NCBI RefSeq assembly: GCF_011039175.1
Contig: NZ_JAAKEN010000006.1
Location: 1 to 64,000 of the forward strand
Direction of reading: 5' to 3'
DNA from: Slackia sp. ZJ119
GTDB lineage: Bacteria; Actinomycetota; Coriobacteriia; Coriobacteriales; Eggerthellaceae
DNA: 64,000 nt
Shown: positions 1-64,000 of the stretch, piece after piece
Layout of the letters: each line of letters begins with the position of its first letter
Position numbering within the stretch: position 1 is the first letter of the stretch
Notes under the pieces: model-generated
Seen by the model: the letters and a program-made list of their open reading frames with translations, nothing else
The model's database searches: none
Told to the model about the DNA's origin: nothing
Position numbers and translations under genes: made by a program

Positions 1-479
1 CGGTCCGTCAGGCGCGGGCGCGGGGCCTGGGTCCAGATGAAGTCCGGGTCCTCCTCGAAGTACTTCATCATGAGCGGCCAGTAGGCCAGGTACTCGAAGT
101 AGCGGCAGCGGAAGGAGTTGGCGGAAGCCATGATCTCCGGGCCGACGGTGAGCAGGATGTCGCGGGGCGGCATGCAGGTCATCATCGAGTCGTTGCGGAA
201 GTCCGGCGTGCCGATGGCCTGGTTCCACTGAAGGGGCGTCGGGCGGTCGACGACCACGCCGCGCTCCTCGCAGGCCTTCACGAGGTTCTCGAGGCAGGCG
301 TTGCCGACCTCGACGGTGCGCAGCGGGCGCAGGCCCCACATGCCGCGCATCTCGGAGTCGACCGGAACCTTCTCAGAGGTCGCCGGCTCCTCGGGCGGGA
401 TGACCGAGTTGTCGCACATGCCGATGATCACGTGCTTCAGCGGATCCCAGTCGTTCCAAGAGTTGACTATCTTTGCCAT
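1..479 (-). CDS. Glycine amidinotransferase-like protein (3' part outside window)
   Basis: The minus-strand reading frame is open from the ATG at 477-479 to the window edge, giving about 159 N-terminal residues. The start is preceded by an AAGGAG ribosome binding site 6-7 nt upstream. The sequence follows the arginine:glycine amidinotransferase pattern: WDPLKHVIIG near the start, then GVVVDRPTP, TPDF, MPPRDIL and RCRYFEYLAYW, ending in APRPRLTD. In known members these segments build the five-bladed propeller that moves an amidino group from arginine to an acceptor amine through a catalytic Cys. The Cys/His region lies beyond the window, so activity cannot be judged and the acceptor is unknown. 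A TetR-type regulator is divergently encoded about 650 bp away and might control it, but that is inference. Confidence 0.82.
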   Translation of the reverse strand, partial: MAKIVNSWNDWDPLKHVIIGMCDNSVIPPEEPATSEKVPVDSEMRGMWGLRPLRTVEVGNACLENLVKACEERGVVVDRPTPLQWNQAIGTPDFRNDSMMTCMPPRDILLTVGPEIMASANSFRCRYFEYLAYWPLMMKYFEEDPDFIWTQAPRPRLTD

Positions 480-1134
480 GACAGTCTCCTTTCTTTGCCG
501 GCGCTGACGTCGGCTTTCTATCTGGATGGGGTGGCTTCTGTCGAGCCTTTTTCCCCGATTCGCATTCTGGGGCAGACGAGTTTTTATCTCAAAGGTTACA
601 AGTCGCCCTCTGTTCCGCATCGCGATAATTCTGTGCCATAGTGTTCGTGGTACGATACAAATGCCCGCTACTGTCACATTTTTGAAAACAATGCTGCAAG
701 ACATCGCGTATCATCGCCAAGCAAGTCCGTCACGCAAAAGAAGGGCGGCAAAAACCGCCGACGTCGCCCTCGCGCACATGGACGACAAAAGGATTTGCTA
801 TCGTAATGGTTAAGAAAAGGCACCGGGCGCAGGCTTGCAAACGGGGCTGAAAGCTTCGGGAGCTGGCCGAAACGAACAGGAGACTCAAGGGCGCCAGGCG
901 CAAGCCGGACATATAAAGTTAATTGGACTAGTCAGCATTTCTTTGCAGCACCGGACGCGCTGAGGCTTGTGCGCCGTCGACGCAGCCGCCCGCCTTGTCG
1001 CAAGCGTTCCTTCGGCCCGGCGGGTTCTATCAGCGCGATCAGCATGTCCTTTCGTCACGCAAGCCGCAAACAGCGCCTCGTCAGAGGCCGCCAAACACGA
1101 ATCAGCAACGCACAGGAAGAAGGAGGGTGGCCGC
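480..1134. other. Intergenic region between divergent genes, no gene seen
   Basis: This 655-bp spacer separates the divergent amidinotransferase and TetR genes. Several open frames cross it, but none has a ribosome binding site or recognisable protein. It presumably holds both promoters and any TetR operator. I see no clear dyad that I would assign with confidence. Confidence 0.5.
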
Positions 1135-1731
1135 ATGACGCCGGAGACGACACCAGGAGAAGGCTTGTTCCAGTCGCCCGAATGCCAGATGAAAATGAGG
1201 ATCCTGCACGCGGTGGACCAATCGCTCGACCAGACCACCGTGTCGGCCATCTGCCAGAACGCCGGCATTTCCCGTCAGATGTTTTACCGCCACTTCAACA
1301 GCAAGTACGACATTCCTTGGTGGTATTCGATCTTCTGCCGGCAGTTCTACCTCAACGAAATCGGCCGCACCATCGACTGGTCGACCGGGTATTACCACCA
1401 CCTGCGCCTCATCGATTTAGAGCGCGACTTCTTCCGCAAGTCCATCCAGTTTTCCATCAACACGCCGTTCGGCCAGACCATCATGCCGCAGGACCGCGAG
1501 CGCATCTTGTTCGAAACGCTCGAGCAGTTCCGCCGCATTCGCCTGACGCACAACATGCGCTTTTTGGTGCGGACGTTTTCAAAGCTGGAATGCGAAGTGC
1601 TCAACGAGTGGTTCCGCTCAGACGAGCCGACCGACCTGGTGAAATGGACCGACGACTTGGTAAGTCTGGTGCCTGAGCGGCTGTACCAGGCGCTCAGGGT
1701 GGAAGAGCCGAAAGCGGCAATGCGCGAGTAG
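1135..1731 (+). CDS. TetR/AcrR family transcriptional regulator
   Basis: A 198-residue one-domain repressor-type protein. The start is the ATG at 1135, placed 8 nt after a strong AGGAGG. Longer upstream frames lack such a site. Residues about 20-60 form the TetR DNA-binding helix-turn-helix (ILHAVDQSLDQTTVSAICQNAGISRQMFYRHF), with the typical YRHF(x)SK end of the recognition helix. The remaining two thirds are a divergent helical ligand-binding and dimerisation domain rich in aromatic residues. The inducer is unknown. It is divergent to the amidinotransferase and may regulate that gene or itself. Confidence 0.85.
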   Translation: MTPETTPGEGLFQSPECQMKMRILHAVDQSLDQTTVSAICQNAGISRQMFYRHFNSKYDIPWWYSIFCRQFYLNEIGRTIDWSTGYYHHLRLIDLERDFFRKSIQFSINTPFGQTIMPQDRERILFETLEQFRRIRLTHNMRFLVRTFSKLECEVLNEWFRSDEPTDLVKWTDDLVSLVPERLYQALRVEEPKAAMRE

Positions 1732-1734
1732 CGG

Positions 1735-1865
1735 AAGAAGAGAGGCGGGGCGAGCCAGGAGCCGAGCCGAGTCGAACCAGAAACCGGACCGAGCCAAGGG
1801 CCGGGGCCGGCTTGAGCCGAAGTCGGCCCCGATTCAAGCGAACGGGCAGCCTTCGCCGCAACGGG
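1735..1865. repeat. Degenerate GC-rich short-repeat tract
   Basis: The spacer after the TetR gene is made of imperfect direct repeats of a GAGCCRAG-type unit with GGCCGGGGCC patches. It has no open frame with a start signal. It is one of several such tracts in the window. Confidence 0.5.
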
Positions 1866-1907
1866 CGGAACAGAGGCCGCACGCCAAAGAGGCTTGTCTC
1901 TCAAAAC

Positions 1908-1949
1908 TTCAAATCACGATTTGACAAATCGTGATTTGAATTATATGCT
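1908..1949 (+). promoter_or_regulatory. Promoter embedded in a perfect 33-bp palindrome
   Basis: Positions 1908-1940 are a perfect inverted repeat: 16-bp arms (TTCAAATCACGATTTG and its complement) around one central A. The palindrome contains a consensus -35 hexamer TTGACA at 1921-1926. A -10-like TATGCT follows at 1944-1949 with a 17-bp spacer. This would transcribe the ATPase gene starting at 1985. A dyad across the -35 box is the usual layout of a repressor operator. Confidence 0.7.
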
Positions 1950-1984
1950 TCCGACGTACTGGATGCACCGTCGGAAGGAGCCGC

Positions 1985-3400
1985 ATGCGATTCATTGGAC
2001 GCACAGACGAGCTTGCTTTCCTCGAACGATGCTACCGGTCTTCCAGGGCCGAACTTGTTTTTCTGTACGGACGACGCCGCGTGGGAAAAACCGAGACGCT
2101 TTTCGAATTCGCCCGCAACAAGAAGCACGTCTTTTTCGCAGCCCCTGAAGCAACGCGCGAAGAGCAGCTTGCTTTGTTTTCGCGGCAGCTTTTTGAGGCC
2201 GGATCGCCCGCCGCACGCTATATATCCAAATTCGAAACGTGGCACGATGCCCTCGAAAGCTTGACCGATCTTCCTCAGCAAGAAAGAAAACTGCTGATCA
2301 TAGACGAGTTCCCCTACCTCGCAAAAGCGGATCCCTCGCTTCCTTCCATCTTGCAAAACCTTTGGGACGGTCGCTTGAAGGCGGAAAACGTCATGATCGT
2401 GCTGTGCGGCAGCTCCATGAGTTACATCGAACATGAACTTTTGGCTGAGAAGAATCCGTTGTACGGCCGAGCGACGGGCATCATCAAAATGGACCCGATG
2501 GATTACCGAACGGCGGCCGAGTTTTTTCCTTCGTTTTCTCCCGTCGACCAGGTGCTTTCCTATGCCGCCCTCGGTGGTGTTCCGCATTATCTCGATCAGT
2601 TCGACGATCGCTTGACCGTAGAAGAAAACATCAAGCAGAACATCTTGACCCGCGGATGCGCACTCTACAGCGAAGTCGAATTCCTGCTGCACCAAGAGCT
2701 TCGGGAAACCGCCGTCTACAACAGCATCATCCAAGCGGTTGCACTGGGGGCCACCACGCTGGGAGAGATCGCGTCAAGGGCCGCCATTGGACCCCAAAAG
2801 GCCAGCGTCTATTTGAAAAACCTCATCGAGCTGGGAATACTCACACGAGAGTTCTCCGTTGGATCAAGCGTCAAGGAACATTCCAAAAGCACTCGCGGCC
2901 TCTATCGCGTCGCGGACGAATTCTTCCGCTTTTGGTATGCCTTCGTGTTTCCCAACAAATCCGACCTGGACATGATGGACGTCGACGGCGTTTACCAATT
3001 CGACGTCGAACCGCACCTGGCGCAATTCGCGTCGCTGACCTTCGAGGACCTCTGCCGCCAATGGCTCCGCGACCAGAACCGCCAGCGGAATCTCGGCTGC
3101 CGGTTTGGAGGAATCGGCCGATTTTGGAGCAAGCAGACAGAAATCGACGTCATGGGGCTTTCAAAAGCATGCGAAAACCGTCCCGCCGGCGCAAAAACGC
3201 TCATCGGGGAGTGCAAATTCGGAAAGGGGCCCGTGGGAACCAGCGTGCTTGACGGCCTCGACGACAAGGCTCGCGCCCTCGGTTTGCAGAATCCTGACCG
3301 CTATCTTTTCGCCCGCAACGGGTTCACCGCAGCGCTCGAACGGCTCTCCGAGCAAGACGACACGCTGCATCTTGTTTCTGCAGAGGATTTGTATCAGTAG
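1985..3400 (+). CDS. AAA-type ATPase with C-terminal DUF234/nuclease-like domain
   Basis: A 471-residue protein whose ATG follows GGAAGGAG by 4 nt. The N-terminal STAND/archaeal-type ATPase domain (about 1-230) has a Walker A GRRRVGKTE near residue 30 and a Walker B LLIIDEFPYL near residue 100. A winged-helix segment follows (GEIASRAAIGPQKASVYLKNLIELGIL). The C-terminal third has EIDVM and, about 25 residues later, IGECKFG, which resembles a PD-(D/E)xK nuclease core as in the DUF234 family. Family members are found in archaea and gut bacteria, and their physiological role is not settled. The gene stands alone behind a strong palindromic promoter and a low-complexity spacer, which suggests a self-contained, possibly mobile or defence-type gene. 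That last point is inference. Confidence 0.8.
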   Translation: MRFIGRTDELAFLERCYRSSRAELVFLYGRRRVGKTETLFEFARNKKHVFFAAPEATREEQLALFSRQLFEAGSPAARYISKFETWHDALESLTDLPQQERKLLIIDEFPYLAKADPSLPSILQNLWDGRLKAENVMIVLCGSSMSYIEHELLAEKNPLYGRATGIIKMDPMDYRTAAEFFPSFSPVDQVLSYAALGGVPHYLDQFDDRLTVEENIKQNILTRGCALYSEVEFLLHQELRETAVYNSIIQAVALGATTLGEIASRAAIGPQKASVYLKNLIELGILTREFSVGSSVKEHSKSTRGLYRVADEFFRFWYAFVFPNKSDLDMMDVDGVYQFDVEPHLAQFASLTFEDLCRQWLRDQNRQRNLGCRFGGIGRFWSKQTEIDVMGLSKACENRPAGAKTLIGECKFGKGPVGTSVLDGLDDKARALGLQNPDRYLFARNGFTAALERLSEQDDTLHLVSAEDLYQ

Positions 3401-3466
3401 GGAAAGAAGTCGGAATCGAGCCCGCCCGCACCCGCGATTCCGACTTCAGCCCGCACTGTCTTCTTT

Positions 3467-4006
3467 CTAGCAAAGCGCTTCCTCGATCGCCTTTCGCACG
3501 TCGTCCATCGGATCGGTGGGCTCGAAGCGGGCAATGATGTCGCCTTCGCGGCTGATCAGGAACTTCGTGAAATTCCACTGGATGTCGTTCGGCGCGAAGT
3601 CCTTGTTGTTCTCCGCCGTCGCCGCCGCAAGCGCATCGACCATGGGACCGGAGAACCCTTTGAACGTCGTTTCGCTCGTCAGCCAGCGGTACAACGGAAT
3701 CGCGTCCGGGCCGTTCACGCAGATTTTCGAGAACTGCGGAAACGTCGTGTCGTAATGGAGCGTGCAGAACTGGTGAATGTCCTTGTCGCTGCCGGGCGCC
3801 TGATGGCCGAACTGGTCGCACGGGAAGTCGAGAATTTCAAGGCCCTTGCTGCGGTACTCGCGATAGAACGCTTCCAGTTCCTCGTACTGGGGCGTGAAGC
3901 CGCAGCCGGTCGCCGTGTTGACCACCAGCAGCACGCTGCCTTTGAACCTCGACAGCGAAATGTCGCTGCCGTCCTGGGACCTTACCGTAAAGTCGTACAT
4001 GTTCAT
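3467..4006 (-). CDS. Glutathione peroxidase family thiol peroxidase
   Basis: A 179-residue thioredoxin-fold peroxidase. I start it at the ATG at 4004-4006, 6 nt after AAGGTGA. A frame extending further upstream lacks a better site. The peroxidatic residue is a normal cysteine (Cys35, in NTATGCGFTPQ), not selenocysteine. The conserved FPCDQFG and WNFTKF motifs supply the Gln, Trp and Asn of the catalytic tetrad, although the usual FPCNQ is FPCDQ here. Bacterial Cys members mostly use thioredoxin and not glutathione to reduce peroxides in the cytoplasm. It would protect an anaerobe from peroxide stress. It converges on the ATPase gene. Confidence 0.92.
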   Translation of the reverse strand: MNMYDFTVRSQDGSDISLSRFKGSVLLVVNTATGCGFTPQYEELEAFYREYRSKGLEILDFPCDQFGHQAPGSDKDIHQFCTLHYDTTFPQFSKICVNGPDAIPLYRWLTSETTFKGFSGPMVDALAAATAENNKDFAPNDIQWNFTKFLISREGDIIARFEPTDPMDDVRKAIEEALC

Positions 4007-4167
4007 ATGATCACCTTCGAACGTAGCAAGCAGTTGCAAAGTCGCCTTTCACGACAAGAATCACCCTAGCAGGCTCGCACGGCGAAACAAACAACGAAAC
4101 GTTATCAATCTGGCAGCAATTCCGTTCGGGGAGAGCGGAGCTTTTGCTGGACGGTTTTTCCTTCGCA

Positions 4168-4442
4168 GGGTTCAAGTCCCTCGAGGGTCCTCCAACAATG
4201 AAAAGGTCTCCGTTGCCGGAGACCTGTACTTTCATGGTGGTCGGAGGGGGACTTGCGTGCGCTTGCTTTGCAAGCGCACGGAGGCCTCGGCGCAAGCGCC
4301 TCGCCCGAATTCGCTAAAAACGCTTCGCGTTTTCTTGACGCGAATTCCCCTCGCGGGTTCAAGTCCCTCGAGGGTCCTCCAACAATGAAAAGGTCTCCGT
4401 TGCCGGAGACCTGTACTTTCATGGTGGTCGGAGGGGGACTTG
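4168..4442. repeat. Tandem duplication carrying tRNA 3' ends and a terminator hairpin
   Basis: Two identical 88-bp segments lie at 4168-4255 and 4355-4442. Each contains a plus-strand tRNA T-arm-like GGGTTCAAGTCC, a hairpin (AGGTCTCCG/CGGAGACCT) and, on the minus strand, the last 21 nt of tRNA-Phe including CCA. Sequence to the left of each copy is also related but diverged. The 99-bp spacer holds further hairpins, such as CGTGCGCTTG/CAAGCGCACG at 4256-4280. These look like scars of repeated recombination at the tRNA-Phe locus. Confidence 0.75.
4387..4412 (-). terminator. Original terminator of tRNA-Phe, displaced by the insertion
   Basis: The 9-bp perfect stem AGGTCTCCG/CGGAGACCT (4391-4412) is followed on the minus strand by TTTTCATTG. 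It lies directly downstream of the displaced tRNA-Phe 3' end. An identical hairpin sits in the tandem copy at 4204-4225. Confidence 0.7.
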
Positions 4443-4466
4443 AACCCTCGGCACGCGGATTTTCAG
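4422..4466. repeat. Attachment site, distal copy (45-bp direct repeat)
   Basis: This 45-bp segment is identical to 9370-9414 and equals the 3' part of tRNA-Phe, from the anticodon-stem side of the gene to the CCA end. Identity ends sharply after TTTTCAG at 4466. The copies are 4948 bp apart, which defines the element length. Confidence 0.92.
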
Positions 4467-4665
4467 AGTCCTATTATCTCTGCTTTCTCTTATCTAAAGT
4501 TGCTTGCTTCTTCTATGCTAAAATAGCATTCTAGCTGGTAATTTGTTTCTGCTTTTTCTACAGTTATCTAGCTTTCAATGGTTATGGGACAGTCTTTTAT
4601 CTATGATCTTTGCAACCAAAGTGCAACCATTGTTGCAACCATTCGCGTTTTAAAGGTGATGGGCT

Positions 4666-5859
4666 ATGGGCGAAACGTATTACACAAATAGAAGTTTTCG
4701 TTATGACAAGGCACGCGAAAAGTGGCGCGGGTGGCTATACCATTGGGGCGCAGACGGTAAGCGCCACCACAAATCAAAGACATTTAAGGCAACCGGCAAG
4801 CGTGCTGCATATAGCGAATTCCTAACATGGTGCAACGAAGAGGAAGAAGAAGCCCAGCGCAGACTTTCGCAAGGCGAAGCAGCAAGCATAGCAGACTTGC
4901 TAATACCCGATTATGTAAGCGCTTACATTCGCACAAAGGAAGCCGCAAAGTCAATTGAGACGTCAACAATAAGAAGTTATGAAAACTCTTTGCGCTACAT
5001 ACGGGAAGCGTTTGCAGACACAGCCGTTAAAGACCTAAAGCCTAAAGCGGTTGAAGAATGGGTGGCCGATCTGACCGCAAAAGGCTATTCGTCCTCCACT
5101 GTAGGAAAAGCCTATCGACTTCTAAAACAGGTTCTTAGCGATGCCGTTAGCAATGGCGCTATCATGCGCAATCCCTTAGCTACCGTTAAACCACCAAAGC
5201 GGGGCAATAAGACACAAGGCATTAATGCCCTTGACGCCAAAGCACGGACAGCGCTACTAAGCAAGATGGAATCATTCGAATTAACCCCTACTCTAGTTGC
5301 CGCGTATGTTTCTCTTTACACAGGAATTAGGCGCGGCGAAGTATGCGGGTTACAGTGGCGCGACCTCGACGAAGGCAACCGGGTTATTTGGGTCAAACGC
5401 GCCATAGGCGATGGCAAGGGCGGCGCGTATCTCAAACAGCCAAAGACAGATAAAATACGCGATGTTTCGATGCCTGATTCGTTGCTAGCCATCCTGCTTG
5501 AATGGAAGCAAGCACAGCGCGAGGAATACGCAAGCAAGATGGCTACCTTGCGTGATGATTCGTACATCATCGGCGACCCTTTGGGTTACTTTCTTCCTAA
5601 CCACCTTACGAAAGAATGGAACTCTATAGCAAAGCTATTGGGCGTGCGCGGCATAGAGGGGCGCTTACCTAACTTTCATGACTTGCGCCATACATGGGCG
5701 ACCATGTTTCTTGCTAGCGGCGGTGACGTTAAGACAGCGGCCAGCAACCTTGGACACGCTAACGCAGCTATGACACTAAACATATATGCAAGCGCTGACC
5801 CAGACGCAAAACGACGGGCAGCCGAGATAACAGAAAGCGCAATGCGACAAACAAGCTAA
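4666..5859 (+). CDS. int: Tyrosine site-specific integrase
   Basis: A 397-residue phage-type integrase that catalyses insertion and excision of the element at tRNA-Phe. Residues 1-65 are a basic arm-binding domain (YHWGADGKRHHKSKTF). About 75-185 is the SAM-like core-binding domain (TIRSYENSLRYI). The C-terminal catalytic domain has Arg222 in TGIRRGE, His338-Arg341 in HDLRHTW, His364 in LGHAN and the nucleophile Tyr374 in LNIYAS, so the active site is complete. The ATG at 4666 follows AAAGGTGATGG. The gene lies 200 bp inside the distal attachment site and points into the element. Confidence 0.96.
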   Translation: MGETYYTNRSFRYDKAREKWRGWLYHWGADGKRHHKSKTFKATGKRAAYSEFLTWCNEEEEEAQRRLSQGEAASIADLLIPDYVSAYIRTKEAAKSIETSTIRSYENSLRYIREAFADTAVKDLKPKAVEEWVADLTAKGYSSSTVGKAYRLLKQVLSDAVSNGAIMRNPLATVKPPKRGNKTQGINALDAKARTALLSKMESFELTPTLVAAYVSLYTGIRRGEVCGLQWRDLDEGNRVIWVKRAIGDGKGGAYLKQPKTDKIRDVSMPDSLLAILLEWKQAQREEYASKMATLRDDSYIIGDPLGYFLPNHLTKEWNSIAKLLGVRGIEGRLPNFHDLRHTWATMFLASGGDVKTAASNLGHANAAMTLNIYASADPDAKRRAAEITESAMRQTS

Positions 5860-5876
5860 AGAAAGGACGGCAAAAC

Positions 5877-6107
5877 ATGGGCAGCCAAAACACAGGGGTA
5901 TTAGGGCACAAGCCCGCCTTAATCATCGACGATGAACCCGAACAGGTCTTAGAGAATCTGAAAGGCGTTTCGTGCTTACTAACAATAATGGCTAGTACCG
6001 ATATTGGAACCCATAAAAATATCGGCGAAGCCTACCTGGTATTAGCGCACATCATAGATGCTTCTACGGTCAGCATAAACGAAGCATTAGCGAACGCCCA
6101 ATCATAA
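5877..6107 (+). CDS. Small hypothetical protein of the integrative element
   Basis: A 76-residue acidic protein starting 17 nt after the integrase stop, with AAAGGA upstream of its ATG. It is probably co-transcribed with int. The sequence (LENLKGVSCLLTIMAS, then GEAYLVLAHIIDAS) looks like a small helical domain without Cys, charged clusters or membrane segments. I do not recognise the family. A role in controlling integration or copy state is only suggested by position. Confidence 0.6.
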   Translation: MGSQNTGVLGHKPALIIDDEPEQVLENLKGVSCLLTIMASTDIGTHKNIGEAYLVLAHIIDASTVSINEALANAQS

Positions 6108-6178
6108 CGATTCACAGAAATAGGAGACTGCCCGGATGCGAGGAAACGCAATGACTACACGCATTGCCAGGGGTGCTA

Positions 6179-6296
6179 TAGGGTGGCTTCACCACCGGTA
6201 GAGCCACCCTATTCTATTGCTATACAGAATAGAAGAAGAAAAGAATACCTGCAGCCCGCCGTGCTTGTGCCCCACACAAGCACGAGCGCGGCGGGC
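6179..6296. terminator. Two strong hairpins after the integrase operon
   Basis: The first hairpin pairs TAGGGTGGCT (6179-6188) with AGCCACCCTA (6202-6211) and is followed by TTCTATT, so it may terminate the int transcript. The second is larger: 6254-6269 pairs with 6275-6283 and 6290-6296 (GCCCGCC/GGCGGGC) with a short bulge. It is GC-rich inside an AT-rich element and may be a structured origin or regulatory site. Confidence 0.55.
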
Positions 6297-6329
6297 GTAG
6301 GTAACGGCATAAAGAAGAGAAGCAAAAAC

Positions 6330-6590
6330 CGTTAATCGTTATTGTGGAAAACTCTGTGGAAAACTCAGAATTTATGCAGAAACTATGTAGTTTCATATAT
6401 TGATTGATAAAACCCGTAGTAAAACCACTGGTTTTAGGATAGGTTAAGTAATTCTTTCGTAGCTGATTTAGCGGTTTTTCCGTTGTGGGTTTTCTTTTCA
6501 GATCGCCCAGCTCAACGCTTTGCTAAGTAACTAAATGATTGTTTGCTTAGCGTATATCACGCTTTTGCCTATCGTGCATTCCGCGCTTTT
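6330..6590. other. AT-rich region with two DnaA-box-like sites, candidate replication origin
   Basis: On the minus strand, TTTTCCACA occurs at 6343-6351 and 6355-6363. Both fit the relaxed DnaA-box consensus TTWTNCACA and are spaced 12 bp apart. They are followed by about 200 bp of AT-rich DNA. The region lies just upstream of the HTH and replication-protein-like genes. An origin of replication is a reasonable inference, but it is not proven. Confidence 0.4.
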
Positions 6591-6712
6591 TGCGGCACAC
6601 CCCCTATTGCAGCGCTAAATTTTTCACTCTTTTCATTCGTGCAATTGTGCTTATATATTGCCTAGCGATTCGCACAACGTATGGAATAGCGTTCAATCAT
6701 GTGAGGTGTAAA

Positions 6713-6925
6713 ATGTATTCGACGGACACAGGCACGGGCACAAACACGCAAAGCCTACGAAGCATGAAAGAACTTGTTACGGTTAAACAGGTTTCGGAAT
6801 GCACGCAGGTTTCGCAAGGCACAATTTACCGACTGATAAAAGACGGACAACTAGAAGCCGTCAAAGTGCGTGGCAACATGATTAGGCTCAACCGTGACAA
6901 GGTTTGCGCTTACTTCGGGTTGTAG
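6713..6925 (+). CDS. Excisionase/MerR-like helix-turn-helix protein
   Basis: A 70-residue protein starting at the ATG at 6713, 5-6 nt after GTGAGGTG. A longer frame upstream has no signal. Residues about 20-65 form the excisionase-type winged helix: LVTVKQVSECTQVSQGTIYRLIKDGQL, then VKVRGNMIRLNRDKV. Such proteins bend DNA at attachment sites to favour excision, or act as small repressors. It begins the replication-gene cluster of the element. Confidence 0.8.
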   Translation: MYSTDTGTGTNTQSLRSMKELVTVKQVSECTQVSQGTIYRLIKDGQLEAVKVRGNMIRLNRDKVCAYFGL

Positions 6926-6936
6926 GGCGGCGGGCT

Positions 6937-7371
6937 ATGGGCGCTGACGAAATAATGATCAATGGAGCGGCGAGGTTTCTTTCAAACGTGCCTATTCCAT
7001 GGGTTAAGCATGAAGCGAAAAACGCTGGTGACCCCTGCATTATGCAGCTTATATCTACTATGGGGTTTGAGGGTTACGGACGATTTTGGCGGCTTGTTGA
7101 ATTGCTTTCAAATAACCCGTTGCACACAATACCCCTACGCAACGAGCAGGGCTATAAATCCTATTTGCTTGGCCTAGGTTTCACGGAGCCAGAACCATTT
7201 GAGACGTTTATATCAACCCTGATTGACCTTGATTTAGTCACTGTTGACGAACAAGGGCGGCGGCTAATCCCGCTGGTTGAATCAGCGGCGCTAAGTGTTG
7301 GCATGAGCCGTTACAACGGCAGAAAGGGCGGCAAGATGGCAGCGGCCAACCGTAAACAAAAGCAGGTTTAA
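6937..7371 (+). CDS. Replication-initiator-like protein (DUF4373/Lin1244-type N-terminal domain)
   Basis: A 144-residue protein, ATG at 6937 after AGGGCGG, 11 nt downstream of the HTH gene. WVKHEAKNAGDPCIMQLIST followed by MGFEGYGRFWRLVELL is the signature of the domain found at the N terminus of phage and plasmid replication or primosome-loading proteins related to DnaD. The usual long C-terminal part is missing. The protein ends in a basic tail (RKGGKMAAANRKQKQ), so it is short for the family. The next gene could supply a second subunit. Confidence 0.65.
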   Translation: MGADEIMINGAARFLSNVPIPWVKHEAKNAGDPCIMQLISTMGFEGYGRFWRLVELLSNNPLHTIPLRNEQGYKSYLLGLGFTEPEPFETFISTLIDLDLVTVDEQGRRLIPLVESAALSVGMSRYNGRKGGKMAAANRKQKQV

Positions 7372-7373
7372 CC

Positions 7374-7985
7374 ATGTTGCGCGACATTGACATAACACAG
7401 GACGAACGCGAAGCATATTTCGATGCTTTCAGCTTATGCGAAACACATTTGCGAGAAGAAGCCGAGCTGGCCGCACAGTGCTTTTCTGATTTGGTGCGGT
7501 ATTGCCCAGACGATAGATCAGCGCCAATTAGAGCCGTGTTTGCCGAGATGCTTGAGCCGTTGGGCATTCAATGCGCAAAAGACTTAGCGAGGGCAACCAA
7601 AGTTGATTTGGTGGACTGTGAGCAGTTTTACCACAACCCCTTAGAGTCCGATGCACCAGCAAAGCAGCAGATAACAAAAGCACTTGCCATTCTCGCAGGT
7701 ACTACTCGCATAACTCAACGCTCGAATCTCTTAGGCGGTAAGAGCATTGCATATTATTTCACTATAGTTGGCAAGATTGACGCAACAAGCCCGTATCAGT
7801 TTGCGCGGCGAGCGTTGGAGTGTGAACTAAAGTGCTATTTGGTGGGTGCTGTTGGTGAGCTTTCAAATTCGGATTTAGAAACTCTTTGCATAGCAAACCC
7901 CGTAGCATATTTGCATGACTCGGCAAAAGATCATCGCAAGCGATCTAAACGGCTAATTGAGGTTCTGAATATGCCAATTAGCTAA
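7374..7985 (+). CDS. Unknown protein of the integrative element
   Basis: A 203-residue acidic, mostly helical protein starting 2 nt after the preceding stop, so it is translationally linked to the replication-like gene. It has several Cys residues but no CxxC pair, no membrane segment and no nucleotide-binding motif that I can see. The C terminus is basic (DHRKRSKRLIEVL). I do not recognise it. Tight coupling suggests it works with the replication-like protein. Confidence 0.65.
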   Translation: MLRDIDITQDEREAYFDAFSLCETHLREEAELAAQCFSDLVRYCPDDRSAPIRAVFAEMLEPLGIQCAKDLARATKVDLVDCEQFYHNPLESDAPAKQQITKALAILAGTTRITQRSNLLGGKSIAYYFTIVGKIDATSPYQFARRALECELKCYLVGAVGELSNSDLETLCIANPVAYLHDSAKDHRKRSKRLIEVLNMPIS

Positions 7986-8079
7986 GTGTCCCAAAAGCAC
8001 ACGTTAAGGGACAAGCAGCAAGCAAGCCGACAAACCCTAAACAGTCTTGATTCATTGTCTCTAAAACTGTCCCTTTACC

Positions 8080-8114
8080 AATGTACCTAATAGTTATATA
8101 CTTTTAGGTACATT
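8080..8114. promoter_or_regulatory. Perfect 11-bp inverted repeat before the serine recombinase
   Basis: AATGTACCTAA (8080-8090) and TTAGGTACATT (8104-8114) form a perfect dyad with a 13-nt AT-rich spacer containing TATACT. The site ends 15 nt before the recombinase start. It fits a recombinase binding (res-like) site or an autoregulatory operator over the promoter. Confidence 0.6.
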
Positions 8115-8129
8115 AGGAAAGGGGCAGCC

Positions 8130-8690
8130 ATGCGGTTTGGATATGCGAGAGTAAGCACCAAAGAGCAGAACTTAGACCGGCAATTAGACCAACTCACGGC
8201 GGCGGGCGTAGATAAGATTTTTAGCGACAAAATAAGCGGCGCAAAGGAAAGCAGACCCGAACTAGATAAGCTATTAGACGTATTGCGCGAAGGTGATGCC
8301 GTCATCGTTTGCAGTTATGACCGCTTAGCGCGAAACAGCAAACAGTTATTCAATCTTGCAGAACGCTTTGAGTCAAACGGCATTGCTTTAATATCGCTCA
8401 AAGAAGGTACAGACACAAGCACGCCGCAGGGGCGCTTCTTCTTTGCCATGTGCGCAGCTATGGCGCAGTTTGAGCGCGAGTTAATCAAAGAGCGACAAGC
8501 GGAAGGGATAGCCGCCGCAAAAGCACGCGGGCGCAAATTTGGCAGACCCGCCACGGACCCAGAAAAAATAGACAAGGCAATTAAGCTATATCGAAATGGC
8601 GGGCTTTCGGTTCGGGAGATATGCGAAAGCACAGGCGTTAGCCGTACCCCGCTATATCGCGCCATTAAAAAGCAAGGCATACAACGTTGA
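8130..8690 (+). CDS. Serine recombinase, resolvase/invertase family
   Basis: A 186-residue small serine recombinase with the nucleophile Ser9 in GYARVSTKEQ, conserved DRLARN, and LKEGTDTSTPQGRFFF leading into the E-helix (MAQFERELIKERQAEGI). The last 45 residues are the Hin-type helix-turn-helix that binds DNA (GLSVREICESTGVSRTPLYRAI). Length and architecture are complete. ATG at 8130 follows AGGAAAGGGG. In this element it may resolve dimers or invert a segment. The dyad immediately upstream is a candidate site. Confidence 0.95.
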   Translation: MRFGYARVSTKEQNLDRQLDQLTAAGVDKIFSDKISGAKESRPELDKLLDVLREGDAVIVCSYDRLARNSKQLFNLAERFESNGIALISLKEGTDTSTPQGRFFFAMCAAMAQFERELIKERQAEGIAAAKARGRKFGRPATDPEKIDKAIKLYRNGGLSVREICESTGVSRTPLYRAIKKQGIQR

Positions 8691-8738
8691 CGATCTTTGA
8701 TATAATCGTTCTGCCCATAGCCTAATGGCTAGACGCCC

Positions 8739-8772
8739 AAAGCCGCCATCTTCTATGGCGGCTTTCGTCTTT
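8739..8772 (+). terminator. Rho-independent terminator after the serine recombinase
   Basis: AAAGCCGCCA (8739-8748) pairs with TGGCGGCTTT (8756-8765) around a 7-nt loop, followed by CGTCTTT. Confidence 0.85.
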
Positions 8773-9319
8773 CCTAAAGGGCTGTTTATCACCGAAGCTG
8801 AACGTTGCTAGGGTTGATGGCCCGCAATGCCATACAGGACGATAGGGCAAGCCTAGAACGGCTTTTCGATTAACTCATGCGGGAGGAAATAGCACCTTCG
8901 TCAACTAACTGGCGCACACGGCGTTTCTTCAAGCCTGAACAAGCGGCAATGGCTACAGAGCTGTCCAGTTCAAACCATCTGGCGTTCCATCTTGCTTGCT
9001 CCTTTCCATGAGCAGGTCGGTAAGGAAGCGCCAACAATTCCGCTTCAAGAAAATTCAAATCCTGTGGGGTCGCCAGCCCCCCAGAGGGCTTTGAACGCCT
9101 GAAAGAACCTAGCTTCCTGGCAATCGCTCGTTAATGCTCCTTCGATAGGGGCGCTATAGTGTGGGTACAGCATTGCCATAGGGACTCTAAAAGCTTTGGT
9201 GGTGGGGTTGGCGAAGCGGTTGCACGAGGTTCTTGAAGTGTGAGGGCTGCTACTCATTGCCTGATTTGGTGGAAACTTTGCAACCGTTTTTGCAACCACC
9301 GTGCAACCATAGGACTACG
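8773..9319. other. Right end of the integrative element, no convincing gene
   Basis: Two overlapping short minus-strand frames (8870-9058 and 9045-9299) are open here, but they lack ribosome binding sites and familiar motifs. The first has a weak HTH-like stretch (LKKRRVRQLVDEGAIS). GC content is intermediate. The region may be decayed. Confidence 0.5.
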
Positions 9320-9361
9320 CAAAACAAAGCAGGCCAGACATTTTAGTTATCTGACCTGCTT
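9320..9361 (-). terminator. Terminator for tRNA-Phe supplied by the element
   Basis: On the minus strand, AGCAGGTCAGA and TCTGGCCTGCT (9328-9360) form an 11-bp stem with one G-T pair, followed by TTGTTTTG. It lies 9 nt past the tRNA 3' end and replaces the native terminator that was displaced to 4387-4412. Confidence 0.8.
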
Positions 9362-9369
9362 AAACTTCG

Positions 9370-9414
9370 TGGTGGTCGGAGGGGGACTTGAACCCTCGGC
9401 ACGCGGATTTTCAG
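9370..9414. repeat. Attachment site, tRNA-proximal copy
   Basis: This is the 3' 45 nt of the intact tRNA-Phe and is identical to 4422-4466. The element rebuilt the tRNA 3' end on insertion. Confidence 0.92.
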
Positions 9415-9445
9415 TCCGCTGCTCTACCAACTGAGCTACCCGACC
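9370..9445 (-). tRNA. tRNA-Phe (GAA)
   Basis: A 76-nt cloverleaf on the minus strand with encoded CCA. The acceptor GGTCGGG pairs with TCCGACC (one G-T pair). The anticodon arm is GCGGA-CTGAAAA-TCCGC with anticodon GAA, and the T-loop is TTCAAGT. It is the integration target of the 4.9-kb element and remains intact. Confidence 0.97.
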
Positions 9446-9605
9446 GGTTATGTTGTGCGCCAAAACGCGAGTTCATAGTTTAGCGGCTTGTTTGGCGTGC
9501 GTCAAGGGGTTAATTTGGAAATCTTGAACGCACGCCCACAATGCCGGTCGGGGGGCGGCCGCGGCGTCCCCCCGTTGGCGCCAGCGCCGTCGTGGCCATG
9601 CCGTT

Positions 9606-10643
9606 CTATGCGTTCGGGTCGTAGCCGAAGCTTTCCGTCCAGTAATAGTGGTATGCGTCGTCTACGCTCACGCAGGCTGCGCCCATGACGTTGTATTCCG
9701 GACTCAGGACGTTCTTTCGGTGGCCCGCCGACCGCATCCAGCCGTTGTGCACTTTTGCCGCGCTCGTGGGGCCGGCCGCGAGGTTTTCGCCCGCCTCGGT
9801 CAATCCGCCGGGGTATGCCGTGAAGCACGAACTGCCATTTGGCCGCGTGTGCGAGAAGTTGCCGGGAGTCGAGCTTTCGCGGGCCCGGACCAGGGCGGTG
9901 TCGGTCAGCGAATCGCTCCATTGCAAAGGCGCCACGCCGATTCGGGCGCGGGCCTGATTCACCAGGTCAAGCAGTTCCCGCGCGTCGATCTTGGTGACTT
10001 CCCACACGCCGTCGCCGTTCACCCAATAGCTGCCGATGTAGCGGTTGGTCGCCATCACGCCTGATCCGGGCAAGAAGTAATACCACTCCCCCGAAATCTT
10101 TTTCCACTCGGTAGCCATCGCCCCCGAAGGATTGAGGTAGTACCACTGCGCCCCCGACTTGAGCCAGCCCGTTTTCATGGCACCGCTGCTGTTGAAGTAA
10201 TACCAGGCATTCCCCACGCGCTGCCAGCCGGTGACCATGGAGCCGTACGTGGGATGCAGGTAATACCACGTTTTGCCCACCTTGCGCCAACCGGTGGCCA
10301 TGGCGCCGGACGAATCGCAGTAATACCAGCGCCCGCCCGACTTTATCCACCCGGTACGCATCCAGCCGTTTCGGTCGAAGAAGTAGGTCGAACCGCCGAT
10401 GCGCAGGCTGCCGCTCGTCGGATACGTGCCGTTGTCGAACAAATACCACCAGGCATGCTTCGCCCGGCTGTACTGCCACGACCCCTTCGTTGCCGCGTAG
10501 GCAACGGACCCGCCTTCGTGCGAGTCGCCTCTGACAAGCGGCTGAGCAGCCACAGCGCCAACGGCAAGCCCGCTTGCCAGCACCAGGGCCATCATCGTCG
10601 ACAAACCCTTCGCCGCCCAGTTTCCGCACCGCTTCATAACCAT
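9606..10643 (-). CDS. Secreted CAP/SCP-domain protein with cell-wall-binding repeats
   Basis: A 345-residue exported protein. Start ATG at 10643 follows AGAGGG by 6 nt. A signal peptide ends near VAAQP (residue about 36). About seven repeats of the wall-binding type (GWxxxGxxWYYxxxxGxMxTGW) run to about residue 215. The C-terminal domain is CAP/SCP (LLDLVNQARARIGVAPLQW, then GENLAAG and AGHRKNVLSP). The repeats resemble choline-binding or toxin repeats that hold proteins on envelope polymers. The function of bacterial CAP domains is poorly defined. Two other proteins here (20687 and 28373) carry the same repeat type. Confidence 0.9.
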   Translation of the reverse strand: MVMKRCGNWAAKGLSTMMALVLASGLAVGAVAAQPLVRGDSHEGGSVAYAATKGSWQYSRAKHAWWYLFDNGTYPTSGSLRIGGSTYFFDRNGWMRTGWIKSGGRWYYCDSSGAMATGWRKVGKTWYYLHPTYGSMVTGWQRVGNAWYYFNSSGAMKTGWLKSGAQWYYLNPSGAMATEWKKISGEWYYFLPGSGVMATNRYIGSYWVNGDGVWEVTKIDARELLDLVNQARARIGVAPLQWSDSLTDTALVRARESSTPGNFSHTRPNGSSCFTAYPGGLTEAGENLAAGPTSAAKVHNGWMRSAGHRKNVLSPEYNVMGAACVSVDDAYHYYWTESFGYDPNA

Positions 10644-10798
10644 TGCCAACCCTCTTTCCCCAAAGAGCGTCACTTAGTCCCATGTCATGCGAAGCAGTTT
10701 ATCATATACAAACATCTGTTTCAATTTATAAAGGCAAGAAAAGGGGCCTCCCATGAAAAATCTTTGCAAAGAGACCTCTTTTCGGGTCACTTTGCGCA

Positions 10799-11362
10799 TC
10801 AGTCGTCCAGCTGGTCCTCCAGCTTTCGACGTCGCTCGATGGCGCTGCCGAAGCAGGCGGCCAGCACCAGCACGCTCAGGCCGAAGGCCAGCCCGAAGAA
10901 CACCGCGCCGACAGCCAGGTCGCCCGCCCAAGCGACCTGCGACCAGCCGACGATCTGCCCTTCCGCAACGATGCGCAGAAGCGCGGTCATAAAGCCCAGG
11001 CTCGTCGCAATGGCCAGCGACACCAGCATGACGTAGCCCCACGGAATGCGTTCGGCCTGCGCGAAGCGGCTGTGCTCGTCGATGACGCCTTCGCGCATCT
11101 GCAAGGCCAGCGGCACGAACGCCCCGAGCAGCATGACGATCAGCAGCAGGTTCTGGACGGGAAACACGCCCTGCCCCGTGGAAGTCAGCAGCTCGCGGTC
11201 AGCCACGTTGGCCACCTGGTCGAGCATGATGGCGTAATACGTAGTGACCATGCCCCCGACCAGCAAAATCGCATATCCGACGCGCGTGGTTTTATTCACC
11301 GTCTCGACCAGCCTCTCGTCCTTCGGTCCCCAGTACGGGTGCCAGCGCTCCTCCAGTTTCAT
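10799..11362 (-). CDS. Four-helix integral membrane protein, function unknown
   Basis: A 187-residue protein with four predicted membrane helices (about 28-48, 68-88, 108-130 and 145-170) and charged ends (MKLEERWHPYWGPKDER, RRRKLEDQLDD). Its ATG overlaps the stop of the regulator gene upstream by 4 bp (ATGA), so the two are translationally coupled. Pairs of a 68-residue XRE regulator and a small multi-spanning protein are common in Gram-positive genomes. The role is unknown and may be stress or membrane related. I do not recognise a named family. Confidence 0.85.
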   Translation of the reverse strand: MKLEERWHPYWGPKDERLVETVNKTTRVGYAILLVGGMVTTYYAIMLDQVANVADRELLTSTGQGVFPVQNLLLIVMLLGAFVPLALQMREGVIDEHSRFAQAERIPWGYVMLVSLAIATSLGFMTALLRIVAEGQIVGWSQVAWAGDLAVGAVFFGLAFGLSVLVLAACFGSAIERRRKLEDQLDD

Positions 11363-11565
11363 GTCGTCCTCCTAGCGTTTTCCTCGTTCCAAAACAGGTC
11401 GTCCAGCGTTTTGCCGAGCGTCTTGCAAATCCCGATGCACAGCTTCAGCGACGGGTTGTAGCGGCCGGCCTCGATCAGCCCGATCGTCTGCCGCGTGGCC
11501 CCCACGAGCTCGGCAAGCTGCGCCTGCGAAAGCCCCGCTTCCATGCGAGCCACCTTCAACCGCAT
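11359..11565 (-). CDS. XRE-family small helix-turn-helix regulator
   Basis: A 68-residue protein consisting of a Cro/CI-type HTH: RMEAGLSQAQLAELVGATRQ, then GLIEAGRYNPSLKLCIGICKTL and the LDDLFW end typical of the YozG/VapC-unrelated short XRE group. I start it at the ATG at 11565, 6 nt after GGAAG. A longer frame starting upstream would include the operator. It overlaps the following membrane protein gene, and a palindrome just upstream suggests autoregulation. Confidence 0.9.
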   Translation of the reverse strand: MRLKVARMEAGLSQAQLAELVGATRQTIGLIEAGRYNPSLKLCIGICKTLGKTLDDLFWNEENARRTT

Positions 11566-11646
11566 GTTCTTCCGTTCGTCCACGCAACCCTTCGCTTCCG
11601 TTTTCGCGCCGAAGCTTTCGCTTGTGCGCTCTCTGATATCTTTGGA

Positions 11647-11688
11647 AATGCAAGATATATTGTACATTTGCATAATATATCTTGCATT
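11647..11688. promoter_or_regulatory. 15-bp-arm palindrome upstream of the XRE gene
   Basis: AATGCAAGATATATT (11647-11661) and AATATATCTTGCATT (11674-11688) are perfect inverted repeats with a 12-nt spacer, in an AT-rich patch that should hold the promoter. It is the likely operator of the XRE/membrane-protein operon. Confidence 0.7.
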
Positions 11689-11700
11689 GGTGGGTGTCAA

Positions 11701-11774
11701 GAGCTGACAGAGGGACGGGGTATTCGTCAGCTCGGCGAGCCGAGCTGACGAATACCCCGTCCCTCTGTCAGCTC
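11701..11774. repeat. 74-bp perfect hairpin, copy 1 (REPIN-like)
   Basis: Two 36-bp arms are exact inverted repeats with only GA between them. Each arm is itself bounded by GAGCTGAC and GTCAGCTC around AGAGGGACGGGGTATTC, so it is a double REP-like unit. The same arms recur at 13539. It lies just past the 3' end of the APC permease gene and may end its transcript. Confidence 0.9.
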
Positions 11775-11782
11775 CACCTTGG

Positions 11783-13258
11783 CTACGACGTCAGCAAAAA
11801 CGCGTTCATCAGTGCGTTCAACACGAACAGGCCTGCCGTCATCAGGGCAAACAAACCGATGCGCTTCGTGTCGCCTACGGCCAGGCGCGTCTTAGGATCA
11901 AGGGGGTGATGCGCCGGATCGACCTGCGACAGCCCGCCGTACAGACGCTTGAACACCACGTACGCCACCACGCCTGACGCTAAAAACAGCATGGTCGCCA
12001 GAAAATCCGCCATGGGATTCAGGCACAGCACGAACGTCGCGATGCAAAACGTCAGCGCCGAATACAGGCCCAGCCCCAGCTTCCCGCCGCCGATGACGTA
12101 CATGTCGCGCGGCCGCTGCTCGACGGGATACAGCTTGCGCAGCCGGCCGACGATGAAGCCCAAAAACATGTAGCGGGCCAAAATGAACACGATGTTCATC
12201 TCGACGATGGACACGAAGTCGAACTGCGAAAACACCAGCGACGACAGCGCGATGGTCAAAACGCCCACGTACGGGCTGCGCCCGGACCGGTCGACCTTGC
12301 GGATGAACTGGGGAAACAGGTTGTCTTCCGACAGCACCCAGAAGCTGCGCGAGCCCGACGCCAAATAGGTGTTGTAGATCGTGCACTGGCTCATGATGGC
12401 GACGATCAGGAAAATGGCCACGCCCGTATGCCCCAGCACCTGCGAGAAAATGGTGCCGAAGCCCAGCACCTCGTCCGAAAAGCCGCCCTCGATGCCCCAT
12501 TCGGTCCACGACCCGGCGGGATAGGCCCCCAAGCAGGCAAGCGTCGGCAGGATGTAGGACAGCGCGATAAGCGGCAACGCGATGCGGAAGCCCTTCGCCA
12601 CGTTGCGCGAGTCCTCGTACTCGCCCGACATGGCCGCAATGCACTCGTAGCCGCAATACATCCAAATGCCCAGGCCGATCGATTGCGCCAAGCAGTCCAT
12701 CGGCGCGTCGGGGTTGGCGAAAATGGGGTCGAAGGGGTTCGTCTGCCAGTTCATGAAGCCGAACACGACCGCCATGCCGAACACGACGAGGATGAGCACC
12801 GAGAAAAACGAGCTGATGCGCTCCACTTCCACGAGGCCCACGAGGTTGATGACCGTAAAACACCCCACGACCAGCAGTTTCACGACAAACGAGCCCATGT
12901 CGTCAAGCGTCAGCAGCTGAGCCGTGTAGCCGCCCACCATGGCGATGTAGGCGCCGGACGAAATGTAGGTGTCCATAGACGTCCACCAACCGGCCTGAAA
13001 GCCCCAGAATTCCCCGAACGCCTCCTTCGCCCAAGCGTAGATGCCGCCCTCGCGCGGCAAAACGGCGTTGGCTTCCGCGACCAGGCGGCTGATAGGATGG
13101 GCCCACACGACGGGCAGCACGATGAGAATGATGAGCGTCAGCCCTGGTCCCGAGGCGGAAATGATCTCTTCGATGCCGAACGCGCCGGCCGACACCAAGC
13201 AGAACAGCATAAACGCGATGCCCAGTGCGCTGATGTTGCTTTTCCGCAGGGAGCGCAC
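11783..13258 (-). CDS. APC-family amino acid/polyamine permease
   Basis: A 491-residue, about 12-helix transporter. I place the start at the GTG at 13258 (VRSLRKSN), preceded by GGAAGGA. A longer frame adds hydrophilic residues without a membrane role. The first helices show SAGAFGIEEIISASGPG, the APC substrate and sodium-site loop. WAKEAFGEFWGFQAGWW and the helix-6 region (IGLGIWMYCGYECIAAMSGE) are typical of the glutamate/GABA/polyamine subgroup. The substrate cannot be read from sequence. It is flanked on both sides by the 74-bp hairpin repeat. A fragment of a related gene survives at 31247-31330. Confidence 0.88.
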   Translation of the reverse strand: MRSLRKSNISALGIAFMLFCLVSAGAFGIEEIISASGPGLTLIILIVLPVVWAHPISRLVAEANAVLPREGGIYAWAKEAFGEFWGFQAGWWTSMDTYISSGAYIAMVGGYTAQLLTLDDMGSFVVKLLVVGCFTVINLVGLVEVERISSFFSVLILVVFGMAVVFGFMNWQTNPFDPIFANPDAPMDCLAQSIGLGIWMYCGYECIAAMSGEYEDSRNVAKGFRIALPLIALSYILPTLACLGAYPAGSWTEWGIEGGFSDEVLGFGTIFSQVLGHTGVAIFLIVAIMSQCTIYNTYLASGSRSFWVLSEDNLFPQFIRKVDRSGRSPYVGVLTIALSSLVFSQFDFVSIVEMNIVFILARYMFLGFIVGRLRKLYPVEQRPRDMYVIGGGKLGLGLYSALTFCIATFVLCLNPMADFLATMLFLASGVVAYVVFKRLYGGLSQVDPAHHPLDPKTRLAVGDTKRIGLFALMTAGLFVLNALMNAFLLTS

Positions 13259-13538
13259 CGATCCTTCCGGAGGATTCGGAGGAAAGAGCCCGTCGCCCCC
13301 GGAGGGAGGTTGATCTTCAGAAAGCAAGAGGAGCCACCCCGCTTCACGCCGCGCCAATAAATAGAGTCTGCAGTGTAAACGATTCGCTCCGTTTTCGCGA
13401 GGGGATTTTAGGATTGTCGAGAGGAAGCCGGCAGAGGGCCGAGGGCGACAGGGGAACGTACCACCCGCTTCCGCCAACTCCCTCTGCCAGCTGCTTCGCC
13501 AAAGCCCAGGCCCCCGCTCCCCCGTCGCCTCGACCTTC

Positions 13539-13612
13539 GAGCTGACAGAGGGACGGGGTATTCGTCAGCTCGGCCCGCCGAGCTGACGAATACCCCGTCC
13601 CTCTGTCAGCTC
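13539..13612. repeat. 74-bp perfect hairpin, copy 2 (REPIN-like)
   Basis: The arms are identical to those of the copy at 11701-11774, and only the two central bases differ (CC instead of GA). A partial extra unit CTCTGTCAGCTC follows at 13611-13622. It ends 12 bp from the stop codon of the sensor gene, so it may serve as its terminator. Confidence 0.9.
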
Positions 13613-13624
13613 TCTGTCAGCTCG

Positions 13625-14512
13625 CTACTCGAATTCCTGCTGCAGCTGCCGGCACATCTCGCGCGCCTCGTCCGCGTCGCCCCGCTTCCACAGCGCTTCG
13701 ACCACCAAGACGTGGTTGCGCACGTCGTGGCGCAGGCGGGCGACGCGCTCGACCTCCTGCGCGACGCCGCGGAATTCTTTCGTGGACGCGTCGATCCGCT
13801 CTTCCAGCGCCTGCGAACGCGCCTCGATCGCCTGCTTGCGAGCCGATATCGCCACGGCCAGCAAAATGACCACATCGGTCAAGAGAAACAGCCCGATGAC
13901 CGCCACCGACATGCCCGTGACCAGCGGCTCGTCGCTCACCGATTCGCACACCCGGTTCATCAGCAGCGCAAGCGCCAGCTGCACGGCGGGGAACCACAAA
14001 AAGTTAACCAAAGTAAACGTTTGGTTGGAGACCGATCCGTCGCGAGAAAGCCCCAGACGCTTCAACAGCTTCCCCAGGCCGACGTATATGAGGAAAACGA
14101 TCACCAGGTTCACGATGCTGAGCAGGGTAAACTCCGCAAGGCGCGGATAGACGACGTCGTAGTTGGCAACGGGCTCGCCCGAGATGACCATCCAGGCGAA
14201 GCTGAAGGGAAACTCCGTCAGCGCCATGACGATCACCGACATGAAGGTGACCACGAGCCGCGTCCAGAAAGGCATCGGGCCGAACAGGATCGGAGCGAAC
14301 GCCAGCACGTACGCGAAAACGATGCGCTGCCACGACCCGATTTCCCAGAACACGAAGACCATCAGGGCCATGCCCACGATCTGCACGGTCCAGTAGAGCG
14401 CCTTGCGTTCAACGGCAAGATAGCGGCTCACCGCGTACGCGAACAGCATCTGGACGGGGACGCCGGAAACCAGCATCACCGCCACGTGCTCAAAGTCGTA
14501 TCCGGACATCAT
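13625..14512 (-). CDS. Membrane sensor with histidine phosphoacceptor but no ATPase domain
   Basis: A 295-residue protein with about seven membrane helices (residues about 5-230), a short coiled coil (EARSQALEERIDASTKEF) and then VARLRHDVRNHVLVVEAL, the SpoOB/AgrC-type H-box. The phosphoacceptor His is at about residue 262. The protein stops about 30 residues later, so the usual N, G1 and G2 boxes of the catalytic ATPase domain are absent. The ATG at 14512 lies 4 nt past the stop of the ATPase-type gene, which indicates coupled translation. With that partner and the LytTR regulator upstream it forms one operon. It probably senses an extracellular signal, as AgrC-like receptors do, but I see no peptide precursor nearby. 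Confidence 0.85.
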   Translation of the reverse strand: MMSGYDFEHVAVMLVSGVPVQMLFAYAVSRYLAVERKALYWTVQIVGMALMVFVFWEIGSWQRIVFAYVLAFAPILFGPMPFWTRLVVTFMSVIVMALTEFPFSFAWMVISGEPVANYDVVYPRLAEFTLLSIVNLVIVFLIYVGLGKLLKRLGLSRDGSVSNQTFTLVNFLWFPAVQLALALLMNRVCESVSDEPLVTGMSVAVIGLFLLTDVVILLAVAISARKQAIEARSQALEERIDASTKEFRGVAQEVERVARLRHDVRNHVLVVEALWKRGDADEAREMCRQLQQEFE

Positions 14513-14516
14513 CAGC

Positions 14517-15464
14517 TCATTTCTCGTCGCAAGGTTTGCCTGCGGCGCCGACGTTGAGCGCCAGCTCGGTGTCGAACACGCCCTCGTCGGAGGCCGTCGA
14601 GAACGTGCCCGCGTAACGGTTTGCCAGGCTCTCAAGGATGGACAGGCCCCACCCGTGCTGCGGAAGCGCCGAATTCTCCTCGCCCTTCGTGAAGGAGACG
14701 CGCGAGCGGCTCGGCACGGCCCGGCTGCGGTCGGGGCAGCTGTTGCGCATGGAGACCCACAAAAACCCGTGCGCCATCGCGGCTTTCACCTGGACGAAAC
14801 GCTCGCCTTCCGGCAGGCTTTCGCACGCATGTATGGCGTTGTCGAACAGATTGGAGAACAGACAGCACAGCTCGACGTCGGAAAGAGGCAGGTCGCGGGG
14901 CAGCTGCAGGTCCAAAACGACGGCGATGCCCTTCTGCTCGCACTGGCTCGCCTTCATCGCTGCAAGCGTGTTGACGATGGGGTTGGCGCAGTAGCGAAGC
15001 GGCGCGTGCAAAGACGCGAACGCCTCGTCCGTCGGACCGTCCACCGCGACGCCTTCGCGCGGCGCACCCTCCGACAGGCTTTCTCCGAGCGCCCGCACCT
15101 TGTCCTGCAGCGCCCGCTTGATGCGCCGGGCCTCGTCGAGATTGCTCTGCGCACACGCACGCTGCTGCTCCTGCTCGCGAACGACCTGCTCAAGCAAGCG
15201 ATTCCGAACGCGCTTCTCGTCGACGGCCTGGGCGCGTCTCAGCAGCTTGAACAGCAAAACGTCGACCGGGATGCAGCACGCGCCGACGACCAGGACCCAC
15301 GCCAGCCAGTTCGAAGGCAGCCCGTAGACCACGATGCACGCCGCGATCACGATGAGCGCGGCCAGCTGGCTCGCCGGAAACAGCAGCTTGCCGGCGCGAT
15401 GCACGGTGGAACTGTGTCGTGAAAGCGCGTCGAGCACGCCGTCCATCGCAGATTCTTTCTGCAC
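14517..15464 (-). CDS. AgrC-like kinase ATPase subunit with degenerate H-box
   Basis: A 315-residue protein starting at the GTG at 15464, 6 nt after AAAGG. It has two membrane helices (about 28-70), a coiled-coil stretch, then a dimerisation region and an HATPase_c_5 domain. The N-box is LFSNLFDNAIHA and the G-box is HGWGLSILESLA. Where AgrC/CitA-type kinases have RIKHDYKNHL, this protein reads RRIKRALQDKVRAL, so His is replaced by Arg and the Asn/His pair by Asp/Lys. It therefore should bind ATP but cannot phosphorylate itself at the usual place. Its neighbours supply the missing His (13625) and the receiver (15480). Confidence 0.85.
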   Translation of the reverse strand: MQKESAMDGVLDALSRHSSTVHRAGKLLFPASQLAALIVIAACIVVYGLPSNWLAWVLVVGACCIPVDVLLFKLLRRAQAVDEKRVRNRLLEQVVREQEQQRACAQSNLDEARRIKRALQDKVRALGESLSEGAPREGVAVDGPTDEAFASLHAPLRYCANPIVNTLAAMKASQCEQKGIAVVLDLQLPRDLPLSDVELCCLFSNLFDNAIHACESLPEGERFVQVKAAMAHGFLWVSMRNSCPDRSRAVPSRSRVSFTKGEENSALPQHGWGLSILESLANRYAGTFSTASDEGVFDTELALNVGAAGKPCDEK

Positions 15465-15479
15465 TCTTCGCCTTTCGCC

Positions 15480-16211
15480 CTACGACAAACTTCTTTCATG
15501 GATGCTCTTCACCAAGCAGTCCTTCGTGGCTTGATACCGATGCTGGCTGACCGGCACCTTCTCGCCCGTCGAAAGCAGCAGGTCCCTCTTCTGAAGCTCC
15601 TGCACATAGTCCAGATTGACGAGAAAGCTGCGATGGCACTGGAAGAACCGGTCCGGCAGCTGTTTCATGACCTCTGTCAGCTTCCCGTACGCCTCGAAGA
15701 TGTCGTCTGCCGTTTTGACTTTTATTTTGCGCAGGTCGCTTTCGATGTATGTGATTTTGTGCAGTGGCACAAAAATGAGCCGCCCCGCCTGCTTGATCGG
15801 AAGGGCCTCGCGCGAAAGTTGGTCGAGGTTGGCGAGCGCCTTGTCGAGCGCCTCGAAAAGCTTCTCCCGCTTGATGGGCTTCGTCAGAAAATAGGTATGA
15901 TTGGTCTGGTAGACGTCGGTGCAGTACTCGATGAAGCTGGTGACGTAGATGATCTGCGTGCCGATGTCCGATTTGTAGCGAGACTTGACCACGTCGATGC
16001 CGCTGACCTCGCCATCCTCGCCGTCCTCTTCGAGGCAGATGTCCATGAACACGATGTTGAACGAGGCTCCCGCGTCCAAGGCCTCTTCGAATTCCTGGGC
16101 CGACAAAAAAACCTGAATCTTTGGAACGACCGCGTGAGGATATTCCAAAACCAGGTCTTTCAGCGCCAATGCCGCCTGCTCGTCATCGTCTACTATTGCC
16201 AGTCGGTTCAT
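15480..16211 (-). CDS. LytTR-family response regulator
   Basis: A 243-residue AlgR/AgrA-type regulator. The receiver domain (1-125) has the acidic pair DDDE near residue 9, the phospho-Asp in FMDICLEED (about 59), the conserved Thr/Ser in VTSFIEY and Lys in LTKPIKR. The LytTR DNA-binding domain (about 145-243) shows IFVPLHKITYIES and FFQCHRSFLVNLDYV. The start at 16211 follows GGAGGGGG at a somewhat long spacing. It is first in a tight operon with the split kinase (gaps of 15 and 4 nt) and should bind paired direct repeats in target promoters. Targets are unknown. Confidence 0.95.
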   Translation of the reverse strand: MNRLAIVDDDEQAALALKDLVLEYPHAVVPKIQVFLSAQEFEEALDAGASFNIVFMDICLEEDGEDGEVSGIDVVKSRYKSDIGTQIIYVTSFIEYCTDVYQTNHTYFLTKPIKREKLFEALDKALANLDQLSREALPIKQAGRLIFVPLHKITYIESDLRKIKVKTADDIFEAYGKLTEVMKQLPDRFFQCHRSFLVNLDYVQELQKRDLLLSTGEKVPVSQHRYQATKDCLVKSIHERSLS

Positions 16212-16676
16212 GCGTCGAATCGCCCCCTCCCGTCGCCGCGTAAAGCAGGGTACGCCGTTCGTCGGGCAAGGCAGCCTGCACGAGCCGCGCCTGTCCGTCG
16301 CCTGCTCAGCGGACGAGCCGGCCGATGACGCCGGACGCGAATCGCATGAGCAGAGAAGCCCCCCCCCCCGAACTATACAGCAGCACGACCTCACAATGAC
16401 GTGGGAAAAGGGCGACTGCGGGCAGCAGGGCGGGGGACGGTATATGGGCAGCAGGTGGTGGGTGGCAGGAGGCGGGGGATGGAAGCGGGACGTGGGTAGG
16501 AGGAGAGGTTGGCTGCAGGGGGAATGAGGTGGCGGACGGGAACGGGGTAGCAGGCGTGGGGTTGCAGAAGGAGAAACGAGGCAGCAGGCGCGAGGGGCGG
16601 CAGAGGGAATGGGGGTGGCAGGCGGGGCGGCTTTGCTCCTTTTTCGCCTCACGCCCCGTTTTCGGCGTTACTTAAT
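16212..16676. other. Spacer with G-rich degenerate repeats, no gene
   Basis: The first 200 bp hold the promoter side of the LytTR operon. From about 16430 to 16640 the plus strand is a purine-rich tract of imperfect GGGCAGCAGGCGGGG-like units. No credible gene is present. Confidence 0.5.
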
Positions 16677-16927
16677 GTGGAGGAATTGTGTGTTGGAGAT
16701 AAATCAGGCATTACAGCAGGCTGTTTGCATCTTTTTCGGTGAAATCAGGGGTTTGAAGCGTCTTCTGAGGGCATTTTTGGACCGATTTTGCTCAAAAAGC
16801 TCCTTGGAACAACTCTAACTATCGTATATATACGATAGTTAGAGCGCCGTCGTGAAGGCTGGAGACGAAAAAGATGCAGAGCGTGCACCAAATGCCCTGT
16901 TTCGTCTCCAGTACACAATTTCTTCAC
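16677..16927. repeat. Nested-palindrome element, copy 1 (251 bp)
   Basis: The terminal inverted repeats 16677-16700 and 16904-16927 match at 19 of 24 positions (core AATTGTGT and TGGAGA). A perfect 13-bp inner inverted repeat, TGCATCTTTTTCG (16726-16738) and its complement (16866-16878), lies exactly 49 nt from both ends. A perfect 32-bp palindrome around GTATATATAC spans 16813-16844, centred 98.5 nt from the right end. A further stem pairs TTTTTG with CAAAAA at about 16771-16798. No open frame is seen. Confidence 0.9.
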
Positions 16928-17346
16928 AAAGAGAGACGTCAGGCGTAGCACGCTTAGCGCTAGTCGAGGCAGTGTGCCGATTGCTGACGTCTTGACTGCG
17001 TTCGGAAAGTGCGCACTTTGGCCCGCCCGGGCGAACGCAGCACTGCCCGGAACCAACCACATATTGCATCATCTGCACCACGCCACCCTTCCGAGCCTCT
17101 CATCGATCGCCGCCATGCTTTCGACCATGCAGCGCAGCCCGTCACAAACTTGCTCGCAAACAAATCCGTATAGACCACCCGAAAAGTGAAGCCAGGAGGA
17201 AAGCACCGGAAAGTCGCTGCCTTCCGTTGCGTCGGCAAAATCACTTGCTAACGCAACGGAAGGCAGTGCGCCGAGCGTGAACAGATGCGGCGGCGTATGC
17301 ATGGCGGATCGAACTCTCTGCTTATTCTCTATTCCCTGCACTCTAT
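16928..17346. other. Spacer with a 16-bp-arm inverted repeat, no gene
   Basis: CTGCCTTCCGTTGCGT (17217-17232) and ACGCAACGGAAGGCAG (17251-17266) form a perfect 16-bp stem with an 18-nt loop. It may terminate the gene at 17368-19113, although no T-run follows. No credible coding frame is seen in the rest. Confidence 0.55.
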
Positions 17347-17402
17347 TTAGAGAGTAGATAGAGAGCTTTATTCGAGAGTTAGAGAGTCTTTCGAGAGCGT
17401 TC
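17347..17402. repeat. 56-bp direct repeat, left copy
   Basis: This copy matches 19196-19251 with two mismatches, and the last 43 bp are identical. It is built of AGAG-rich units. The left copy contains the stop codon and the last ten or so codons of the AlbA/ATPase gene. Confidence 0.88.
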
Positions 17403-19113
17403 CGACTGCTTCGAGCGGCTGATATTTTCGAGTCCGATCTGTCGCGGGAGCCGTCGGCGTCACAATGCCTTCGGCGACCAATGCCGACATTTGCGCACGA
17501 AGCGTCGACAGCTTCTTGCCCGAAAGCTCTGCGATTTCCCGAATCCCCAAAGGTTCCGTCGCCTCGCGCAAAATTTCCAAAATGGCATTTCTCGCCGTTG
17601 CCTTTCTTGCAGGTTTTCCTTGAAATGCTTCATCAACGAGATAATAGGTGTCCGCAGGATTTTCGACCACCAAGCTTCTTTCAGTCAAAACCTCCGCGAT
17701 TTCTCGAATTTCATCCGAGTCGTAACCGAGTCTTTCACGCAAATCGCGAACCGTCGCGCTTCCCCTGCGACGCAGTTCAAGCAGAACGGACTCCTCTTTT
17801 ATGCTCGTCTCGTCGCCGGCAACGTCCCCCAACCACTCACGGTTTTTTGAAATTTCAGCGCCGCCCCGCTGCAGCGTCACCTTGAAATAGTCGATCCCCG
17901 CATCAAAACGAGGATCGTCGAGAGCATGCGACCGCATCAACCGAATCATCAGAGGAATGCCCGATCCCTGCCCCTCGGCAGGGGCCCCGCCTTTTGGACG
18001 CTGGATACGCGACGCCAGCCTCATGATCGTGGCGTTCCGACAGCGAGACTGACCGTCCGCAAGCGTCTGCAGCGTTTTGCCACCCCATAGGCCCCCAGGG
18101 TTTATGATTTCAACGCGATCAGGATACACGTCAACCGAGACTGACTGTCCGGTAAAGTAATTCCCATACTCCCGATGGATGACGGCATTCGCAATGGCTT
18201 CGCGCAAAACTTCGCGAGGAATTTCCAATTCGTCTCTTCTGCCCGATCCTTCAACGAAAGAAAACGTCCTCAAGTTCTTCGTCACGGCAAGTAGGGCATC
18301 GTCAACCAATTCCGCCAAAGGCCCTTCACATATGACGCGGTCGATGAATCGTGGCTCCCCTGGCTCCGATTTTTCGATACCGGGATGTGCCGTCACATCG
18401 ACGGTCAGCTTGGGGAAAAACCGCTGCGGATAACGACCCAAGCACATGAGGCCGGCCAATGTAATTTCCCCATGAGACGTCGCAACGCTGAGCTGCCTAA
18501 GCGCTTCTTCTTCCGAATGCGTCCCACGAAGCGCCTTCGAGCCCCTTTCCTTTTCCGAAGCAATCAATACATCGACAAGCGTCGCGTCGAGGTCCCCGAC
18601 AACAGCGTCTTTCACGCCTTCCCTATCGGCTTCGGAAATTTCCAGCATGTGCTGCAACTCGTACACTTCGGTCGCCGATAGCTTCACATCCATGTCATCA
18701 ATGCGCTTATATGATCCATTTGCCAAGCCTTTTGAACTGACATAGCATGGCTTGAAGCGATGCTCCACCTCCTTGAGCTCTACAACGAGAATTTGACCGC
18801 TTTCAAAGTCAACCCGCTCCAAGTCGTACTGAGGAGGGTTTTCTACCTTTTTCCCAGCAACTCCACCATCCCCCATGCCTTCAACGAACTGATTGCGAAT
18901 TTTTTCAAGCGGGAAATGCTCCACTTGCTGAAAATTTGCCTTCTCGTCAATGCCGAGCAACAATGTTCCGCCATGCGTGTTCCCAAATGCACTGACCGAT
19001 TCCCACACGTCTTTGGAAAGGCCGCCTCCGCATGATTTTGCTTCAACGAGCGCGTCGTCTTGCCCTTGCCGCCTCAAACGACCAATGATTTCCCGCAATT
19101 CGTCCGGAGACAT
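17368..19113 (-). CDS. AlbA_2/ATPase-type transcriptional regulator (COG2865-like)
   Basis: A 581-residue protein starting at the ATG at 19113, 4-5 nt after GGGAGG. Residues about 10-140 are an AlbA_2 (Schlafen-like) domain with LVEAKSCGGG and SAFGNTHGGTLLLGIDE. Residues about 250-420 resemble the HATPase_c_4 domain of RecG-like regulators (REAIANAVIHREY, DVYPDRVEIINPGG). The C terminus has two winged-helix segments (TVRDLRERLGYDSDEIREI; GIREIAELSGKKLSTLRAQ). Family members are described as ATP-binding transcriptional regulators, and some sit in defence islands. The final residues (LSKDSLTLE) are encoded inside a 56-bp direct repeat that also flanks the 5' side, which suggests the gene arrived or was remodelled as a cassette. 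Confidence 0.85.
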   Translation of the reverse strand: MSPDELREIIGRLRRQGQDDALVEAKSCGGGLSKDVWESVSAFGNTHGGTLLLGIDEKANFQQVEHFPLEKIRNQFVEGMGDGGVAGKKVENPPQYDLERVDFESGQILVVELKEVEHRFKPCYVSSKGLANGSYKRIDDMDVKLSATEVYELQHMLEISEADREGVKDAVVGDLDATLVDVLIASEKERGSKALRGTHSEEEALRQLSVATSHGEITLAGLMCLGRYPQRFFPKLTVDVTAHPGIEKSEPGEPRFIDRVICEGPLAELVDDALLAVTKNLRTFSFVEGSGRRDELEIPREVLREAIANAVIHREYGNYFTGQSVSVDVYPDRVEIINPGGLWGGKTLQTLADGQSRCRNATIMRLASRIQRPKGGAPAEGQGSGIPLMIRLMRSHALDDPRFDAGIDYFKVTLQRGGAEISKNREWLGDVAGDETSIKEESVLLELRRRGSATVRDLRERLGYDSDEIREIAEVLTERSLVVENPADTYYLVDEAFQGKPARKATARNAILEILREATEPLGIREIAELSGKKLSTLRAQMSALVAEGIVTPTAPATDRTRKYQPLEAVGTLSKDSLTLE

Positions 19114-19195
19114 ACATCCTCCCGCATCTGAACTGTCCAACACTCTAACAAACACGCTATAAGACTCTCTCAGTATACTCTACGAAAGCATCGAA

Positions 19196-19251
19196 TTAGA
19201 GAGCAGACAGAGAGCTTTATTCGAGAGTTAGAGAGTCTTTCGAGAGCGTTC
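19196..19251. repeat. 56-bp direct repeat, right copy
   Basis: This copy lies 83 bp upstream of the AlbA/ATPase start codon and just past the 3' end of the O-antigen-ligase-like gene. See the left copy at 17347-17402. Confidence 0.88.
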
Positions 19252-19317
19252 TTGCCACCGAAGATCCGCCCGTTCGCTCCATCCGAGCAGGGCGAGATGG
19301 CACCGGTCGGCGCTTCC

Positions 19318-20661
19318 CTAGGCGGCGTCAGTTGGCCAAGGCGAAGCCGAATCCCTTGCATCGCAGACCGGCGGCACGTCGAGCAAGACGAGCAGCACGG
19401 CTGCCAGCGCGGCAAAGCGCAGGTCGAAGTCGACGAGGCTGTGCAGCGCCAGCAGCGCAATGGGAAGGGCGCTCGCCAGATCGCGCCGCCGCGCCGCGCG
19501 GGAGAAGCCGACGCCGATCGCGCCGACGAGCAGAAGCGGCGCGACCACGCCCCCGTCGAGCGCCAGCTGCAAATATCCGCAGTGCACCACCGATGTCTTG
19601 TAGTCGGCCGTCTGAACAGCCTGGTACGATGCGGACCACCCGTCGGGCCCGATGCCGAAAAGCGGGCTTCCCGCCAGAAGCGTCACGGCGTCGCGCATCT
19701 GCGCCAAACGCTCGGCGAACGTCGCAGCCGCCTGGCCAAGGCGGCCCGTCGCGACCAGCAGGCCCGCACACAACAGGCCGGCCGCCACGGCCAGCACCGC
19801 AGACACCGCCAGGATGCGGTATGCGGCAGGGCCCTCGTCGTCGAGCCGGCCTTCGACGAGAGCCGACAGCCCGCACGAAGCCGCAAGCGCCGCGACAGCC
19901 GCAACGGGCGCTGCAAGCGACCCCGCAAGCAGGCAAGCCGCAAACCCGATGAGCGCCGAAGCGGCCTGCGCAACGACCCCCAGAGCCGCCACAGGCTCTT
20001 TCGCACACGTCTTCACCAGGCACAACGCAGCGACAGCGCACGTTTCCAGAAGGATCGACCCCATCGACTGCGTCAGCAGCAGCGCGAGCAACGGAAAGCA
20101 TGCGGCCCGACGCAGCGCGGCGCCCTCAGACGCAAGCGCAAGCAAACACGTCGCCGCATACCAAGCGCCAGCGGCATTCGCGTACTGGAACGTGAACTGC
20201 AAGCGGCCGGCGACGACGGAGCCGGGGAAAGGAACAAGCCCGGCGAACATGAGAATGCCGAGAATCGCGGCCACAACGCCCAGCCAAGCGAGGGCGTCCA
20301 GAACGCAAGTGCGCCGGATGTGCGTCGCCAACAGGGCGAACGCTGCGGAGCACAGCCACAGCAAGGCCAAGTCAAAGCCGTTTTCAAGCGAGCCGTGCAG
20401 CGCCCCGCCCGCAAGCAGGCACGCCGCGACGCCCAACGCGCACGGCACCGTGAAGGGGACACGGACACGCCGGCGCCTCGCCACGCGCACGGCCAGCAGC
20501 GCCAGCGCCGCGGCAAAGGCGGCCGCTCCCACCAAGGCGGAAGCCTCGGGATAGTAGCCGCCCTGCCACGCGACCAAGACGCCCAACAGGACGGCGAAGA
20601 CGCAGGCAGAGGCCTTGTCCCCCGCCTGCGGCCGGTTCTCGGAATTCGTCGCGCCGTCCAT
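19318..20661 (-). CDS. O-antigen ligase/polymerase-like membrane protein
   Basis: A 447-residue, about 12-helix protein rich in Ala and Leu. Near the C-terminal third a periplasmic-type loop has SPLFGIGPDGWSASY, then VVHCGYLQLALDGGVV, the G(x)G..H..YLQ..xxxG pattern of the Wzy_C/WaaL family that joins or polymerises glycan chains on lipid carriers. ATG at 20661 follows AAGGACG. It starts 25 nt after the wall-binding WG-repeat gene stops, so the two form an operon. Likely role: assembly of a surface polysaccharide. Substrate unknown. Confidence 0.78.
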   Translation of the reverse strand: MDGATNSENRPQAGDKASACVFAVLLGVLVAWQGGYYPEASALVGAAAFAAALALLAVRVARRRRVRVPFTVPCALGVAACLLAGGALHGSLENGFDLALLWLCSAAFALLATHIRRTCVLDALAWLGVVAAILGILMFAGLVPFPGSVVAGRLQFTFQYANAAGAWYAATCLLALASEGAALRRAACFPLLALLLTQSMGSILLETCAVAALCLVKTCAKEPVAALGVVAQAASALIGFAACLLAGSLAAPVAAVAALAASCGLSALVEGRLDDEGPAAYRILAVSAVLAVAAGLLCAGLLVATGRLGQAAATFAERLAQMRDAVTLLAGSPLFGIGPDGWSASYQAVQTADYKTSVVHCGYLQLALDGGVVAPLLLVGAIGVGFSRAARRRDLASALPIALLALHSLVDFDLRFAALAAVLLVLLDVPPVCDARDSASPWPTDAA

Positions 20662-20686
20662 GCGAGCTCGTCCTTGCCTTCGCGGT

Positions 20687-22156
20687 TTACCTGCGGGTCT
20701 TGTCCCACAGGCCGGAGGCGTTCACGTGGTACTTGCCGATCCACTGGTTGGTCGCCATGGCACCCGAGCCCGTCAGATAGTAGTTGCCGACCCACTTCTT
20801 CGCCTGCATGGTACCGGAGGCGTTCGAGTAGTACCACGACTTGCCGACCTTGTACCAGCCGGTCCGCATGGCGCCGTCGGAGCCCAGGTAGTACCAGCTG
20901 CCGCCGATCTTCTGCCAGCCGGTCTTCATGGCGCCGTCTGATCCGAGCCAGTACCATTTCTTGGACACCTTTTGCCAGCCCGACTGCATCCAGCCGGCTT
21001 TGTCGAAATGATACCAGCTGCCGCCTATCTTTTCCCAGCCGTTCTTTGTGCAGCCGCCGTCGGCGTGGCGGTACCACCACTTGCCGCCGGACTTCACCCA
21101 GGCGGGCTTGGCCGCCGGCTTGGCGGCCGGCTTGCTCGAGGACGCAGCCGGCATCTTCAGTGCGCTCACGTCGAAGAACTGCCACGAGCCGTTCTTCTTC
21201 AGCAGGACGAGGCTGCCGCTTCCGCCGCAGTCGCCATAGGCGTCGTATTCGAACGGAATGACGGTCTGACCTGCGGCGTTGACAGCGCCCCATTTACCGT
21301 TGGAGCCCTTCTTGTAAGTGATGGCAGACCCGTTCGCCAGCTTGCGCACGGGCTGGGCCCAGTTGACAGGCGCGTTGTACGAATAGCCGGACTTGAAGTT
21401 GGCGGTCACGTCCGCCTCCACGAAACCCGATTGGCCCTGGCTCCATTCGTACGTCACCAGCGCACCCTGGCTATAGCGCGGCGCATACAGCTTCGACGGG
21501 CTTCCCGCCTTGTGGACCGCCTCAAGATAATGGATGTGGTCGCCCGCCTCCAAGGTTTTGATCACGTTGCCGTTTTTGTCGAACACGTCGACATAACGGC
21601 CGTCCTCGCGCATGCCGGCGGCCGCTGCAGCCGATCCGTACAAAGCCTGCACGCTTTCGTATACAAGTTCCGTCCTCTTGCCCGTGTCGGCGGACATCAC
21701 GGCATACGCCATATCGCCTTCTTCGTCGTGGCCCATCAAAACGACCAGCCCCGACGAGTTTCCGACGAACTGCTCCTGCATCTTGGCAAAATTCGTGATC
21801 CGGAACCCGTAAGCATGCGACCCGTTGCTGCCCAAGTCCTTCTCGCCGAACGACATGATGACGTTTCCTTTGGAGTCGACCACGTCGAACGATGCGACCT
21901 CGCGGACCGTTTTCCCCGATTCGGTCGTGAAGTCGCCGTGCTTCTCCATCACGGCCAGGCCCTGGTCGCTCACGCCGTAGACCGCATCGTAGACCAGGCT
22001 GTTCGCGAGCTTTTCCTGGACGGCCGCCAGCGCCGTGCCCGCTCCCTCGCCGAGCGCCTGCACCGCCGCCACGCCGACCATCGACGTGGCCAGAGTTCCC
22101 GCCACACACAGCGACAAGACCTTCTGCGCCTTTGTCCTCGTTTCGATTTTTCGCAT
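20687..22156 (-). CDS. Secreted WG-repeat protein with cell-wall-binding repeats
   Basis: A 489-residue exported protein; ATG at 22156 follows AAGGAGAAGG. The signal peptide has the core LCVAGTLATSMVGVAAVQA. The middle is unusual and may be a ligand or substrate domain. About residues 285-335 show WG-repeat-like motifs (KWGAVNAAGQTVIPFEYD). A Pro/Ala/Lys linker precedes seven wall-binding repeats (KTGWQKIGGSWYYLGSDGAM type) that reach the C terminus. The protein is likely anchored noncovalently to the envelope. It is first gene of an operon with the ligase-like gene, and the nested-palindrome element at 22544 lies upstream. Confidence 0.85.
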   Translation of the reverse strand: MRKIETRTKAQKVLSLCVAGTLATSMVGVAAVQALGEGAGTALAAVQEKLANSLVYDAVYGVSDQGLAVMEKHGDFTTESGKTVREVASFDVVDSKGNVIMSFGEKDLGSNGSHAYGFRITNFAKMQEQFVGNSSGLVVLMGHDEEGDMAYAVMSADTGKRTELVYESVQALYGSAAAAAGMREDGRYVDVFDKNGNVIKTLEAGDHIHYLEAVHKAGSPSKLYAPRYSQGALVTYEWSQGQSGFVEADVTANFKSGYSYNAPVNWAQPVRKLANGSAITYKKGSNGKWGAVNAAGQTVIPFEYDAYGDCGGSGSLVLLKKNGSWQFFDVSALKMPAASSSKPAAKPAAKPAWVKSGGKWWYRHADGGCTKNGWEKIGGSWYHFDKAGWMQSGWQKVSKKWYWLGSDGAMKTGWQKIGGSWYYLGSDGAMRTGWYKVGKSWYYSNASGTMQAKKWVGNYYLTGSGAMATNQWIGKYHVNASGLWDKTRR

Positions 22157-22543
22157 ACGCCTTCTCCTTCGATCGTCTTACGTGCGCATCGAGGGTGCGA
22201 TTCGGAAAAGCACGCTCGATGCGCTCCAACGGCCACTTCGCAACCGTCTATGGATTGTCTCCCCAAAGCGTCTCAAAACCGTATCAAGAAGAGATGAAAA
22301 CGTCCCTGTCTGACGGCGAACAGGAGATCTGGGGGAACGCTGATTAAGGCCGATGCGAAAGCAAGTGCTTGGGAGACTGCAAGACTCCCGGGAGGGACGC
22401 AAACGCCCAAGGGGTGCGGGGCCCTTGGGAAAGACGTGAACGTTCGGAGAAGCGCGGGCGGGCCCAGCGCCTTCGTGCGCACCCGCCAACGCGCCGTCGC
22501 AACCGCCCTGCTGCCCATGCGCCTGTTTCTGGCATTACTTTAT
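22157..22543. other. Upstream region of the WG-repeat operon, no gene
   Basis: This region should hold the promoter for the minus-strand operon. A GC-rich stretch at 22370-22520 borders the element that starts at 22544. No gene or clear regulatory motif was recognised. Confidence 0.45.
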
Positions 22544-22795
22544 GTGAAGGAATTGTGTGTTTGAGATAAATCAGGCTTTATGGCGTATTGTTTGCATCTT
22601 TTTCGGAAAAATCAGGGGTTCGAAGCGCGAATTAGAGGCATTTTTAGGCCGATTTCCCTCTAAAAATCCCTCGAAGCTGCTTGATTTGCTGTATATATAC
22701 CGCAAATAGAGCCACTGCCGCAAAGACTTGGTCTCAAAATGATGCAGGATGTCCTCAAACCACCCTCTTCCGTCTCCAACACACAATTTCTTCAC
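22544..22795. repeat. Nested-palindrome element, copy 2 (252 bp)
   Basis: The terminal inverted repeats 22544-22567 and 22772-22795 match at 21 of 24 positions. The inner motifs TGCATCTTTTT (from 22593) and AAAATGATGCA (to 22746) each lie 49 nt from their end. The centre GTATATATAC (22691-22700) is flanked by ATTTGC and GCAAAT and lies 98.5 nt from the right end. A further stem pairs ATTTTTAG with CTAAAAAT. It is clearly related to copy 1 in the left half (AAATCAGG, GCATTTTT, CCGATTT). Confidence 0.9.
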
Positions 22796-23161
22796 ATAAG
22801 AAGAGGGTTGGACCGCCTTCGAGGGTGAAACTTTACCCCCGCACCGTCGACCTCTCGCGACCCGCGTTTCGCCGTGCGGGCGCTTCCCCGCTCCTGCTTG
22901 CAAGTCGGACGCCTTTTGACGCAACTGCCTTGGCGGGGCGTTGCGCTTGCGGGTTTGCGCACGCAATCTGGCAATTCTTGGCATCGCCAGCGCCATCTTC
23001 TACCTGGTCGGCAAACGAGCCGCCAGCAGCTGCGACGAAGCCCTGCGAAGGCCCCACGAGAAGAGGCGACCGACAGCTGCCGGTCGGGCCGCGCCCGCCA
23101 GAATCGGGCAGATCGGCAGGGACGGCTTGACGCGTCGCTGCGGCAACCAAAGGGCGACCGC
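22796..23161. other. Spacer downstream of the esterase gene, no gene
   Basis: GC-rich sequence with several overlapping open frames on both strands. None has a start signal or recognisable motif. No terminator was identified apart from the adjoining palindromic element. Confidence 0.45.
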
Positions 23162-23833
23162 CTACGCAGGCTGCACCAAAAACGCATCAAGGGCGGCAAG
23201 GCCTTTCTGGACGCGATCGGTCACGTGGTCGAAGTGCTTGCCGGGGCTGGTCGCGAATGTGGCCTGGGCGCCGGCCTCCTGAAAGCGGCAGACTGTTTCG
23301 CGCGTGCGATCCTCAACGCGGCGAAACGTCGCCGACGAGGCCCGCTTCTCGCCCGTTCCTACCGAAAAATACGCAAAACGGCCGGTCAGGCTGCCGGGCG
23401 TGCAAGCGCGGGCGCAGCATTCGTCCCACCCTTCGAACCACAGCGATCCGGACATGCTGGCTGCGGCCGCAAATTCCGGCGCCTGCAACAGCGCCCATGC
23501 GGCGAACAACCCGCCCAGCGAATAGCCTGCGATCGCCCGTGCCGACGGACGCAGCCCGAATGTCGTCTCCGCGCAGGGAATCGTTTCCGCCAACAGCCGG
23601 TCAAGCGTCGCCCGCGCCTGGCCGCCAAACGCCTGCTGTTCTCGATACAACGGCGGCGCAGGCCACGGCGTCAGCGCATCGTCCCAGTTCGAGGCCTTGA
23701 CGCCCACCACATTGACGTCCAAGCCCTCGCTTGCCGCAGCAAGATCGAAGGGATGTTCCGGCAAGTCGACGAAATAGACGACCGGCGCCCCTTCGCCGCC
23801 CGACCCCGCATAAAGCGTTGCGCGACAGTCCAT
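23162..23833 (-). CDS. Alpha/beta-hydrolase esterase (Fes/IroE-like)
   Basis: A 223-residue cytoplasmic hydrolase; ATG at 23833 follows GGAAGGGGG. The nucleophile elbow is GYSLGG (Ser near residue 105). FLVQPA ends the protein, and KHFDHVTDR likely supplies the catalytic His. The overall pattern (VVYFVDLPEHPFDL at the start, RARTLD before the elbow) matches the putative-esterase family that includes enterochelin hydrolases and S-formylglutathione hydrolase-type enzymes. The substrate is unknown and no iron-uptake genes are adjacent. It starts 27 nt past the stop of a symporter gene on the same strand, so it may be co-transcribed with it. Confidence 0.8.
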   Translation of the reverse strand: MDCRATLYAGSGGEGAPVVYFVDLPEHPFDLAAASEGLDVNVVGVKASNWDDALTPWPAPPLYREQQAFGGQARATLDRLLAETIPCAETTFGLRPSARAIAGYSLGGLFAAWALLQAPEFAAAASMSGSLWFEGWDECCARACTPGSLTGRFAYFSVGTGEKRASSATFRRVEDRTRETVCRFQEAGAQATFATSPGKHFDHVTDRVQKGLAALDAFLVQPA

Positions 23834-23860
23834 GCCGCCCCCTTCCGGCAGACGCCTTTG

Positions 23861-25339
23861 CTACGCGCCGACCCACGTGCCGATGAGCGGAATCCACCCC
23901 ATGACGAAAATGACGGCAATGAGCGCCGGCACGCCGAACTTCACCCATCCGTGCGCCCAAGCAGGGAATTTCATGCCCGCGCCCTCGTCGGCTTCGGCCA
24001 GAAAATTCTTCCAGCCCCAACCGCCGCGCGTCACGCAAAAGACCACGTACAACAGGCTGCCGAGCGGCAACAAGTTGTTCGACACGATGAAGTCCTCGAT
24101 GCTTTGAATATCGCCGATGCCCGGCACGCTCACGCCGGAAAGCACGTTGAATCCAAGGGCGCATGGCAGGCTGAGCACGGTCACCAACACCGCCGTGCGC
24201 ACGACAGCCTGCTTGCGCGACCAGCCCCATCTGTCCATCGACCAGCTGATCAGGTTTTCAAACACGCCGATGATGGTCGACATGGCCGCAAAGCTCATGA
24301 ATACGAAGAACAGACTGCCCCATGCTTGCCCCAACGGCATCTGGCTGAACACGCTCGGCAGCGTGATGAACACCAGGCCCGGACCGCTGTCGGGCTCGAC
24401 CGCAAAAGCGAAGCACGCCGGGAAGATGATGAGTCCCGCCACGATGGCCACCGCCGTGTCAAGCCCGCAGATGCGGACAGCCTCGCCTGTAAGCGAGCGT
24501 TCCTTGCCGATGTAGCTGCCGAAGATCTCCATGGCGGAAATGCCCAACGACAACGTGAAAAACGCCTGGCCCATCGCTGCGAACACCGCATCGCCGAACG
24601 TCGCCCACTGCTCGGCCGGCGTGGCACCCGCGAACAGCTTCCCAAAGTCGGGCACCAGGTAAAACGCCAGGCCCTCGACGCCGCCCGGCAACGTAACGGC
24701 TCGCACGACCAGAACCGCCATGATGGCAAGCAAGCACGCCATCATGACTTTCGTGATGCGTTCGACGCCCTTCTGCAGGCCCATCGAGCACACCAGAAAG
24801 CCAAGCAGGACAGCCGCGAGCATCCAGCCGACCATTTCTGCAGGATTGGCAAGCATCGCCGAGAAAACGCCGCCGACTTCCGCGCTTGACAAGCCTGCGA
24901 ACTGGCCCGTTCCCATTTTCACGACGAAGGAAAGCATCCAACCGCCCACCGTCGTGTAGAACATCATGAGCACCAGACAGCCCAGGTAGCCCCACCACGA
25001 AAACCAGCGCCACGCGCCAGAAGGCTGCAGCTTGTCGAATGCGAGCGCCGACGAACGCTGGCTGGCGCGGCCGACAGCGAATTCCATGACCATGACGGGC
25101 AGGCCGAGGACGACCAGAAACACCAGGTACAACACGACGAACGCCGCGCCGCCGTATTCGCCGACGATGTAGGGGAAGCGCCACACGTTGCCTAAGCCGA
25201 TGGCGCAGCCGGCGCTGATGAGGATGAAGCCGAGCCGCGACCCGAAATGCTCGCGCTCGACGGCGCTTGCCGATCCCTCTTCCGCCGATCCGACCGTCAC
25301 GCCGGATGCTGTCTGCGCCGCCTTTTCCATTTCCACCAT
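23861..25339 (-). CDS. Neurotransmitter:sodium symporter family transporter 1
   Basis: A 492-residue, 11-12-helix transporter of the LeuT fold. EHFGSRLGFILISAGCAIGLGNVWRFPY is the helix-1 signature with the NVWRFPY unwound sodium and substrate site. SMGLQKGVERITKVMM and FFTLSLGISAMEIFGSYIG are also family hallmarks. It should import an amino acid, such as Trp or Ala, with sodium. The start is uncertain. I chose the ATG at 25339 after GGGAG, but the frame opens 12 codons earlier. It is a paralogue of the gene at 26464, with yhbY between them. Confidence 0.92.
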   Translation of the reverse strand: MVEMEKAAQTASGVTVGSAEEGSASAVEREHFGSRLGFILISAGCAIGLGNVWRFPYIVGEYGGAAFVVLYLVFLVVLGLPVMVMEFAVGRASQRSSALAFDKLQPSGAWRWFSWWGYLGCLVLMMFYTTVGGWMLSFVVKMGTGQFAGLSSAEVGGVFSAMLANPAEMVGWMLAAVLLGFLVCSMGLQKGVERITKVMMACLLAIMAVLVVRAVTLPGGVEGLAFYLVPDFGKLFAGATPAEQWATFGDAVFAAMGQAFFTLSLGISAMEIFGSYIGKERSLTGEAVRICGLDTAVAIVAGLIIFPACFAFAVEPDSGPGLVFITLPSVFSQMPLGQAWGSLFFVFMSFAAMSTIIGVFENLISWSMDRWGWSRKQAVVRTAVLVTVLSLPCALGFNVLSGVSVPGIGDIQSIEDFIVSNNLLPLGSLLYVVFCVTRGGWGWKNFLAEADEGAGMKFPAWAHGWVKFGVPALIAVIFVMGWIPLIGTWVGA

Positions 25340-25793
25340 GGCTGCCACGACTCCCTGTTTTCGTCCTGAACACATATGACCTGAGGGCGAAGATTATACC
25401 GATTGGGCGAAGGGGGACACGCTCGATTTCCCGCATGGGTGTTTTTGCTGCCCGACTGACTGTCGGACGGCAGGCGAAACGCACCGGGCGGAAGAAGCCG
25501 GCGACGGCAAACTGCCAGATGGCGCACTCGGCACGCAAACGGAGAGCGCTGGCGGCAAGCCCGCAGCACATTGCACCGCAGCCGACGCGTTGCAAAGGTC
25601 GGTTGCAACTCGCTGCATCACGACCGACGCGCAGCTCCGTTGCGAAGCCGCTGGCGATCCGACCTGCAGCGCATCGCAAGCAGGCCTTCTGCCAGTTGCA
25701 GTGAAATCTAAGGAACCGACTCATCATTCACTGCGCCGCAGCCGACGGCCAACAAAAGGCGCCGGCGGCGCGTGGCCCCAAAGCCCAGCCTCG
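25340..25793. other. Spacer between symporter 1 and yhbY, no gene
   Basis: GC-rich, with no credible coding frame. It should carry the promoter of the symporter-esterase unit near 25380-25410 (ATTATACC on the plus strand, read as GGTATAAT on the minus strand at about 25393-25400). Confidence 0.45.
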
Positions 25794-26093
25794 CTACACG
25801 AGCTCGATCTTCTCCACGTCTTCTCGGCTGGTTTCGCGATACAGCACGAACTTGCGTCCGATCACCTGCACCACATCGGCTTCCACCCGCTGCGCCAATT
25901 CATACGCCGCGTCCTTCGTCGATATGGGGCATCCGTCCAGCACCGAGCATTTCACCAGCTCATGGGCTTCAAGGTCGTCGTCGACCTGTTTTGCCGTGCC
26001 ATCGGTGACGCCGGCCTTTCCAATAATAAGGTTCGCTTTCAGCGTGTTCGCCATGCTGCGCAGCTGGCGAATCTGCTTGCCGTTCAAAGCCAT
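25794..26093 (-). CDS. yhbY: YhbY-type ribosome-assembly RNA-binding protein
   Basis: A 99-residue CRM (CRS1-YhbY) domain protein. The start at 26093 (MALNGKQIRQLRS) follows AAGAGACGG. Family landmarks include LRSMANTLKANLIIGKAGVTD, containing the GxxG-like RNA-binding loop (IGKAGV), HELVKCSVLDGCP, and QVIGRKFVLYRE. YhbY associates with pre-50S particles and helps ribosome maturation. It is a single-domain protein of normal length. It sits between two symporter paralogues on the same strand. Confidence 0.95.
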   Translation of the reverse strand: MALNGKQIRQLRSMANTLKANLIIGKAGVTDGTAKQVDDDLEAHELVKCSVLDGCPISTKDAAYELAQRVEADVVQVIGRKFVLYRETSREDVEKIELV

Positions 26094-26463
26094 GAAACCG
26101 TCTCTTTCTCTCAACGCGCTTCAAGAAGCGCGGCTGTTCGTTCATCGTTGCCAAAGCCATAGCATGGTAGCACAATTACGACGTTTCGCCCGACCAGCCC
26201 GCACAATCGCAACGGACGCCTAGCTCCCGGCCGGCAACGCAAGCACCAAGGCCAGGCGGCTTTGCCCCCTCACCCCGTCCGCGTCGCCGTTGCGCCAATA
26301 GGACCCAATTAGTGCTCAATTAGTACTGAATCAGTACCAATCTGGCACCCAATCAACCACCAACCAAGCCGCGCTCAGCGCCCGACCGAAACGGATTCAC
26401 GTCCGACGCTCCAACCGTCCAGCCAAGACGTCAAGCCAGCTGTACGGACGCGCTGACCGCTCG
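26094..26463. other. Spacer between yhbY and symporter 2, no gene
   Basis: Contains a run of AATTAGTAC-like AT-rich repeats (26305-26350: near-repeats of CAATTAGT/CAGTACCAAT) inside GC-rich DNA, then a degenerate CCAACC/GACCG tract. No gene seen. Confidence 0.45.
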
Positions 26464-27921
26464 TCAGCCCATGCCAAGCCACGCTCGCACGATCGGCACG
26501 CAGCCGGCCACGAGCACCACCACGATAAGCGCCGGCAGCACGTACGTCATATACCCGCGAGCATAACGCGGAAACCGCAGCCCGCTTCCCATGTCCGCCT
26601 CGTCCAGGAACGCTTTCCAGCCCCAACCGGTCTTGCGCGTGCAAAACAGCACCACCAGTATGCAGCCGATGGGCAGCACGGCATTGGAGACGAGAAAGTC
26701 CTCTATGGCCTGGATGCTTCCAATGCCCGGAACCTCGAACCCCGACCACACGCTGTTCCCAAGCACGCACGGCAGCGACAGCACTGCGAGCAAAACGCCG
26801 TTCACCACGCAAGCGCGACTGCGCGACACACCCCATTCGTCCATGGAAAAGCCGACGATATTTTCAAAGACCGCGATGATGGTGGAAAGCGCGGCAAAGC
26901 TCATGAACAGGAAAAACAGCGCTCCCCACAGCTGCGGCGCCGGCATGTGCCCAAACACGCTCGGCAGCGTGACGAACACGAGCCCCGGCCCGCTGTCGGG
27001 CTGCACGCCGAACGCGAAACACGCCGGGAAGATGATGAGCCCCGCCATGATGGCAACCACCGTGTCAAGCCCGGCGACGACAACCGCTTCGCCGGTGAGA
27101 CGGTTTTTCTTGCCAATGTAGCTTCCGAAGATAGACATCGACCCGATGCCGACCGACACCATGAAAAACGCCTGACCCATCGCTGCGAACACAGCCTCGA
27201 AAAACGTATTCCACCCTCCTGCAAACAGCTTGCCGAAATCGGGCTGCAGATAAAACGCCAAGCCCTCCCCGGCGCCCGGCAGCAAAACGGCGCGGACGCA
27301 CAGCACGCTCAGCACCACGAACAAGGCGCCCATCATGACTTTCGTGACCCGTTCGATGCCTTTCTGCAGCCCCGCACGAGCCACCGTCATGCCGATGACC
27401 ACGGTAAGCACCATGTACGCGCACGACTCCCACGGGTTTTCGACAAGCCCCTGGTACACGGCGCCCACGCCGGCCGCATCAAGCCCGTTGAATGTTCCCG
27501 CGGCACTGCGCACCATGAATGCGATCATCCATCCGGTGATGACGGTGTAAAACATCATGAGCAGGTAGTTGCCGCCCAGCGCGACCCATTTGAACCGATG
27601 CCAATGAGTGCCGGCAGGCTCCAGCACGTCATAGCTGCGAGCGATGCCTTTCTGGCTGGCGCGACCAGTGGCGAATTCCATGACAAGGACCGGCAGGGCG
27701 AACACTACGAGAAAGAACACGATGAGCAGCACAAAGGCAGCCCCGCCGTACTTGCCGACGATGTAGGGGAAGCGCCACACGTTGCCCAGGCCGATGGCGC
27801 AGCCGGCGCTGATGAGGATGAAGCCGAGCCGCGACCCGAAATGCTCGCGCTCGGTAACCGTCGCGTTGTTCGCAGAACGCGCGGCTGCGCCCCGAGAAGA
27901 GGCGGACGCCTTGTCGTCCAT
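26464..27921 (-). CDS. Neurotransmitter:sodium symporter family transporter 2
   Basis: A 485-residue LeuT-fold transporter closely similar to the one at 23861 (same EHFGSRLGFILISAGCAIGL start of helix 1, NVWRFPYIVG, GLQKGIERVTKVMMG, GSYIGKKNRLTGEAV). The start at 27921 follows a perfect AGGAGG by 7 nt, while the open frame upstream is unrelated sequence. The two genes likely arose by duplication. Whether they share substrates is unknown. Substrates in this family are mostly amino acids. Confidence 0.93.
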   Translation of the reverse strand: MDDKASASSRGAAARSANNATVTEREHFGSRLGFILISAGCAIGLGNVWRFPYIVGKYGGAAFVLLIVFFLVVFALPVLVMEFATGRASQKGIARSYDVLEPAGTHWHRFKWVALGGNYLLMMFYTVITGWMIAFMVRSAAGTFNGLDAAGVGAVYQGLVENPWESCAYMVLTVVIGMTVARAGLQKGIERVTKVMMGALFVVLSVLCVRAVLLPGAGEGLAFYLQPDFGKLFAGGWNTFFEAVFAAMGQAFFMVSVGIGSMSIFGSYIGKKNRLTGEAVVVAGLDTVVAIMAGLIIFPACFAFGVQPDSGPGLVFVTLPSVFGHMPAPQLWGALFFLFMSFAALSTIIAVFENIVGFSMDEWGVSRSRACVVNGVLLAVLSLPCVLGNSVWSGFEVPGIGSIQAIEDFLVSNAVLPIGCILVVLFCTRKTGWGWKAFLDEADMGSGLRFPRYARGYMTYVLPALIVVVLVAGCVPIVRAWLGMG

Positions 27922-28372
27922 AATGACACCTCCTAACCTGCAAACAGCTTCGCGAAAGCCGCCAGCATAGCGAGCAAACCGTTTCCTGCGCGTAACAAAG
28001 CCCTGCTCGTTTGGCAACTGCCACGGTCCAGTCCCGCATCTGTTGCCAAGGCGCAACCCACCTGGCACTTTCCCGTCCCACGCAAAAACGCAGGCGACGA
28101 AAGCCATCAAAGCCCTCTGCGGCGTCGCGAAAGCTCCGCAGCGCCCGCCGACGCAACGTCTAACAGTCGAAAAAGCGCCGATCAAAGCCGTTTTTGGCAT
28201 AGGCGGAACGTATGCTCGAAGGGTGAAAACCGAGCTCCTGCACCGACGTGCGCAAGCGAGGCCTGAGGCCGCCGGGCGCCGTCGTGCAAATCTAGGTCTG
28301 GCGGAGTTGGTCAGCGTTTCCCCCAGGATGTTCCGTAGTACAATGGCCCAAAGACCAGAACGGAGAGCTGCC
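27922..28372. other. Divergent promoter region, no gene
   Basis: Separates symporter 2 (minus) from the L,D-transpeptidase gene (plus). A long plus frame is open through it, but it lacks a start signal before 28373. A possible promoter (GTAGTACAATGG at about 28335-28346) lies upstream of the transpeptidase. Confidence 0.45.
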
Positions 28373-29914
28373 ATGTACGAGAAACCCCTTCATGCCAAAC
28401 GGTTCCCAAAAACCGCCGCCCTGCTTTTGATCGGCGCGACGCTGGCAGGCTGCCTTGCGCTGTCCCCAACACCGGCCTTTGCCGCCGACGACGCCGAAAC
28501 GCCGCCATCCGACCAGGTCATTGGTGCTCCCAGCGACGGCACCGACGCACCGGCCCTTCCGCCCGCCAGCGGGTCCGACCAGCCGGACGCCACCGGCGCA
28601 CCCAACGATCCAAGCGATGCCGAAACGCCCGACAACCCCGCCGATCCAAACGGCCCCGGCGCGGACGAGCCCGACCCCTTCCCCGCTCAAGGCTGGACCA
28701 CTAACGAATCCGGACAGCGCTTCTATTACGACGGGAAAAGCGCAGATCCGCTGACCGGCTGGCTTTCCCTTGACGGAAAGAACTACTACCTGCAGCCTGA
28801 CCAGGGCGGAGCCGTTGCGACCGGACTGTTCCGCGTTGGCGGTGCGTGGTACATCGCAGACTCGCTCGGCGCTCGCTGCCAAGAACGCTGGGCCTCCGTC
28901 GGCGGCAAGCAGTATTGGTGCGACAAGCAGGGCCGCCCTGCAACCGGATGGTTCAAGCAGAAAGGCGCTTCCTGCTACCTCGACCCCGCAAACAATGGGG
29001 CGAAAACCTTCGGATGGAAGAAGCTCGGCAAAAGCTGGCACTACTTCAATCCGACAAACGGCATCCTTCAAACCGGCTGGATCAAAGACGGCAAAACCTG
29101 GTATTACGCCGACAGCAAGGGCGTCATGAAAACCGGTTGGCAGAAAGTCGGAAAGAAGTGGTATTACCTGAAAAGCAGTGGCGCCATGAAGACCGGCTGG
29201 CACAAAGACAAAGGCACGTGGTACCACCTGAAAAGCAGCGGAGCCATGAGCACCGGCTGGGTCAAAGACGGCAAGACGTGGTATTACCTCGACAAGAAGA
29301 GCGGCGCCATGAAGACCGGCTGGCAAAAGTTCGGGAAGAAGTGGTACCACCTGAAGAAAAACGGAGCCATGAGCACGGGCTGGCTGAAGGACAAAGGAAC
29401 GTGGTATCTGCTGGACGAGAAGAGCGGCGCCATGCTCACGGGCACCAACTGGGCAAACGGCAAGGCCTATCACCTTGACGGCTCGGGCGCTTGGAGCGAC
29501 GACCACGGCATGACCAACAAGGCCCAGAAGTATTCCAGCCCGACAAAATACATGATTCTCATCGACTGCTATCATAACGAATTCGGCGTATATCAAGGCT
29601 CGAAGGGAAATTGGAAACGCATCCGCTTCTGGCCGTGCTCTACCGGCGCCTACAGCACGCCCACGGTGAAAGGCGTGTACCATGCCGGAATCAAGGGCCT
29701 TGGCTTCGGCAACGGCTTCACCTGCTGGTACTACACGCAAATCCTCGGCGATTACCTGATTCATTCTGGCGAATACGTCCAAGGGTCCATGACGCAGATC
29801 CTCGACAACCGCATGGGCGTGAACATTTCCCATGGCTGCGTGCGGCTGACGCTTCCTCGCGCGAAATGGGTGTACAACACCATTCCAGGTGGATCGACCA
29901 TCGTGACGTACTAA
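28373..29914 (+). CDS. Secreted L,D-transpeptidase with cell-wall-binding repeats
   Basis: A 513-residue exported enzyme. ATG at 28373 follows CGGAGAG. A lipoprotein-like signal (LIGATLAGCLALSP) begins the protein; the Cys could be a lipidation site, but AFAAD could also be cut. Residues about 40-105 are an acidic Pro/Asp/Asn-rich linker. About 11 wall-binding repeats (TGWxKDGKTWYYxxxSGAM) follow. The C-terminal YkuD domain has ISHGCVRL with the catalytic Cys at about residue 489 and an upstream His in LIHSGEY. It should form 3-3 crosslinks or attach proteins to peptidoglycan. Repeats and catalytic domain match an envelope-remodelling role. Confidence 0.93.
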   Translation: MYEKPLHAKRFPKTAALLLIGATLAGCLALSPTPAFAADDAETPPSDQVIGAPSDGTDAPALPPASGSDQPDATGAPNDPSDAETPDNPADPNGPGADEPDPFPAQGWTTNESGQRFYYDGKSADPLTGWLSLDGKNYYLQPDQGGAVATGLFRVGGAWYIADSLGARCQERWASVGGKQYWCDKQGRPATGWFKQKGASCYLDPANNGAKTFGWKKLGKSWHYFNPTNGILQTGWIKDGKTWYYADSKGVMKTGWQKVGKKWYYLKSSGAMKTGWHKDKGTWYHLKSSGAMSTGWVKDGKTWYYLDKKSGAMKTGWQKFGKKWYHLKKNGAMSTGWLKDKGTWYLLDEKSGAMLTGTNWANGKAYHLDGSGAWSDDHGMTNKAQKYSSPTKYMILIDCYHNEFGVYQGSKGNWKRIRFWPCSTGAYSTPTVKGVYHAGIKGLGFGNGFTCWYYTQILGDYLIHSGEYVQGSMTQILDNRMGVNISHGCVRLTLPRAKWVYNTIPGGSTIVTY

Positions 29915-29937
29915 CAAGCTTGAACCTTTGTTTGCGC

Positions 29938-29971
29938 AAACCCCGGGCTTTCCTTTTGGCTCGGGGTTTTT
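29938..29971 (+). terminator. Rho-independent terminator after the L,D-transpeptidase
   Basis: AAACCCCG and CGGGGTTT form the stem, with extra GGC/GCT pairs and a TTTCCTTTTG loop, followed by a T-run. Confidence 0.9.
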
Positions 29972-30180
29972 CGTACGGGCGATCATAGCCATTTCTCCAA
30001 ATCCATAATTCAAGGTCATTTGTTCCAAAAACACTATAGCAAAATTCGAATGAATGTACTATACTAAATGCAGTCTTTTTTGAAAATGTTCGAAAATGTT
30101 ATGCTCGCGGAAATGTTTTGCCTGGTCAACGCAGCGATTGCCGCATTAGAATGGACGAACCGACCCAGTAAGGAGGAAGC

Positions 30181-31209
30181 ATGAACTACGAACCGCCGCA
30201 CGAGCGCGGCCCCCGCCAACTCTCCGACCCCTGGCAAGACGGTACGCCCTTGGCAAGCCCGACGCCGCGGCACTCCCCGACAGCGGCGCCAGAAGCATGC
30301 TGCGAGCCGCCCTGCACGCCCGCAGACCATCCTGCTTATTTCGGCTTCGGCTACCTTCCTTTGAAACACCGCATCATCGCAGCGGCGGTTCTGCTGGCCA
30401 TCGCGCTGGTTTCCTTCTTCCCGCTCGGTGCGCTCTTCTCGTCGCCTGAAACCTATTCCAACACCATCGCGACGCTCGACGAGAAGCGCGGCAACGTCAC
30501 CGCCCTTATGGCAACGTCAACTGCGGCGTCGGCGGCCATCTCGCTTTTGCCCGGTGACGCCGGCACGCCCATCGCCGACAAGCTGGCCGACCTCAGCGTG
30601 GATTTCCTCATTGTGCTTTCCGCGATCTACCTCGAAAAATTCTTGCTCACGACCATCGGCATGGCAACGTTTCGCATTTTGATACCGCTCGGCATAGTGC
30701 TGATCATCGCCGCCTTGTTCATACGATCGCGCATGGACGTTCCCGGTACGTTCGTGCGCCTCGCCACGAAGCTCATCGTGTTCGGGTTGGCCCTCACGTG
30801 CGTCATCCCCGCAAGCGTTGCCGTCACGAACAGCATCGACGCCACGTTCGACCAGAATCTTGCGGCGTCCGTAGCGGAAACCCAGGCCGCCGTCGACCAG
30901 CTCAACGAAGCAACGGAGGATGCTGCGGCAGAAGGCGAAAAACAGGATCAGAACTTTCTCGAAGGCATGCTCTCGACGGCCGAAGAAGGCATCAACTCGC
31001 TGACACACGGCGTAGAAGACGCTTTAGCCTCGCTCAACAGCACGCTTGGAAACGTCATCGACACCCTGGCGGTCATGGTCGTCACGTCGTGCATCATCCC
31101 CATCGTCGTGCTGCTGTTCTTCCTCTGGATCGTCAACACGCTGACCGGCCTGAACATCAACCTGCCCATGCGGTTCACACGCTACATCCCGACAGGAGGT
31201 GGCCGCTGA
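30181..31209 (+). CDS. Multi-spanning membrane protein, function unknown
   Basis: A 342-residue protein; ATG at 30181 follows AGGAGG. An N-terminal 60-residue Pro-rich cytoplasmic segment is followed by membrane helices at about 62-84, 140-160, 163-182, 195-218 and 295-318. Between the fourth and fifth helix is a 70-residue coiled-coil-like segment (VAETQAAVDQLNEATEDAAAEG, split here for length: the Gln/Glu/Ala-rich stretch begins at about residue 230). I do not recognise the family. The soluble segment and lack of transport motifs suggest a structural or signalling role, which is a guess. Confidence 0.7.
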   Translation: MNYEPPHERGPRQLSDPWQDGTPLASPTPRHSPTAAPEACCEPPCTPADHPAYFGFGYLPLKHRIIAAAVLLAIALVSFFPLGALFSSPETYSNTIATLDEKRGNVTALMATSTAASAAISLLPGDAGTPIADKLADLSVDFLIVLSAIYLEKFLLTTIGMATFRILIPLGIVLIIAALFIRSRMDVPGTFVRLATKLIVFGLALTCVIPASVAVTNSIDATFDQNLAASVAETQAAVDQLNEATEDAAAEGEKQDQNFLEGMLSTAEEGINSLTHGVEDALASLNSTLGNVIDTLAVMVVTSCIIPIVVLLFFLWIVNTLTGLNINLPMRFTRYIPTGGGR

Positions 31210-31246
31210 TCGATAGACATTTCGAAATGCCGGCTCGGCCCCTGCG

Positions 31247-31330
31247 TCAACCGCCGAGGATCAAACCACCGCAGACGACCAACAGTTTCACGACGAAGGA
31301 GTCCACGTCGTCAACATGCGTCAACCGCCG
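31247..31330 (-). pseudogene. Fragment of an APC-family permease gene
   Basis: On the minus strand this stretch reads LTHVDDVDSFVVKLLVVCGG before a stop. The intact permease at 11783 has LLTLDDMGSFVVKLLVVGC at the matching place. Nucleotide similarity to 12868-12913 is also plain (CAGTTTCACGAC and GTCGTCAA shared). No other part of the gene was found around it. It is embedded in a degenerate spacer in which CGTCAACCGCCGAGGATC occurs twice (from 31247 and 31318). Confidence 0.6.
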
Positions 31331-31623
31331 AGGATCCAGCCGCCGCAGACAGCGGCCGCCGAACACCAAGATCGCTCCAGGCACAGCATTGGACCGCCAC
31401 GGGCGACCTCTCCGAGCGCCAGGGCCATGCCAGACACGGCACCTGATTGGCACGGGCGACCGCTGCCGAATGCCAAGGTCACACCAGACACGGCATCGGA
31501 TCGCTGCAGTCCGCAGCTGCCTTGGCGCCCCGGAGCCAACCGATGGGTGCCGAGGTCGTGCCGAATGCGGTATCGGATCGTCGCAGGAGGCAGTTGCCGA
31601 AGTCCAAGCTGCGGCAGCCACCT
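31331..31623. repeat. Degenerate GC-rich spacer
   Basis: Imperfect units around GGCACGGGCGACC and CCAGACACGGCA recur between the permease fragment and the MFS stop codon. No gene seen. Confidence 0.45.
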
Positions 31624-32925
31624 CTACCCGCACACGTTCCTCTTGATGACGCGCAGAAACAGCAGCAACACCACGGGGATGAGCACGGCGAACACGGCGC
31701 CGCAATCGAAGCCGGCCGTAGCGCCCACCGCGTCGATGAGCAGGCCGCCCACCGACGGGCCGAACGCCATGCCGCACGTGGCTCCTGCATTGATCCAGGT
31801 AATAGCCTCGGTCAGGCGCTCGCCGGGCACCGACGCCTCGCATGCGCTGTTGATCACGATAAGGAAAGGAGCATAGAAAAACGATCCCAGCACCGATATC
31901 GCATACAAGCTGGGCACCGAATCGATGAGAGCCATGGTGCCGTACGCCGTGCCGATGCACAGGCCGCACACCACCAGCTGTTTCCACAGCGGCATGCGCA
32001 GCTTCACCATGCCGAACGCGAACCCCATGACCATCGAAATGAACGCCGTGACCATGAGGATGACGCTGGCGATGTTCGGGTCGCCGAACTGCTCGGCCAG
32101 AGCCACCGTGGACGTGTCGAAGACGCCGAAGAACGCGCCGACCAGCATGAGCAGGACGAACAGCACGCGCACCATCGGCGAAGTGCGAATAATGCTCTTC
32201 TGGTGCGGGGCCAGGGCCGATTCGTCGGAAACGCCGGCCGATTCGCCCTCGAGGTTGGCAGCCCAGGCGCGTTCGCGGTCTTCCTCGTCAAGCGCCTTCC
32301 AGCCTGGTTGCGGCTCGGTGCTGCGCGACAGGATCAGCAGCGCCACGCCTACAGCCAGGCCAACGCCGCCCGTCAGAAGGCCGGCAACAGGCGCGATGGA
32401 CGAAGCGAGCGCAATGGAGATGGCCGGGCTGAACATAAAGCCGATGTCATCCAGAACGCCCTCGTAGGAAAACATCGTCCGCAGCTCAGGGGCTTGCTCT
32501 CCCAGCTTGCCCGTGCGAATGAGGTATGTCCAGCGGGCCCGCACAAGCGCTTGGGGGTTCGGCAAAAAGCCCATGAGCGCCGCCGCGACGAACAGCGCCC
32601 ACTCCGGCCCGTGCGTCGCCACCGTCACGAGCATGACGGCCAATCCGCTCAGCGTGACCAGAGCCGCGACCGGAACGATGCGGCCCTGCCCCTTCGCGTC
32701 CACCAGCTTCGAAATGCGCGGCGACACGAAAAACATCGCCAGCGCAATGGCCGACGACACGAAGCCCGCCACGAAAAACGAGTAGCCCGCCAACGTCAGC
32801 ATGGTGACCACGCCGATGTTCGTCATGTAACCGTAAAAGCGCATGAGCATGCCGCCGATGTCGAAGGCATAGGCTTGCCGCACGCGCAAAATGGCTTTGT
32901 ATACCCCGGGGTCGACTGCGGACAC
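31624..32925 (-). CDS. Major facilitator superfamily transporter
   Basis: A 433-residue transporter with 12 helices in two halves joined by a charged loop (ALDEEDRERAWAANLEGES). The start is a GTG at 32925 (VSAVDPGVYKAILRVRQA), 7-8 nt after AGGAGAA. The N-terminal half has FVSPRISKLVDAKGQGRIVP, the MFS loop 2-3 motif in degenerate form, and the C half shows AITWINAGATCGMAFGPSVGG. Related proteins in actinobacteria are annotated as generic efflux permeases. The substrate is unknown. It is a single gene. Confidence 0.87.
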   Translation of the reverse strand: MSAVDPGVYKAILRVRQAYAFDIGGMLMRFYGYMTNIGVVTMLTLAGYSFFVAGFVSSAIALAMFFVSPRISKLVDAKGQGRIVPVAALVTLSGLAVMLVTVATHGPEWALFVAAALMGFLPNPQALVRARWTYLIRTGKLGEQAPELRTMFSYEGVLDDIGFMFSPAISIALASSIAPVAGLLTGGVGLAVGVALLILSRSTEPQPGWKALDEEDRERAWAANLEGESAGVSDESALAPHQKSIIRTSPMVRVLFVLLMLVGAFFGVFDTSTVALAEQFGDPNIASVILMVTAFISMVMGFAFGMVKLRMPLWKQLVVCGLCIGTAYGTMALIDSVPSLYAISVLGSFFYAPFLIVINSACEASVPGERLTEAITWINAGATCGMAFGPSVGGLLIDAVGATAGFDCGAVFAVLIPVVLLLFLRVIKRNVCG

Positions 32926-33146
32926 GAACGTTTCTCCTGATAGTGCAAGATTTTTGCAAGTTGCCACAACCTATGGTAGCAGACCGGGGCTTTGGCGGCC
33001 GCACAACTTCATCCAACGAAAGGCAGGATTTTTTGTTCGCTTGCACAAAATGCAGAGCCTCATGGCGCTCGCTCAACGACCTCACGGCCGCAAAAAAGCG
33101 CACGCCCCTTTCGGCAGCGTGCGCTTCGCAGCCATGTATGCAGCGG

Positions 33147-33311
33147 CTATTCGGCGTACAGCGAGAAGTCCTCCTTCGTAACGCCGCACAGCGGGCACAC
33201 CCAATCCTCGGGAATATCCTCGAAGGCCGTGCCCGGCTCGATGTCGCCATCGGGATCACCGACAGCCGGGTCGTAGACATAGCCGCAAACATCGCAAATG
33301 TACTTGTCCAT
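33147..33311 (-). CDS. Rubredoxin
   Basis: A 54-residue electron carrier with the four iron ligands Cys6, Cys9, Cys39 and Cys42 in CDVCGY and CPLCGV. The conserved YDP, PGT and W37 positions are present. ATG at 33311 follows AAAGGG. Rubredoxins pass single electrons in the cytoplasm, in anaerobes often to peroxide- or superoxide-reducing enzymes. The partner is not encoded next door. Normal length. Confidence 0.98.
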
Positions 33312-33620
33312 GAGAATCCCTTTCGACGCAGATGCACACGCGGCCCTTCGCAAGGCCGCGCGTGCATCATGCCACAGAACGGCTCGACAAAAGCGCATCG
33401 AAATGAAACTGAGAAGAAATCGAAACGCAGACAACGTCTCTTCGAAGAAGCGCGGCAACGCCTGCCAAAATCGGCCACAACAAACGGCACTGCTTTCTCT
33501 ACCAGGCAAAACAAATCGGCCACGCGAAGAAGAGAACGTTTCGACAGCGTACCGAACAGGTTTTTACTTTCGGTGCGATAGGCTATACTGACCCACCGAA
33601 GACGATTGAAGGGATACTCC
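33312..33620. other. Divergent promoter region, no gene
   Basis: Lies between rubredoxin (minus) and the transglutaminase lipoprotein (plus). A likely plus-strand promoter is the TATACT-like GCTATACTG at about 33582-33590. No gene seen. Confidence 0.45.
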
Positions 33621-34697
33621 GTGCAAGCCCTCGCCGAGCAACTGAAGCACCCCTGGGGCCGAGCCGTCAAGCGCTCGGCTTTTCGGCTTTGCCTGATGCT
33701 GCCGGCGGCCGTGCTTGCCCTTTCGCTTGCAAGCTGCGGCGGTCCAAGCGAAAACGCCCCCTCCGACGGGGCGGGGCAAGGAATTCTGAGCACAACATCC
33801 GACGCAGGAGACGGCGCGGCGGCGGCCAGCGGCGAAACGAACGCGTCCGAATCCGGCGACCCCCTCGGCGGAGAAACGAGCGGCCCTGTCTACTCCGCTC
33901 CCGCCGCCGTCGAAGAGCCGACCGTCGCCGAAGCCCCCAAAGACGAGCCTCAGTGCGCCATCGATGCAAGCTGCGCGTCCAAGGGCTACGTCAGCGCCGC
34001 AGCCGTCAATAGCGCACGCCTGAAACTGCAGGTCAGCAGCGGGGATATGAGTTACAACTACGACCTCCCGGGCGACGGCGAACCCATCGTGGCGCCCCTC
34101 AACATGGGCGACGGCGACTACGAGATCCGGATCATGCAGAACACCCAGGGCAACAACTATGTCGAAATCGCCGCCGAGCCCGTTTCCGTCGCGCTCGATT
34201 CCGAATTCGAGCCGTACCTGCGCCCCAACCAGTTCTGCAACTACCGCAACGACAGCCAAGCCGTCGCAAAGGCCCGCGAGCTGGCCGCCGGAGCCGCCAA
34301 CCAGGGCGACGTCGTGCGTGCCGTATATTCCTATATCGTCCAAAACGTCGCGTACGACACCCAAAAAGCCACCGAGCTCGCCGACGCCACGGGATATGTC
34401 CCCAATCCTGACGAAACGCTCGCCACCGAGAAAGGCATCTGCTTCGACTATGCGTCCCTGGCCGCCGCCATGCTGCGCAGCCTGGGCATTCCCTGCCAGA
34501 TCGTCACGGGGTACGTCAGTCCGGACAACATCTACCACGCTTGGAACATGGTCTACATCGACGGCAGCTGGTCGTGCCTCGGCTACAACATCGGTCCCAA
34601 CGCCTGGACGCGCATGGACCTCACCTTCGCCGCATCCGACGGCGGCACAAGCGAAATCGGCGACGGCACGAGCTACACCGACCGCTATGTGTATTAG
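33621..34697 (+). CDS. Transglutaminase-like lipoprotein
   Basis: A 358-residue exported protein. I choose the GTG at 33621 (VQALAEQ), preceded by GAAGGGA. A TTG frame starts 5 codons earlier. The signal peptide ends in the lipobox LASC (Cys near residue 41), followed by an acidic Gly/Ser/Ala linker. The C-terminal half is a transglutaminase-like cysteine-protease fold: KGICFDYASLAAAMLRSLG (catalytic Cys), YHAWNMVYIDG (His) and an Asp/Asn after it. Secreted members act as peptidases or crosslinking enzymes at the wall. The substrate is unknown. Confidence 0.88.
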   Translation: MQALAEQLKHPWGRAVKRSAFRLCLMLPAAVLALSLASCGGPSENAPSDGAGQGILSTTSDAGDGAAAASGETNASESGDPLGGETSGPVYSAPAAVEEPTVAEAPKDEPQCAIDASCASKGYVSAAAVNSARLKLQVSSGDMSYNYDLPGDGEPIVAPLNMGDGDYEIRIMQNTQGNNYVEIAAEPVSVALDSEFEPYLRPNQFCNYRNDSQAVAKARELAAGAANQGDVVRAVYSYIVQNVAYDTQKATELADATGYVPNPDETLATEKGICFDYASLAAAMLRSLGIPCQIVTGYVSPDNIYHAWNMVYIDGSWSCLGYNIGPNAWTRMDLTFAASDGGTSEIGDGTSYTDRYVY

Positions 34698-34761
34698 AAA
34701 AGCCTCGCCGATCCTGCGGACGCAGGCCTGCGTCCAGCGGCCCCGACAACGTTTACCCACG

Positions 34762-37473
34762 TCAAGCGGACGTTTGCCCGAAAAACGACTGCGCGATGCG
34801 GGCGGATTCGGCGGCGTCCTTGGCATAAAAGTCGGCGTTGATGGACGAGGCGTACTCGGGCGTGACGACAGCGCCGGCCACCATGACGGCCACGCCGGGC
34901 AGCTCTTCATGCACGAGCGCGACCGTGCGCTCCATCGCCTTCACCGTAGTCGTCATCAGGGCAGACAGGCCGACAAGACGAGCCCCGCTTTCGCGGGCGG
35001 CTTGAAGCACGGCTTCCGGCGCCACGTCGCGGCCCAGGTCGATGATTGGAAAACCATAGTTTTCCAGCAGCATTTTGGCGATGTTCTTGCCGATGTCGTG
35101 GATGTCTCCTTCCACCGTGGCAACGATGATCGAGCGGTCGGAAGAAGGCCGAACGGAAGATTCTTGAACCGTACTTGGTTCTGAATCGGCCCTCTCAGAC
35201 CTACCAGCCCTCTCAACCCCCTCAGGCCTCCCAGCCCTGGAAGCGGCGGCAGCGAGTCCTGCAGCGGAAGCCCCGACGTCCGCCCCCTCGTCGGCCGCCG
35301 CCGCGCCGCGCACCAGATCGAAGCCGGCCTTCACCGCTTCTGCGGCGGCCATGAGCTGCGGCAAAAAGAAGGCGCCGCTGTCGTACTTTTCGCCCACCAG
35401 ATCGAGCGCCGGAATGAACACGCCGTTCACCAGCGCCAAGCCGGGGTGGCGCTCCAGCAGCTCGGCCGTGAAGTCGGCCACTGTTTTTGAGCGGCCGCAC
35501 AACACGCCCTCGACCAGGGCGTTCACCACGGCGGCGTCGGGCGCAAGCTCGTCCGGCAGCGCAATGAGGCCGCAGGCTTCGGCCTCGGCGCCTCCGGCCG
35601 CGGCGGACGCCGCTACGCCAACTGCCGCCGCACCGTTTTGCGCACCTGCACAACATCCAGCACCGCCCGCGCCCTTTTCCGCCGCGTACGGATCGACCGC
35701 CTGCGCGTACGCCTCCACAAACCGCGCCGCGCCGACGTCCTGCCCGTTCAGCACGCGAAACGCCGCCACCGCGTCCATGTATCGCCGCGACTGCGGGTTC
35801 AAAATGGGCAGGTCGAGCCCCGCCCCGAACGCCGCCGCCAAAAACGTCGCGTTCACGAGCGGCCGCTGCGGCAGGCCGAAGCTCACGTTCGACACGCCGA
35901 GCACCGTGCGCACGCCGAGCCGCTCTTTCACCAGCTGCACCGCGCGAAGCAGCTCCATCGCCTCGGCTTGGTTGGTCGCCGCAGCCATGACCAGACAATC
36001 GATGACCACGTTCGACCGCGGAATGCCGCGCATCTCGGCCTCGGCCACGATGCGCTCGGCAATGGCGAAGCGCCCCTCGGCCGTCGGAGGGATGCCGTCT
36101 TCGTCAAGCGTCAGCCCCACGACCGCGCACCCGTAACGCTGCACGAGAGGCAGCATGGCGTCCAGGCTTTCCCGCTTTCCGCTCACTGAGTTGACCAGCG
36201 GTTTTCCCGCATACGAGCGCACCGCCGCCTCAACGGCCGCCGCATCGCCCGAATCGATCTGCAAAGGCGCGGTCACCGTCGCCTGCAGCGCCTGCACCAT
36301 CTGCGCCATCGTGGCCGCCTCGTCGATGTCGGGCAGGCCCACGTTCACGTCCAAGATGTCGGCGCCGGCGTGCACCTGCGCCACTGCCTCGCCGACGATG
36401 TAGTCCGCATCGCCCTCGCGCAGCGCCTGGGCCAGGCGTTTCTTGCCCGTCGGATTGATGCGCTCGCCGATGACGGCCACCGCGTGCGCACCCGCCGGCA
36501 GCACGACCGCCTCTTGTGCGCTCGCCACCACGAAGGGCAGCGCCGCCGGGTCGCGCGGCACGGGAGACGGACGCTTGTTCACCTCACGGACCAGCAGCGC
36601 CAGATGGTCGGGCGTCGTGCCGCAGCAACCGCCGACCACCGTGGCGCCGGCATCCATGATATCGGTCATAGCCTGGGCAAACGCTTCCGGGCTCACGTCG
36701 AAGACCGTCTGGCCGTCCACGATGTGCGGCAGCCCCGCGTTCGGCTGGGCAACAAGGGGGCAGGGACACACGGCGGCCATTTCGCGCACGAACGGCGCCA
36801 GCGCATCGGGTCCTAGCGAGCAGTTCACGCCCAGCGCCGACACACCCAAACCCGCCAGCGCAGCCGCCGCGACCGCAGGCGTCGTGCCAAGGAAGGTGCG
36901 CCCGTCTTCGCCGAACGTCATGGTGGCGAACACCGGAAGGTCGGTCTGCTCGACCGCCGCCAGCACGGCCGCCTTCATTTCCCGCAGGTCAGTCATGGTT
37001 TCTATCACGATAAGATCGCAACCGGCCGCCTGGGCCGCACGCGCCTGCTCAGCGAAAACGTCGTACGCCTCGTCAAACGGCATCGTGCCCATGGGCTCGA
37101 GCAGAGCGCCCGTCGGCCCCACGTCGCCCGCCACGTAGCGTGCGCCGGCCCGCCGCGCGACTTCGGCCGCAGCCGCATACACGTCCGCCACGCTGGCCTG
37201 GCCGTTCAGCTTCAGGCGGTTCGAATTGAACGTGTTCGTGGCGATGACCTGGCTTCCCGCCTCCACATAACGCCGCTGCAGCGCCTCGATGGCATCCGGA
37301 CGCGTGACGTTCAGCACATCCGACAGCTCGGCCGGGCCCACAATCCCCGCCTGCTGCAGCAACGAGCCCATCCCGCCGTCGAACACCAAGTACGCCTCGC
37401 CCGCCAGCACGCGGGCCAAATAATCGTCCTTGACGCGAACGCGCCGAGGATGGAGGGTCGGCATCAACGCCAT
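34762..37473 (-). CDS. metH: B12-dependent methionine synthase lacking the reactivation domain
   Basis: A 903-residue cytoplasmic enzyme that makes methionine from homocysteine and methyl-tetrahydrofolate. ATG at 37473 follows GGAAAGGGG. Domains in order: homocysteine-binding barrel (about 1-310; zinc ligands in GVNCS and GGCCGT), pterin-binding barrel (about 335-590; GERINPTGKKRL, DVNVG), cobalamin cap (about 660-740), and B12-binding Rossmann domain (about 770-900; GDIHDIGKN supplies the lower-axial His, then SALMTTT). A low-complexity Ala/Gly insert lies near 620-650 and another before the B12 domain. The protein ends after the B12 domain, so the AdoMet-binding reactivation domain of classic MetH is missing. 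A separate gene at 45383 can supply it. Confidence 0.95.
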   Translation of the reverse strand: MALMPTLHPRRVRVKDDYLARVLAGEAYLVFDGGMGSLLQQAGIVGPAELSDVLNVTRPDAIEALQRRYVEAGSQVIATNTFNSNRLKLNGQASVADVYAAAAEVARRAGARYVAGDVGPTGALLEPMGTMPFDEAYDVFAEQARAAQAAGCDLIVIETMTDLREMKAAVLAAVEQTDLPVFATMTFGEDGRTFLGTTPAVAAAALAGLGVSALGVNCSLGPDALAPFVREMAAVCPCPLVAQPNAGLPHIVDGQTVFDVSPEAFAQAMTDIMDAGATVVGGCCGTTPDHLALLVREVNKRPSPVPRDPAALPFVVASAQEAVVLPAGAHAVAVIGERINPTGKKRLAQALREGDADYIVGEAVAQVHAGADILDVNVGLPDIDEAATMAQMVQALQATVTAPLQIDSGDAAAVEAAVRSYAGKPLVNSVSGKRESLDAMLPLVQRYGCAVVGLTLDEDGIPPTAEGRFAIAERIVAEAEMRGIPRSNVVIDCLVMAAATNQAEAMELLRAVQLVKERLGVRTVLGVSNVSFGLPQRPLVNATFLAAAFGAGLDLPILNPQSRRYMDAVAAFRVLNGQDVGAARFVEAYAQAVDPYAAEKGAGGAGCCAGAQNGAAAVGVAASAAAGGAEAEACGLIALPDELAPDAAVVNALVEGVLCGRSKTVADFTAELLERHPGLALVNGVFIPALDLVGEKYDSGAFFLPQLMAAAEAVKAGFDLVRGAAAADEGADVGASAAGLAAAASRAGRPEGVERAGRSERADSEPSTVQESSVRPSSDRSIIVATVEGDIHDIGKNIAKMLLENYGFPIIDLGRDVAPEAVLQAARESGARLVGLSALMTTTVKAMERTVALVHEELPGVAVMVAGAVVTPEYASSINADFYAKDAAESARIAQSFFGQTSA

Positions 37474-37851
37474 GAACTGCCCCTTTCCGCACATGTCACA
37501 CGCAATGGTCGCAGGTCATTGTAGCGGATGAATGTGCGCAGAAGCGAAACCCGCGCCCGAAACGCGACAATGGGCAGCGCCGCGCCGGCGCCGACCGCGC
37601 CGGCCGCCAAGCGTCGCAATGCTTTCCGTTTTAGTAGTACCGGTTATTATGGATGTATCAGCCATCATAGCAGTACCGCAGTCTTGACACTAACCGCCTC
37701 GGCAGCACCGCCACAGCACTAACCGCCCCGACAGCACCGCCCGCCGCAGCAGCGCCGCCGCAACGGCACCTGTGCCATAATCCCGAAAAGCGCAACCTTC
37801 CTGCAACACATTCGACCGCGCAAACGTATTCAAGGCAGAAAGGAGGCGCCC
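37474..37851. other. Divergent promoter region between metH and the sigma factor gene
   Basis: A minus-strand -10-like TACAAT (complement of 37518-37523) may drive metH. I looked for a cobalamin or SAM riboswitch before metH and saw none in the roughly 50-nt leader. Imperfect CAGCACCGCC repeats occupy 37700-37760. Confidence 0.45.
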
Positions 37852-38427
37852 ATGTTACCTCGAAAACGACAGGCGAACGCAAACAGCCTGGAAGACGCCA
37901 TCGACCGGTTCGGCGACACGGTGCTGAGACTGGCGATGTCGCGGCTGCGCAACAAAGCCGACGCCGAAGACGTGTTCCAGAACGTGTTTTTGGCGCTCTA
38001 CCGCAGCGCCCCTGATTTCGCGAACACCGAACACCAGAAGGCATGGCTGCTGCGAACCACGTGCAATGCCTGCAATGACCTGGCCCGACATCGTTCAAGG
38101 CGAATGGTGGCATCGCTTGAAGGCGTTGACGTCGCCGATGCCGCCGCGCCCGACGATTCGACCGAAGCCTTCGACGCCGCCCTGGCCGCGCTGACCGAGG
38201 CGCAGCGGACGGCGGTGCATCTGTATTACTTCGAAGGGTATTCGGCGGCAGAAATCGGACGCATCACCGGCGAAAACCCCACGACGGTGCGCTCGCACCT
38301 GATGCGGGCCCGCAAGGCGATGCGCGTATCGCTCGAACGAAGCAGCGACGCGGCCCGCCTGGCCTATGTGCCGCAGCTTTCCGTGCCCGACCACGAGGCG
38401 GCCCGCTCGCCGGGGCCTGGAGCGTAG
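37852..38427 (+). CDS. ECF-type RNA polymerase sigma factor
   Basis: A 191-residue sigma-70 family factor; ATG at 37852 follows AAAGGAGG. Region 2 spans about 12-80 (FGDTVLRLAMSRLRNKADAEDVFQNVFLAL, with the DAED(V)FQ(N) -10 recognition helix). Region 4 spans about 112-165 (ALTEAQRTAVHLYYFEGYSAAEIGRI and TTVRSHLMRARKAM). The downstream membrane protein gene (38542) is in the usual position of its anti-sigma or sensor partner. It responds to an unknown envelope cue. Confidence 0.93.
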   Translation: MLPRKRQANANSLEDAIDRFGDTVLRLAMSRLRNKADAEDVFQNVFLALYRSAPDFANTEHQKAWLLRTTCNACNDLARHRSRRMVASLEGVDVADAAAPDDSTEAFDAALAALTEAQRTAVHLYYFEGYSAAEIGRITGENPTTVRSHLMRARKAMRVSLERSSDAARLAYVPQLSVPDHEAARSPGPGA

Positions 38428-38541
38428 GCGGCCCGACGCGGCAAGCCGGCCGGCGCAGGCGGCCACGCACGACCGCGGCGCAGGCCGCGGCACGACGGCC
38501 CACCACCTCCCTCACCGACATTCACAAGAAAGGCGGCACCC

Positions 38542-40443
38542 ATGCATGAGAAAGAATTCGCCCGTCGATATGCGGCGGCGCAAGAAAAAGTGACCGCGTC
38601 CGACGACCTGAAAAAGCGAACGCTGGCAGCAGCGGAAGCGGAAGGCAAAACCGCCCGCCAGGCAGCCTCGAAGCAGCCGACATCCGAAGCGGCAGCAGGC
38701 GTTGTCGCAGGTCATCCCGCATATCAAGAAGCCCCGGCAACAGCTCCGACCGTCAGAGCGCGGCGCGGCTGGCAGCGGCCCGCCGTCGCAGGCGTCGCAG
38801 CGGCGCTTTTGGCCGTAGCCTGCGCACCGCTGGTCTTGGGCGGCTTGAGCGGCACGGATTCCGCAGAACCGGCAGGCAGCACGACCGAGAACAGCTCGGC
38901 CCCCATCGCGGCCGGCGCAGGCCCATCGCAGGCCTCCGCCGCAGATTCCCTGTTCAGCGTGCAAGCGTACGCGGCTTCGCTCGACTCGTTCATCCCGTCC
39001 GACGACGGCCTCATCCGCTTCCCCATCGACTCGTCCCTCGGCTTTTCCAGCCAGTCCGCCAACGACTGGTACCCCGGCTTCGTCTTCTCCGTAGAAGGCG
39101 ACGGCATCGAACGCATCCAAGCCACGCTGTCCGACGGCGAGCTGTGCTCCTACGCCTTCGAGGAGCTCACGTTGGCCAACGACCGCGAAAAGCTTGCTGA
39201 GCTGGCCGGATGGAAGCCGTACGCCCGCGGCATGGGCACGTATTACCGCGACTACGACTGGGTCGGCGGCGTCAGGCCCTCGGACGGCGGGGCGAAAGAC
39301 GATCCCGACCGCGTCTTCTCGACGCGCCTGATCAAACGCCTCGGGAGCACCATCGACATGCCCGTCTCCCCCGACGAGCCGCTCATGCTGGGCATGTGGT
39401 TCGACGCGTCCGACTATCCGACGGACGCCTCAGGCCGCATAGACATGGCCGCGCTTGACGGGCAAACGCTGACGATCACGGCGCAGTATGCCGACGGAGC
39501 CTGCCAGACGCAAGTCATTGACCTGCGCAAAGGCACGTTCCTGGGCGATTGGAGCAATTTCGACCCCCGCAGCGCGTGCGACATCGTGCCGATCGGGCCA
39601 CCGCTTTCCGAGGAAGAGGCGCTCGCGTGCAGCTCGCCTGTCACGACCGTGTACGGCACGGTCGCAAGTGTCACGAACGAGCCGCATCCCTACGCGCTCG
39701 ACCGCGCCAACGAACATGCCGACGCCGTCGTGCCGGTGGACCAGAGCGAGCTCGAAGCCGCCCTGGAACGATCGCCGTACGTGACGTGCGAAGGCGTGCC
39801 GGCGGGACGCCAGCTTGCCGAAGACGGGCAGCTGTCGGCGACGGTGCTGTCGCTGGACGAGCAGGGCGGCAGCCCGTCGGAAAGCGTCGTGAAGCTGAGC
39901 AGTGTCTCTGGAGAGACATCGCGCGAACTGCCTGCGGAAATAAACTTCGCAACCGACACCGAACTAAGCGCCTACCTGGGGCAACTCGACCAGATGAACT
40001 ACGTCCTGCGAGCCCGCGACGGGTTCTCCGTAAGCGAAGAAGGCACGCTGGACGACGGGCACGTGTATCAGATCGTGCGGATGACGGCAAAGAACGAAGG
40101 CTCGAAACCGGTAGAGTTTTTAACCGCTGAGCTGGGCGTTCCCGGTATTGTTGATGAAAACAGTCAGCAAACGCGCTTCGCCGTGGAGTGCTTCGGAGCG
40201 GCCACCGACGGCGAGAGCGCCTTCGACAACGGCGGCATGTCGCTGAGGCTGCAGCCGGGCGAAAGCCGCCACGTGACGCTCGCCTACGTGCTGCCTCGCG
40301 AGACGGCAGAATCCGGCGAAGCGGTGTTCGCCAGCGGCGTAGTGGCTGACCCGGACGGGAATTCCCTGATCAGCCTGGCATCCGTGCCGGCAGAAACGAA
40401 AAGCACGGCCGATCTGGCGGAAGGCTCGATGATGCAGCTGTAG
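38542..40443 (+). CDS. Single-span membrane protein, probable sigma-factor partner
   Basis: A 633-residue protein; ATG at 38542 follows AAAGGCGG. The N-terminal 75 residues are cytoplasmic and charged (FARRYAAAQEKVTASDDLKK resembles the short anti-sigma start of DUF4179-like proteins). One membrane helix spans about 80-100 (PAVAGVAAALLAVACAPLVLG). The rest is a large extracytoplasmic part of beta-rich domains, ending in an immunoglobulin-like segment (LQPGESRHVTLAYVLPRE). No zinc anti-sigma motif (HxxxCxxC) is present. Location 114 bp after the sigma gene and topology make an anti-sigma or sensor role likely but unproven. Confidence 0.75.
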   Translation: MHEKEFARRYAAAQEKVTASDDLKKRTLAAAEAEGKTARQAASKQPTSEAAAGVVAGHPAYQEAPATAPTVRARRGWQRPAVAGVAAALLAVACAPLVLGGLSGTDSAEPAGSTTENSSAPIAAGAGPSQASAADSLFSVQAYAASLDSFIPSDDGLIRFPIDSSLGFSSQSANDWYPGFVFSVEGDGIERIQATLSDGELCSYAFEELTLANDREKLAELAGWKPYARGMGTYYRDYDWVGGVRPSDGGAKDDPDRVFSTRLIKRLGSTIDMPVSPDEPLMLGMWFDASDYPTDASGRIDMAALDGQTLTITAQYADGACQTQVIDLRKGTFLGDWSNFDPRSACDIVPIGPPLSEEEALACSSPVTTVYGTVASVTNEPHPYALDRANEHADAVVPVDQSELEAALERSPYVTCEGVPAGRQLAEDGQLSATVLSLDEQGGSPSESVVKLSSVSGETSRELPAEINFATDTELSAYLGQLDQMNYVLRARDGFSVSEEGTLDDGHVYQIVRMTAKNEGSKPVEFLTAELGVPGIVDENSQQTRFAVECFGAATDGESAFDNGGMSLRLQPGESRHVTLAYVLPRETAESGEAVFASGVVADPDGNSLISLASVPAETKSTADLAEGSMMQL

Positions 40444-40477
40444 CCAGCAAGGGCTGTAGCAGCCCCGGAAGTACCAC

Positions 40478-40517
40478 CCGCCCCGGAAGCGCTACCGCCG
40501 CAGCGCTTTCGGGGCGG
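40478..40517. terminator. Bidirectional terminator between convergent genes
   Basis: A 16-bp stem (CCGCCCCGGAAGCGCT at 40478-40493 with 40502-40517, one mismatch that can be G-T paired) with an 8-nt loop. It has no long T-run. It lies between the convergent sigma-partner gene and menG. Confidence 0.65.
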
Positions 40518-40521
40518 CCGT

Positions 40522-41265
40522 CTATTCCGGCTTCTTCGCCACGTGCACCGCCGCAATGCCGCCGGTGTAGTTTTTCCAGGTCACGTCCACGAATCCGGCC
40601 CGATACATCAGCGCGGCGAGTCCCGCCTGGTCCGGAAACGCCCGGATCGACTTCCCCAAATACACGAACCCGTCGCGGTCGCCAGTGATCAGCCCGCCCC
40701 ACAGCGGGATCAGGTGCTTCAAATACACCCCGTACAGCCCCCGCCACGCGCGGTTCGGCGGCGTCGAGAATTCCAGGCACACCAGCGCCCCGCCCGGCTT
40801 CAGCACCCGGAGCATCTCCGCCAAGGCCCGCGGGCGGTCGGGCATGTTGCGGATGCCGTAGGCCATGGTCACCACGTCGTAGCTGGCGTCCGCGTAGGGG
40901 ATGTCCTGCGCGTCCACCACCTCGAAGTCCACCGGCACGCCGCACGACGCGCCCGCCGCCATGTGTCCCCGCGCAACGTCCAGCATTTCCGGCACCAGAT
41001 CGGTACACTGGATGTGCCGCGGCTTTTTCGCCCGGGCCACCGCAAACGTCACGTCGCCCGTTCCTCCGGCGATGTCAAGCACGTCGTCATCAGGCCCGAT
41101 AGGCGCCTGTCGCATCATGCCGTCCAGCCACGCGCGATACGCCCCGAAGCTCGACACGGCGTTGAAGCGCTCGTACTTCTTTGCGATGTGGGAGAAAATG
41201 TCCTTCACGCGCTCCGACGAAATCTCGGCTGGCGCCTCTTCGCCCGTGGCGGTGTCGATGGTCAT
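40522..41265 (-). CDS. menG: Demethylmenaquinone methyltransferase (UbiE/MenG)
   Basis: A 247-residue SAM-dependent methyltransferase that adds the C2/C3 ring methyl in the last classic step of menaquinone synthesis. Start at 41265 (MTIDTATG) follows GGGGGA. Signature segments: VKDIFSHIAKKYERFNAVSSFG, VLDIAGGTGDVTFAVA (SAM site), YDVVTMAYGIRNMPDRPRAL, GGALVCLEFSTPPN and YTGGIAAVHVAKK. The divergent gene at 41421 is a candidate second menaquinone methyltransferase, so this region looks like a quinone-tailoring locus for anaerobic respiration. Confidence 0.96.
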   Translation of the reverse strand: MTIDTATGEEAPAEISSERVKDIFSHIAKKYERFNAVSSFGAYRAWLDGMMRQAPIGPDDDVLDIAGGTGDVTFAVARAKKPRHIQCTDLVPEMLDVARGHMAAGASCGVPVDFEVVDAQDIPYADASYDVVTMAYGIRNMPDRPRALAEMLRVLKPGGALVCLEFSTPPNRAWRGLYGVYLKHLIPLWGGLITGDRDGFVYLGKSIRAFPDQAGLAALMYRAGFVDVTWKNYTGGIAAVHVAKKPE

Positions 41266-41420
41266 GAGTCCCCCATTCGTCTCTGTGCTTCGCCGCACCC
41301 GGCGGCTTCTCACCCAGTATAGAAAATTTTCCAAGGTTTTCGGCAGCAACGCTCACGAGTGGACGAAAAGTTCTACCATGACTGAAAAACACATCAAACC
41401 GCCACGGGAAGAAGGGTCCG

Positions 41421-42776
41421 ATGCTGTCCGAGCGCTTGCTCTCTACCATCATCCACGAAATGACTGAAAACTACCTCAAGCTCGACCCTGTGGACGACCC
41501 CATGTTCCCGCCTGCGAAGCCCGGGCAGAAAACGATGCTCTACCTGCACGTTCCTTTCTGCGAGCGCCTGTGCCCCTATTGCAGCTTCAACCGCTACACC
41601 TTCCGCGAGGACATCGCGCGGCCCTATTTCGCGTCGCTGCGCCAAGAGATGCGCATGCTGGCCGACCTGGGTTATGACATCGAAAGCGTCTATATGGGCG
41701 GCGGCACCCCGACGGTCCTCATCGACGAGCTGTGCGAAACGCTCGACCTGGCCCGCGACTTGTGGGACATCCGCGAAGTGGCCAGCGAAACGAACCCGAA
41801 CCACCTGACGCAGCCGTGGCTCGACAAGCTGCACGGCCGCGTCCAGCGCCTGTCGGTGGGCGTGCAGAGCTTCGACGACGGGCTGTTGCGGCAAATGGAC
41901 CGGTACGAAAAATACGGCAGCGGCGCGGAGATCCTCGAGCGCATCGGCGAGGCCCGCAGCTACTTCGACCAGCTCAACGTGGACATGATCTTCAACTTCC
42001 CCAGCCAGACGGAGGACATTCTCTTCTCTGACCTGGAGAAAATCGCGCTGTGCGGCTGCCACGAAACCACGTTCTCGCCGCTGTACGTGTCGAGGTGCAC
42101 GACGAAGAACATGGAAAAAGTGCTCGGGAAGCTGGACTACGACAAGGAGTACCGCTTCTACCAGATCATCGACGGCGTGCTGGCGGGCGGCGACGACCCC
42201 CTGTTCAGCCGCGCAACGCTGTGGACGTTCAAGCGCAACGGCGCCTCGAGCGCAAAAACCGCCGCGGCCGAGGCCGATGCAGACGGCGCAAACGGTCCCA
42301 TCATCGACGAATACCAGACGTTCTACGACGAGTACCCCGCGCTCGGCAGCGGATCCATCACGCACCTGGACGGGCACCTGTACGTGAACACCTTCAGCCT
42401 GCACGAGTACAACGAGGCCATCGCCGCAGGTCACATGTCGGTTATGGGGAAGTCGAAAATGAAGCGGCGCAACGCGATGCGCTATTGTTTCATGGTGAAC
42501 CTGTACAAATGCCGCCTGGACAAGCAAGCCTTCAAGCGCGAATTCGGCGTGAGCGTGGAGGCCGGGCTGCCGCTCGAGATGGCCTTCATGCGAGCGAACC
42601 GCGCCTTCGAAACGGACGACGCCGAGCGCCTGACGCTCACCCCGCGCGGCCGCTACCTGACCGTCGTGATGTACCGGCAGTTCTTGAGCGGCATGAACAA
42701 CCTGCGCGACCAGGCCCGCAGCGTGCTGAACGGCCCGGAGCGTGAGCTGCTGTTCGGCGACGGAAAGCCGGCGTAA
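41421..42776 (+). CDS. HemN-like radical SAM protein, candidate menaquinone C8-methyltransferase
   Basis: A 451-residue class C (HemN-like) radical SAM protein. The iron-sulfur ligands are Cys47, Cys51 and Cys54 in CERLCPYC (CX3CX2C), followed by YMGGGTPT, SVGVQSFDDGLL and a DMIFNFPSQT segment. A HemN-type C-terminal domain is present. Close relatives include coproporphyrinogen dehydrogenase, HemW and the MenK/MqnK group that methylates C8 of menaquinone in epsilonproteobacteria and Coriobacteriia. I prefer MenK/MqnK because the gene is divergent from menG with a 155-bp shared promoter region and no heme genes are near. This is inference. ATG at 41421 follows AAGAAGGG. Confidence 0.72.
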   Translation: MLSERLLSTIIHEMTENYLKLDPVDDPMFPPAKPGQKTMLYLHVPFCERLCPYCSFNRYTFREDIARPYFASLRQEMRMLADLGYDIESVYMGGGTPTVLIDELCETLDLARDLWDIREVASETNPNHLTQPWLDKLHGRVQRLSVGVQSFDDGLLRQMDRYEKYGSGAEILERIGEARSYFDQLNVDMIFNFPSQTEDILFSDLEKIALCGCHETTFSPLYVSRCTTKNMEKVLGKLDYDKEYRFYQIIDGVLAGGDDPLFSRATLWTFKRNGASSAKTAAAEADADGANGPIIDEYQTFYDEYPALGSGSITHLDGHLYVNTFSLHEYNEAIAAGHMSVMGKSKMKRRNAMRYCFMVNLYKCRLDKQAFKREFGVSVEAGLPLEMAFMRANRAFETDDAERLTLTPRGRYLTVVMYRQFLSGMNNLRDQARSVLNGPERELLFGDGKPA

Positions 42777-43010
42777 CGAGGGGCGTGCGGCGGCGAGGAT
42801 GGACGCATCGGTTGCGCGGCGCCAAGGTTTGCGCTTCTAATTCCGTACTTGGTTTCAATTTGGTATCTTCGCCCGTCCGACTGTCCGGCCTCCGCAGCGG
42901 CGAGGCTGGGCATCTGGCCGCTCCCCTGTGAGTTTCGGGGAAATGGCCGGCCCGCTCTTCCACAATGCTAAGATGTCCTTCTACCCTCACGGAAGAAAGG
43001 ACGAGCGACC

Positions 43011-44366
43011 ATGCTTCTGAGCGCGTCTTACGTTCTCCCCATAACCTCCGAACCTATCGCAAACGGCGCCGTGCTGGTGCGCGACGACAAGATCCGCGAC
43101 ATCGGCACGCTTGACATGCTGCGACTGCGCTACCCCGACGAAGAGGTGCGCGACTTCGGCAAAGCAGCCATTCTACCTGGGCTGATCGACCTGCACACGC
43201 ACGTGGAGAACGCCGTCATGCGCGGCATCGTCCACGACGTGCCCTACACCACATGGATCACGTCGACGCTGAAGATAGCCGCGAAGATGGACGTCGCCGA
43301 CTGGTACGACTCGGCCACCCTCGGCGGGCTTGAGGCGCTTTCGAGCGGCATCACGTGCATCGCCGACATCACCACCACGGGCGCAGCATGCACGGCCATG
43401 CAGCGTCTGGGCATGCGCAGCGTCATCTATCGCGAGGTCGGCGCCATGGAGAAGAGCCGCGTTGACTTCGCCATGCGCCAAGCGGAAAACGACATCCGCC
43501 ACTGGCGCGAAGAGGTCGACGGCTCGCGCGTCTCCATCGGCATTGCGCCGGCGGCCATCTACGCCTGCCATCCGTCGGTGTTCACACGGGTCAGCGAGCT
43601 AGCCAATCGCGAAGGGCTGCCGGTCGCCATGCACATGGCCGGGGCGCAAGAGGAATACAACTTCGTGCGCTACGGCTCGTCGCCCTTCGCCGTCCACACC
43701 ATGGACAACAAACGCGGCTTCGTGGAGATCCCCCCGTGGCTTCCCACGGGCACCACGCCGGTGCGCTACGCGCTGGAATGGGGCGCCTTTGAATCTGATA
43801 ACGTACTTGCTATTCATTGCGTACACGTCGATGACCAGGACATTCAGAAGCTCAAGGAGTACGACGTGGCCGTAGGCGTGTGCCCGCGCTGCAACGCGCA
43901 GCTGGGCATGGGCGTCGCTCCCATCCAGGACTTTTTGCAGGCCGGCCTGAAGCTGGGCCTGGGGACCGACTCGCCCGCCGCGACGGACTCCATCGACATG
44001 ATGGAAGAGATGCGCCTCGGCATGCTCATCCAACGCGCAGTCAACTCGCGGGCCTTCCTCGACGCGCAGCAGATGCTGCACATGGCAACCATCGGCGGCG
44101 CCCGTGCGCTGCGCATCGACGACAAGGTCGGCTCGCTTGAGATCGGCAAGCAGGCCGACGTCATCGCCGTCGATCTGTCGGGGTCGCACCAGACGCCGGC
44201 CATCGACCCGGTGTCGGCCATCGTGAACACGTGCAGCGGCAGCGACGTGGCGATGACCATGGTCGACGGCAACGTGCTGTACGAGAAGGACCGCTGGAAC
44301 GTCGGCGTCGAGGTGGCCCGCAGCATCGCGCGGGTGATCGAGATCCGCAGCAAGCTGAGGATGTGA
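43011..44366 (+). CDS. Amidohydrolase of the MTA/SAH deaminase and aminofutalosine deaminase group
   Basis: A 451-residue metal-dependent deaminase; ATG at 43011 follows AAAGGACGAG. The metal ligands are visible: DLHTHVEN (HxH), VAMHMAG (His), LAIHCVHV (His) and LGTDSPAATDS (Asp). The N- and C-terminal parts (GAVLVRDDKI; KVGSLEIGKQADVIAVD) form the beta-sandwich of the TrzA/SsnA subfamily. Family members deaminate methylthioadenosine, S-adenosylhomocysteine, guanine or aminodeoxyfutalosine. Because it follows two menaquinone methyltransferase candidates, aminodeoxyfutalosine deamination (alternative menaquinone pathway) deserves testing. A general SAH or MTA role is equally possible. Confidence 0.85.
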   Translation: MLLSASYVLPITSEPIANGAVLVRDDKIRDIGTLDMLRLRYPDEEVRDFGKAAILPGLIDLHTHVENAVMRGIVHDVPYTTWITSTLKIAAKMDVADWYDSATLGGLEALSSGITCIADITTTGAACTAMQRLGMRSVIYREVGAMEKSRVDFAMRQAENDIRHWREEVDGSRVSIGIAPAAIYACHPSVFTRVSELANREGLPVAMHMAGAQEEYNFVRYGSSPFAVHTMDNKRGFVEIPPWLPTGTTPVRYALEWGAFESDNVLAIHCVHVDDQDIQKLKEYDVAVGVCPRCNAQLGMGVAPIQDFLQAGLKLGLGTDSPAATDSIDMMEEMRLGMLIQRAVNSRAFLDAQQMLHMATIGGARALRIDDKVGSLEIGKQADVIAVDLSGSHQTPAIDPVSAIVNTCSGSDVAMTMVDGNVLYEKDRWNVGVEVARSIARVIEIRSKLRM

Positions 44367-44756
44367 GAGGGCTGGTTGCACGCCAAACGGGGCGGAACGC
44401 CAGGTGAGGCGGCTTGCCAGGTTGAGCAGCACGCTGGGCGAAGTTGCATACCGGGGCAGGCAGCGGATCGAGCGAGGCGGTGCGTCAAACGAGACAGAAG
44501 TTGGATCGGGCAACGCGCCTGATGAGGCGGGACGTCGGGCCGGGCAGCATGCCAGGCGAGGTTGTGCGCCTGATGAGGCGGAATGCCAGGCCGAGTAGCA
44601 TGTCGGATCGGGCAGCATGCCGGACGGAGCAGCGCTTCGGACGCTGCAGCACGTCAAGCGGGGCAGCGTGTCGGCCGCAGCAGACAGAGGGCAGGAACGG
44701 GCGGGCAGTCGGCCGAAGCAGCGGTCGAGGCCCGCAGCACATGGAGGACCAAGAAC
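44367..44756. repeat. 390-bp tract of degenerate tandem repeats
   Basis: The plus strand is made of imperfect units of roughly 25-50 bp around GGGCAGCATGCCRGRCG, GCGCCTGATGAGGCGG and GGATCGGGCA. It is purine-biased on the plus strand. Open frames cross it only because stop codons are rare in such sequence. No gene seen. Confidence 0.65.
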
Positions 44757-44957
44757 ATGGGAACGAACCAGAAACTGACCGCCAAGCAAAAGTCGCAGCG
44801 CATCAAGGCTGCCCAAGAGCGCGAACGGCTTGAAAAGGAGAAGCGTGCAGCTGCGGCAAAGACGAAGCAGATCTTCACCGTAGTGATATGCGTGATCCTG
44901 GTACTGGCACTGGGCATTCCCACCGTCGCGCTGGCGTTTTTAGGCACCGGGGCGTAA
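44757..44957 (+). CDS. Small single-span membrane protein
   Basis: A 66-residue protein; ATG at 44757, 9 nt after GGAGG. Residues 1-37 are a highly charged helix (KQKSQRIKAAQERERLEKEK), and one membrane helix spans about 39-62 (IFTVVICVILVLALGIPTVALAF). Orientation by the positive-inside rule puts the charged part in the cytoplasm. I do not recognise a family. The good ribosome binding site and composition support a real gene. Confidence 0.75.
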   Translation: MGTNQKLTAKQKSQRIKAAQERERLEKEKRAAAAKTKQIFTVVICVILVLALGIPTVALAFLGTGA

Positions 44958-45073
44958 AAGGTCGAAGGCTGCCAAAATCGGCAGCGGTTTCGGTTTTAGC
45001 AGGATATATCAACCGATGCGGGACCTCCCAGACGAAATGTCACCCTGCATCGGTGCCATGAGCCACTTCCCAT

Positions 45074-45325
45074 GTGAAGAAACTGTGTACCGGAGATACG
45101 ACAGCCGCTTTTAAGGTCTTGCGCATCATTTTGCTGCGGCCGCAAGAAGTTTCTAGGTATATTTACCGTAATTCTGTCGCATCAAGAACGCACAGAGGAA
45201 GACAAACCCCAGAAACTACCGTATATATGCGGTAGTTTCTGGGGTTTGTCAGCAGGGCGCCTCGCGAAATGATGCGCGAAGTGTCCTATTTTGCCTCTAT
45301 TATCTCCAACACACATTTTCTTCAT
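45074..45325. repeat. Nested-palindrome element, copy 3 (252 bp)
   Basis: The terminal inverted repeats 45074-45097 and 45302-45325 match at 19 of 24 positions. The inner motifs GCGCATCATTTT (from 45121) and AAATGATGCGC (to 45277) are 48-49 nt inside the ends. The central palindrome is the longest of the family: 20-bp arms around GTATATATGC at 45201-45250, centred 98.5 nt from the right end. An extra stem pairs TCTGT with ACAGA just before it. It lies between convergent genes. Confidence 0.9.
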
Positions 45326-45382
45326 ATTTATAAGCGCCTTCTGGCGCCAAAACCGTGGAAAAAGCGCGAAAACGAGCCGGTG

Positions 45383-46273
45383 TTACGCCCAGCAGCGCGT
45401 GCCGGCCTCTCGAAGGGGGCAGGAGAACTCGCGGCGGCAGCCGACGCAACGATCCTCGGCAGGAAGCGGCTCGACTGAGGCCGAATCCGAGCCGGCGATG
45501 CCGGGAAACAGCCCCACGACGGCGGTGATCGTTTTTGTGGGGATGAGCAGGTTCGCTGGCGTGACCGAAATGCCCAGCGCCTTGTCGGCGCCGACCGCCG
45601 CAATGAACTCTTGCTGCACGCTCAGCGGCAGATCCCCATACCCAGGGCTGAACCGCTGTCCCGTGCGCAGCCCGCGCGACCGGGCGTCTTCCTCCAGCAG
45701 CCGCGAAACCTCGTTCGCCGCGCCTTCGACCAGCGCAGACGCGCACGCATCGGCCATCACGCCGGCGGCGGCGCCAAGCGCTTGCTCCCGCTTCAGCAGC
45801 ATTTCGCACGGAAAGCCGAGCGTCACCACCGCCAACGCCGCCCGCTGCGCCCCTGCCAGGTGCCGCGCTATGTCGGACCCCGGCAGGAACAACGAGCATC
45901 CTTCCAGGTCAACGCCGGTTTTTGACACGGTGCCGTCCGTCCTTTGCCAGGTGCCTTCCCCGGCGTCGAACGCGAACACGGGGTTGCCGTCCTCGTCGAA
46001 ATCCTCGATCGCCCGGTGCTGCCACGCATCCGCCCCGCCGCCCGTCGCATGGCCGAACGCGCCGTCCATCGCATCCGCAGATTCCGCTTGCGCCGCCGCA
46101 ATCGCGAACTCGCGCACCAGCGCCTGCGCCGACAAGGCCTCGACCGTCGCCTTCGCCCTGGCCAGACGTTCGCGCATGGCGCCATCGATCCCCTGGCCCC
46201 GGTATCCCATATACCCCAGCGCCTCGCGCTCATCGACTTGCGCCCGCACCGAAAACGGCTTCCCCCGCTGCAT
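45383..46273 (-). CDS. Free-standing methionine synthase reactivation-domain protein
   Basis: A 296-residue protein; ATG at 46273 follows GGAAGGGCGG. It matches the AdoMet-binding reactivation domain of MetH as a separate protein (TM0269-like). SRGLRTGQRFSPGYGDLPLS carries the RxxPGYGD motif, and ISVTPANLLIPTKTITAVVG follows. The C terminus has a Cys cluster, CVGCRREFSCPLREAGTRC, also seen in free-standing members. It would reductively remethylate inactive cob(II)alamin on the MetH at 34762. It is encoded 68 nt downstream of metF on the same strand, which supports a one-carbon/methionine operon. Confidence 0.88.
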   Translation of the reverse strand: MQRGKPFSVRAQVDEREALGYMGYRGQGIDGAMRERLARAKATVEALSAQALVREFAIAAAQAESADAMDGAFGHATGGGADAWQHRAIEDFDEDGNPVFAFDAGEGTWQRTDGTVSKTGVDLEGCSLFLPGSDIARHLAGAQRAALAVVTLGFPCEMLLKREQALGAAAGVMADACASALVEGAANEVSRLLEEDARSRGLRTGQRFSPGYGDLPLSVQQEFIAAVGADKALGISVTPANLLIPTKTITAVVGLFPGIAGSDSASVEPLPAEDRCVGCRREFSCPLREAGTRCWA

Positions 46274-46341
46274 CTTCCGCCCTTCCCAATCGCCCGGCTC
46301 GCGCCCGCTGCCGCTGCTGCCACCCGCCGCCTCGCGCCCGC

Positions 46342-47229
46342 TTACCTCGCGCCCGCCACGGCCTCCCGAGCGGCCCGTGCCACGTCCGCGCGGTTCATCG
46401 TGTACACGTGCACGCCGTCGACCCCTTCTGCCACCAAGCCTTCCAGCTGTCCGCACGCGTACTCGATGCCCGCCTGCGCCAACGACGCCGGATCGTTCTC
46501 GTACCGCGCCAAAAGCTTGATGACCGGCGAGGGCAACGACGCCCCACACAGGAATACCATGCGTGTGATCTGGGATTTGCTGACGAACGGCATCACGCCG
46601 CACACGATCGGCACCGTGATGCGGGCCCGCCGGGCCGCATCGACGAACTGCAGGATGTCTTCGTTGTCAAACGCCAGCTGCGTGACGAAGAAGTCGGCCC
46701 CGGCGGCCTGCTTCGCCTTCAAGTGCTCCAGCGACGTGCGGCGATCCGTGCAGGTGATGTGCCCCTCGGGATACGCCGCCGCGCCTGCGCAAAAGCCCGC
46801 CTCCTTCAACTCGGGAATCAGGTCGCAGGCCAGCTCGTAGTCGCCATGGTGCTCGCTGACGCCTTCGGGCAAATCGCCGCGCAGGGCCATCACCGTGTGC
46901 ACGCCGTGCGCCCGCATGTCGGCCAGCGTGTCGGCGACGGTTTGCCGGGTCGCCCCTACGCAGGTCAGATGCGCGACCGACGCCACCGAAAACTCGTCTT
47001 GGATCATCGCCGCAATGGCCGTCGTCGCGCCGTCCGACCCGTTGCCGCTCCCGCCCGCCGAGCAGGTGACCGACACGAAGTCGGGACGCAGCACGGCCAG
47101 GTCAGACGCCACTTCTCGCGCCCGCTCCACCGTCAGCGTGCCCTTAGGCGGAAACATCTCGAACGACAGCGTGGGCCGTGCCGCCCGACGCGCCTCGTCC
47201 AGCATGCGCCCTACCGCCTCGCAACCCAT
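46342..47229 (-). CDS. metF: Methylenetetrahydrofolate reductase
   Basis: A 295-residue flavin-dependent TIM-barrel enzyme giving 5-methyl-THF for methionine synthase; ATG at 47229 follows GAAAGGA. Motifs: TLSFEMFPPKG, FVSVTCSAGGS, VAHLTCVG, HGVHTVMALRGDLPEG, DFFVTQLAFDNE and GVMPFVSKSQITRM. Length is normal for bacterial MetF. It heads an operon with the MetH reactivation protein. A terminator-like hairpin in the short leader (47251-47271) could end the patatin transcript or attenuate metF. Confidence 0.96.
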   Translation of the reverse strand: MGCEAVGRMLDEARRAARPTLSFEMFPPKGTLTVERAREVASDLAVLRPDFVSVTCSAGGSGNGSDGATTAIAAMIQDEFSVASVAHLTCVGATRQTVADTLADMRAHGVHTVMALRGDLPEGVSEHHGDYELACDLIPELKEAGFCAGAAAYPEGHITCTDRRTSLEHLKAKQAAGADFFVTQLAFDNEDILQFVDAARRARITVPIVCGVMPFVSKSQITRMVFLCGASLPSPVIKLLARYENDPASLAQAGIEYACGQLEGLVAEGVDGVHVYTMNRADVARAAREAVAGAR

Positions 47230-47250
47230 GCGCGTTCCTTTCTCTGCTTC

Positions 47251-47300
47251 AAAAAGCCGCCCGAGAGCGGCCTATATGGTAGTGTTTCTATAACATTATA
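47251..47300 (-). promoter_or_regulatory. metF promoter region with a terminator-like leader hairpin
   Basis: On the minus strand a TATAAT box (47295-47300) lies about 65 nt before metF. It is followed by GCCGC-TCTCGG-GCGGC and TTTTT (47251-47271), ending 21 nt before the start codon. If transcription starts at this box, the hairpin lies inside the leader as an attenuator. Otherwise it terminates the upstream patatin gene. Confidence 0.55.
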
Positions 47301-47312
47301 TATCGCCGCGCG

Positions 47313-48299
47313 TCACTGTACAAATTCTGCGATCGAACGCGCCTCTTCGTATCCTCTGTCATACAAGCCGCGAATGGCGCTGCGGTCCTTCGTGAGCGTC
47401 TTGAGCCCCTCGACCGACGCCGCGTCAGGAGCGACGACCAGCACGCGGCCCTCGGCTTCCAGCGCCAGCGCCTCTTCCAGCTGCCGGTTGTACACCTCGG
47501 CCCGCCGCCTCAGCGTCTTGGCCACGGCGGGGTAGCGCCGCCTGAGCAGGCGAATAGTCGGCTCGTCCCTTTTCGGGTCGCGCCGATACTCGCGCGGACG
47601 CGTCAACACGACGACCACGCGGTCGCACCCCGCAGCGAACGCACGGCGAAACGGGATGGGATCCGAAGCGCCGCCGTCGAAATAACGTCCGCCGTGCCAC
47701 GCATAAGGCCTGTTCACGCCCGGAACACAGCACGACGCCTTCACTGCGCCGTAATCGTCTTGCACCATCGAATCCAGCGGAAAATAGTCTGGCAGCCCCG
47801 TGGCGGCGTCGGTCACCACCACGTCGAAAGGCACGCCGCGAGCCGCAAGCGCCGGATAGTCGAGCGGAAACTCGCCGTCGGAATTGCTCAGCGTGCTGTA
47901 AATATAATCAAGATTGATATAATTGCCCGTGCGCATGAAGTGCGCCAAGCTCATGTATTCCTTGCGAAAAGCGAAATCGGTGTAGAACACGAGGTTGCGG
48001 CCGCGCTGTCCGGCCAGGTAGGAGGTCAGGTTCGCGCTGCCCGCCGACACGCCGATGGCGTAGTCGAACCAGATGCCCGCATCGAGGCAGAAATCGAAGA
48101 CGCCCGCCCCGAACGACCCGCGCATTCCGCCGCCCACGTCCACGACGCCGATCTTGCCGCCGCCGGCCGCAGCAGGTCCGACGCCGGCAGCGCCGCTCGC
48201 CGGGCTCGAGGCCACCGCGCCGGCTGATGCGGGCGAGACACCAGCACCGGCCGCCGTCTCGCCCGCTCCTTTCGATGCAAAGTCAGAAGTCTCTTCCAT
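47313..48299 (-). CDS. Patatin-like phospholipase
   Basis: A 328-residue serine-Asp dyad hydrolase. The oxyanion loop is DVGGGMRGSFGAGV, the nucleophile elbow is IGVSAGS (Ser near residue 85), and the Asp is in FDGGASDP. The first 48 residues are a low-complexity Ala/Gly/Ser segment, so translation may begin later, but no better site is visible. The C-terminal third (LEAEGRVLVVAPDAASVEGLKTLTKD) matches the RssA/YjjU-like group. Likely a cytoplasmic acyl hydrolase or lipase of unknown substrate. Confidence 0.9.
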   Translation of the reverse strand: MEETSDFASKGAGETAAGAGVSPASAGAVASSPASGAAGVGPAAAGGGKIGVVDVGGGMRGSFGAGVFDFCLDAGIWFDYAIGVSAGSANLTSYLAGQRGRNLVFYTDFAFRKEYMSLAHFMRTGNYINLDYIYSTLSNSDGEFPLDYPALAARGVPFDVVVTDAATGLPDYFPLDSMVQDDYGAVKASCCVPGVNRPYAWHGGRYFDGGASDPIPFRRAFAAGCDRVVVVLTRPREYRRDPKRDEPTIRLLRRRYPAVAKTLRRRAEVYNRQLEEALALEAEGRVLVVAPDAASVEGLKTLTKDRSAIRGLYDRGYEEARSIAEFVQ

Positions 48300-48682
48300 A
48301 ATTCACTCGTTTCTCATGCCTTGTCCTGACTATTGTAGCGGTTCAGGCAAACGCGTCGCCAGCTGCTGCCGAATCGGCGCATCTTTCCCGTTCTCACCCC
48401 CACGCCCGTTGCAAGCGGCGCGTTCTCCCGCGTTCATGACAGCTTTTCCGTCGCTCATGACGCATGCGTCGCTGTTCTGGTCCTCGACAAGCCCTCTCTG
48501 CCAATCTTCGGCTCTCGCGGCTCGACCATCTTCCCCAAACGCCCGACAAAAAGAGAGAACGGCCTTCTCACCTGGTTTGTAGGAGATTTATACGTTTTGT
48601 CCGTATTTATACCAAAGACGCTATCATAGGAATGATGCTTTCGTAATCTTATTGGCTGCACAAGACCCGATGAGGAAAGAAA
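48300..48682. other. Divergent promoter region, no gene
   Basis: Lies between the patatin gene (minus) and the Rho_N-like gene (plus). AT-rich sequence at 48585-48650 (TTTATACG, CTATCATAGG) is the likely promoter of the latter. No gene recognised. Confidence 0.45.
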
Positions 48683-50047
48683 TTGGTCACTGCGAAGACA
48701 AACTCCGAAACTCCAAAGAAGCGCAACGCTGCCTCGAAGGCATTGTCGACGGAGGCGAAGACCGCTGCGTCTGGCCAGCTTGCTGTCAAGGCCGGGCAGA
48801 CCGCCCAGCCGGCACCTGAGGCATCTTCTGTCGCAGCGCCTTTTGCAGCGCTCGTCGGACAGCCGGAAGAGCTCGCGCGCACGCTGGACGGCCTGAAAAA
48901 GACCGACCTCACGGCGCTTGCCAAGGAACTGTCGCTGACGGGGACGTCGAAGATGAGAAAGGCGGAACTGGCCGAGCGGGTGGCAAAAGCGCTGGTCGAG
49001 AAGGTGTCGGCAGAAGCGGCAGCGGCGGAAGCAGTCCCGGCCGAGCAGGAATCCGGTGCAGCCGAAGCGCCGGTTGCCGAAGCTGCCGAAAAGCCGAAAA
49101 AGAAGCCTGCGGCCAAGCGCAAGGCTGCGACCAAGCAGAAAACGGAAGCCGCCAAAGCCGCTAAGGCGGCGGCCGAGCAGGCAGAAGCGTCGACAGTCGC
49201 CGAAGCAGCACCGGCCAAGCAGAACTCCGCCGACGCAGCGCCGACGGCCGAGGCCAAAACCCCGTCCGAGCCGGCCGCCGAAGCAGCAGCCGAAAAGAAG
49301 CCCACGTCCAAACGCGCTCGCAAGCCGAAAGCGGCCGCCAAGCCCAAGCCCAAGCCGGTGCCCGCGTCGGCCCCCGCCGACGCCATCCGTTGTGCAAACG
49401 TGTACGCGCAGGTGGCCGGCGTCGTGTCGCTCGCCGACCTGTGGCAGCTGTACCAGATGCATTATCCCAGCTCATACCCGCAGACCGACTTCAACAAGCT
49501 GCTGAGCGGCACCACCCCCGCCGGTGCGAACTTCCGCGTGTGGTTCTTCGAAGGCGACACCTACGTAGCGCTCGAAGAGCTGTTCGACGGCATCGAGGAC
49601 CCCTGGGTCTACATGGTCGCCACCACGGAAAGCTCCACCGAAACCGAGTGGTTCCGCCGGTTCGCCGCACGTCGCCACCGCGTCCTTCCCATCAAGCGCG
49701 TCTGGGGCGACCTGGCCGAATACGACCTGCTGGCCGACATCCTGACGCTGCCCGCCGTGCAAGACCTGCGGAAATTCCTGCAGGACCGCGCTGCCAGCGT
49801 CGAAGCCGCCGACAAACTGCTCGACAAGGTCGTCTCCCTCATTCGTCAAGAGGAAAACGAGCCGAAGATCATGGACGCTTGCACCGCCGCCGGACTCTCG
49901 CTGGCCGATGCGTCCGACAACGGCGAGCTGCGCCGCCTCATCCATGCCGCGAACGTCACGCTGCCGCATTGGGTCCACAACGGCTGGTCGCCGCAGGAAA
50001 TCGAAGAGCGCCTGGTGGGAACGGTCTACTTCAACGCCGCGAAATAG
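48683..50047 (+). CDS. Rho_N/SAP-like domain protein with Lys-Ala-rich linker
   Basis: A 454-residue protein with a TTG start at 48683, 5 nt after GAGGAAAG. Residues about 60-105 ([22 protein letters not shown] and [14 protein letters not shown]) match the Rho termination factor N-terminal or SAP-like helical domain that binds nucleic acid. Residues about 110-230 are Ala/Lys/Glu/Pro-rich ([15 protein letters not shown]), similar to histone H1-like tails. The C-terminal 220 residues form an unrecognised globular domain with [20 protein letters not shown]. It may be a nucleoid or RNA-binding protein. The C-terminal function is unknown. Confidence 0.75.
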
Positions 50048-50086
50048 CAGCGCCTGCAAGGCCGACCCTTTGAACTGAACTCCAAC

Positions 50087-50127
50087 AGCGGAACGGGAAG
50101 CACAAGCTTCCCGTTCCGCTTCCTTTT
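50087..50127 (+). terminator. Rho-independent terminator
   Basis: AGCGGAACGGGAAG and CTTCCCGTTCCGCT form a perfect 14-bp stem with a CACAAG loop, followed by TCCTTTTT. Confidence 0.92.
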
Positions 50128-50209
50128 TCGAGGGGTGATGCCGCGAGGCGGACGGCAGAAACCAAAGCCGCGGCCCTGCCCCGCGCCCGCCTTCCGACGC
50201 CGGCCTTTG

Positions 50210-51181
50210 CTATCGTTCGTGCTTGCTGAAGCGATCGAGCAGGCCCATGAGCCGGTCACGAAAGACAAGGCCTGCGCCAGCCACCACGCCGACGGCGGCG
50301 AAAATGGCGACGCTTTCCCAAATGCGGCCTTCTACCAGGCCGTTCGCTGCATACGTGCTGACGATGATGCCGGGGATGCGAGCCACGCACGACACCATGA
50401 TGAACTGCCTCCGCGGCATGTCCGTTAACGGTACCAGGTACGTAAACACGTCCTTCGGCAGCCCGGGGATGAAGAACAGCACGAAGACGATGGGCAGAAG
50501 CTTGCCCGACGCCTCGAAATTGCGGAACTTGTCGAGCCACTTCGTCGGCACCATGGACTGCACGAACGGCGCCCCCAGCCGATGCACCACCTCGTAGATG
50601 AGCATGCTGGAAATGACGCAGCCCAAGAAGATGATGAGGGCGCCCCACCACGGCCCGTACATCATGCCAGCGGCCATCTGCACCACTTCGCCGGGGATGA
50701 ACGCGACCACTATCTGCAAAAACTGCATCGCCAGCAATATGAGCACGCCAAGCGGGCCGGCGTTTTTCACATCGGCGATGACTCGGTCGACGCCGCCGGG
50801 CTCGAACAGGTCCTTCGCAACCGGCCACAACAGCACGATCAGCAGCACTATGATGGCGAAAAACGCGAACAGCCCTGCCAGCTTGAAGAGGTTGCCCTTC
50901 TCCATCACATGGCCGCGGACCGACACCTCCACGTCGGCCTTTTCGTGGTAGGTCTCGCGAGCTTTCTGCACGCGTTCGCGAGCCGCCTGCACGTGCGGAT
51001 GCTTGCCGCCCACCTGGTGCTCCTTGCGCGACCCGCGCTGCGCCCGAACGTGCCTCAAGCCGTGCTTGTCCTTCCCGCTGGCCGCTTTCGCCGACTTTTT
51101 CGCCACGCGACGCGCATTGCGAGACTGGGTCTTCGCCGCCGTTTGAACCTTGTTCTTCCGCTTCTTCGATTTAGAGCTCAT
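50210..51181 (-). CDS. VTT/TVP38-type (DedA-related) membrane protein
   Basis: A 323-residue protein. The first 100 residues are very basic (KSKKRKNKVQTAAKTQSRNARR), which is longer than usual for the family. Membrane helices begin at about 98. The VTT core is clear: IPGEVVQMAAGMMYGPWWGALI, the second half FFIPGLPKDVFTYLVPLT, and ARIPGIIVSTYAANGLVEG. Such proteins are linked to lipid carrier recycling and membrane homeostasis, and act as scramblases or flippases in described cases. ATG at 51181 follows GGTGAG. The basic tail could bind nucleic acid or acidic lipids. Confidence 0.88.
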   Translation of the reverse strand: MSSKSKKRKNKVQTAAKTQSRNARRVAKKSAKAASGKDKHGLRHVRAQRGSRKEHQVGGKHPHVQAARERVQKARETYHEKADVEVSVRGHVMEKGNLFKLAGLFAFFAIIVLLIVLLWPVAKDLFEPGGVDRVIADVKNAGPLGVLILLAMQFLQIVVAFIPGEVVQMAAGMMYGPWWGALIIFLGCVISSMLIYEVVHRLGAPFVQSMVPTKWLDKFRNFEASGKLLPIVFVLFFIPGLPKDVFTYLVPLTDMPRRQFIMVSCVARIPGIIVSTYAANGLVEGRIWESVAIFAAVGVVAGAGLVFRDRLMGLLDRFSKHER

Positions 51182-51363
51182 TCATCTCACCACGCTGACG
51201 GGTCGCTGTTTGGGGAGGCACTGACTGGCGCCGCTTGCCCTGCGCAGACGGGACAGACGGGCGGGCGAAGACCGAACGCATGCGCTGACGTGCGCAAACG
51301 GAGCCCGAAGCCCTCCGGCGCCGGTACGTCTGCGCAGAGTTGGCGAAATTGATCAGTGTTTCC

Positions 51364-52356
51364 CTAGTCATGTCGGGCCTTGTCGTACTCGTCTTTGAAT
51401 GCCGAGAACATGTTCTTTTTCGGCTTGGTCTGCTTTTTCGCCGCCGGCTTTTTCGCGGCGGCCTTCTTGGGCGCCCCCGCCTCGGACGCCGCCTTCGAAG
51501 AAGCCCTCCGCGGCGCTTCTGAAGCGGATGCGGAGGCCGTTTTCGCGACGGCCTTTTTCGGCTCGTCGGACGCGACGGCCTTGTCGTATTCCTTCTTGAA
51601 ATCGGAAAACATCGTCTTTGACTTGGAGATTTGCTTGCCGGTGGCATACGCGCCCTTGTTGACCGCCTCGCCGGTCTTCTTTGCGGCGGCGCTGGCGACC
51701 TCCTTGCCCTTGTCGACGGTCTCGTGCACCTTTTCGGCCGCCACCGCCGTCGCCTTGCCGGCCGCTTCCGCCATGCCGCCTTCGGTTGCGAACGCCTTCA
51801 CGTCGTCGGAGACCAGTATGGCGCCCAGTTCGACCTGGTCGTCTTCCACGTCGGGCGTTTTCAGCGCCGTGCCCATGCCGCGCCGAAAGCCCATGACGTG
51901 CTCGGCCGGGATGACGCGCTTGCCCAGAATCGCGTTGTTCGCAGCGCCGCTGTCGGTGGTGAACGACTCGACCATGCCGGTTCGCACGTTGAAGTCGACG
52001 TTGCCGACCACGCCGAACGCTTGGCCGTCGGCCGTCATGACGGGCAGGCCCAGCCACAGCACGCACGAATCGTAGTCGACGCCCAGCGCCTGACAGGCGG
52101 CCTGGTCGGTCGCCTCGGGGTCGTCGTGGACGACCATGCGGCCATCTACCAGGTCAAACCCGTCAATGGAGACGAACTTGTCCTTGCGGCGGAACATCCA
52201 CAGCAGATCAGGCCGCTTGACGATGAAGCCGACGACGCGCTTCTCGGTCGGGTGGAACACCACGCGGCGCACCTTCCCGATGCGCTTCGTGCCGCTTTTG
52301 CCGCCGAACACGCGCATGCCTTCCATCTCGTGAGTCGTGATCATCTTGCTTGCCAT
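51364..52356 (-). CDS. Double PRC-barrel protein with repeated Lys-rich C-terminal motifs
   Basis: A 330-residue protein; start at 52356 (MASKMITTHEMEG) follows GGGGA. The long frame upstream is a low-complexity artefact. Residues about 5-80 form a first PRC-barrel-like domain (GKVRRVVFHPTEKRVVGFIV) and about 95-170 a second (GVVGNVDFNVRTGMVESF). An amphipathic Ala/Lys helix follows (AEKVHETVDKGKEVASAA), like YtxH/LEA-type sequences. The C terminus carries two copies of MFSxFKxEYDKA, joined by a Lys/Ala-rich linker. Function unknown. It may bind membrane or nucleoid. A YtxH gene lies nearby on the same strand. Confidence 0.75.
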   Translation of the reverse strand: MASKMITTHEMEGMRVFGGKSGTKRIGKVRRVVFHPTEKRVVGFIVKRPDLLWMFRRKDKFVSIDGFDLVDGRMVVHDDPEATDQAACQALGVDYDSCVLWLGLPVMTADGQAFGVVGNVDFNVRTGMVESFTTDSGAANNAILGKRVIPAEHVMGFRRGMGTALKTPDVEDDQVELGAILVSDDVKAFATEGGMAEAAGKATAVAAEKVHETVDKGKEVASAAAKKTGEAVNKGAYATGKQISKSKTMFSDFKKEYDKAVASDEPKKAVAKTASASASEAPRRASSKAASEAGAPKKAAAKKPAAKKQTKPKKNMFSAFKDEYDKARHD

Positions 52357-52489
52357 GGTGTGTCCCCGTTCGCCAGAGCGCCGCGATGGCGCAAACTCGT
52401 TCGGATGTATCGTATCGGTCGGTCGTGAAGCGCATATGCAGTTCGCGGAAAATCCCCAGGGAAACGCCGATTCATTACGAATCGGTAAG

Positions 52490-52670
52490 ATTGGTTGGGG
52501 TAGGCCGGGGCCGAAGTCGGGCCGGGGCCGGGGCCGGGGCCTGACCGGAGGCGAGGTCAAGCCAGGGCCGAAAGCGGAGCCTGGACCGCAATCGAAGCCG
52601 AGGCCGGGGCCGGGGCTGGGGTTTGAGCCGACGCCGAGGCCGAGGCCGGGGCCGGCGGAATTGATGAGCG
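52490..52670. repeat. GGCCGGG/GAGGCC degenerate repeat tract
   Basis: Imperfect direct repeats of GGCCGGGGCC, GAAGCCGAGGCC and similar hexamer-based units fill the upstream region of the PRC-barrel gene. They keep several frames open without coding signs. Confidence 0.7.
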
Positions 52671-52770
52671 TTCCGCTACTATTCACGAACCGGCAAGGCG
52701 GCGCAAACGCAAGGCCTCGTCAACGGGTTCGACAGGCGCAGCCTCGTGAAGCCTTCAAGGGCTTTGAACA

Positions 52771-52812
52771 GAAAAGCGGTGCGCATCAGGGACTTTCCCC
52801 GCTGCGCACCGC
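52771..52812 (-). terminator. Terminator of the YtxH gene
   Basis: On the minus strand GCGGTGCGCA and TGCGCACCGC (52776-52785 with 52803-52812) form a perfect 10-bp stem, followed by TTTTCTG. Confidence 0.88.
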
Positions 52813-52855
52813 CTTCGGTTCGCATGTGTTCGCGCACGGATGCTGCGACTTGAGG

Positions 52856-53389
52856 CTATTCCGCTTTGTCAGCAGCGTCCTTCACCGCGTCGGCGGCCGC
52901 ATCGGCAACCTCTTCAGCCTTGTCGGCGACTGCATCGATGACGTCGGTCGCCTTGTCATGAGCGTCGTCGGCGGCCTGCTTCACGTCTTCGGCGTCGACC
53001 TGGGCGGCTTCGGCGTTCTTGGCCACCTGCGACGCGATGCGCTGGCGGGCGGCATCGATCTTCTCGCGCAGCTCGTCGTTCTTCTGGGCGAACGTCGGCT
53101 TCACGTCTTCGACGACTTCCTGGGCCTTCGCGGTCACCTGGTCGTACACTTCCTGGCCCTTGACCTGGGCGTCCTGGGCAAACTGCTGGCCCTTCGCGGC
53201 GACTTCCTGAGCGGCCTGCTGCACGTTGCCGGCAGCCTGATTGCCCATTTCCTGGGCCTCGGCCCAAGCGCCGCCCACTTTTTCAGCCACCATGGAACGC
53301 GTCTGCTGGCCGGAACGAGGGGCGTACAGCAGCCCGAGGATCGCGCCGCCAACAGCACCTACCAGAAACGCTCCGATTTTGTTGCTCAT
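52856..53389 (-). CDS. YtxH-domain protein with long amphipathic helix
   Basis: A 177-residue protein; ATG at 53389 follows AAGGAGG by 5 nt. Residues about 5-30 (GAFLVGAVGGAILGLLYAPR) are the single hydrophobic segment and the YAPRSG(x)xTR motif of the YtxH family. The rest is a long Ala/Lys/Asp/Glu helix built of roughly 11-residue units (AQDAQVKGQEV, DAVADKAEEVA), like LEA or apolipoprotein repeats. YtxH proteins are associated with general stress. A membrane-surface role is likely. Confidence 0.92.
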   Translation of the reverse strand: MSNKIGAFLVGAVGGAILGLLYAPRSGQQTRSMVAEKVGGAWAEAQEMGNQAAGNVQQAAQEVAAKGQQFAQDAQVKGQEVYDQVTAKAQEVVEDVKPTFAQKNDELREKIDAARQRIASQVAKNAEAAQVDAEDVKQAADDAHDKATDVIDAVADKAEEVADAAADAVKDAADKAE

Positions 53390-53783
53390 AGCAACCTCCT
53401 TACCATTTTTGGAATCGTGTTCCGCAATCGATGGCCCCATTATACGTGGGTTCCTTAGATTTACGAGGGAATCCACCACAGCCCTATCATTCGGTTGCCG
53501 TTTCGTTTTGCCTGCGTAAAGCACATGCCGACCGGCCGGCGGCACTGCATCTGCCGAAGACGGAGACAGAACCTGGAGGCGAACAGCACCCTCGAAAGCG
53601 GCACTTGAAAGCAGGCGGCGACCGGGAGGGGCGGCGACGGGAGGCAGCACCTGCGAGGCGACGGGACGGCGACCGGTATAGGCGGCACCGGCGCACACAG
53701 AACCCGGAAGGGGCGGCACTGGAAGGTCGGAATATGTACAGAATCACAAGCTATGGCAGCGTTTGACAACGAAAGCGGGAATA
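53390..53783. other. Spacer with degenerate GGCGGCAC-type repeats, no gene
   Basis: Positions about 53520-53720 are imperfect repeats of GGCGGCACTG/GGCGACGGG units on the plus strand. No credible gene. Confidence 0.5.
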
Positions 53784-53936
53784 TTGTGCAGTTGTGCAGG
53801 CTGTGGCAGAAGGCCTTCGCCGCCGGAAACGGCCGCACGCTTCCGACCTGCGGTTTTACTACAGAATACTTTGTTGGAAGCAACAAATGGCCCTGAAACA
53901 GCGGAAATGCCTGCCATAGCCTGCACAACTGTACAA
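53784..53936. repeat. 153-bp element with 26-bp inverted-repeat ends
   Basis: TTGTGCAGTTGTGCAGGCTG begins the left arm (53784-53809). The right arm (53911-53936) is its complement with two mismatches in 26. The 101-nt interior shows no gene. Further CAGAAGG/CCTTCTG matches lie just inside the left arm and outside the right. It may be a small transposon-derived repeat or a regulatory dyad. Confidence 0.7.
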
Positions 53937-53964
53937 GAATCCGGCGCCTTCTGCCATAAGCCGC

Positions 53965-53993
53965 AAAAAGGGCGCCTCAACCGAAGCGCCCTA
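53965..53993 (-). terminator. Terminator of the TPM-PspA operon
   Basis: On the minus strand GGGCGC-TTCGGTTGAG-GCGCCC is followed by TTTTT. Confidence 0.85.
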
Positions 53994-54233
53994 TGAAAAC
54001 GGCCCGCGATGGCCGCCAGCCAAGCCGATAACGAACTTTCGCCCGCCTGCGACACGTTGCACTTGCCACATGCTGCGCACTCCGCACGTGCCAGCCGGCC
54101 AACCGGTGCTGCCGTGTCCGCCGTACACCAGCCGGCGACACTGCCGCACCCGCCGCCATGCCGACCGGGCGGCGCTTCCGCCTTCGCTTCATACGCTGGA
54201 CAGCAGTGCCGCTGCATCTGCCGCATTTCTACC

Positions 54234-54920
54234 TTACTGGTCGAGCCCCATTTCCCGCTTCAGCTTCGCCAGCTCGTCTTCTACGCCGGCATCCTGGTTG
54301 ACCGAGGCATACTTGTCTTCCAGCTGCGCAACGGGATCCGCCGTGCGCGACGACAGCTGCGACATGGCGTTCGCCTCGTCCAGCATGCGGTCGGCCTTTT
54401 CCTCCATGCGCTCAAACGCGCCCATGGAGTCGGCCATCTTGTCGGCGCCCGAGGTCATTTTGTTGACCTTTTCGGTCGTCTTTGCGACGGCCACCTTCGC
54501 CTTCACGGCCTCGCGACGACCCTTCAGCTGGTTGATGTCGTCGACCAGCTTGTCGTGCATCTCGCGCATCTTGTCGGCGTTGGCCTTCGCGCTGGCGTAC
54601 GACTCCTGCAGGCTGGCCAGCTTGGCCTCGTATTCCTGCTTCTCGCGCAGGAAGGTTCGCGCGTCGTCCTCTTCGCCGGCGGAAAGCGCCGTCCGCGCAA
54701 GCTTGTCGTACTTCGCGACGGCCTGGTTGCATTCCTCCACGGCACGCTTCGAACGCTGCTCCTCGGCCATGACGCCGGCGGTCTCGCGCTTGACTTGGGC
54801 CAGATCGTCCTGCATTTCAATGAGGTACTGGTCGATCATTTTCGCCGGGTCTTCGGCCTTGTCGAGCAGGTCGTTGATGTTGGCTTTGATAATGCTTGCA
54901 GCACGATCGAGGATACCCAT
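54234..54920 (-). CDS. pspA: PspA/IM30 membrane-stress protein
   Basis: A 228-residue coiled-coil protein of the ESCRT-III-like PspA/Vipp1 family. MGILDRAASIIKANINDLLDKAEDPAKMIDQYL is the classic start (amphipathic helix a0, then the AEDP hinge). Long heptad-rich helices follow to about residue 200. It oligomerises on stressed membranes and limits proton leak. It lies 41 nt after the TPM-domain gene on the same strand, and the pair ends at a terminator at 53965. The association of PspA with TPM/YgcG-type proteins is common. Confidence 0.96.
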   Translation of the reverse strand: MGILDRAASIIKANINDLLDKAEDPAKMIDQYLIEMQDDLAQVKRETAGVMAEEQRSKRAVEECNQAVAKYDKLARTALSAGEEDDARTFLREKQEYEAKLASLQESYASAKANADKMREMHDKLVDDINQLKGRREAVKAKVAVAKTTEKVNKMTSGADKMADSMGAFERMEEKADRMLDEANAMSQLSSRTADPVAQLEDKYASVNQDAGVEDELAKLKREMGLDQ

Positions 54921-54961
54921 GATTGCTCCTATCTACGAGAATGGGCTCGGTGCTTACCGGT

Positions 54962-56191
54962 CTATGAATTCGCCCCGGGAGGGGTTGCATCCGAAGAAAT
55001 GCCTGGTGAAGAGGCTGCGGAAGAACCTGCCGAAGCCGCCGGCGCACTTTCGCCGACGACGTCCGCATACTTCTTCTCGAGGTCTTCCAGGTCCTTGTCG
55101 CCGAACGTTTCGAGCGGCGTGTTGATGAAGCGCTCCAGCCGCGCGGCCTCTTCGGCCTCCTTCTGCCTTTTGCGGGCCTGCGCGTTCAGCACGACGACAA
55201 CGACGAGCATCGCCGCGCCGATGACCAAAAACACGATGGCGACAACGCTGTCTGCGGCACCGTTCCCGCCTCCCATCAGGTCGTTTGCCGTTTCGGCGAA
55301 CGCGTCGGAGAAGACTTCCTCGTCGGAGTCGGCCGAAGCGTAGGCGTGGTCGAGGTTGTTCGCGAGCGTGCTTGCGGCGTTCTCGTCCATGAAGGCCTTC
55401 GCCTGCGACCCGGCCCACCAGCCGGCCGTCCAGCCGCCGTGGCCGTTGTCGCAAAACACCAGTATAAGGTGGGCCTCGTCGCTGAAGAGCTGGTCGTAGA
55501 GGCTTTGCGCCCGGCTGGTGCATTCGTCTTCCGAAGTGGTGGCGCCGTTCGGGAGGATGTAGACGTACGGCTGGATGCCCGTGGCCTCGTAGAACTGCCG
55601 CAGGCCCTTTTCGAGGGCAGCCTGGTCGTGGATCCAGTCGCCGTCCTCGTCGGTGTAGTAGGCGGTCTCCTTCGCCGCGCCGGCGGGCAGAGCCTCGTAT
55701 TCGTGGGCCGGGGTCGCGCAGGACGACACCAGGACGAACAGCCCGACGACCACGAACAGGACGCCGAGCACCGTGAGGGCGGTCTTCAAGCAGCCGTGCT
55801 GGCTTTTCTGCAGTTGACCTGGGGCGTTAGGATCGATGGTCGGCTTGGGGGCAGAGCCTTGCCAACCCGGCGCCGCCGCAGGCTGGCTCGGCGCCGCATA
55901 GACGGGCTGGCCGGTGGGCGCAGAGGGCTGCTGGGGCTGGCCTTGCCCTTGGCGCTCGCCGCGCGACTGGCCGACGAGCATGCCAGCCAAGAAAGGCCAG
56001 AACGACCCGCCGCCGTGATGATGCGGTCCGGGGGGCATGTGTCCGGGGCCGCCGCTGCGACCGCCGCCGCCAAAGAAGAAGTCGCCGCCTCCGCCGCCGG
56101 AGAAGCCGCCGCCTCCACGGCCGCCGCCCGAAAATCCGCCGCCTCCTCCGCCACCGCCGGAGAAGCCGCCGCCTCCGCCCGATCGACCCAT
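54962..56191 (-). CDS. TPM-domain membrane protein with N-terminal Gly-rich tract
   Basis: A 409-residue protein; ATG at 56191 follows AAGGAGG. Residues 1-60 are almost pure Gly/Ser/Phe (GGGFSGGGG repeats). YgcG-type proteins usually carry such a tail at the C terminus, so the order is unusual. A Gln/Pro/Ala linker and one membrane helix (about 135-158, LTVLGVLFVVVGLFVLVSSC) follow. Then comes the TPM domain (about 185-300: GLRQFYEATGIQPYVYILP, LILVFCDN). A second helix spans about 315-340, with a charged tail. It probably works with PspA in envelope stress. Confidence 0.85.
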   Translation of the reverse strand: MGRSGGGGGFSGGGGGGGGFSGGGRGGGGFSGGGGGDFFFGGGGRSGGPGHMPPGPHHHGGGSFWPFLAGMLVGQSRGERQGQGQPQQPSAPTGQPVYAAPSQPAAAPGWQGSAPKPTIDPNAPGQLQKSQHGCLKTALTVLGVLFVVVGLFVLVSSCATPAHEYEALPAGAAKETAYYTDEDGDWIHDQAALEKGLRQFYEATGIQPYVYILPNGATTSEDECTSRAQSLYDQLFSDEAHLILVFCDNGHGGWTAGWWAGSQAKAFMDENAASTLANNLDHAYASADSDEEVFSDAFAETANDLMGGGNGAADSVVAIVFLVIGAAMLVVVVVLNAQARKRQKEAEEAARLERFINTPLETFGDKDLEDLEKKYADVVGESAPAASAGSSAASSPGISSDATPPGANS

Positions 56192-56687
56192 GACGGCCTC
56201 CTTCCATCAGTGTTGTTATCGGCTTTTTATAGTACCGCAAGCGTCCACAATCCGGAACGCCTGTATCAATTCGCCACACGGCGAAAACCGCGAGGGGTAG
56301 AAGCGGAAGCGGGCGACGCGGCACTGCGGCTGGCGGCGGGCGGGATGCTTCTGCGGGCGGCGGGCGGCAGGCGCTGCGGCGGCGGGATGCTGCGGACGGC
56401 GCGGGCGGCAGGCGCTGCGGCGACGGGATGCTGCTGCGGGCAGCGCGACGGCGGGCGGCGGGATGCCGCGGCGGCGCTGCTGCCGCCCCCTGCTGCCGCT
56501 CCCTCGACTGCACCTGTAAAGGGACTGTTGATGGAATTCCGCCTTCTGCTCACAGGCAAGCTTCATACTGGATTTCATACGACTCAGCAAAATAACCGAA
56601 CATGCTTGCAAAACGCGATAAAACCCCAGGCAAATACCACCTTTTGCGAGCATGTTCACGCCACGGGTGCAACGGAAGAGGACGAAT
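56192..56687. repeat. Divergent spacer with a GCGGCGGGC-type repeat tract
   Basis: Positions 56280-56515 are imperfect tandem units of GGCGGGCGGCRGGCGCTGCGGC type. The remaining 170 bp before 56688 are more AT-rich and likely hold the promoter of the DHA2-CBS gene. No gene is present. Confidence 0.65.
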
Positions 56688-58643
56688 ATGGGACTTACGC
56701 GCAAACAAATCATCATGCTGGCGGTGCTGGTGTTCGGCACCTTCGTGACCGTGCTCAACCAGACGGTCGTCGCGCCGGTGCTGCCGTCGGTCATGGCGGA
56801 AATGTCGGTCGACGCCGCGACCGCACAATGGCTCACCACCGGGTTTACCCTGGTCAATGCCATCATGATCCCCACGACCGCCTTCCTTGTCGACCGCTTC
56901 ACCACGCGCAGCCTTTTCTTGGTCTCCATGGCCGTGTTCACCGTCGGCAGCGTGCTGGCCGCTTGGGGGCCCAACTTCGGCGTGCTTTTGGGAGGTCGCC
57001 TCGTGCAGGCCGTCGGCGCCGGCATCCTCATGCCGCTCGTCATGACCGTGCTTATGTGGACCTTCCCGGTCAGCAAAAGAGGCACCGCCATGGGGCTATT
57101 CGGCATCGTCATCGCGTTCGGCCCGGCCATCGGCCCAACGGCGGCCGGCATCATCATCGACCGCGCCACCTGGCACGACATGTTCTTCATCATCGCCGGG
57201 CTGTCGATCGCGGTCATCCTCGTCGGGCTGTTCACGCTTGAGCGAGGCGGCGAAACGAACAAGGACGTTCGCCTCGACGTGCTCTCGGTCGTCCTTTCCA
57301 CCCTTGGCTTCGGCGGGCTTTTGTACGGGCTGTCGCTCATCGGCAGCTACGGCGTCTCCATCGACTCGGCCGTCGGCACGGTCGTCGGCGTCGTGGGCAT
57401 CGTCGCGTTCTTCCGCCGCCAGCTGCGCATGGACCAGCCCATGCTGCAGGTGCGCGTGCTGCAAAACCGCAAGTTCCTCATCGCGACCATCATCGGCATG
57501 ATCGTCCAAGGTGCGCTTCTGGCCGCAGGCATCCTGGTGCCGATCCTGCTGCAGTCCTACATGGGCTATTCGGCCACGGCATCGGGCCTGGTCCTGCTGC
57601 CGGGCGCCATCATCATGGGCGCCATGGGCCCGGTCGCCGGCCGCCTGTTCGACCGCCACGGACCGCGGGCGCTGTCGATCATCGGCACGGGCATCCTGAC
57701 GCTCACCACCATCGCCTTCTGCTTCTCGGGACCCAACACCACCATCATCGGGCTGGCCGTCCTCTACACCATCCGCTTGTTCTCGCTGTCGCTCGTCAAC
57801 ATGCCCATCACGACCTGGGGCATGAACGCGCTGCCAAACAACCTGGTCAACCATGGGACGTCGGTCAACAACACGCTGCGCCAGGTCGCCGGATCGCTCG
57901 GGACGGCCATCATCATTTCGGCCTCGACCGTCGCGACCAACCTCAGTGCGCCCCGCATCGGGCAGACGGCCGCGAACTTTTTCGGGATCGACATGGCGTT
58001 CGCCGTCGCAAGCGTGCTGTGCCTGATCGCGTTCGGCCTGGTCGTCGCGTTCGTGAAAAACAAGCCCGGCGACACATGCGAAAACGACGCCGACAACGCA
58101 CGCCGCACCGTCCTGGAGGCCATCATGAAGCGCGACGTGTTCACCCTGCCCGAGACCGCGAAGGTGTCCGAGGCCATGAAACTGCTGGTCGACAAGGGGG
58201 TCAGCGCCGTGCCACTCGTGAACGCGACGGGCGAGGCGACGGGCTTCATCTCCGACGGCGACATCATGCGCAACCTGTCGAAGCGCTCGACGATGATGAT
58301 GGACCCGATCGTCATGATCATGCAGATGTCCGACGCCGACGGCAGCAACAAAGACTTCGCGCGGAAGCTGGAAGCGCTGATGGACATGCCCGCCAGCGCC
58401 ATCGGGTCGAAGGGCATTATCGGGGTGGACGTGCACGCCGACCTGCCCGAAGTGTGCCGCGTGCTGGGCGAGAACCACCTGAAGAAGGTGCCGGTGCTTG
58501 ACGACGGGCGCATCGTGGGCGTGATCAACCGGTCCGACATCACGCATTACTCGATGGAGCGTTACCTCGCCGAACGTGCGCTGACCAGGACGTCCGACGG
58601 AGAAGCGGGCGTAAGCGACGACGCGGCAAGACCGCGGGAGTAG
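56688..58643 (+). CDS. DHA2-family MFS transporter fused to two CBS domains
   Basis: A 651-residue protein; the ATG at 56688 (MGLTRKQIIML) follows AGAGGACG. Residues 1-465 are a 14-helix drug:proton antiporter with VLNQTVVAPVLPSVMAEM (DHA2 motif D1), FLVDRFTTRSLFL (motif A) and GRLVQAVGAGILMPLVMTV (motif C region). Residues about 490-640 are a Bateman pair of CBS domains (MKRDVFTLPETAKVSEAMKL; DLPEVCRVLGENHLKKVPVL). CBS pairs sense adenosyl nucleotides or SAM, and this fusion implies energy- or ligand-gated efflux. The combination is unusual. Confidence 0.92.
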   Translation: MGLTRKQIIMLAVLVFGTFVTVLNQTVVAPVLPSVMAEMSVDAATAQWLTTGFTLVNAIMIPTTAFLVDRFTTRSLFLVSMAVFTVGSVLAAWGPNFGVLLGGRLVQAVGAGILMPLVMTVLMWTFPVSKRGTAMGLFGIVIAFGPAIGPTAAGIIIDRATWHDMFFIIAGLSIAVILVGLFTLERGGETNKDVRLDVLSVVLSTLGFGGLLYGLSLIGSYGVSIDSAVGTVVGVVGIVAFFRRQLRMDQPMLQVRVLQNRKFLIATIIGMIVQGALLAAGILVPILLQSYMGYSATASGLVLLPGAIIMGAMGPVAGRLFDRHGPRALSIIGTGILTLTTIAFCFSGPNTTIIGLAVLYTIRLFSLSLVNMPITTWGMNALPNNLVNHGTSVNNTLRQVAGSLGTAIIISASTVATNLSAPRIGQTAANFFGIDMAFAVASVLCLIAFGLVVAFVKNKPGDTCENDADNARRTVLEAIMKRDVFTLPETAKVSEAMKLLVDKGVSAVPLVNATGEATGFISDGDIMRNLSKRSTMMMDPIVMIMQMSDADGSNKDFARKLEALMDMPASAIGSKGIIGVDVHADLPEVCRVLGENHLKKVPVLDDGRIVGVINRSDITHYSMERYLAERALTRTSDGEAGVSDDAARPRE

Positions 58644-58851
58644 CGGCGCGACGGCGGTAGCACGGCGGAAGCAGTGCCGCGGCGCGACGGCAGTGTTGCG
58701 GCGCGGTGGTAGTGCGACGGCGGGAGTGCCGTGGGGGCAGTGTTGCGGCGGCGCGGGGCGGCGCGGCGGTAGTGCCGCAGCGGCAGTAGTGCCACGGGAG
58801 CGCGGCGCCGCCTCCCGATGCGCACAATTGGTGCCGTTTTTCAGCGGCCGC
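58644..58851. repeat. GCGGYAGTGC degenerate repeat tract
   Basis: From 58646 to about 58806 the plus strand repeats GCGRCGGYAGTG-like units. It lies between the DHA2-CBS stop and the promoter of the flavoprotein gene. Confidence 0.7.
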
Positions 58852-58920
58852 TTGTCGCTTTACCCATGCGCGACTATACTCAGTCAACCTGTCGGCGCCG
58901 CCTGGCGCCAGGCGGCGCCG
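58852..58920 (+). promoter_or_regulatory. Promoter with 28-bp perfect palindrome downstream
   Basis: A -35-like TTGTCG (58852-58857) and -10 TATACT (58875-58880) are 17 bp apart. Thirteen bases after the -10 box is a perfect 28-bp palindrome (58893-58920: CGGCGCCGCCTGGC and its complement). It would overlap or follow the transcription start of the flavoprotein gene, a typical repressor-site position. Confidence 0.7.
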
Positions 58921-59005
58921 CAATGCAAACACGCCGTCACGCCCCGTTGCAACCAGAGCACGAACAACCCCATGACCAGCCACAACGACTCGAAGGGAGC
59001 CCTCT

Positions 59006-60559
59006 GTGAAACGCCGTGATTTCGTCAAGATGCTGGGGCTTTCCGGAGCAGCAGCCGCCGTCGCCGCCACGTCCTTCGCCGGATGCAACGCGATCGCCCC
59101 TGGCACCGCCGACGTGCCCGACGATCCCGCCGCCCTCGACCCCAACGACCTCGCCGTCGCCGGCATGCCCGCCGCCATCACCTTCGAAAACAAGGCCGAC
59201 GTGCTCGTCGTCGGCAGCGGCATCGCGGGTCTTTCTGCTGCATACCCCCTGGCCAAGGCTGGAAAATCGGTCATCGTCGCCGAGAAGCTCAACCTGCTGG
59301 GCGGCCAAGCGGTCAACTCCAACGGCGTTCTGCACGTGGCCGGCACCGACGTCCAGAAGCAGGCCGGCGTGAGCGACGACGTCGACAGCGCCTGGGAGCG
59401 CCGCCAGACGCACCTCAAGGCGCTCGGCCTGACCGACTTCGACCGTGCCAAAACGCTGTTCTACAGCGCAACCGAATGGGCAAACCTCCTGGTCAACGAG
59501 TGCGGCGCCACGTTCGAAAGCCCGAAAGACTACGCCGACGAGGGCTTGAACGAAGGCATCCTGCTGCCAAAGCTGGGCATCGGCGACATGAAGAGCGTCA
59601 TGATGCCGCTGCGCGACACGCTCATGGACCTGGGCGTCACGTTTCTGACCGACTATCGCGCCGTCGCTTTTATTTCCGCAGGTCGAGACGGTATTTGCGG
59701 GATGCGTTTCAGCGTCGACAAGCTGTCGGGCGTTGCAGACGTGTACGCGAAGGCCGTCGTCGTCGCCACGGGCGGCTTCTCGAGCAGCCAAGAGCTCATC
59801 CACGAAACGGCACCCGGCTGGGAGCAGGCCGGCTGCTACACGTTCTCGGCCACCGGCGACGGACAGCGCTTCTGCTCGATGGCGGGAGCCGCGCTGGCAG
59901 GCATGGACGGCGCCGTCTTTCTGACCAGCGACATTCCGTGGGCGGCCGAGTGGGGACGTTTCGCGCCGACGCTTATTGTTGATCCGCAGGGTAATCGTTT
60001 TGCCCGCGAAGACGAGGTGACCGAGGCGGCCGCCACCTGCTTTAAAAACGTGCTGGGATACTGGTGGACCGTTTTCGACGGCCAGCTCGCGCAATCGAGC
60101 CAAGGCCGCAGCGTCGCCGAGGTGACCAGCAAAAACAAGACGCGGCTCATAGGCCCGTTCGACACGAAGGCCGAGCTGGCCAAAGCGATGGGGCTCGCAG
60201 AAAACGCTCTTGACCAGGCGTTTGAGGACTACGACACCATAGTGGAGAAAAAGGCAGACACTGCGTTCGGACGCACGGCCCAGCTGAAAGCGCTCGTGCC
60301 GCCGTATTACGCGCTGAAGCAGCGGCCGGTGCGCTTCCTGACGCTGGGCGGCCCGAACATCGACGACGACGGGCGCGTGCTAGGGGCAACGGGGCTCGCA
60401 ATTCCGCACATGTACTGCTGCGGGGCGGTCGCAAACGGAGGCGGCGAGGGACTGGCGTCAAGCGGAGCCTGCGGCCTGATGGTAGGACGCGCCGTGCTGG
60501 ACGATCTGAACCAGGCAGAAGCAGAAGCGCAGGCGAAGGAAGAGAGCGCGACGAAGTAG
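59006..60559 (+). CDS. Tat-exported FAD-dependent oxidoreductase (fumarate-reductase-like fold)
   Basis: A 517-residue secreted flavoenzyme with a GTG start at 59006, 8 nt after AAGGGAG. A twin-arginine signal (KRRDFVKMLGLSGAAAAV) is followed by FAGC, which may make it a Tat lipoprotein. The FAD Rossmann motif is VLVVGSGIAGLSAAY, followed by EKLNLLGGQAVNSNG. RFAREDE keeps the catalytic-Arg region of fumarate reductases. The His of the HHTMGG segment is absent (here VRFLTLGG), and the C-terminal loop is VANGGGEGLASSGACG. It is therefore unlikely to reduce fumarate. Eggerthellaceae carry many such enzymes for varied organic electron acceptors. Substrate unknown. Confidence 0.93.
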   Translation: MKRRDFVKMLGLSGAAAAVAATSFAGCNAIAPGTADVPDDPAALDPNDLAVAGMPAAITFENKADVLVVGSGIAGLSAAYPLAKAGKSVIVAEKLNLLGGQAVNSNGVLHVAGTDVQKQAGVSDDVDSAWERRQTHLKALGLTDFDRAKTLFYSATEWANLLVNECGATFESPKDYADEGLNEGILLPKLGIGDMKSVMMPLRDTLMDLGVTFLTDYRAVAFISAGRDGICGMRFSVDKLSGVADVYAKAVVVATGGFSSSQELIHETAPGWEQAGCYTFSATGDGQRFCSMAGAALAGMDGAVFLTSDIPWAAEWGRFAPTLIVDPQGNRFAREDEVTEAAATCFKNVLGYWWTVFDGQLAQSSQGRSVAEVTSKNKTRLIGPFDTKAELAKAMGLAENALDQAFEDYDTIVEKKADTAFGRTAQLKALVPPYYALKQRPVRFLTLGGPNIDDDGRVLGATGLAIPHMYCCGAVANGGGEGLASSGACGLMVGRAVLDDLNQAEAEAQAKEESATK

Positions 60560-60801
60560 GAAAAGGCAGAAGCGCGAGGGCGGCTCCCGGACGCCGAGGC
60601 CACAGGAGCGGAAGCGCGAGGACAAAGCCGAGGGTCGGACTTCGGCCGTTCGAGGCAAGCGGCGGCGCGGACATGAGGAGTGCAAAGGCAGCCGCAGAGG
60701 TCGAAGCGCGAAGACGGAGGTCGGGGGCACGACCGCCGAAGCAAAAGCGCGGAGATAGAGGCCGAAAGCGGGCGAATGGCCTGATATGCGGCCTGACTAC
60801 T
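60560..60801. repeat. GAAGCGCGAGG-type degenerate repeat tract
   Basis: The plus strand carries imperfect repeats of GAAGCGCGAGGACGGAGGC units from 60565 to about 60770, running up to the palindromic element. Confidence 0.7.
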
Positions 60802-61042
60802 GTGAAGAATTTGTGTAGTGGAGATTTTTAGGGGTGATTTTCAGGCCTTGTGCATCATTTTTGCTCGTTCCACGCCGTTTTGCTGCCAAAATTCTGTATA
60901 TATACGGCTATATCTTGCGACTTTTCACGAAACCCATGCCCAACAGTCCGAATTGCAAGCCCCGAGAGGCTGTTTTGGGGCCAAAATGATGCGTAAGGCC
61001 TCAATTTCTTGCTACAAAATCTCCACTACACAAATTCTTCAC
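60802..61042. repeat. Nested-palindrome element, copy 4 (241 bp, inverted)
   Basis: The terminal inverted repeats are perfect over 27 bp (60802-60828 and 61016-61042; GTGAAGAATTTGTGTAGTGG begins the left arm). The inner motifs TGCATCATTTTT (from 60850) and CAAAATGATGCG (to 60993) are 48-49 nt inside. GTATATATAC (60896-60905) is centred 98.5 nt from the left end, so this copy is in the opposite orientation to copies 1-3. It lies between convergent genes. Confidence 0.92.
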
Positions 61043-61115
61043 TTTGAAGCACACCGGAAGCGCCTACATCCAGCCGAAAGCCCGCCTCTTCTGCCTGCGA
61101 ATGACCCGCTGCGGC

Positions 61116-61934
61116 CTATTCTGCCTCGTACACCTCGACGAACGGCGGCTCCAACGCGCGTTTGAACGCAGTGGCCGACCGCGTGCGGGCGACCTTCTCC
61201 ACCAGTTCGGCCTGGTATCCTGCCGCGACCACCTCTTCGGGCGAACAGCCGCCCTCGTTCAGCAGCCGCAGGATGCCGTCGAGCGTCGGATACCCGATGC
61301 CAAGCGACTTCTCATCTTCCTGACCAGGGGAAAGCTCGGCGCTTGGCGCTTTTTCAAACACGCGCTCCGGAATGGGCGCCGCCTTGCCCGCCTGGACGGC
61401 CTGGTTGTTGCGCCACCGTGCCACGACGTACACGTCGGTCTTGTACACGCCTCCTATCGGGGCGAACGCTCCTGCCGTGTCGCCGTACAGCGTCGAGTAG
61501 CCCATCATGGCCTCGCTGCGGTTTGACGTGTTCAGCATGAGCCAGCCGTACGCGTTCGACAGCGCCATCAGGCACACCATGCGGCAGCGAGCCTGCGTGT
61601 TCTCGGCCGCCAAGCCCTCCAGCTTGCCGCCGCACGCGCGGCGCAACACGGACTCGAAAGCCTCGAACGGCTCGCAGATCGATATGGTCTTCGACGGAAT
61701 GCCCAGGTTGTCGGCCAGTTCTTGCGCGTCCTCCACCGAATGGGCGCTGGAATACGGCCCCGGAAGCAGCACGCCGTGCACGTGATCGGGCCCCAGCGCG
61801 TCGGCAGCCATCACCGCCACGAGCGACGAATCCATGCCGCCCGACAACCCGATGACCGCGTCCGAAAAGCCCGCCGTCGTCATGAAATCTCGCGTGGCGC
61901 CAACGCATCGCTCGTATACCTTTTGGGCATCCAT
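61116..61934 (-). CDS. nadE: Ammonia-dependent NAD synthetase
   Basis: A 272-residue N-type ATP pyrophosphatase that amidates nicotinic acid adenine dinucleotide to NAD. ATG at 61934 follows GGAAGGAG. The PP-loop is GLSGGMDSSLVAV. Later family motifs: TQARCRMVCLMALSN, NTSNRSEAMMGYSTLYGD and DEKSLGIGYPTLDGIL. No glutaminase (nitrilase) domain is attached, so free ammonia is the nitrogen source. It lies 176 bp after hypB on the same strand. Length is normal. Confidence 0.96.
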   Translation of the reverse strand: MDAQKVYERCVGATRDFMTTAGFSDAVIGLSGGMDSSLVAVMAADALGPDHVHGVLLPGPYSSAHSVEDAQELADNLGIPSKTISICEPFEAFESVLRRACGGKLEGLAAENTQARCRMVCLMALSNAYGWLMLNTSNRSEAMMGYSTLYGDTAGAFAPIGGVYKTDVYVVARWRNNQAVQAGKAAPIPERVFEKAPSAELSPGQEDEKSLGIGYPTLDGILRLLNEGGCSPEEVVAAGYQAELVEKVARTRSATAFKRALEPPFVEVYEAE

Positions 61935-62110
61935 GGCCGCTCCTTCCGCAGGGGTTCCAGCCGCCAGTATGGAACACCACTGTTTCAGGCGTGTTGCCGC
62001 AGTTCAAGGGAAGGGCTGACCGGGGGGCAGAGGGTTCTGCCCAGCCGCCAGCAAGAGAAGGGCCCAAGCGGAAAGCCCCGCTTTGAGACGGCCGGCGGGC
62101 AGCGCAAACC

Positions 62111-62761
62111 CTATGCTTGCCGAATGCGCTCGGCCAGCCACTCCGCCCACGATCCGACGCCCTCGCCCGTCGTCGCCGCAATCGGGAAAATGGGCGCGTT
62201 GGGGTTCAGCTGGCGCACGGCGTCCTCGAACGCCTCGCGATCGAAGTTGAACATCGGCATCGTGTCGACCTTGTTCAGCACCACAGCTTCAGACGCCTGG
62301 AACACGCCGGGGTACTTCAGCGGCTTGTCATGCCCCTCGGGCACCGACAGGATCATCGCCTTCAACGATTCCCCCAGGTCAAAGTCGGTCGGGCACACCA
62401 AGTTGCCAACGTTTTCGATGATGATCAGGTCGAGCCGCTCCAAATCGAGCACGTCGACCGCCCGCTTGATCATCGCGCTTTCCAGATGGCACGCCCCACC
62501 CGTGTTGATCTGCACGGCGGCCGTCCCCTGCGCCTTGATCTTCTCGGCATCGACCGAGCTAGCGATGTCGCCTTCGATGACCGCAATATTGAACTCGTCG
62601 CGCAACGCCTCGATGGTCGCAAGGATCGTCGACGTTTTCCCAGATCCCGGGCTTGCAAGCAGATCGAGGACGAACACGTGGTTCTCAGCGAAACGCGCAC
62701 GCAGCTCATCGGCCAGGCGGTCGTTCTTGTCGAGGATGGGCTGTTTCAGGTCGATTTGCAT
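62111..62761 (-). CDS. hypB: Hydrogenase nickel-insertion GTPase HypB
   Basis: A 216-residue GTPase that delivers nickel to [NiFe]-hydrogenase precursors. The start at 62761 (MQIDLKQPIL) follows GGGAAGGA. Motifs: LLASPGSGKTS (P-loop), VIEGDIASSVDAEKI, INTGGACHLESAMI (metal-binding Cys and His), IIENVGNLVCPTDFD and VLNKVDTM (NKxD). It lacks an N-terminal His-rich nickel store. hypA lies upstream on the same strand, but a 251-bp palindromic element separates the two. No hydrogenase structural genes are in the window. Confidence 0.97.
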   Translation of the reverse strand: MQIDLKQPILDKNDRLADELRARFAENHVFVLDLLASPGSGKTSTILATIEALRDEFNIAVIEGDIASSVDAEKIKAQGTAAVQINTGGACHLESAMIKRAVDVLDLERLDLIIIENVGNLVCPTDFDLGESLKAMILSVPEGHDKPLKYPGVFQASEAVVLNKVDTMPMFNFDREAFEDAVRQLNPNAPIFPIAATTGEGVGSWAEWLAERIRQA

Positions 62762-62975
62762 GGCTGGATCCTTCCCGCAGGCTTCGTTGTCGTTTGGCGT
62801 CCATTGTACGTGAAGCGGCCGCACGGGGCGCCTGGCCTGGGACGTCAGGCCGAATTTATCCGCGACGGCGAGAGGCGCGAGGCCGAAACGCGAATGCGGC
62901 AAGCGAAATGGGGGCGAGAGAGCGAGGCGTCAGACGAAAACGGCTTGGGCAATGGCAGTTTTCATCCTGCCTTAT

Positions 62976-63226
62976 ATGTAGAAAATGTGTGTTGGAGATT
63001 ATAGGAGGGCTGTTTGGCGGGTTTTGCATCAATTTTCTTGCGTCGGACGTTTTTTGCATAGCCCCGATGGGGCTGTCAACGCCACTTTGCGACATTTGAA
63101 GCAAACAGCTGGCGAAAAAACGCCGAACTTTTGGCGCTTTCAGGCAAGAAGAGGCTTTTGCTTCTGGAAATGATGCAGTGCGGTGCCAAATAGGGGCCAA
63201 AAGTCTCAACTACACATTTTGCACAT
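62976..63226. repeat. Nested-palindrome element, copy 5 (251 bp), between hypA and hypB
   Basis: The terminal inverted repeats 62976-62999 and 63203-63226 match at 18 of 24 positions. The inner motifs TGCATCAATTTT (from 63025) and GAAATGATGCA (to 63177) are each exactly 49 nt inside. There is no TATATA centre. A hairpin (CGCCGAA/TTTGGCG at 63121-63136) lies near the equivalent position, about 98 nt from the right end. It is the most diverged copy. Confidence 0.85.
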
Positions 63227-63367
63227 AACTTTGTACGCCAGAGTATGCAAAACTGGCGAGAGTTTATGCAAAACCGTATAGATCGACGCCGACGAAGCGC
63301 ATGCGGGGCAGCCGCAGCAAAAAAGCGGCAGGCGGCGCTGGAATCATACGAAGGCGCCGCTGTCGAA

Positions 63368-63724
63368 CTAGTCGTCAGGCAGGTCGACCTCGATCGAATC
63401 GATGTGCAGTTCGCGGCCGGCCAACAGCTCGAGCGCGAACGAATCGCACTGGGGACAGAACATATGGAAGCGGTCGTGGTCGAACTCGGCGCCGCATTCA
63501 AGGCAGCGGCTGTGCGGCTTCACCATGGTGATCAGGAGTTTTGCGCCGTCGAACAACTCGTTTTGCTCCGAGAGCGCTTCGAAGGCGAATTCGAGCGCAT
63601 CGGGGATGGCCTCGGTCATCTCGCCGACCGTCAGCCGCACTTCCAGGACGCGCGTCGCCCCGGCATCGCGTGCAGCCGTCTCGACCGACTCCATAACGCC
63701 CGTCATGATTCCCAGTTCGTGCAT
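63368..63724 (-). CDS. hypA: Hydrogenase nickel metallochaperone HypA
   Basis: A 118-residue protein with the nickel-binding N terminus MHELGI (His2) and a zinc ribbon formed by CLECG and CPQC. LFDGAKLLITMVKPH before the ribbon is also typical. It partners HypB in loading nickel into hydrogenase. ATG at 63724 follows GGGAGG. The stop codon is 607 bp from the hypB start, with the palindromic element between, so co-transcription would have to read through it. Confidence 0.97.
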   Translation of the reverse strand: MHELGIMTGVMESVETAARDAGATRVLEVRLTVGEMTEAIPDALEFAFEALSEQNELFDGAKLLITMVKPHSRCLECGAEFDHDRFHMFCPQCDSFALELLAGRELHIDSIEVDLPDD

Positions 63725-64000
63725 CCTGGCCTCCCTCTTCGCGTGGCTTCGACCCTATCATACCAAGTCGGCACGAAGCCGAACCCCCGCCGCCCTCTCC
63801 GCGCAGCAGGAGCGCGGCAGACGGATCGCTGCCGCTGCCGCTTGCCGCCCGAGTGCCGCATGCTGCTGCCGCCCGAGTGCCGCTGCCACCTGCTTCCCGC
63901 TGCCACGTACTGCTGCGTCGCCCGTGCTGCCGCCTGTTGCCGCGTGCCACCTGCCCCGCTGCCACGCCCCGCGTGCCGTTGCGTTGCCCGTGCTACCGCA
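63725..64000. repeat. CCGCTGCC-type degenerate repeat tract at the window edge
   Basis: From about 63785 the sequence is imperfect repeats of GCTGCCGCCCGAGTGCC and GCCACCTGC units. It likely continues beyond the window. The hypA promoter should lie near 63730-63780. No gene seen. Confidence 0.6.

Follow-up and report, generated by a model that had tools for sequence, protein, structure and literature searches.

A reciprocally degenerate pair of AgrC-type membrane proteins encoded beside a LytTR regulator in Slackia sp. ZJ119, a probable two-part sensor kinase

In the window, i.e. the whole stretch of 64,000 nucleotides that was analysed from this gut bacterium, the genes for a LytTR response regulator (R) and two membrane proteins (B and A) follow one another (Table 1). 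R starts with an ATG at position 16211 and its receiver domain carries an FMDI phospho-acceptor motif. Gaps of 15 nt between R and B and of 4 nt between B and A make it plausible that the three genes form one operon. An earlier interpretation made from the letters alone, termed the sequence-only reading here, had placed A and B exactly where we find them and had described them as translationally coupled members of an operon following the LytTR gene. Gene order and close spacing agree with this description and the operon is plausible, while the coupling of B and A is something we infer.

Table 1. Features of the R-B-A locus (positions in the window)
Feature	Position	Strand	Characteristics and evidence
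R, LytTR response regulator, 243 aa	15480..16211	-	Pfam Response_reg (E=4.5e-9) and LytTR (E=2.2e-23)
B, putative catalytic subunit, 315 aa	14517..15464	-	2 TM helices, long helix, HATPase_c_5; without phospho-acceptor His
A, putative sensor/phospho-acceptor subunit, 295 aa	13625..14512	-	~7 TM helices and DHp hairpin; without ATPase domain
B degenerate H-box RRIKRALQDK, aa 113-122	15099..15128	-	Arg117 in place of His; three-way alignment
B ATP-binding domain, aa 162-304	14553..14981	-	AF2 pLDDT ~94-96 outside a flexible loop; Foldseek
B N-box NLFDN, aa 205-209	14838..14852	-	N205, D208 and N209 invariant in 32 B proteins
B G-box HGWGL, aa 270-274	14643..14657	-	G271, W272 and G273 invariant in 32 B proteins
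A intact H-box RLRHDVRNH, aa 259-267	13712..13738	-	R261, H262, D263 and N266 invariant in 39 A proteins
Dispersed palindromic repeat directly after the A stop codon	13539..13612	.	two perfect 36-nt arms, 2-nt spacer

Protein A exhibits the multi-spanning sensor and the RHDxxN H-box of AgrC-type (HPK10) kinases, the number of helices having been judged from the sequence and from the A half of an AF2 model of a natural fusion protein. The codon for His262 occupies positions 13727-13729, the protein stops 33 residues beyond this histidine, and a Pfam scan revealed no ATPase domain in A. In B, HATPase_c_5 (aa 195-303, E=8.2e-14) is present with the N-box and GxG box of the same kinase type, N241 is also invariant in the 32 B proteins, and the best PDB matches of the ATPase domain in Foldseek are AgrC structures (6E95, 6E52, 4BXI). 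A three-way alignment places His262, Asp263 and Asn266 of A in the same columns as Arg117, Ala118 and Asp121 of B, and none of 21 B proteins has a histidine at the H-box position. The sequence-only reading had claimed that A combines about seven membrane helices with an intact AgrC-type H-box but ends before any ATPase domain, that B unites an intact HATPase domain with a changed H-box, and that each protein has what the other lacks, all of which is borne out by domain matches, fold and alignments. The hallmark of an AgrC-type (HPK10) kinase, His and ATPase on a single polypeptide, is found in neither A nor B. The G-box of B almost always reads HGWG in the Eggerthellaceae, and most single-chain relatives have HGLG or HGYG instead; the Trp of this box is absent from the B proteins of Collinsella and of most Bacillota.

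When aligned with single-chain relatives (L125, L151, L153, L128, L123 and L172), A matches their N-terminal portion and breaks off precisely where DHp helix 2 gives way to the ATPase domain. B, which has two TM helices and whose H-box is dead, matches their C-terminal portion. Both are thus derived from, and paralogous within, one single-chain family. At some 35 further loci from Coriobacteriia, every A contains R-H-D-x-x-N and ends at the border between DHp and ATPase, and every B contains the ATP-binding boxes but lacks the His. A congener (G136) has an identical split trio with 95% identity for A, 89% for B and the same A stop. Measured against this congener, dN/dS is 0.12 for A, 0.26 for B and 0.19 for R; values of 0.24 and 0.28 were obtained for a second A/B pair of the genome. 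Both A and B are under purifying selection. Within the family, A is present in 38 of 138 genomes and 17 of 48 genera, and B or B-like matches occur in 59 genomes. Two other species of the genus yielded no A match, so the locus is not universal. Distances of R, A and B correlate pairwise to the same extent for all three pairs (mirror-tree with 39 trios, r 0.74-0.76), which speaks for co-inheritance of the three genes and not for specific A-B contact. A consistent partner among the genes neighbouring the trio was not found, many of the clusters consisting of antisense ORFs or ordinary housekeeping genes.

These data bear directly on the question of whether A and/or B are non-functional remnants of full-length kinases, be it as decaying paralogues or as products of a sequencing error or frameshift. 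Each protein indeed lacks a part that is normally essential, and a repeat element abuts the stop codon of A. However, the same ends recur in the congener and in 17 genera, dN/dS is low for both genes and the catalytic residues are invariant, which renders this explanation extremely improbable; a pseudogene or frameshift is refuted by conservation across genera together with purifying selection. Full-length kinases in relatives with this strain as the lone broken one, the counter-scenario named by the sequence-only reading, are not what is found: the split A is carried by the congener and by the 17 genera, and the trio with its reciprocal losses is conserved across the order. A constitutes a protein family whose end point is fixed rather than accidental, and the A/B pair gives the impression of a functional sensor in two parts instead of a damaged gene. 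The perfect palindrome behind A has an intergenic counterpart at 11704-11771, both with 27-mer pairs 14 nt apart, and about 11-12 dispersed, REP/MITE-like copies exist in the genome. It was considered as the cause of the truncation of A and rejected, as the A end of the congener is identical and the exact 27-mer was not found at its locus.

Linkage was counted over all loci, with proteins sharing identical last 120 residues counted once, leading to 60 A, 53 B, six A-B fusions and 57 single-chain kinases. B resides within 1.5 kb of A in 55 of 60 cases, the remainder being mostly extra A copies before R or contig ends, and A lies equally close to B in 48 of 53. The five exceptions on the side of B comprise two contig ends (L082, L107), a fusion (L106), a locus with an A just under the score cut (L159) and one with a much shortened A (L162, see below), such that, after de-duplication, no B with complete flanks is without an A partner. 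Single-chain AgrC-type kinases never have an A or B neighbour (0/57, or 0/56 after correction for L119, which had been called single-chain by a loose motif and is actually a B-type protein, sister to L120, with a contig end just downstream). By linkage and reciprocity, phospho-His and ATPase are located on separate, linked proteins, as defines a split histidine kinase. Six distinct proteins unite A and B in one frame, among them those of Adlercreutzia faecimuris (L115), Enterorhabdus P55 (L113) and another Eggerthellaceae MAG (L112); they retain RHDLRN in the A half and have no His in the B half. An apparent fusion in reverse order, catalytic half first and His half second, is encoded in an Oscillospiraceae MAG (L106:5239-7128).

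In the genome itself, HATPase_c_5 matches are restricted to B (B1), its homologue B2 from the second A/B pair and one ordinary HisKA kinase, and a single-chain AgrC-type kinase able to replace A or B was not found. There are two LytTR proteins; for the one that is not R, encoded on contig C17, no AgrC-type partner was detected. The second A/B pair (L044, G000:C23:186844-188648) has a PurE-like (AIRC) gene on one side and a cas operon (Csd1, Cas5d, Cas3) on the other. This inventory is relevant for a reading in which B does not act as the kinase of A but regulates on its own, for instance as a phosphatase or an allosteric partner that depends on ATP, and in which a different kinase charges A, a phosphotransfer subunit similar to Spo0B or a phosphatase subunit. 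Such roles would agree with the HDxxN motif of A, which is compatible with phosphatase activity, and the HisKA kinase could act as the donor. On the other hand, B2 is the only other AgrC-type ATPase of the genome, A and B are strictly linked and occur as fusions, and the ATP-binding boxes of B are invariant. We regard this possibility as unlikely.

We conclude that A and B are probably obligate, non-identical subunits of one AgrC-type sensor kinase. A would sense via its 7-TM domain and present His262 on a complete DHp hairpin, and B would supply a degenerate DHp helix for pairing as well as the sole ATPase domain. In the A:B dimer that may be formed, B would bind ATP and phosphorylate His262 of A in trans, and phosphorylated A would hand the phosphate to the Asp of the adjoining regulator R. 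An obligate hetero-kinase feeding the LytTR protein had already been proposed by the sequence-only reading and gains support from reciprocal conservation, linkage, fusions and selection; we infer dimerisation, trans-phosphorylation and phosphotransfer to R. What counts against the hetero-kinase is that the second A/B pair has no adjacent response regulator. An AF2 model of the natural fusion L112, aligned with A rows, was poor (pLDDT 63, pTM 0.41) and no A:B interface was seen in it; Foldseek on this model was uninformative, and mixed A and B rows were misaligned because A and B are homologous. AgrB (PF04647) had no match in the genome, hence the processing protease of an AgrC-AgrBD quorum-sensing system is missing, and the ligand is unlikely to be an Agr peptide produced by AgrB.

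It is also conceivable, though we consider it somewhat doubtful, that the hetero-kinase is organised more loosely and that one B serves several A proteins as exchangeable heterodimers, resulting in many sensors per catalytic subunit and response regulator. In this genome, this possibly includes cross-pairing of A1/B1 with A2/B2. A outnumbers B in 14 locus records, some of which represent one contig fetched twice, and the reverse applies only to L124; up to four A and two B are present in L056. The lack of a regulator next to A2/B2 points in the same direction. Against this, the extra A copies could have separate partners of their own.

Carriers of the split include Rubneribacter, Eggerthella sinensis, Adlercreutzia, Senegalimassilia, Collinsella, Thermophilibacter, Olsenella and Bifidobacterium pullorum, and strong B matches in the phylum sample all fall within the same order. 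Similar reciprocal pairs furthermore occur in Bacillota, i.e. in Butyrivibrio (L120), a member of the Lachnospiraceae (L148), Lachnoclostridium An169 (L150), Caccovicinus (L159), Oscillibacter (L169) and Traorella (L162), where the large sensor can be part of B (L169, L162) or of both subunits (L120, L148). The Traorella MAG encodes a 134-aa mini-A (L162:4892-5296) with the motif HHDYNN, a putative minimal phospho-acceptor subunit whose gene is flanked by those of a LytTR regulator and a sensor kinase lacking the His. In a quick tree of ATPase domains, the B proteins from Actinomycetota form one group (50 rows, SH-aLRT 80) and those from Bacillota are placed elsewhere. Constraining all B to one clade is rejected, though only at p-AU 0.018; if just the strongly supported branches are counted, a single change is still sufficient. 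It is thus likely, though not proven, that the split arose repeatedly. A and B would most likely have originated when a single-chain kinase was duplicated and the two copies underwent reciprocal losses. As a tentative generalisation, obligate hetero-kinases may have evolved recurrently in gut anaerobes, with several interchangeable sensor/His subunits sharing one catalytic subunit and one LytTR regulator; the sole constant of such a class would be that phospho-His and ATPase reside on different chains.

Histidine kinases are usually regarded as self-sufficient homodimers, and truncated or His-less kinases are easily written off as pseudogenes or orphans. Splitting of kinases as such is already known. 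In Rhodobacter sphaeroides, CheA3 and CheA4 carry phospho-His and ATPase on separate proteins, neither of which autophosphorylates alone, and their complex feeds a response regulator, which shows a division of this kind to be functional in vitro (PMC3591291). HisKA proteins without HATPase are also recorded in SMART, and EnvZ has been functionally split in vitro (PMC3591291). The separation of functions is the same in A and B, known here from sequence, but CheA3/CheA4 have the soluble chemotaxis architecture of CheA (P1, P3-P5), whereas A and B are two homologous membrane proteins of AgrC type, of which B has a degenerate DHp. They are not a split CheA, as neither CheA domain sought by Pfam scan (Hpt P1, CheW-like P5) was found in them. 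Hik36 and Hik43 from Synechocystis, which make up one histidine kinase from two genes and interact in two-hybrid assays (PMC7656254), differ as a CheA/PilL split that is encoded by unlinked genes and is not AgrC-type. With AgrC-AgrA (HPK10), A/B share the TM sensor, the RHDxxN-type H-box, HATPase_c_5, the LytTR regulator and, for B, the fold; unlike AgrC, in which one chain has both activities, they are two chains and belong to a genome without AgrB. The open-access literature yielded only CheA-type splits and no report of a reciprocally degenerate membrane pair of AgrC type; this kind of pair is apparently new, and it is widespread. If our reading is true, the conserved A/B pair would offer a naturally occurring equivalent of the complementation experiments that have been engineered with kinase mutants. 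Trans-phosphorylation, asymmetric signalling and the exchange of sensors could then be tested directly in native systems, and A and B would supply orthogonal split parts. The annotation of sensor genes in Eggerthellaceae and related gut bacteria should change. Elsewhere in the window, positions 9606-10673 encode a protein that combines a CAP domain with cell wall repeats of the choline-binding type.
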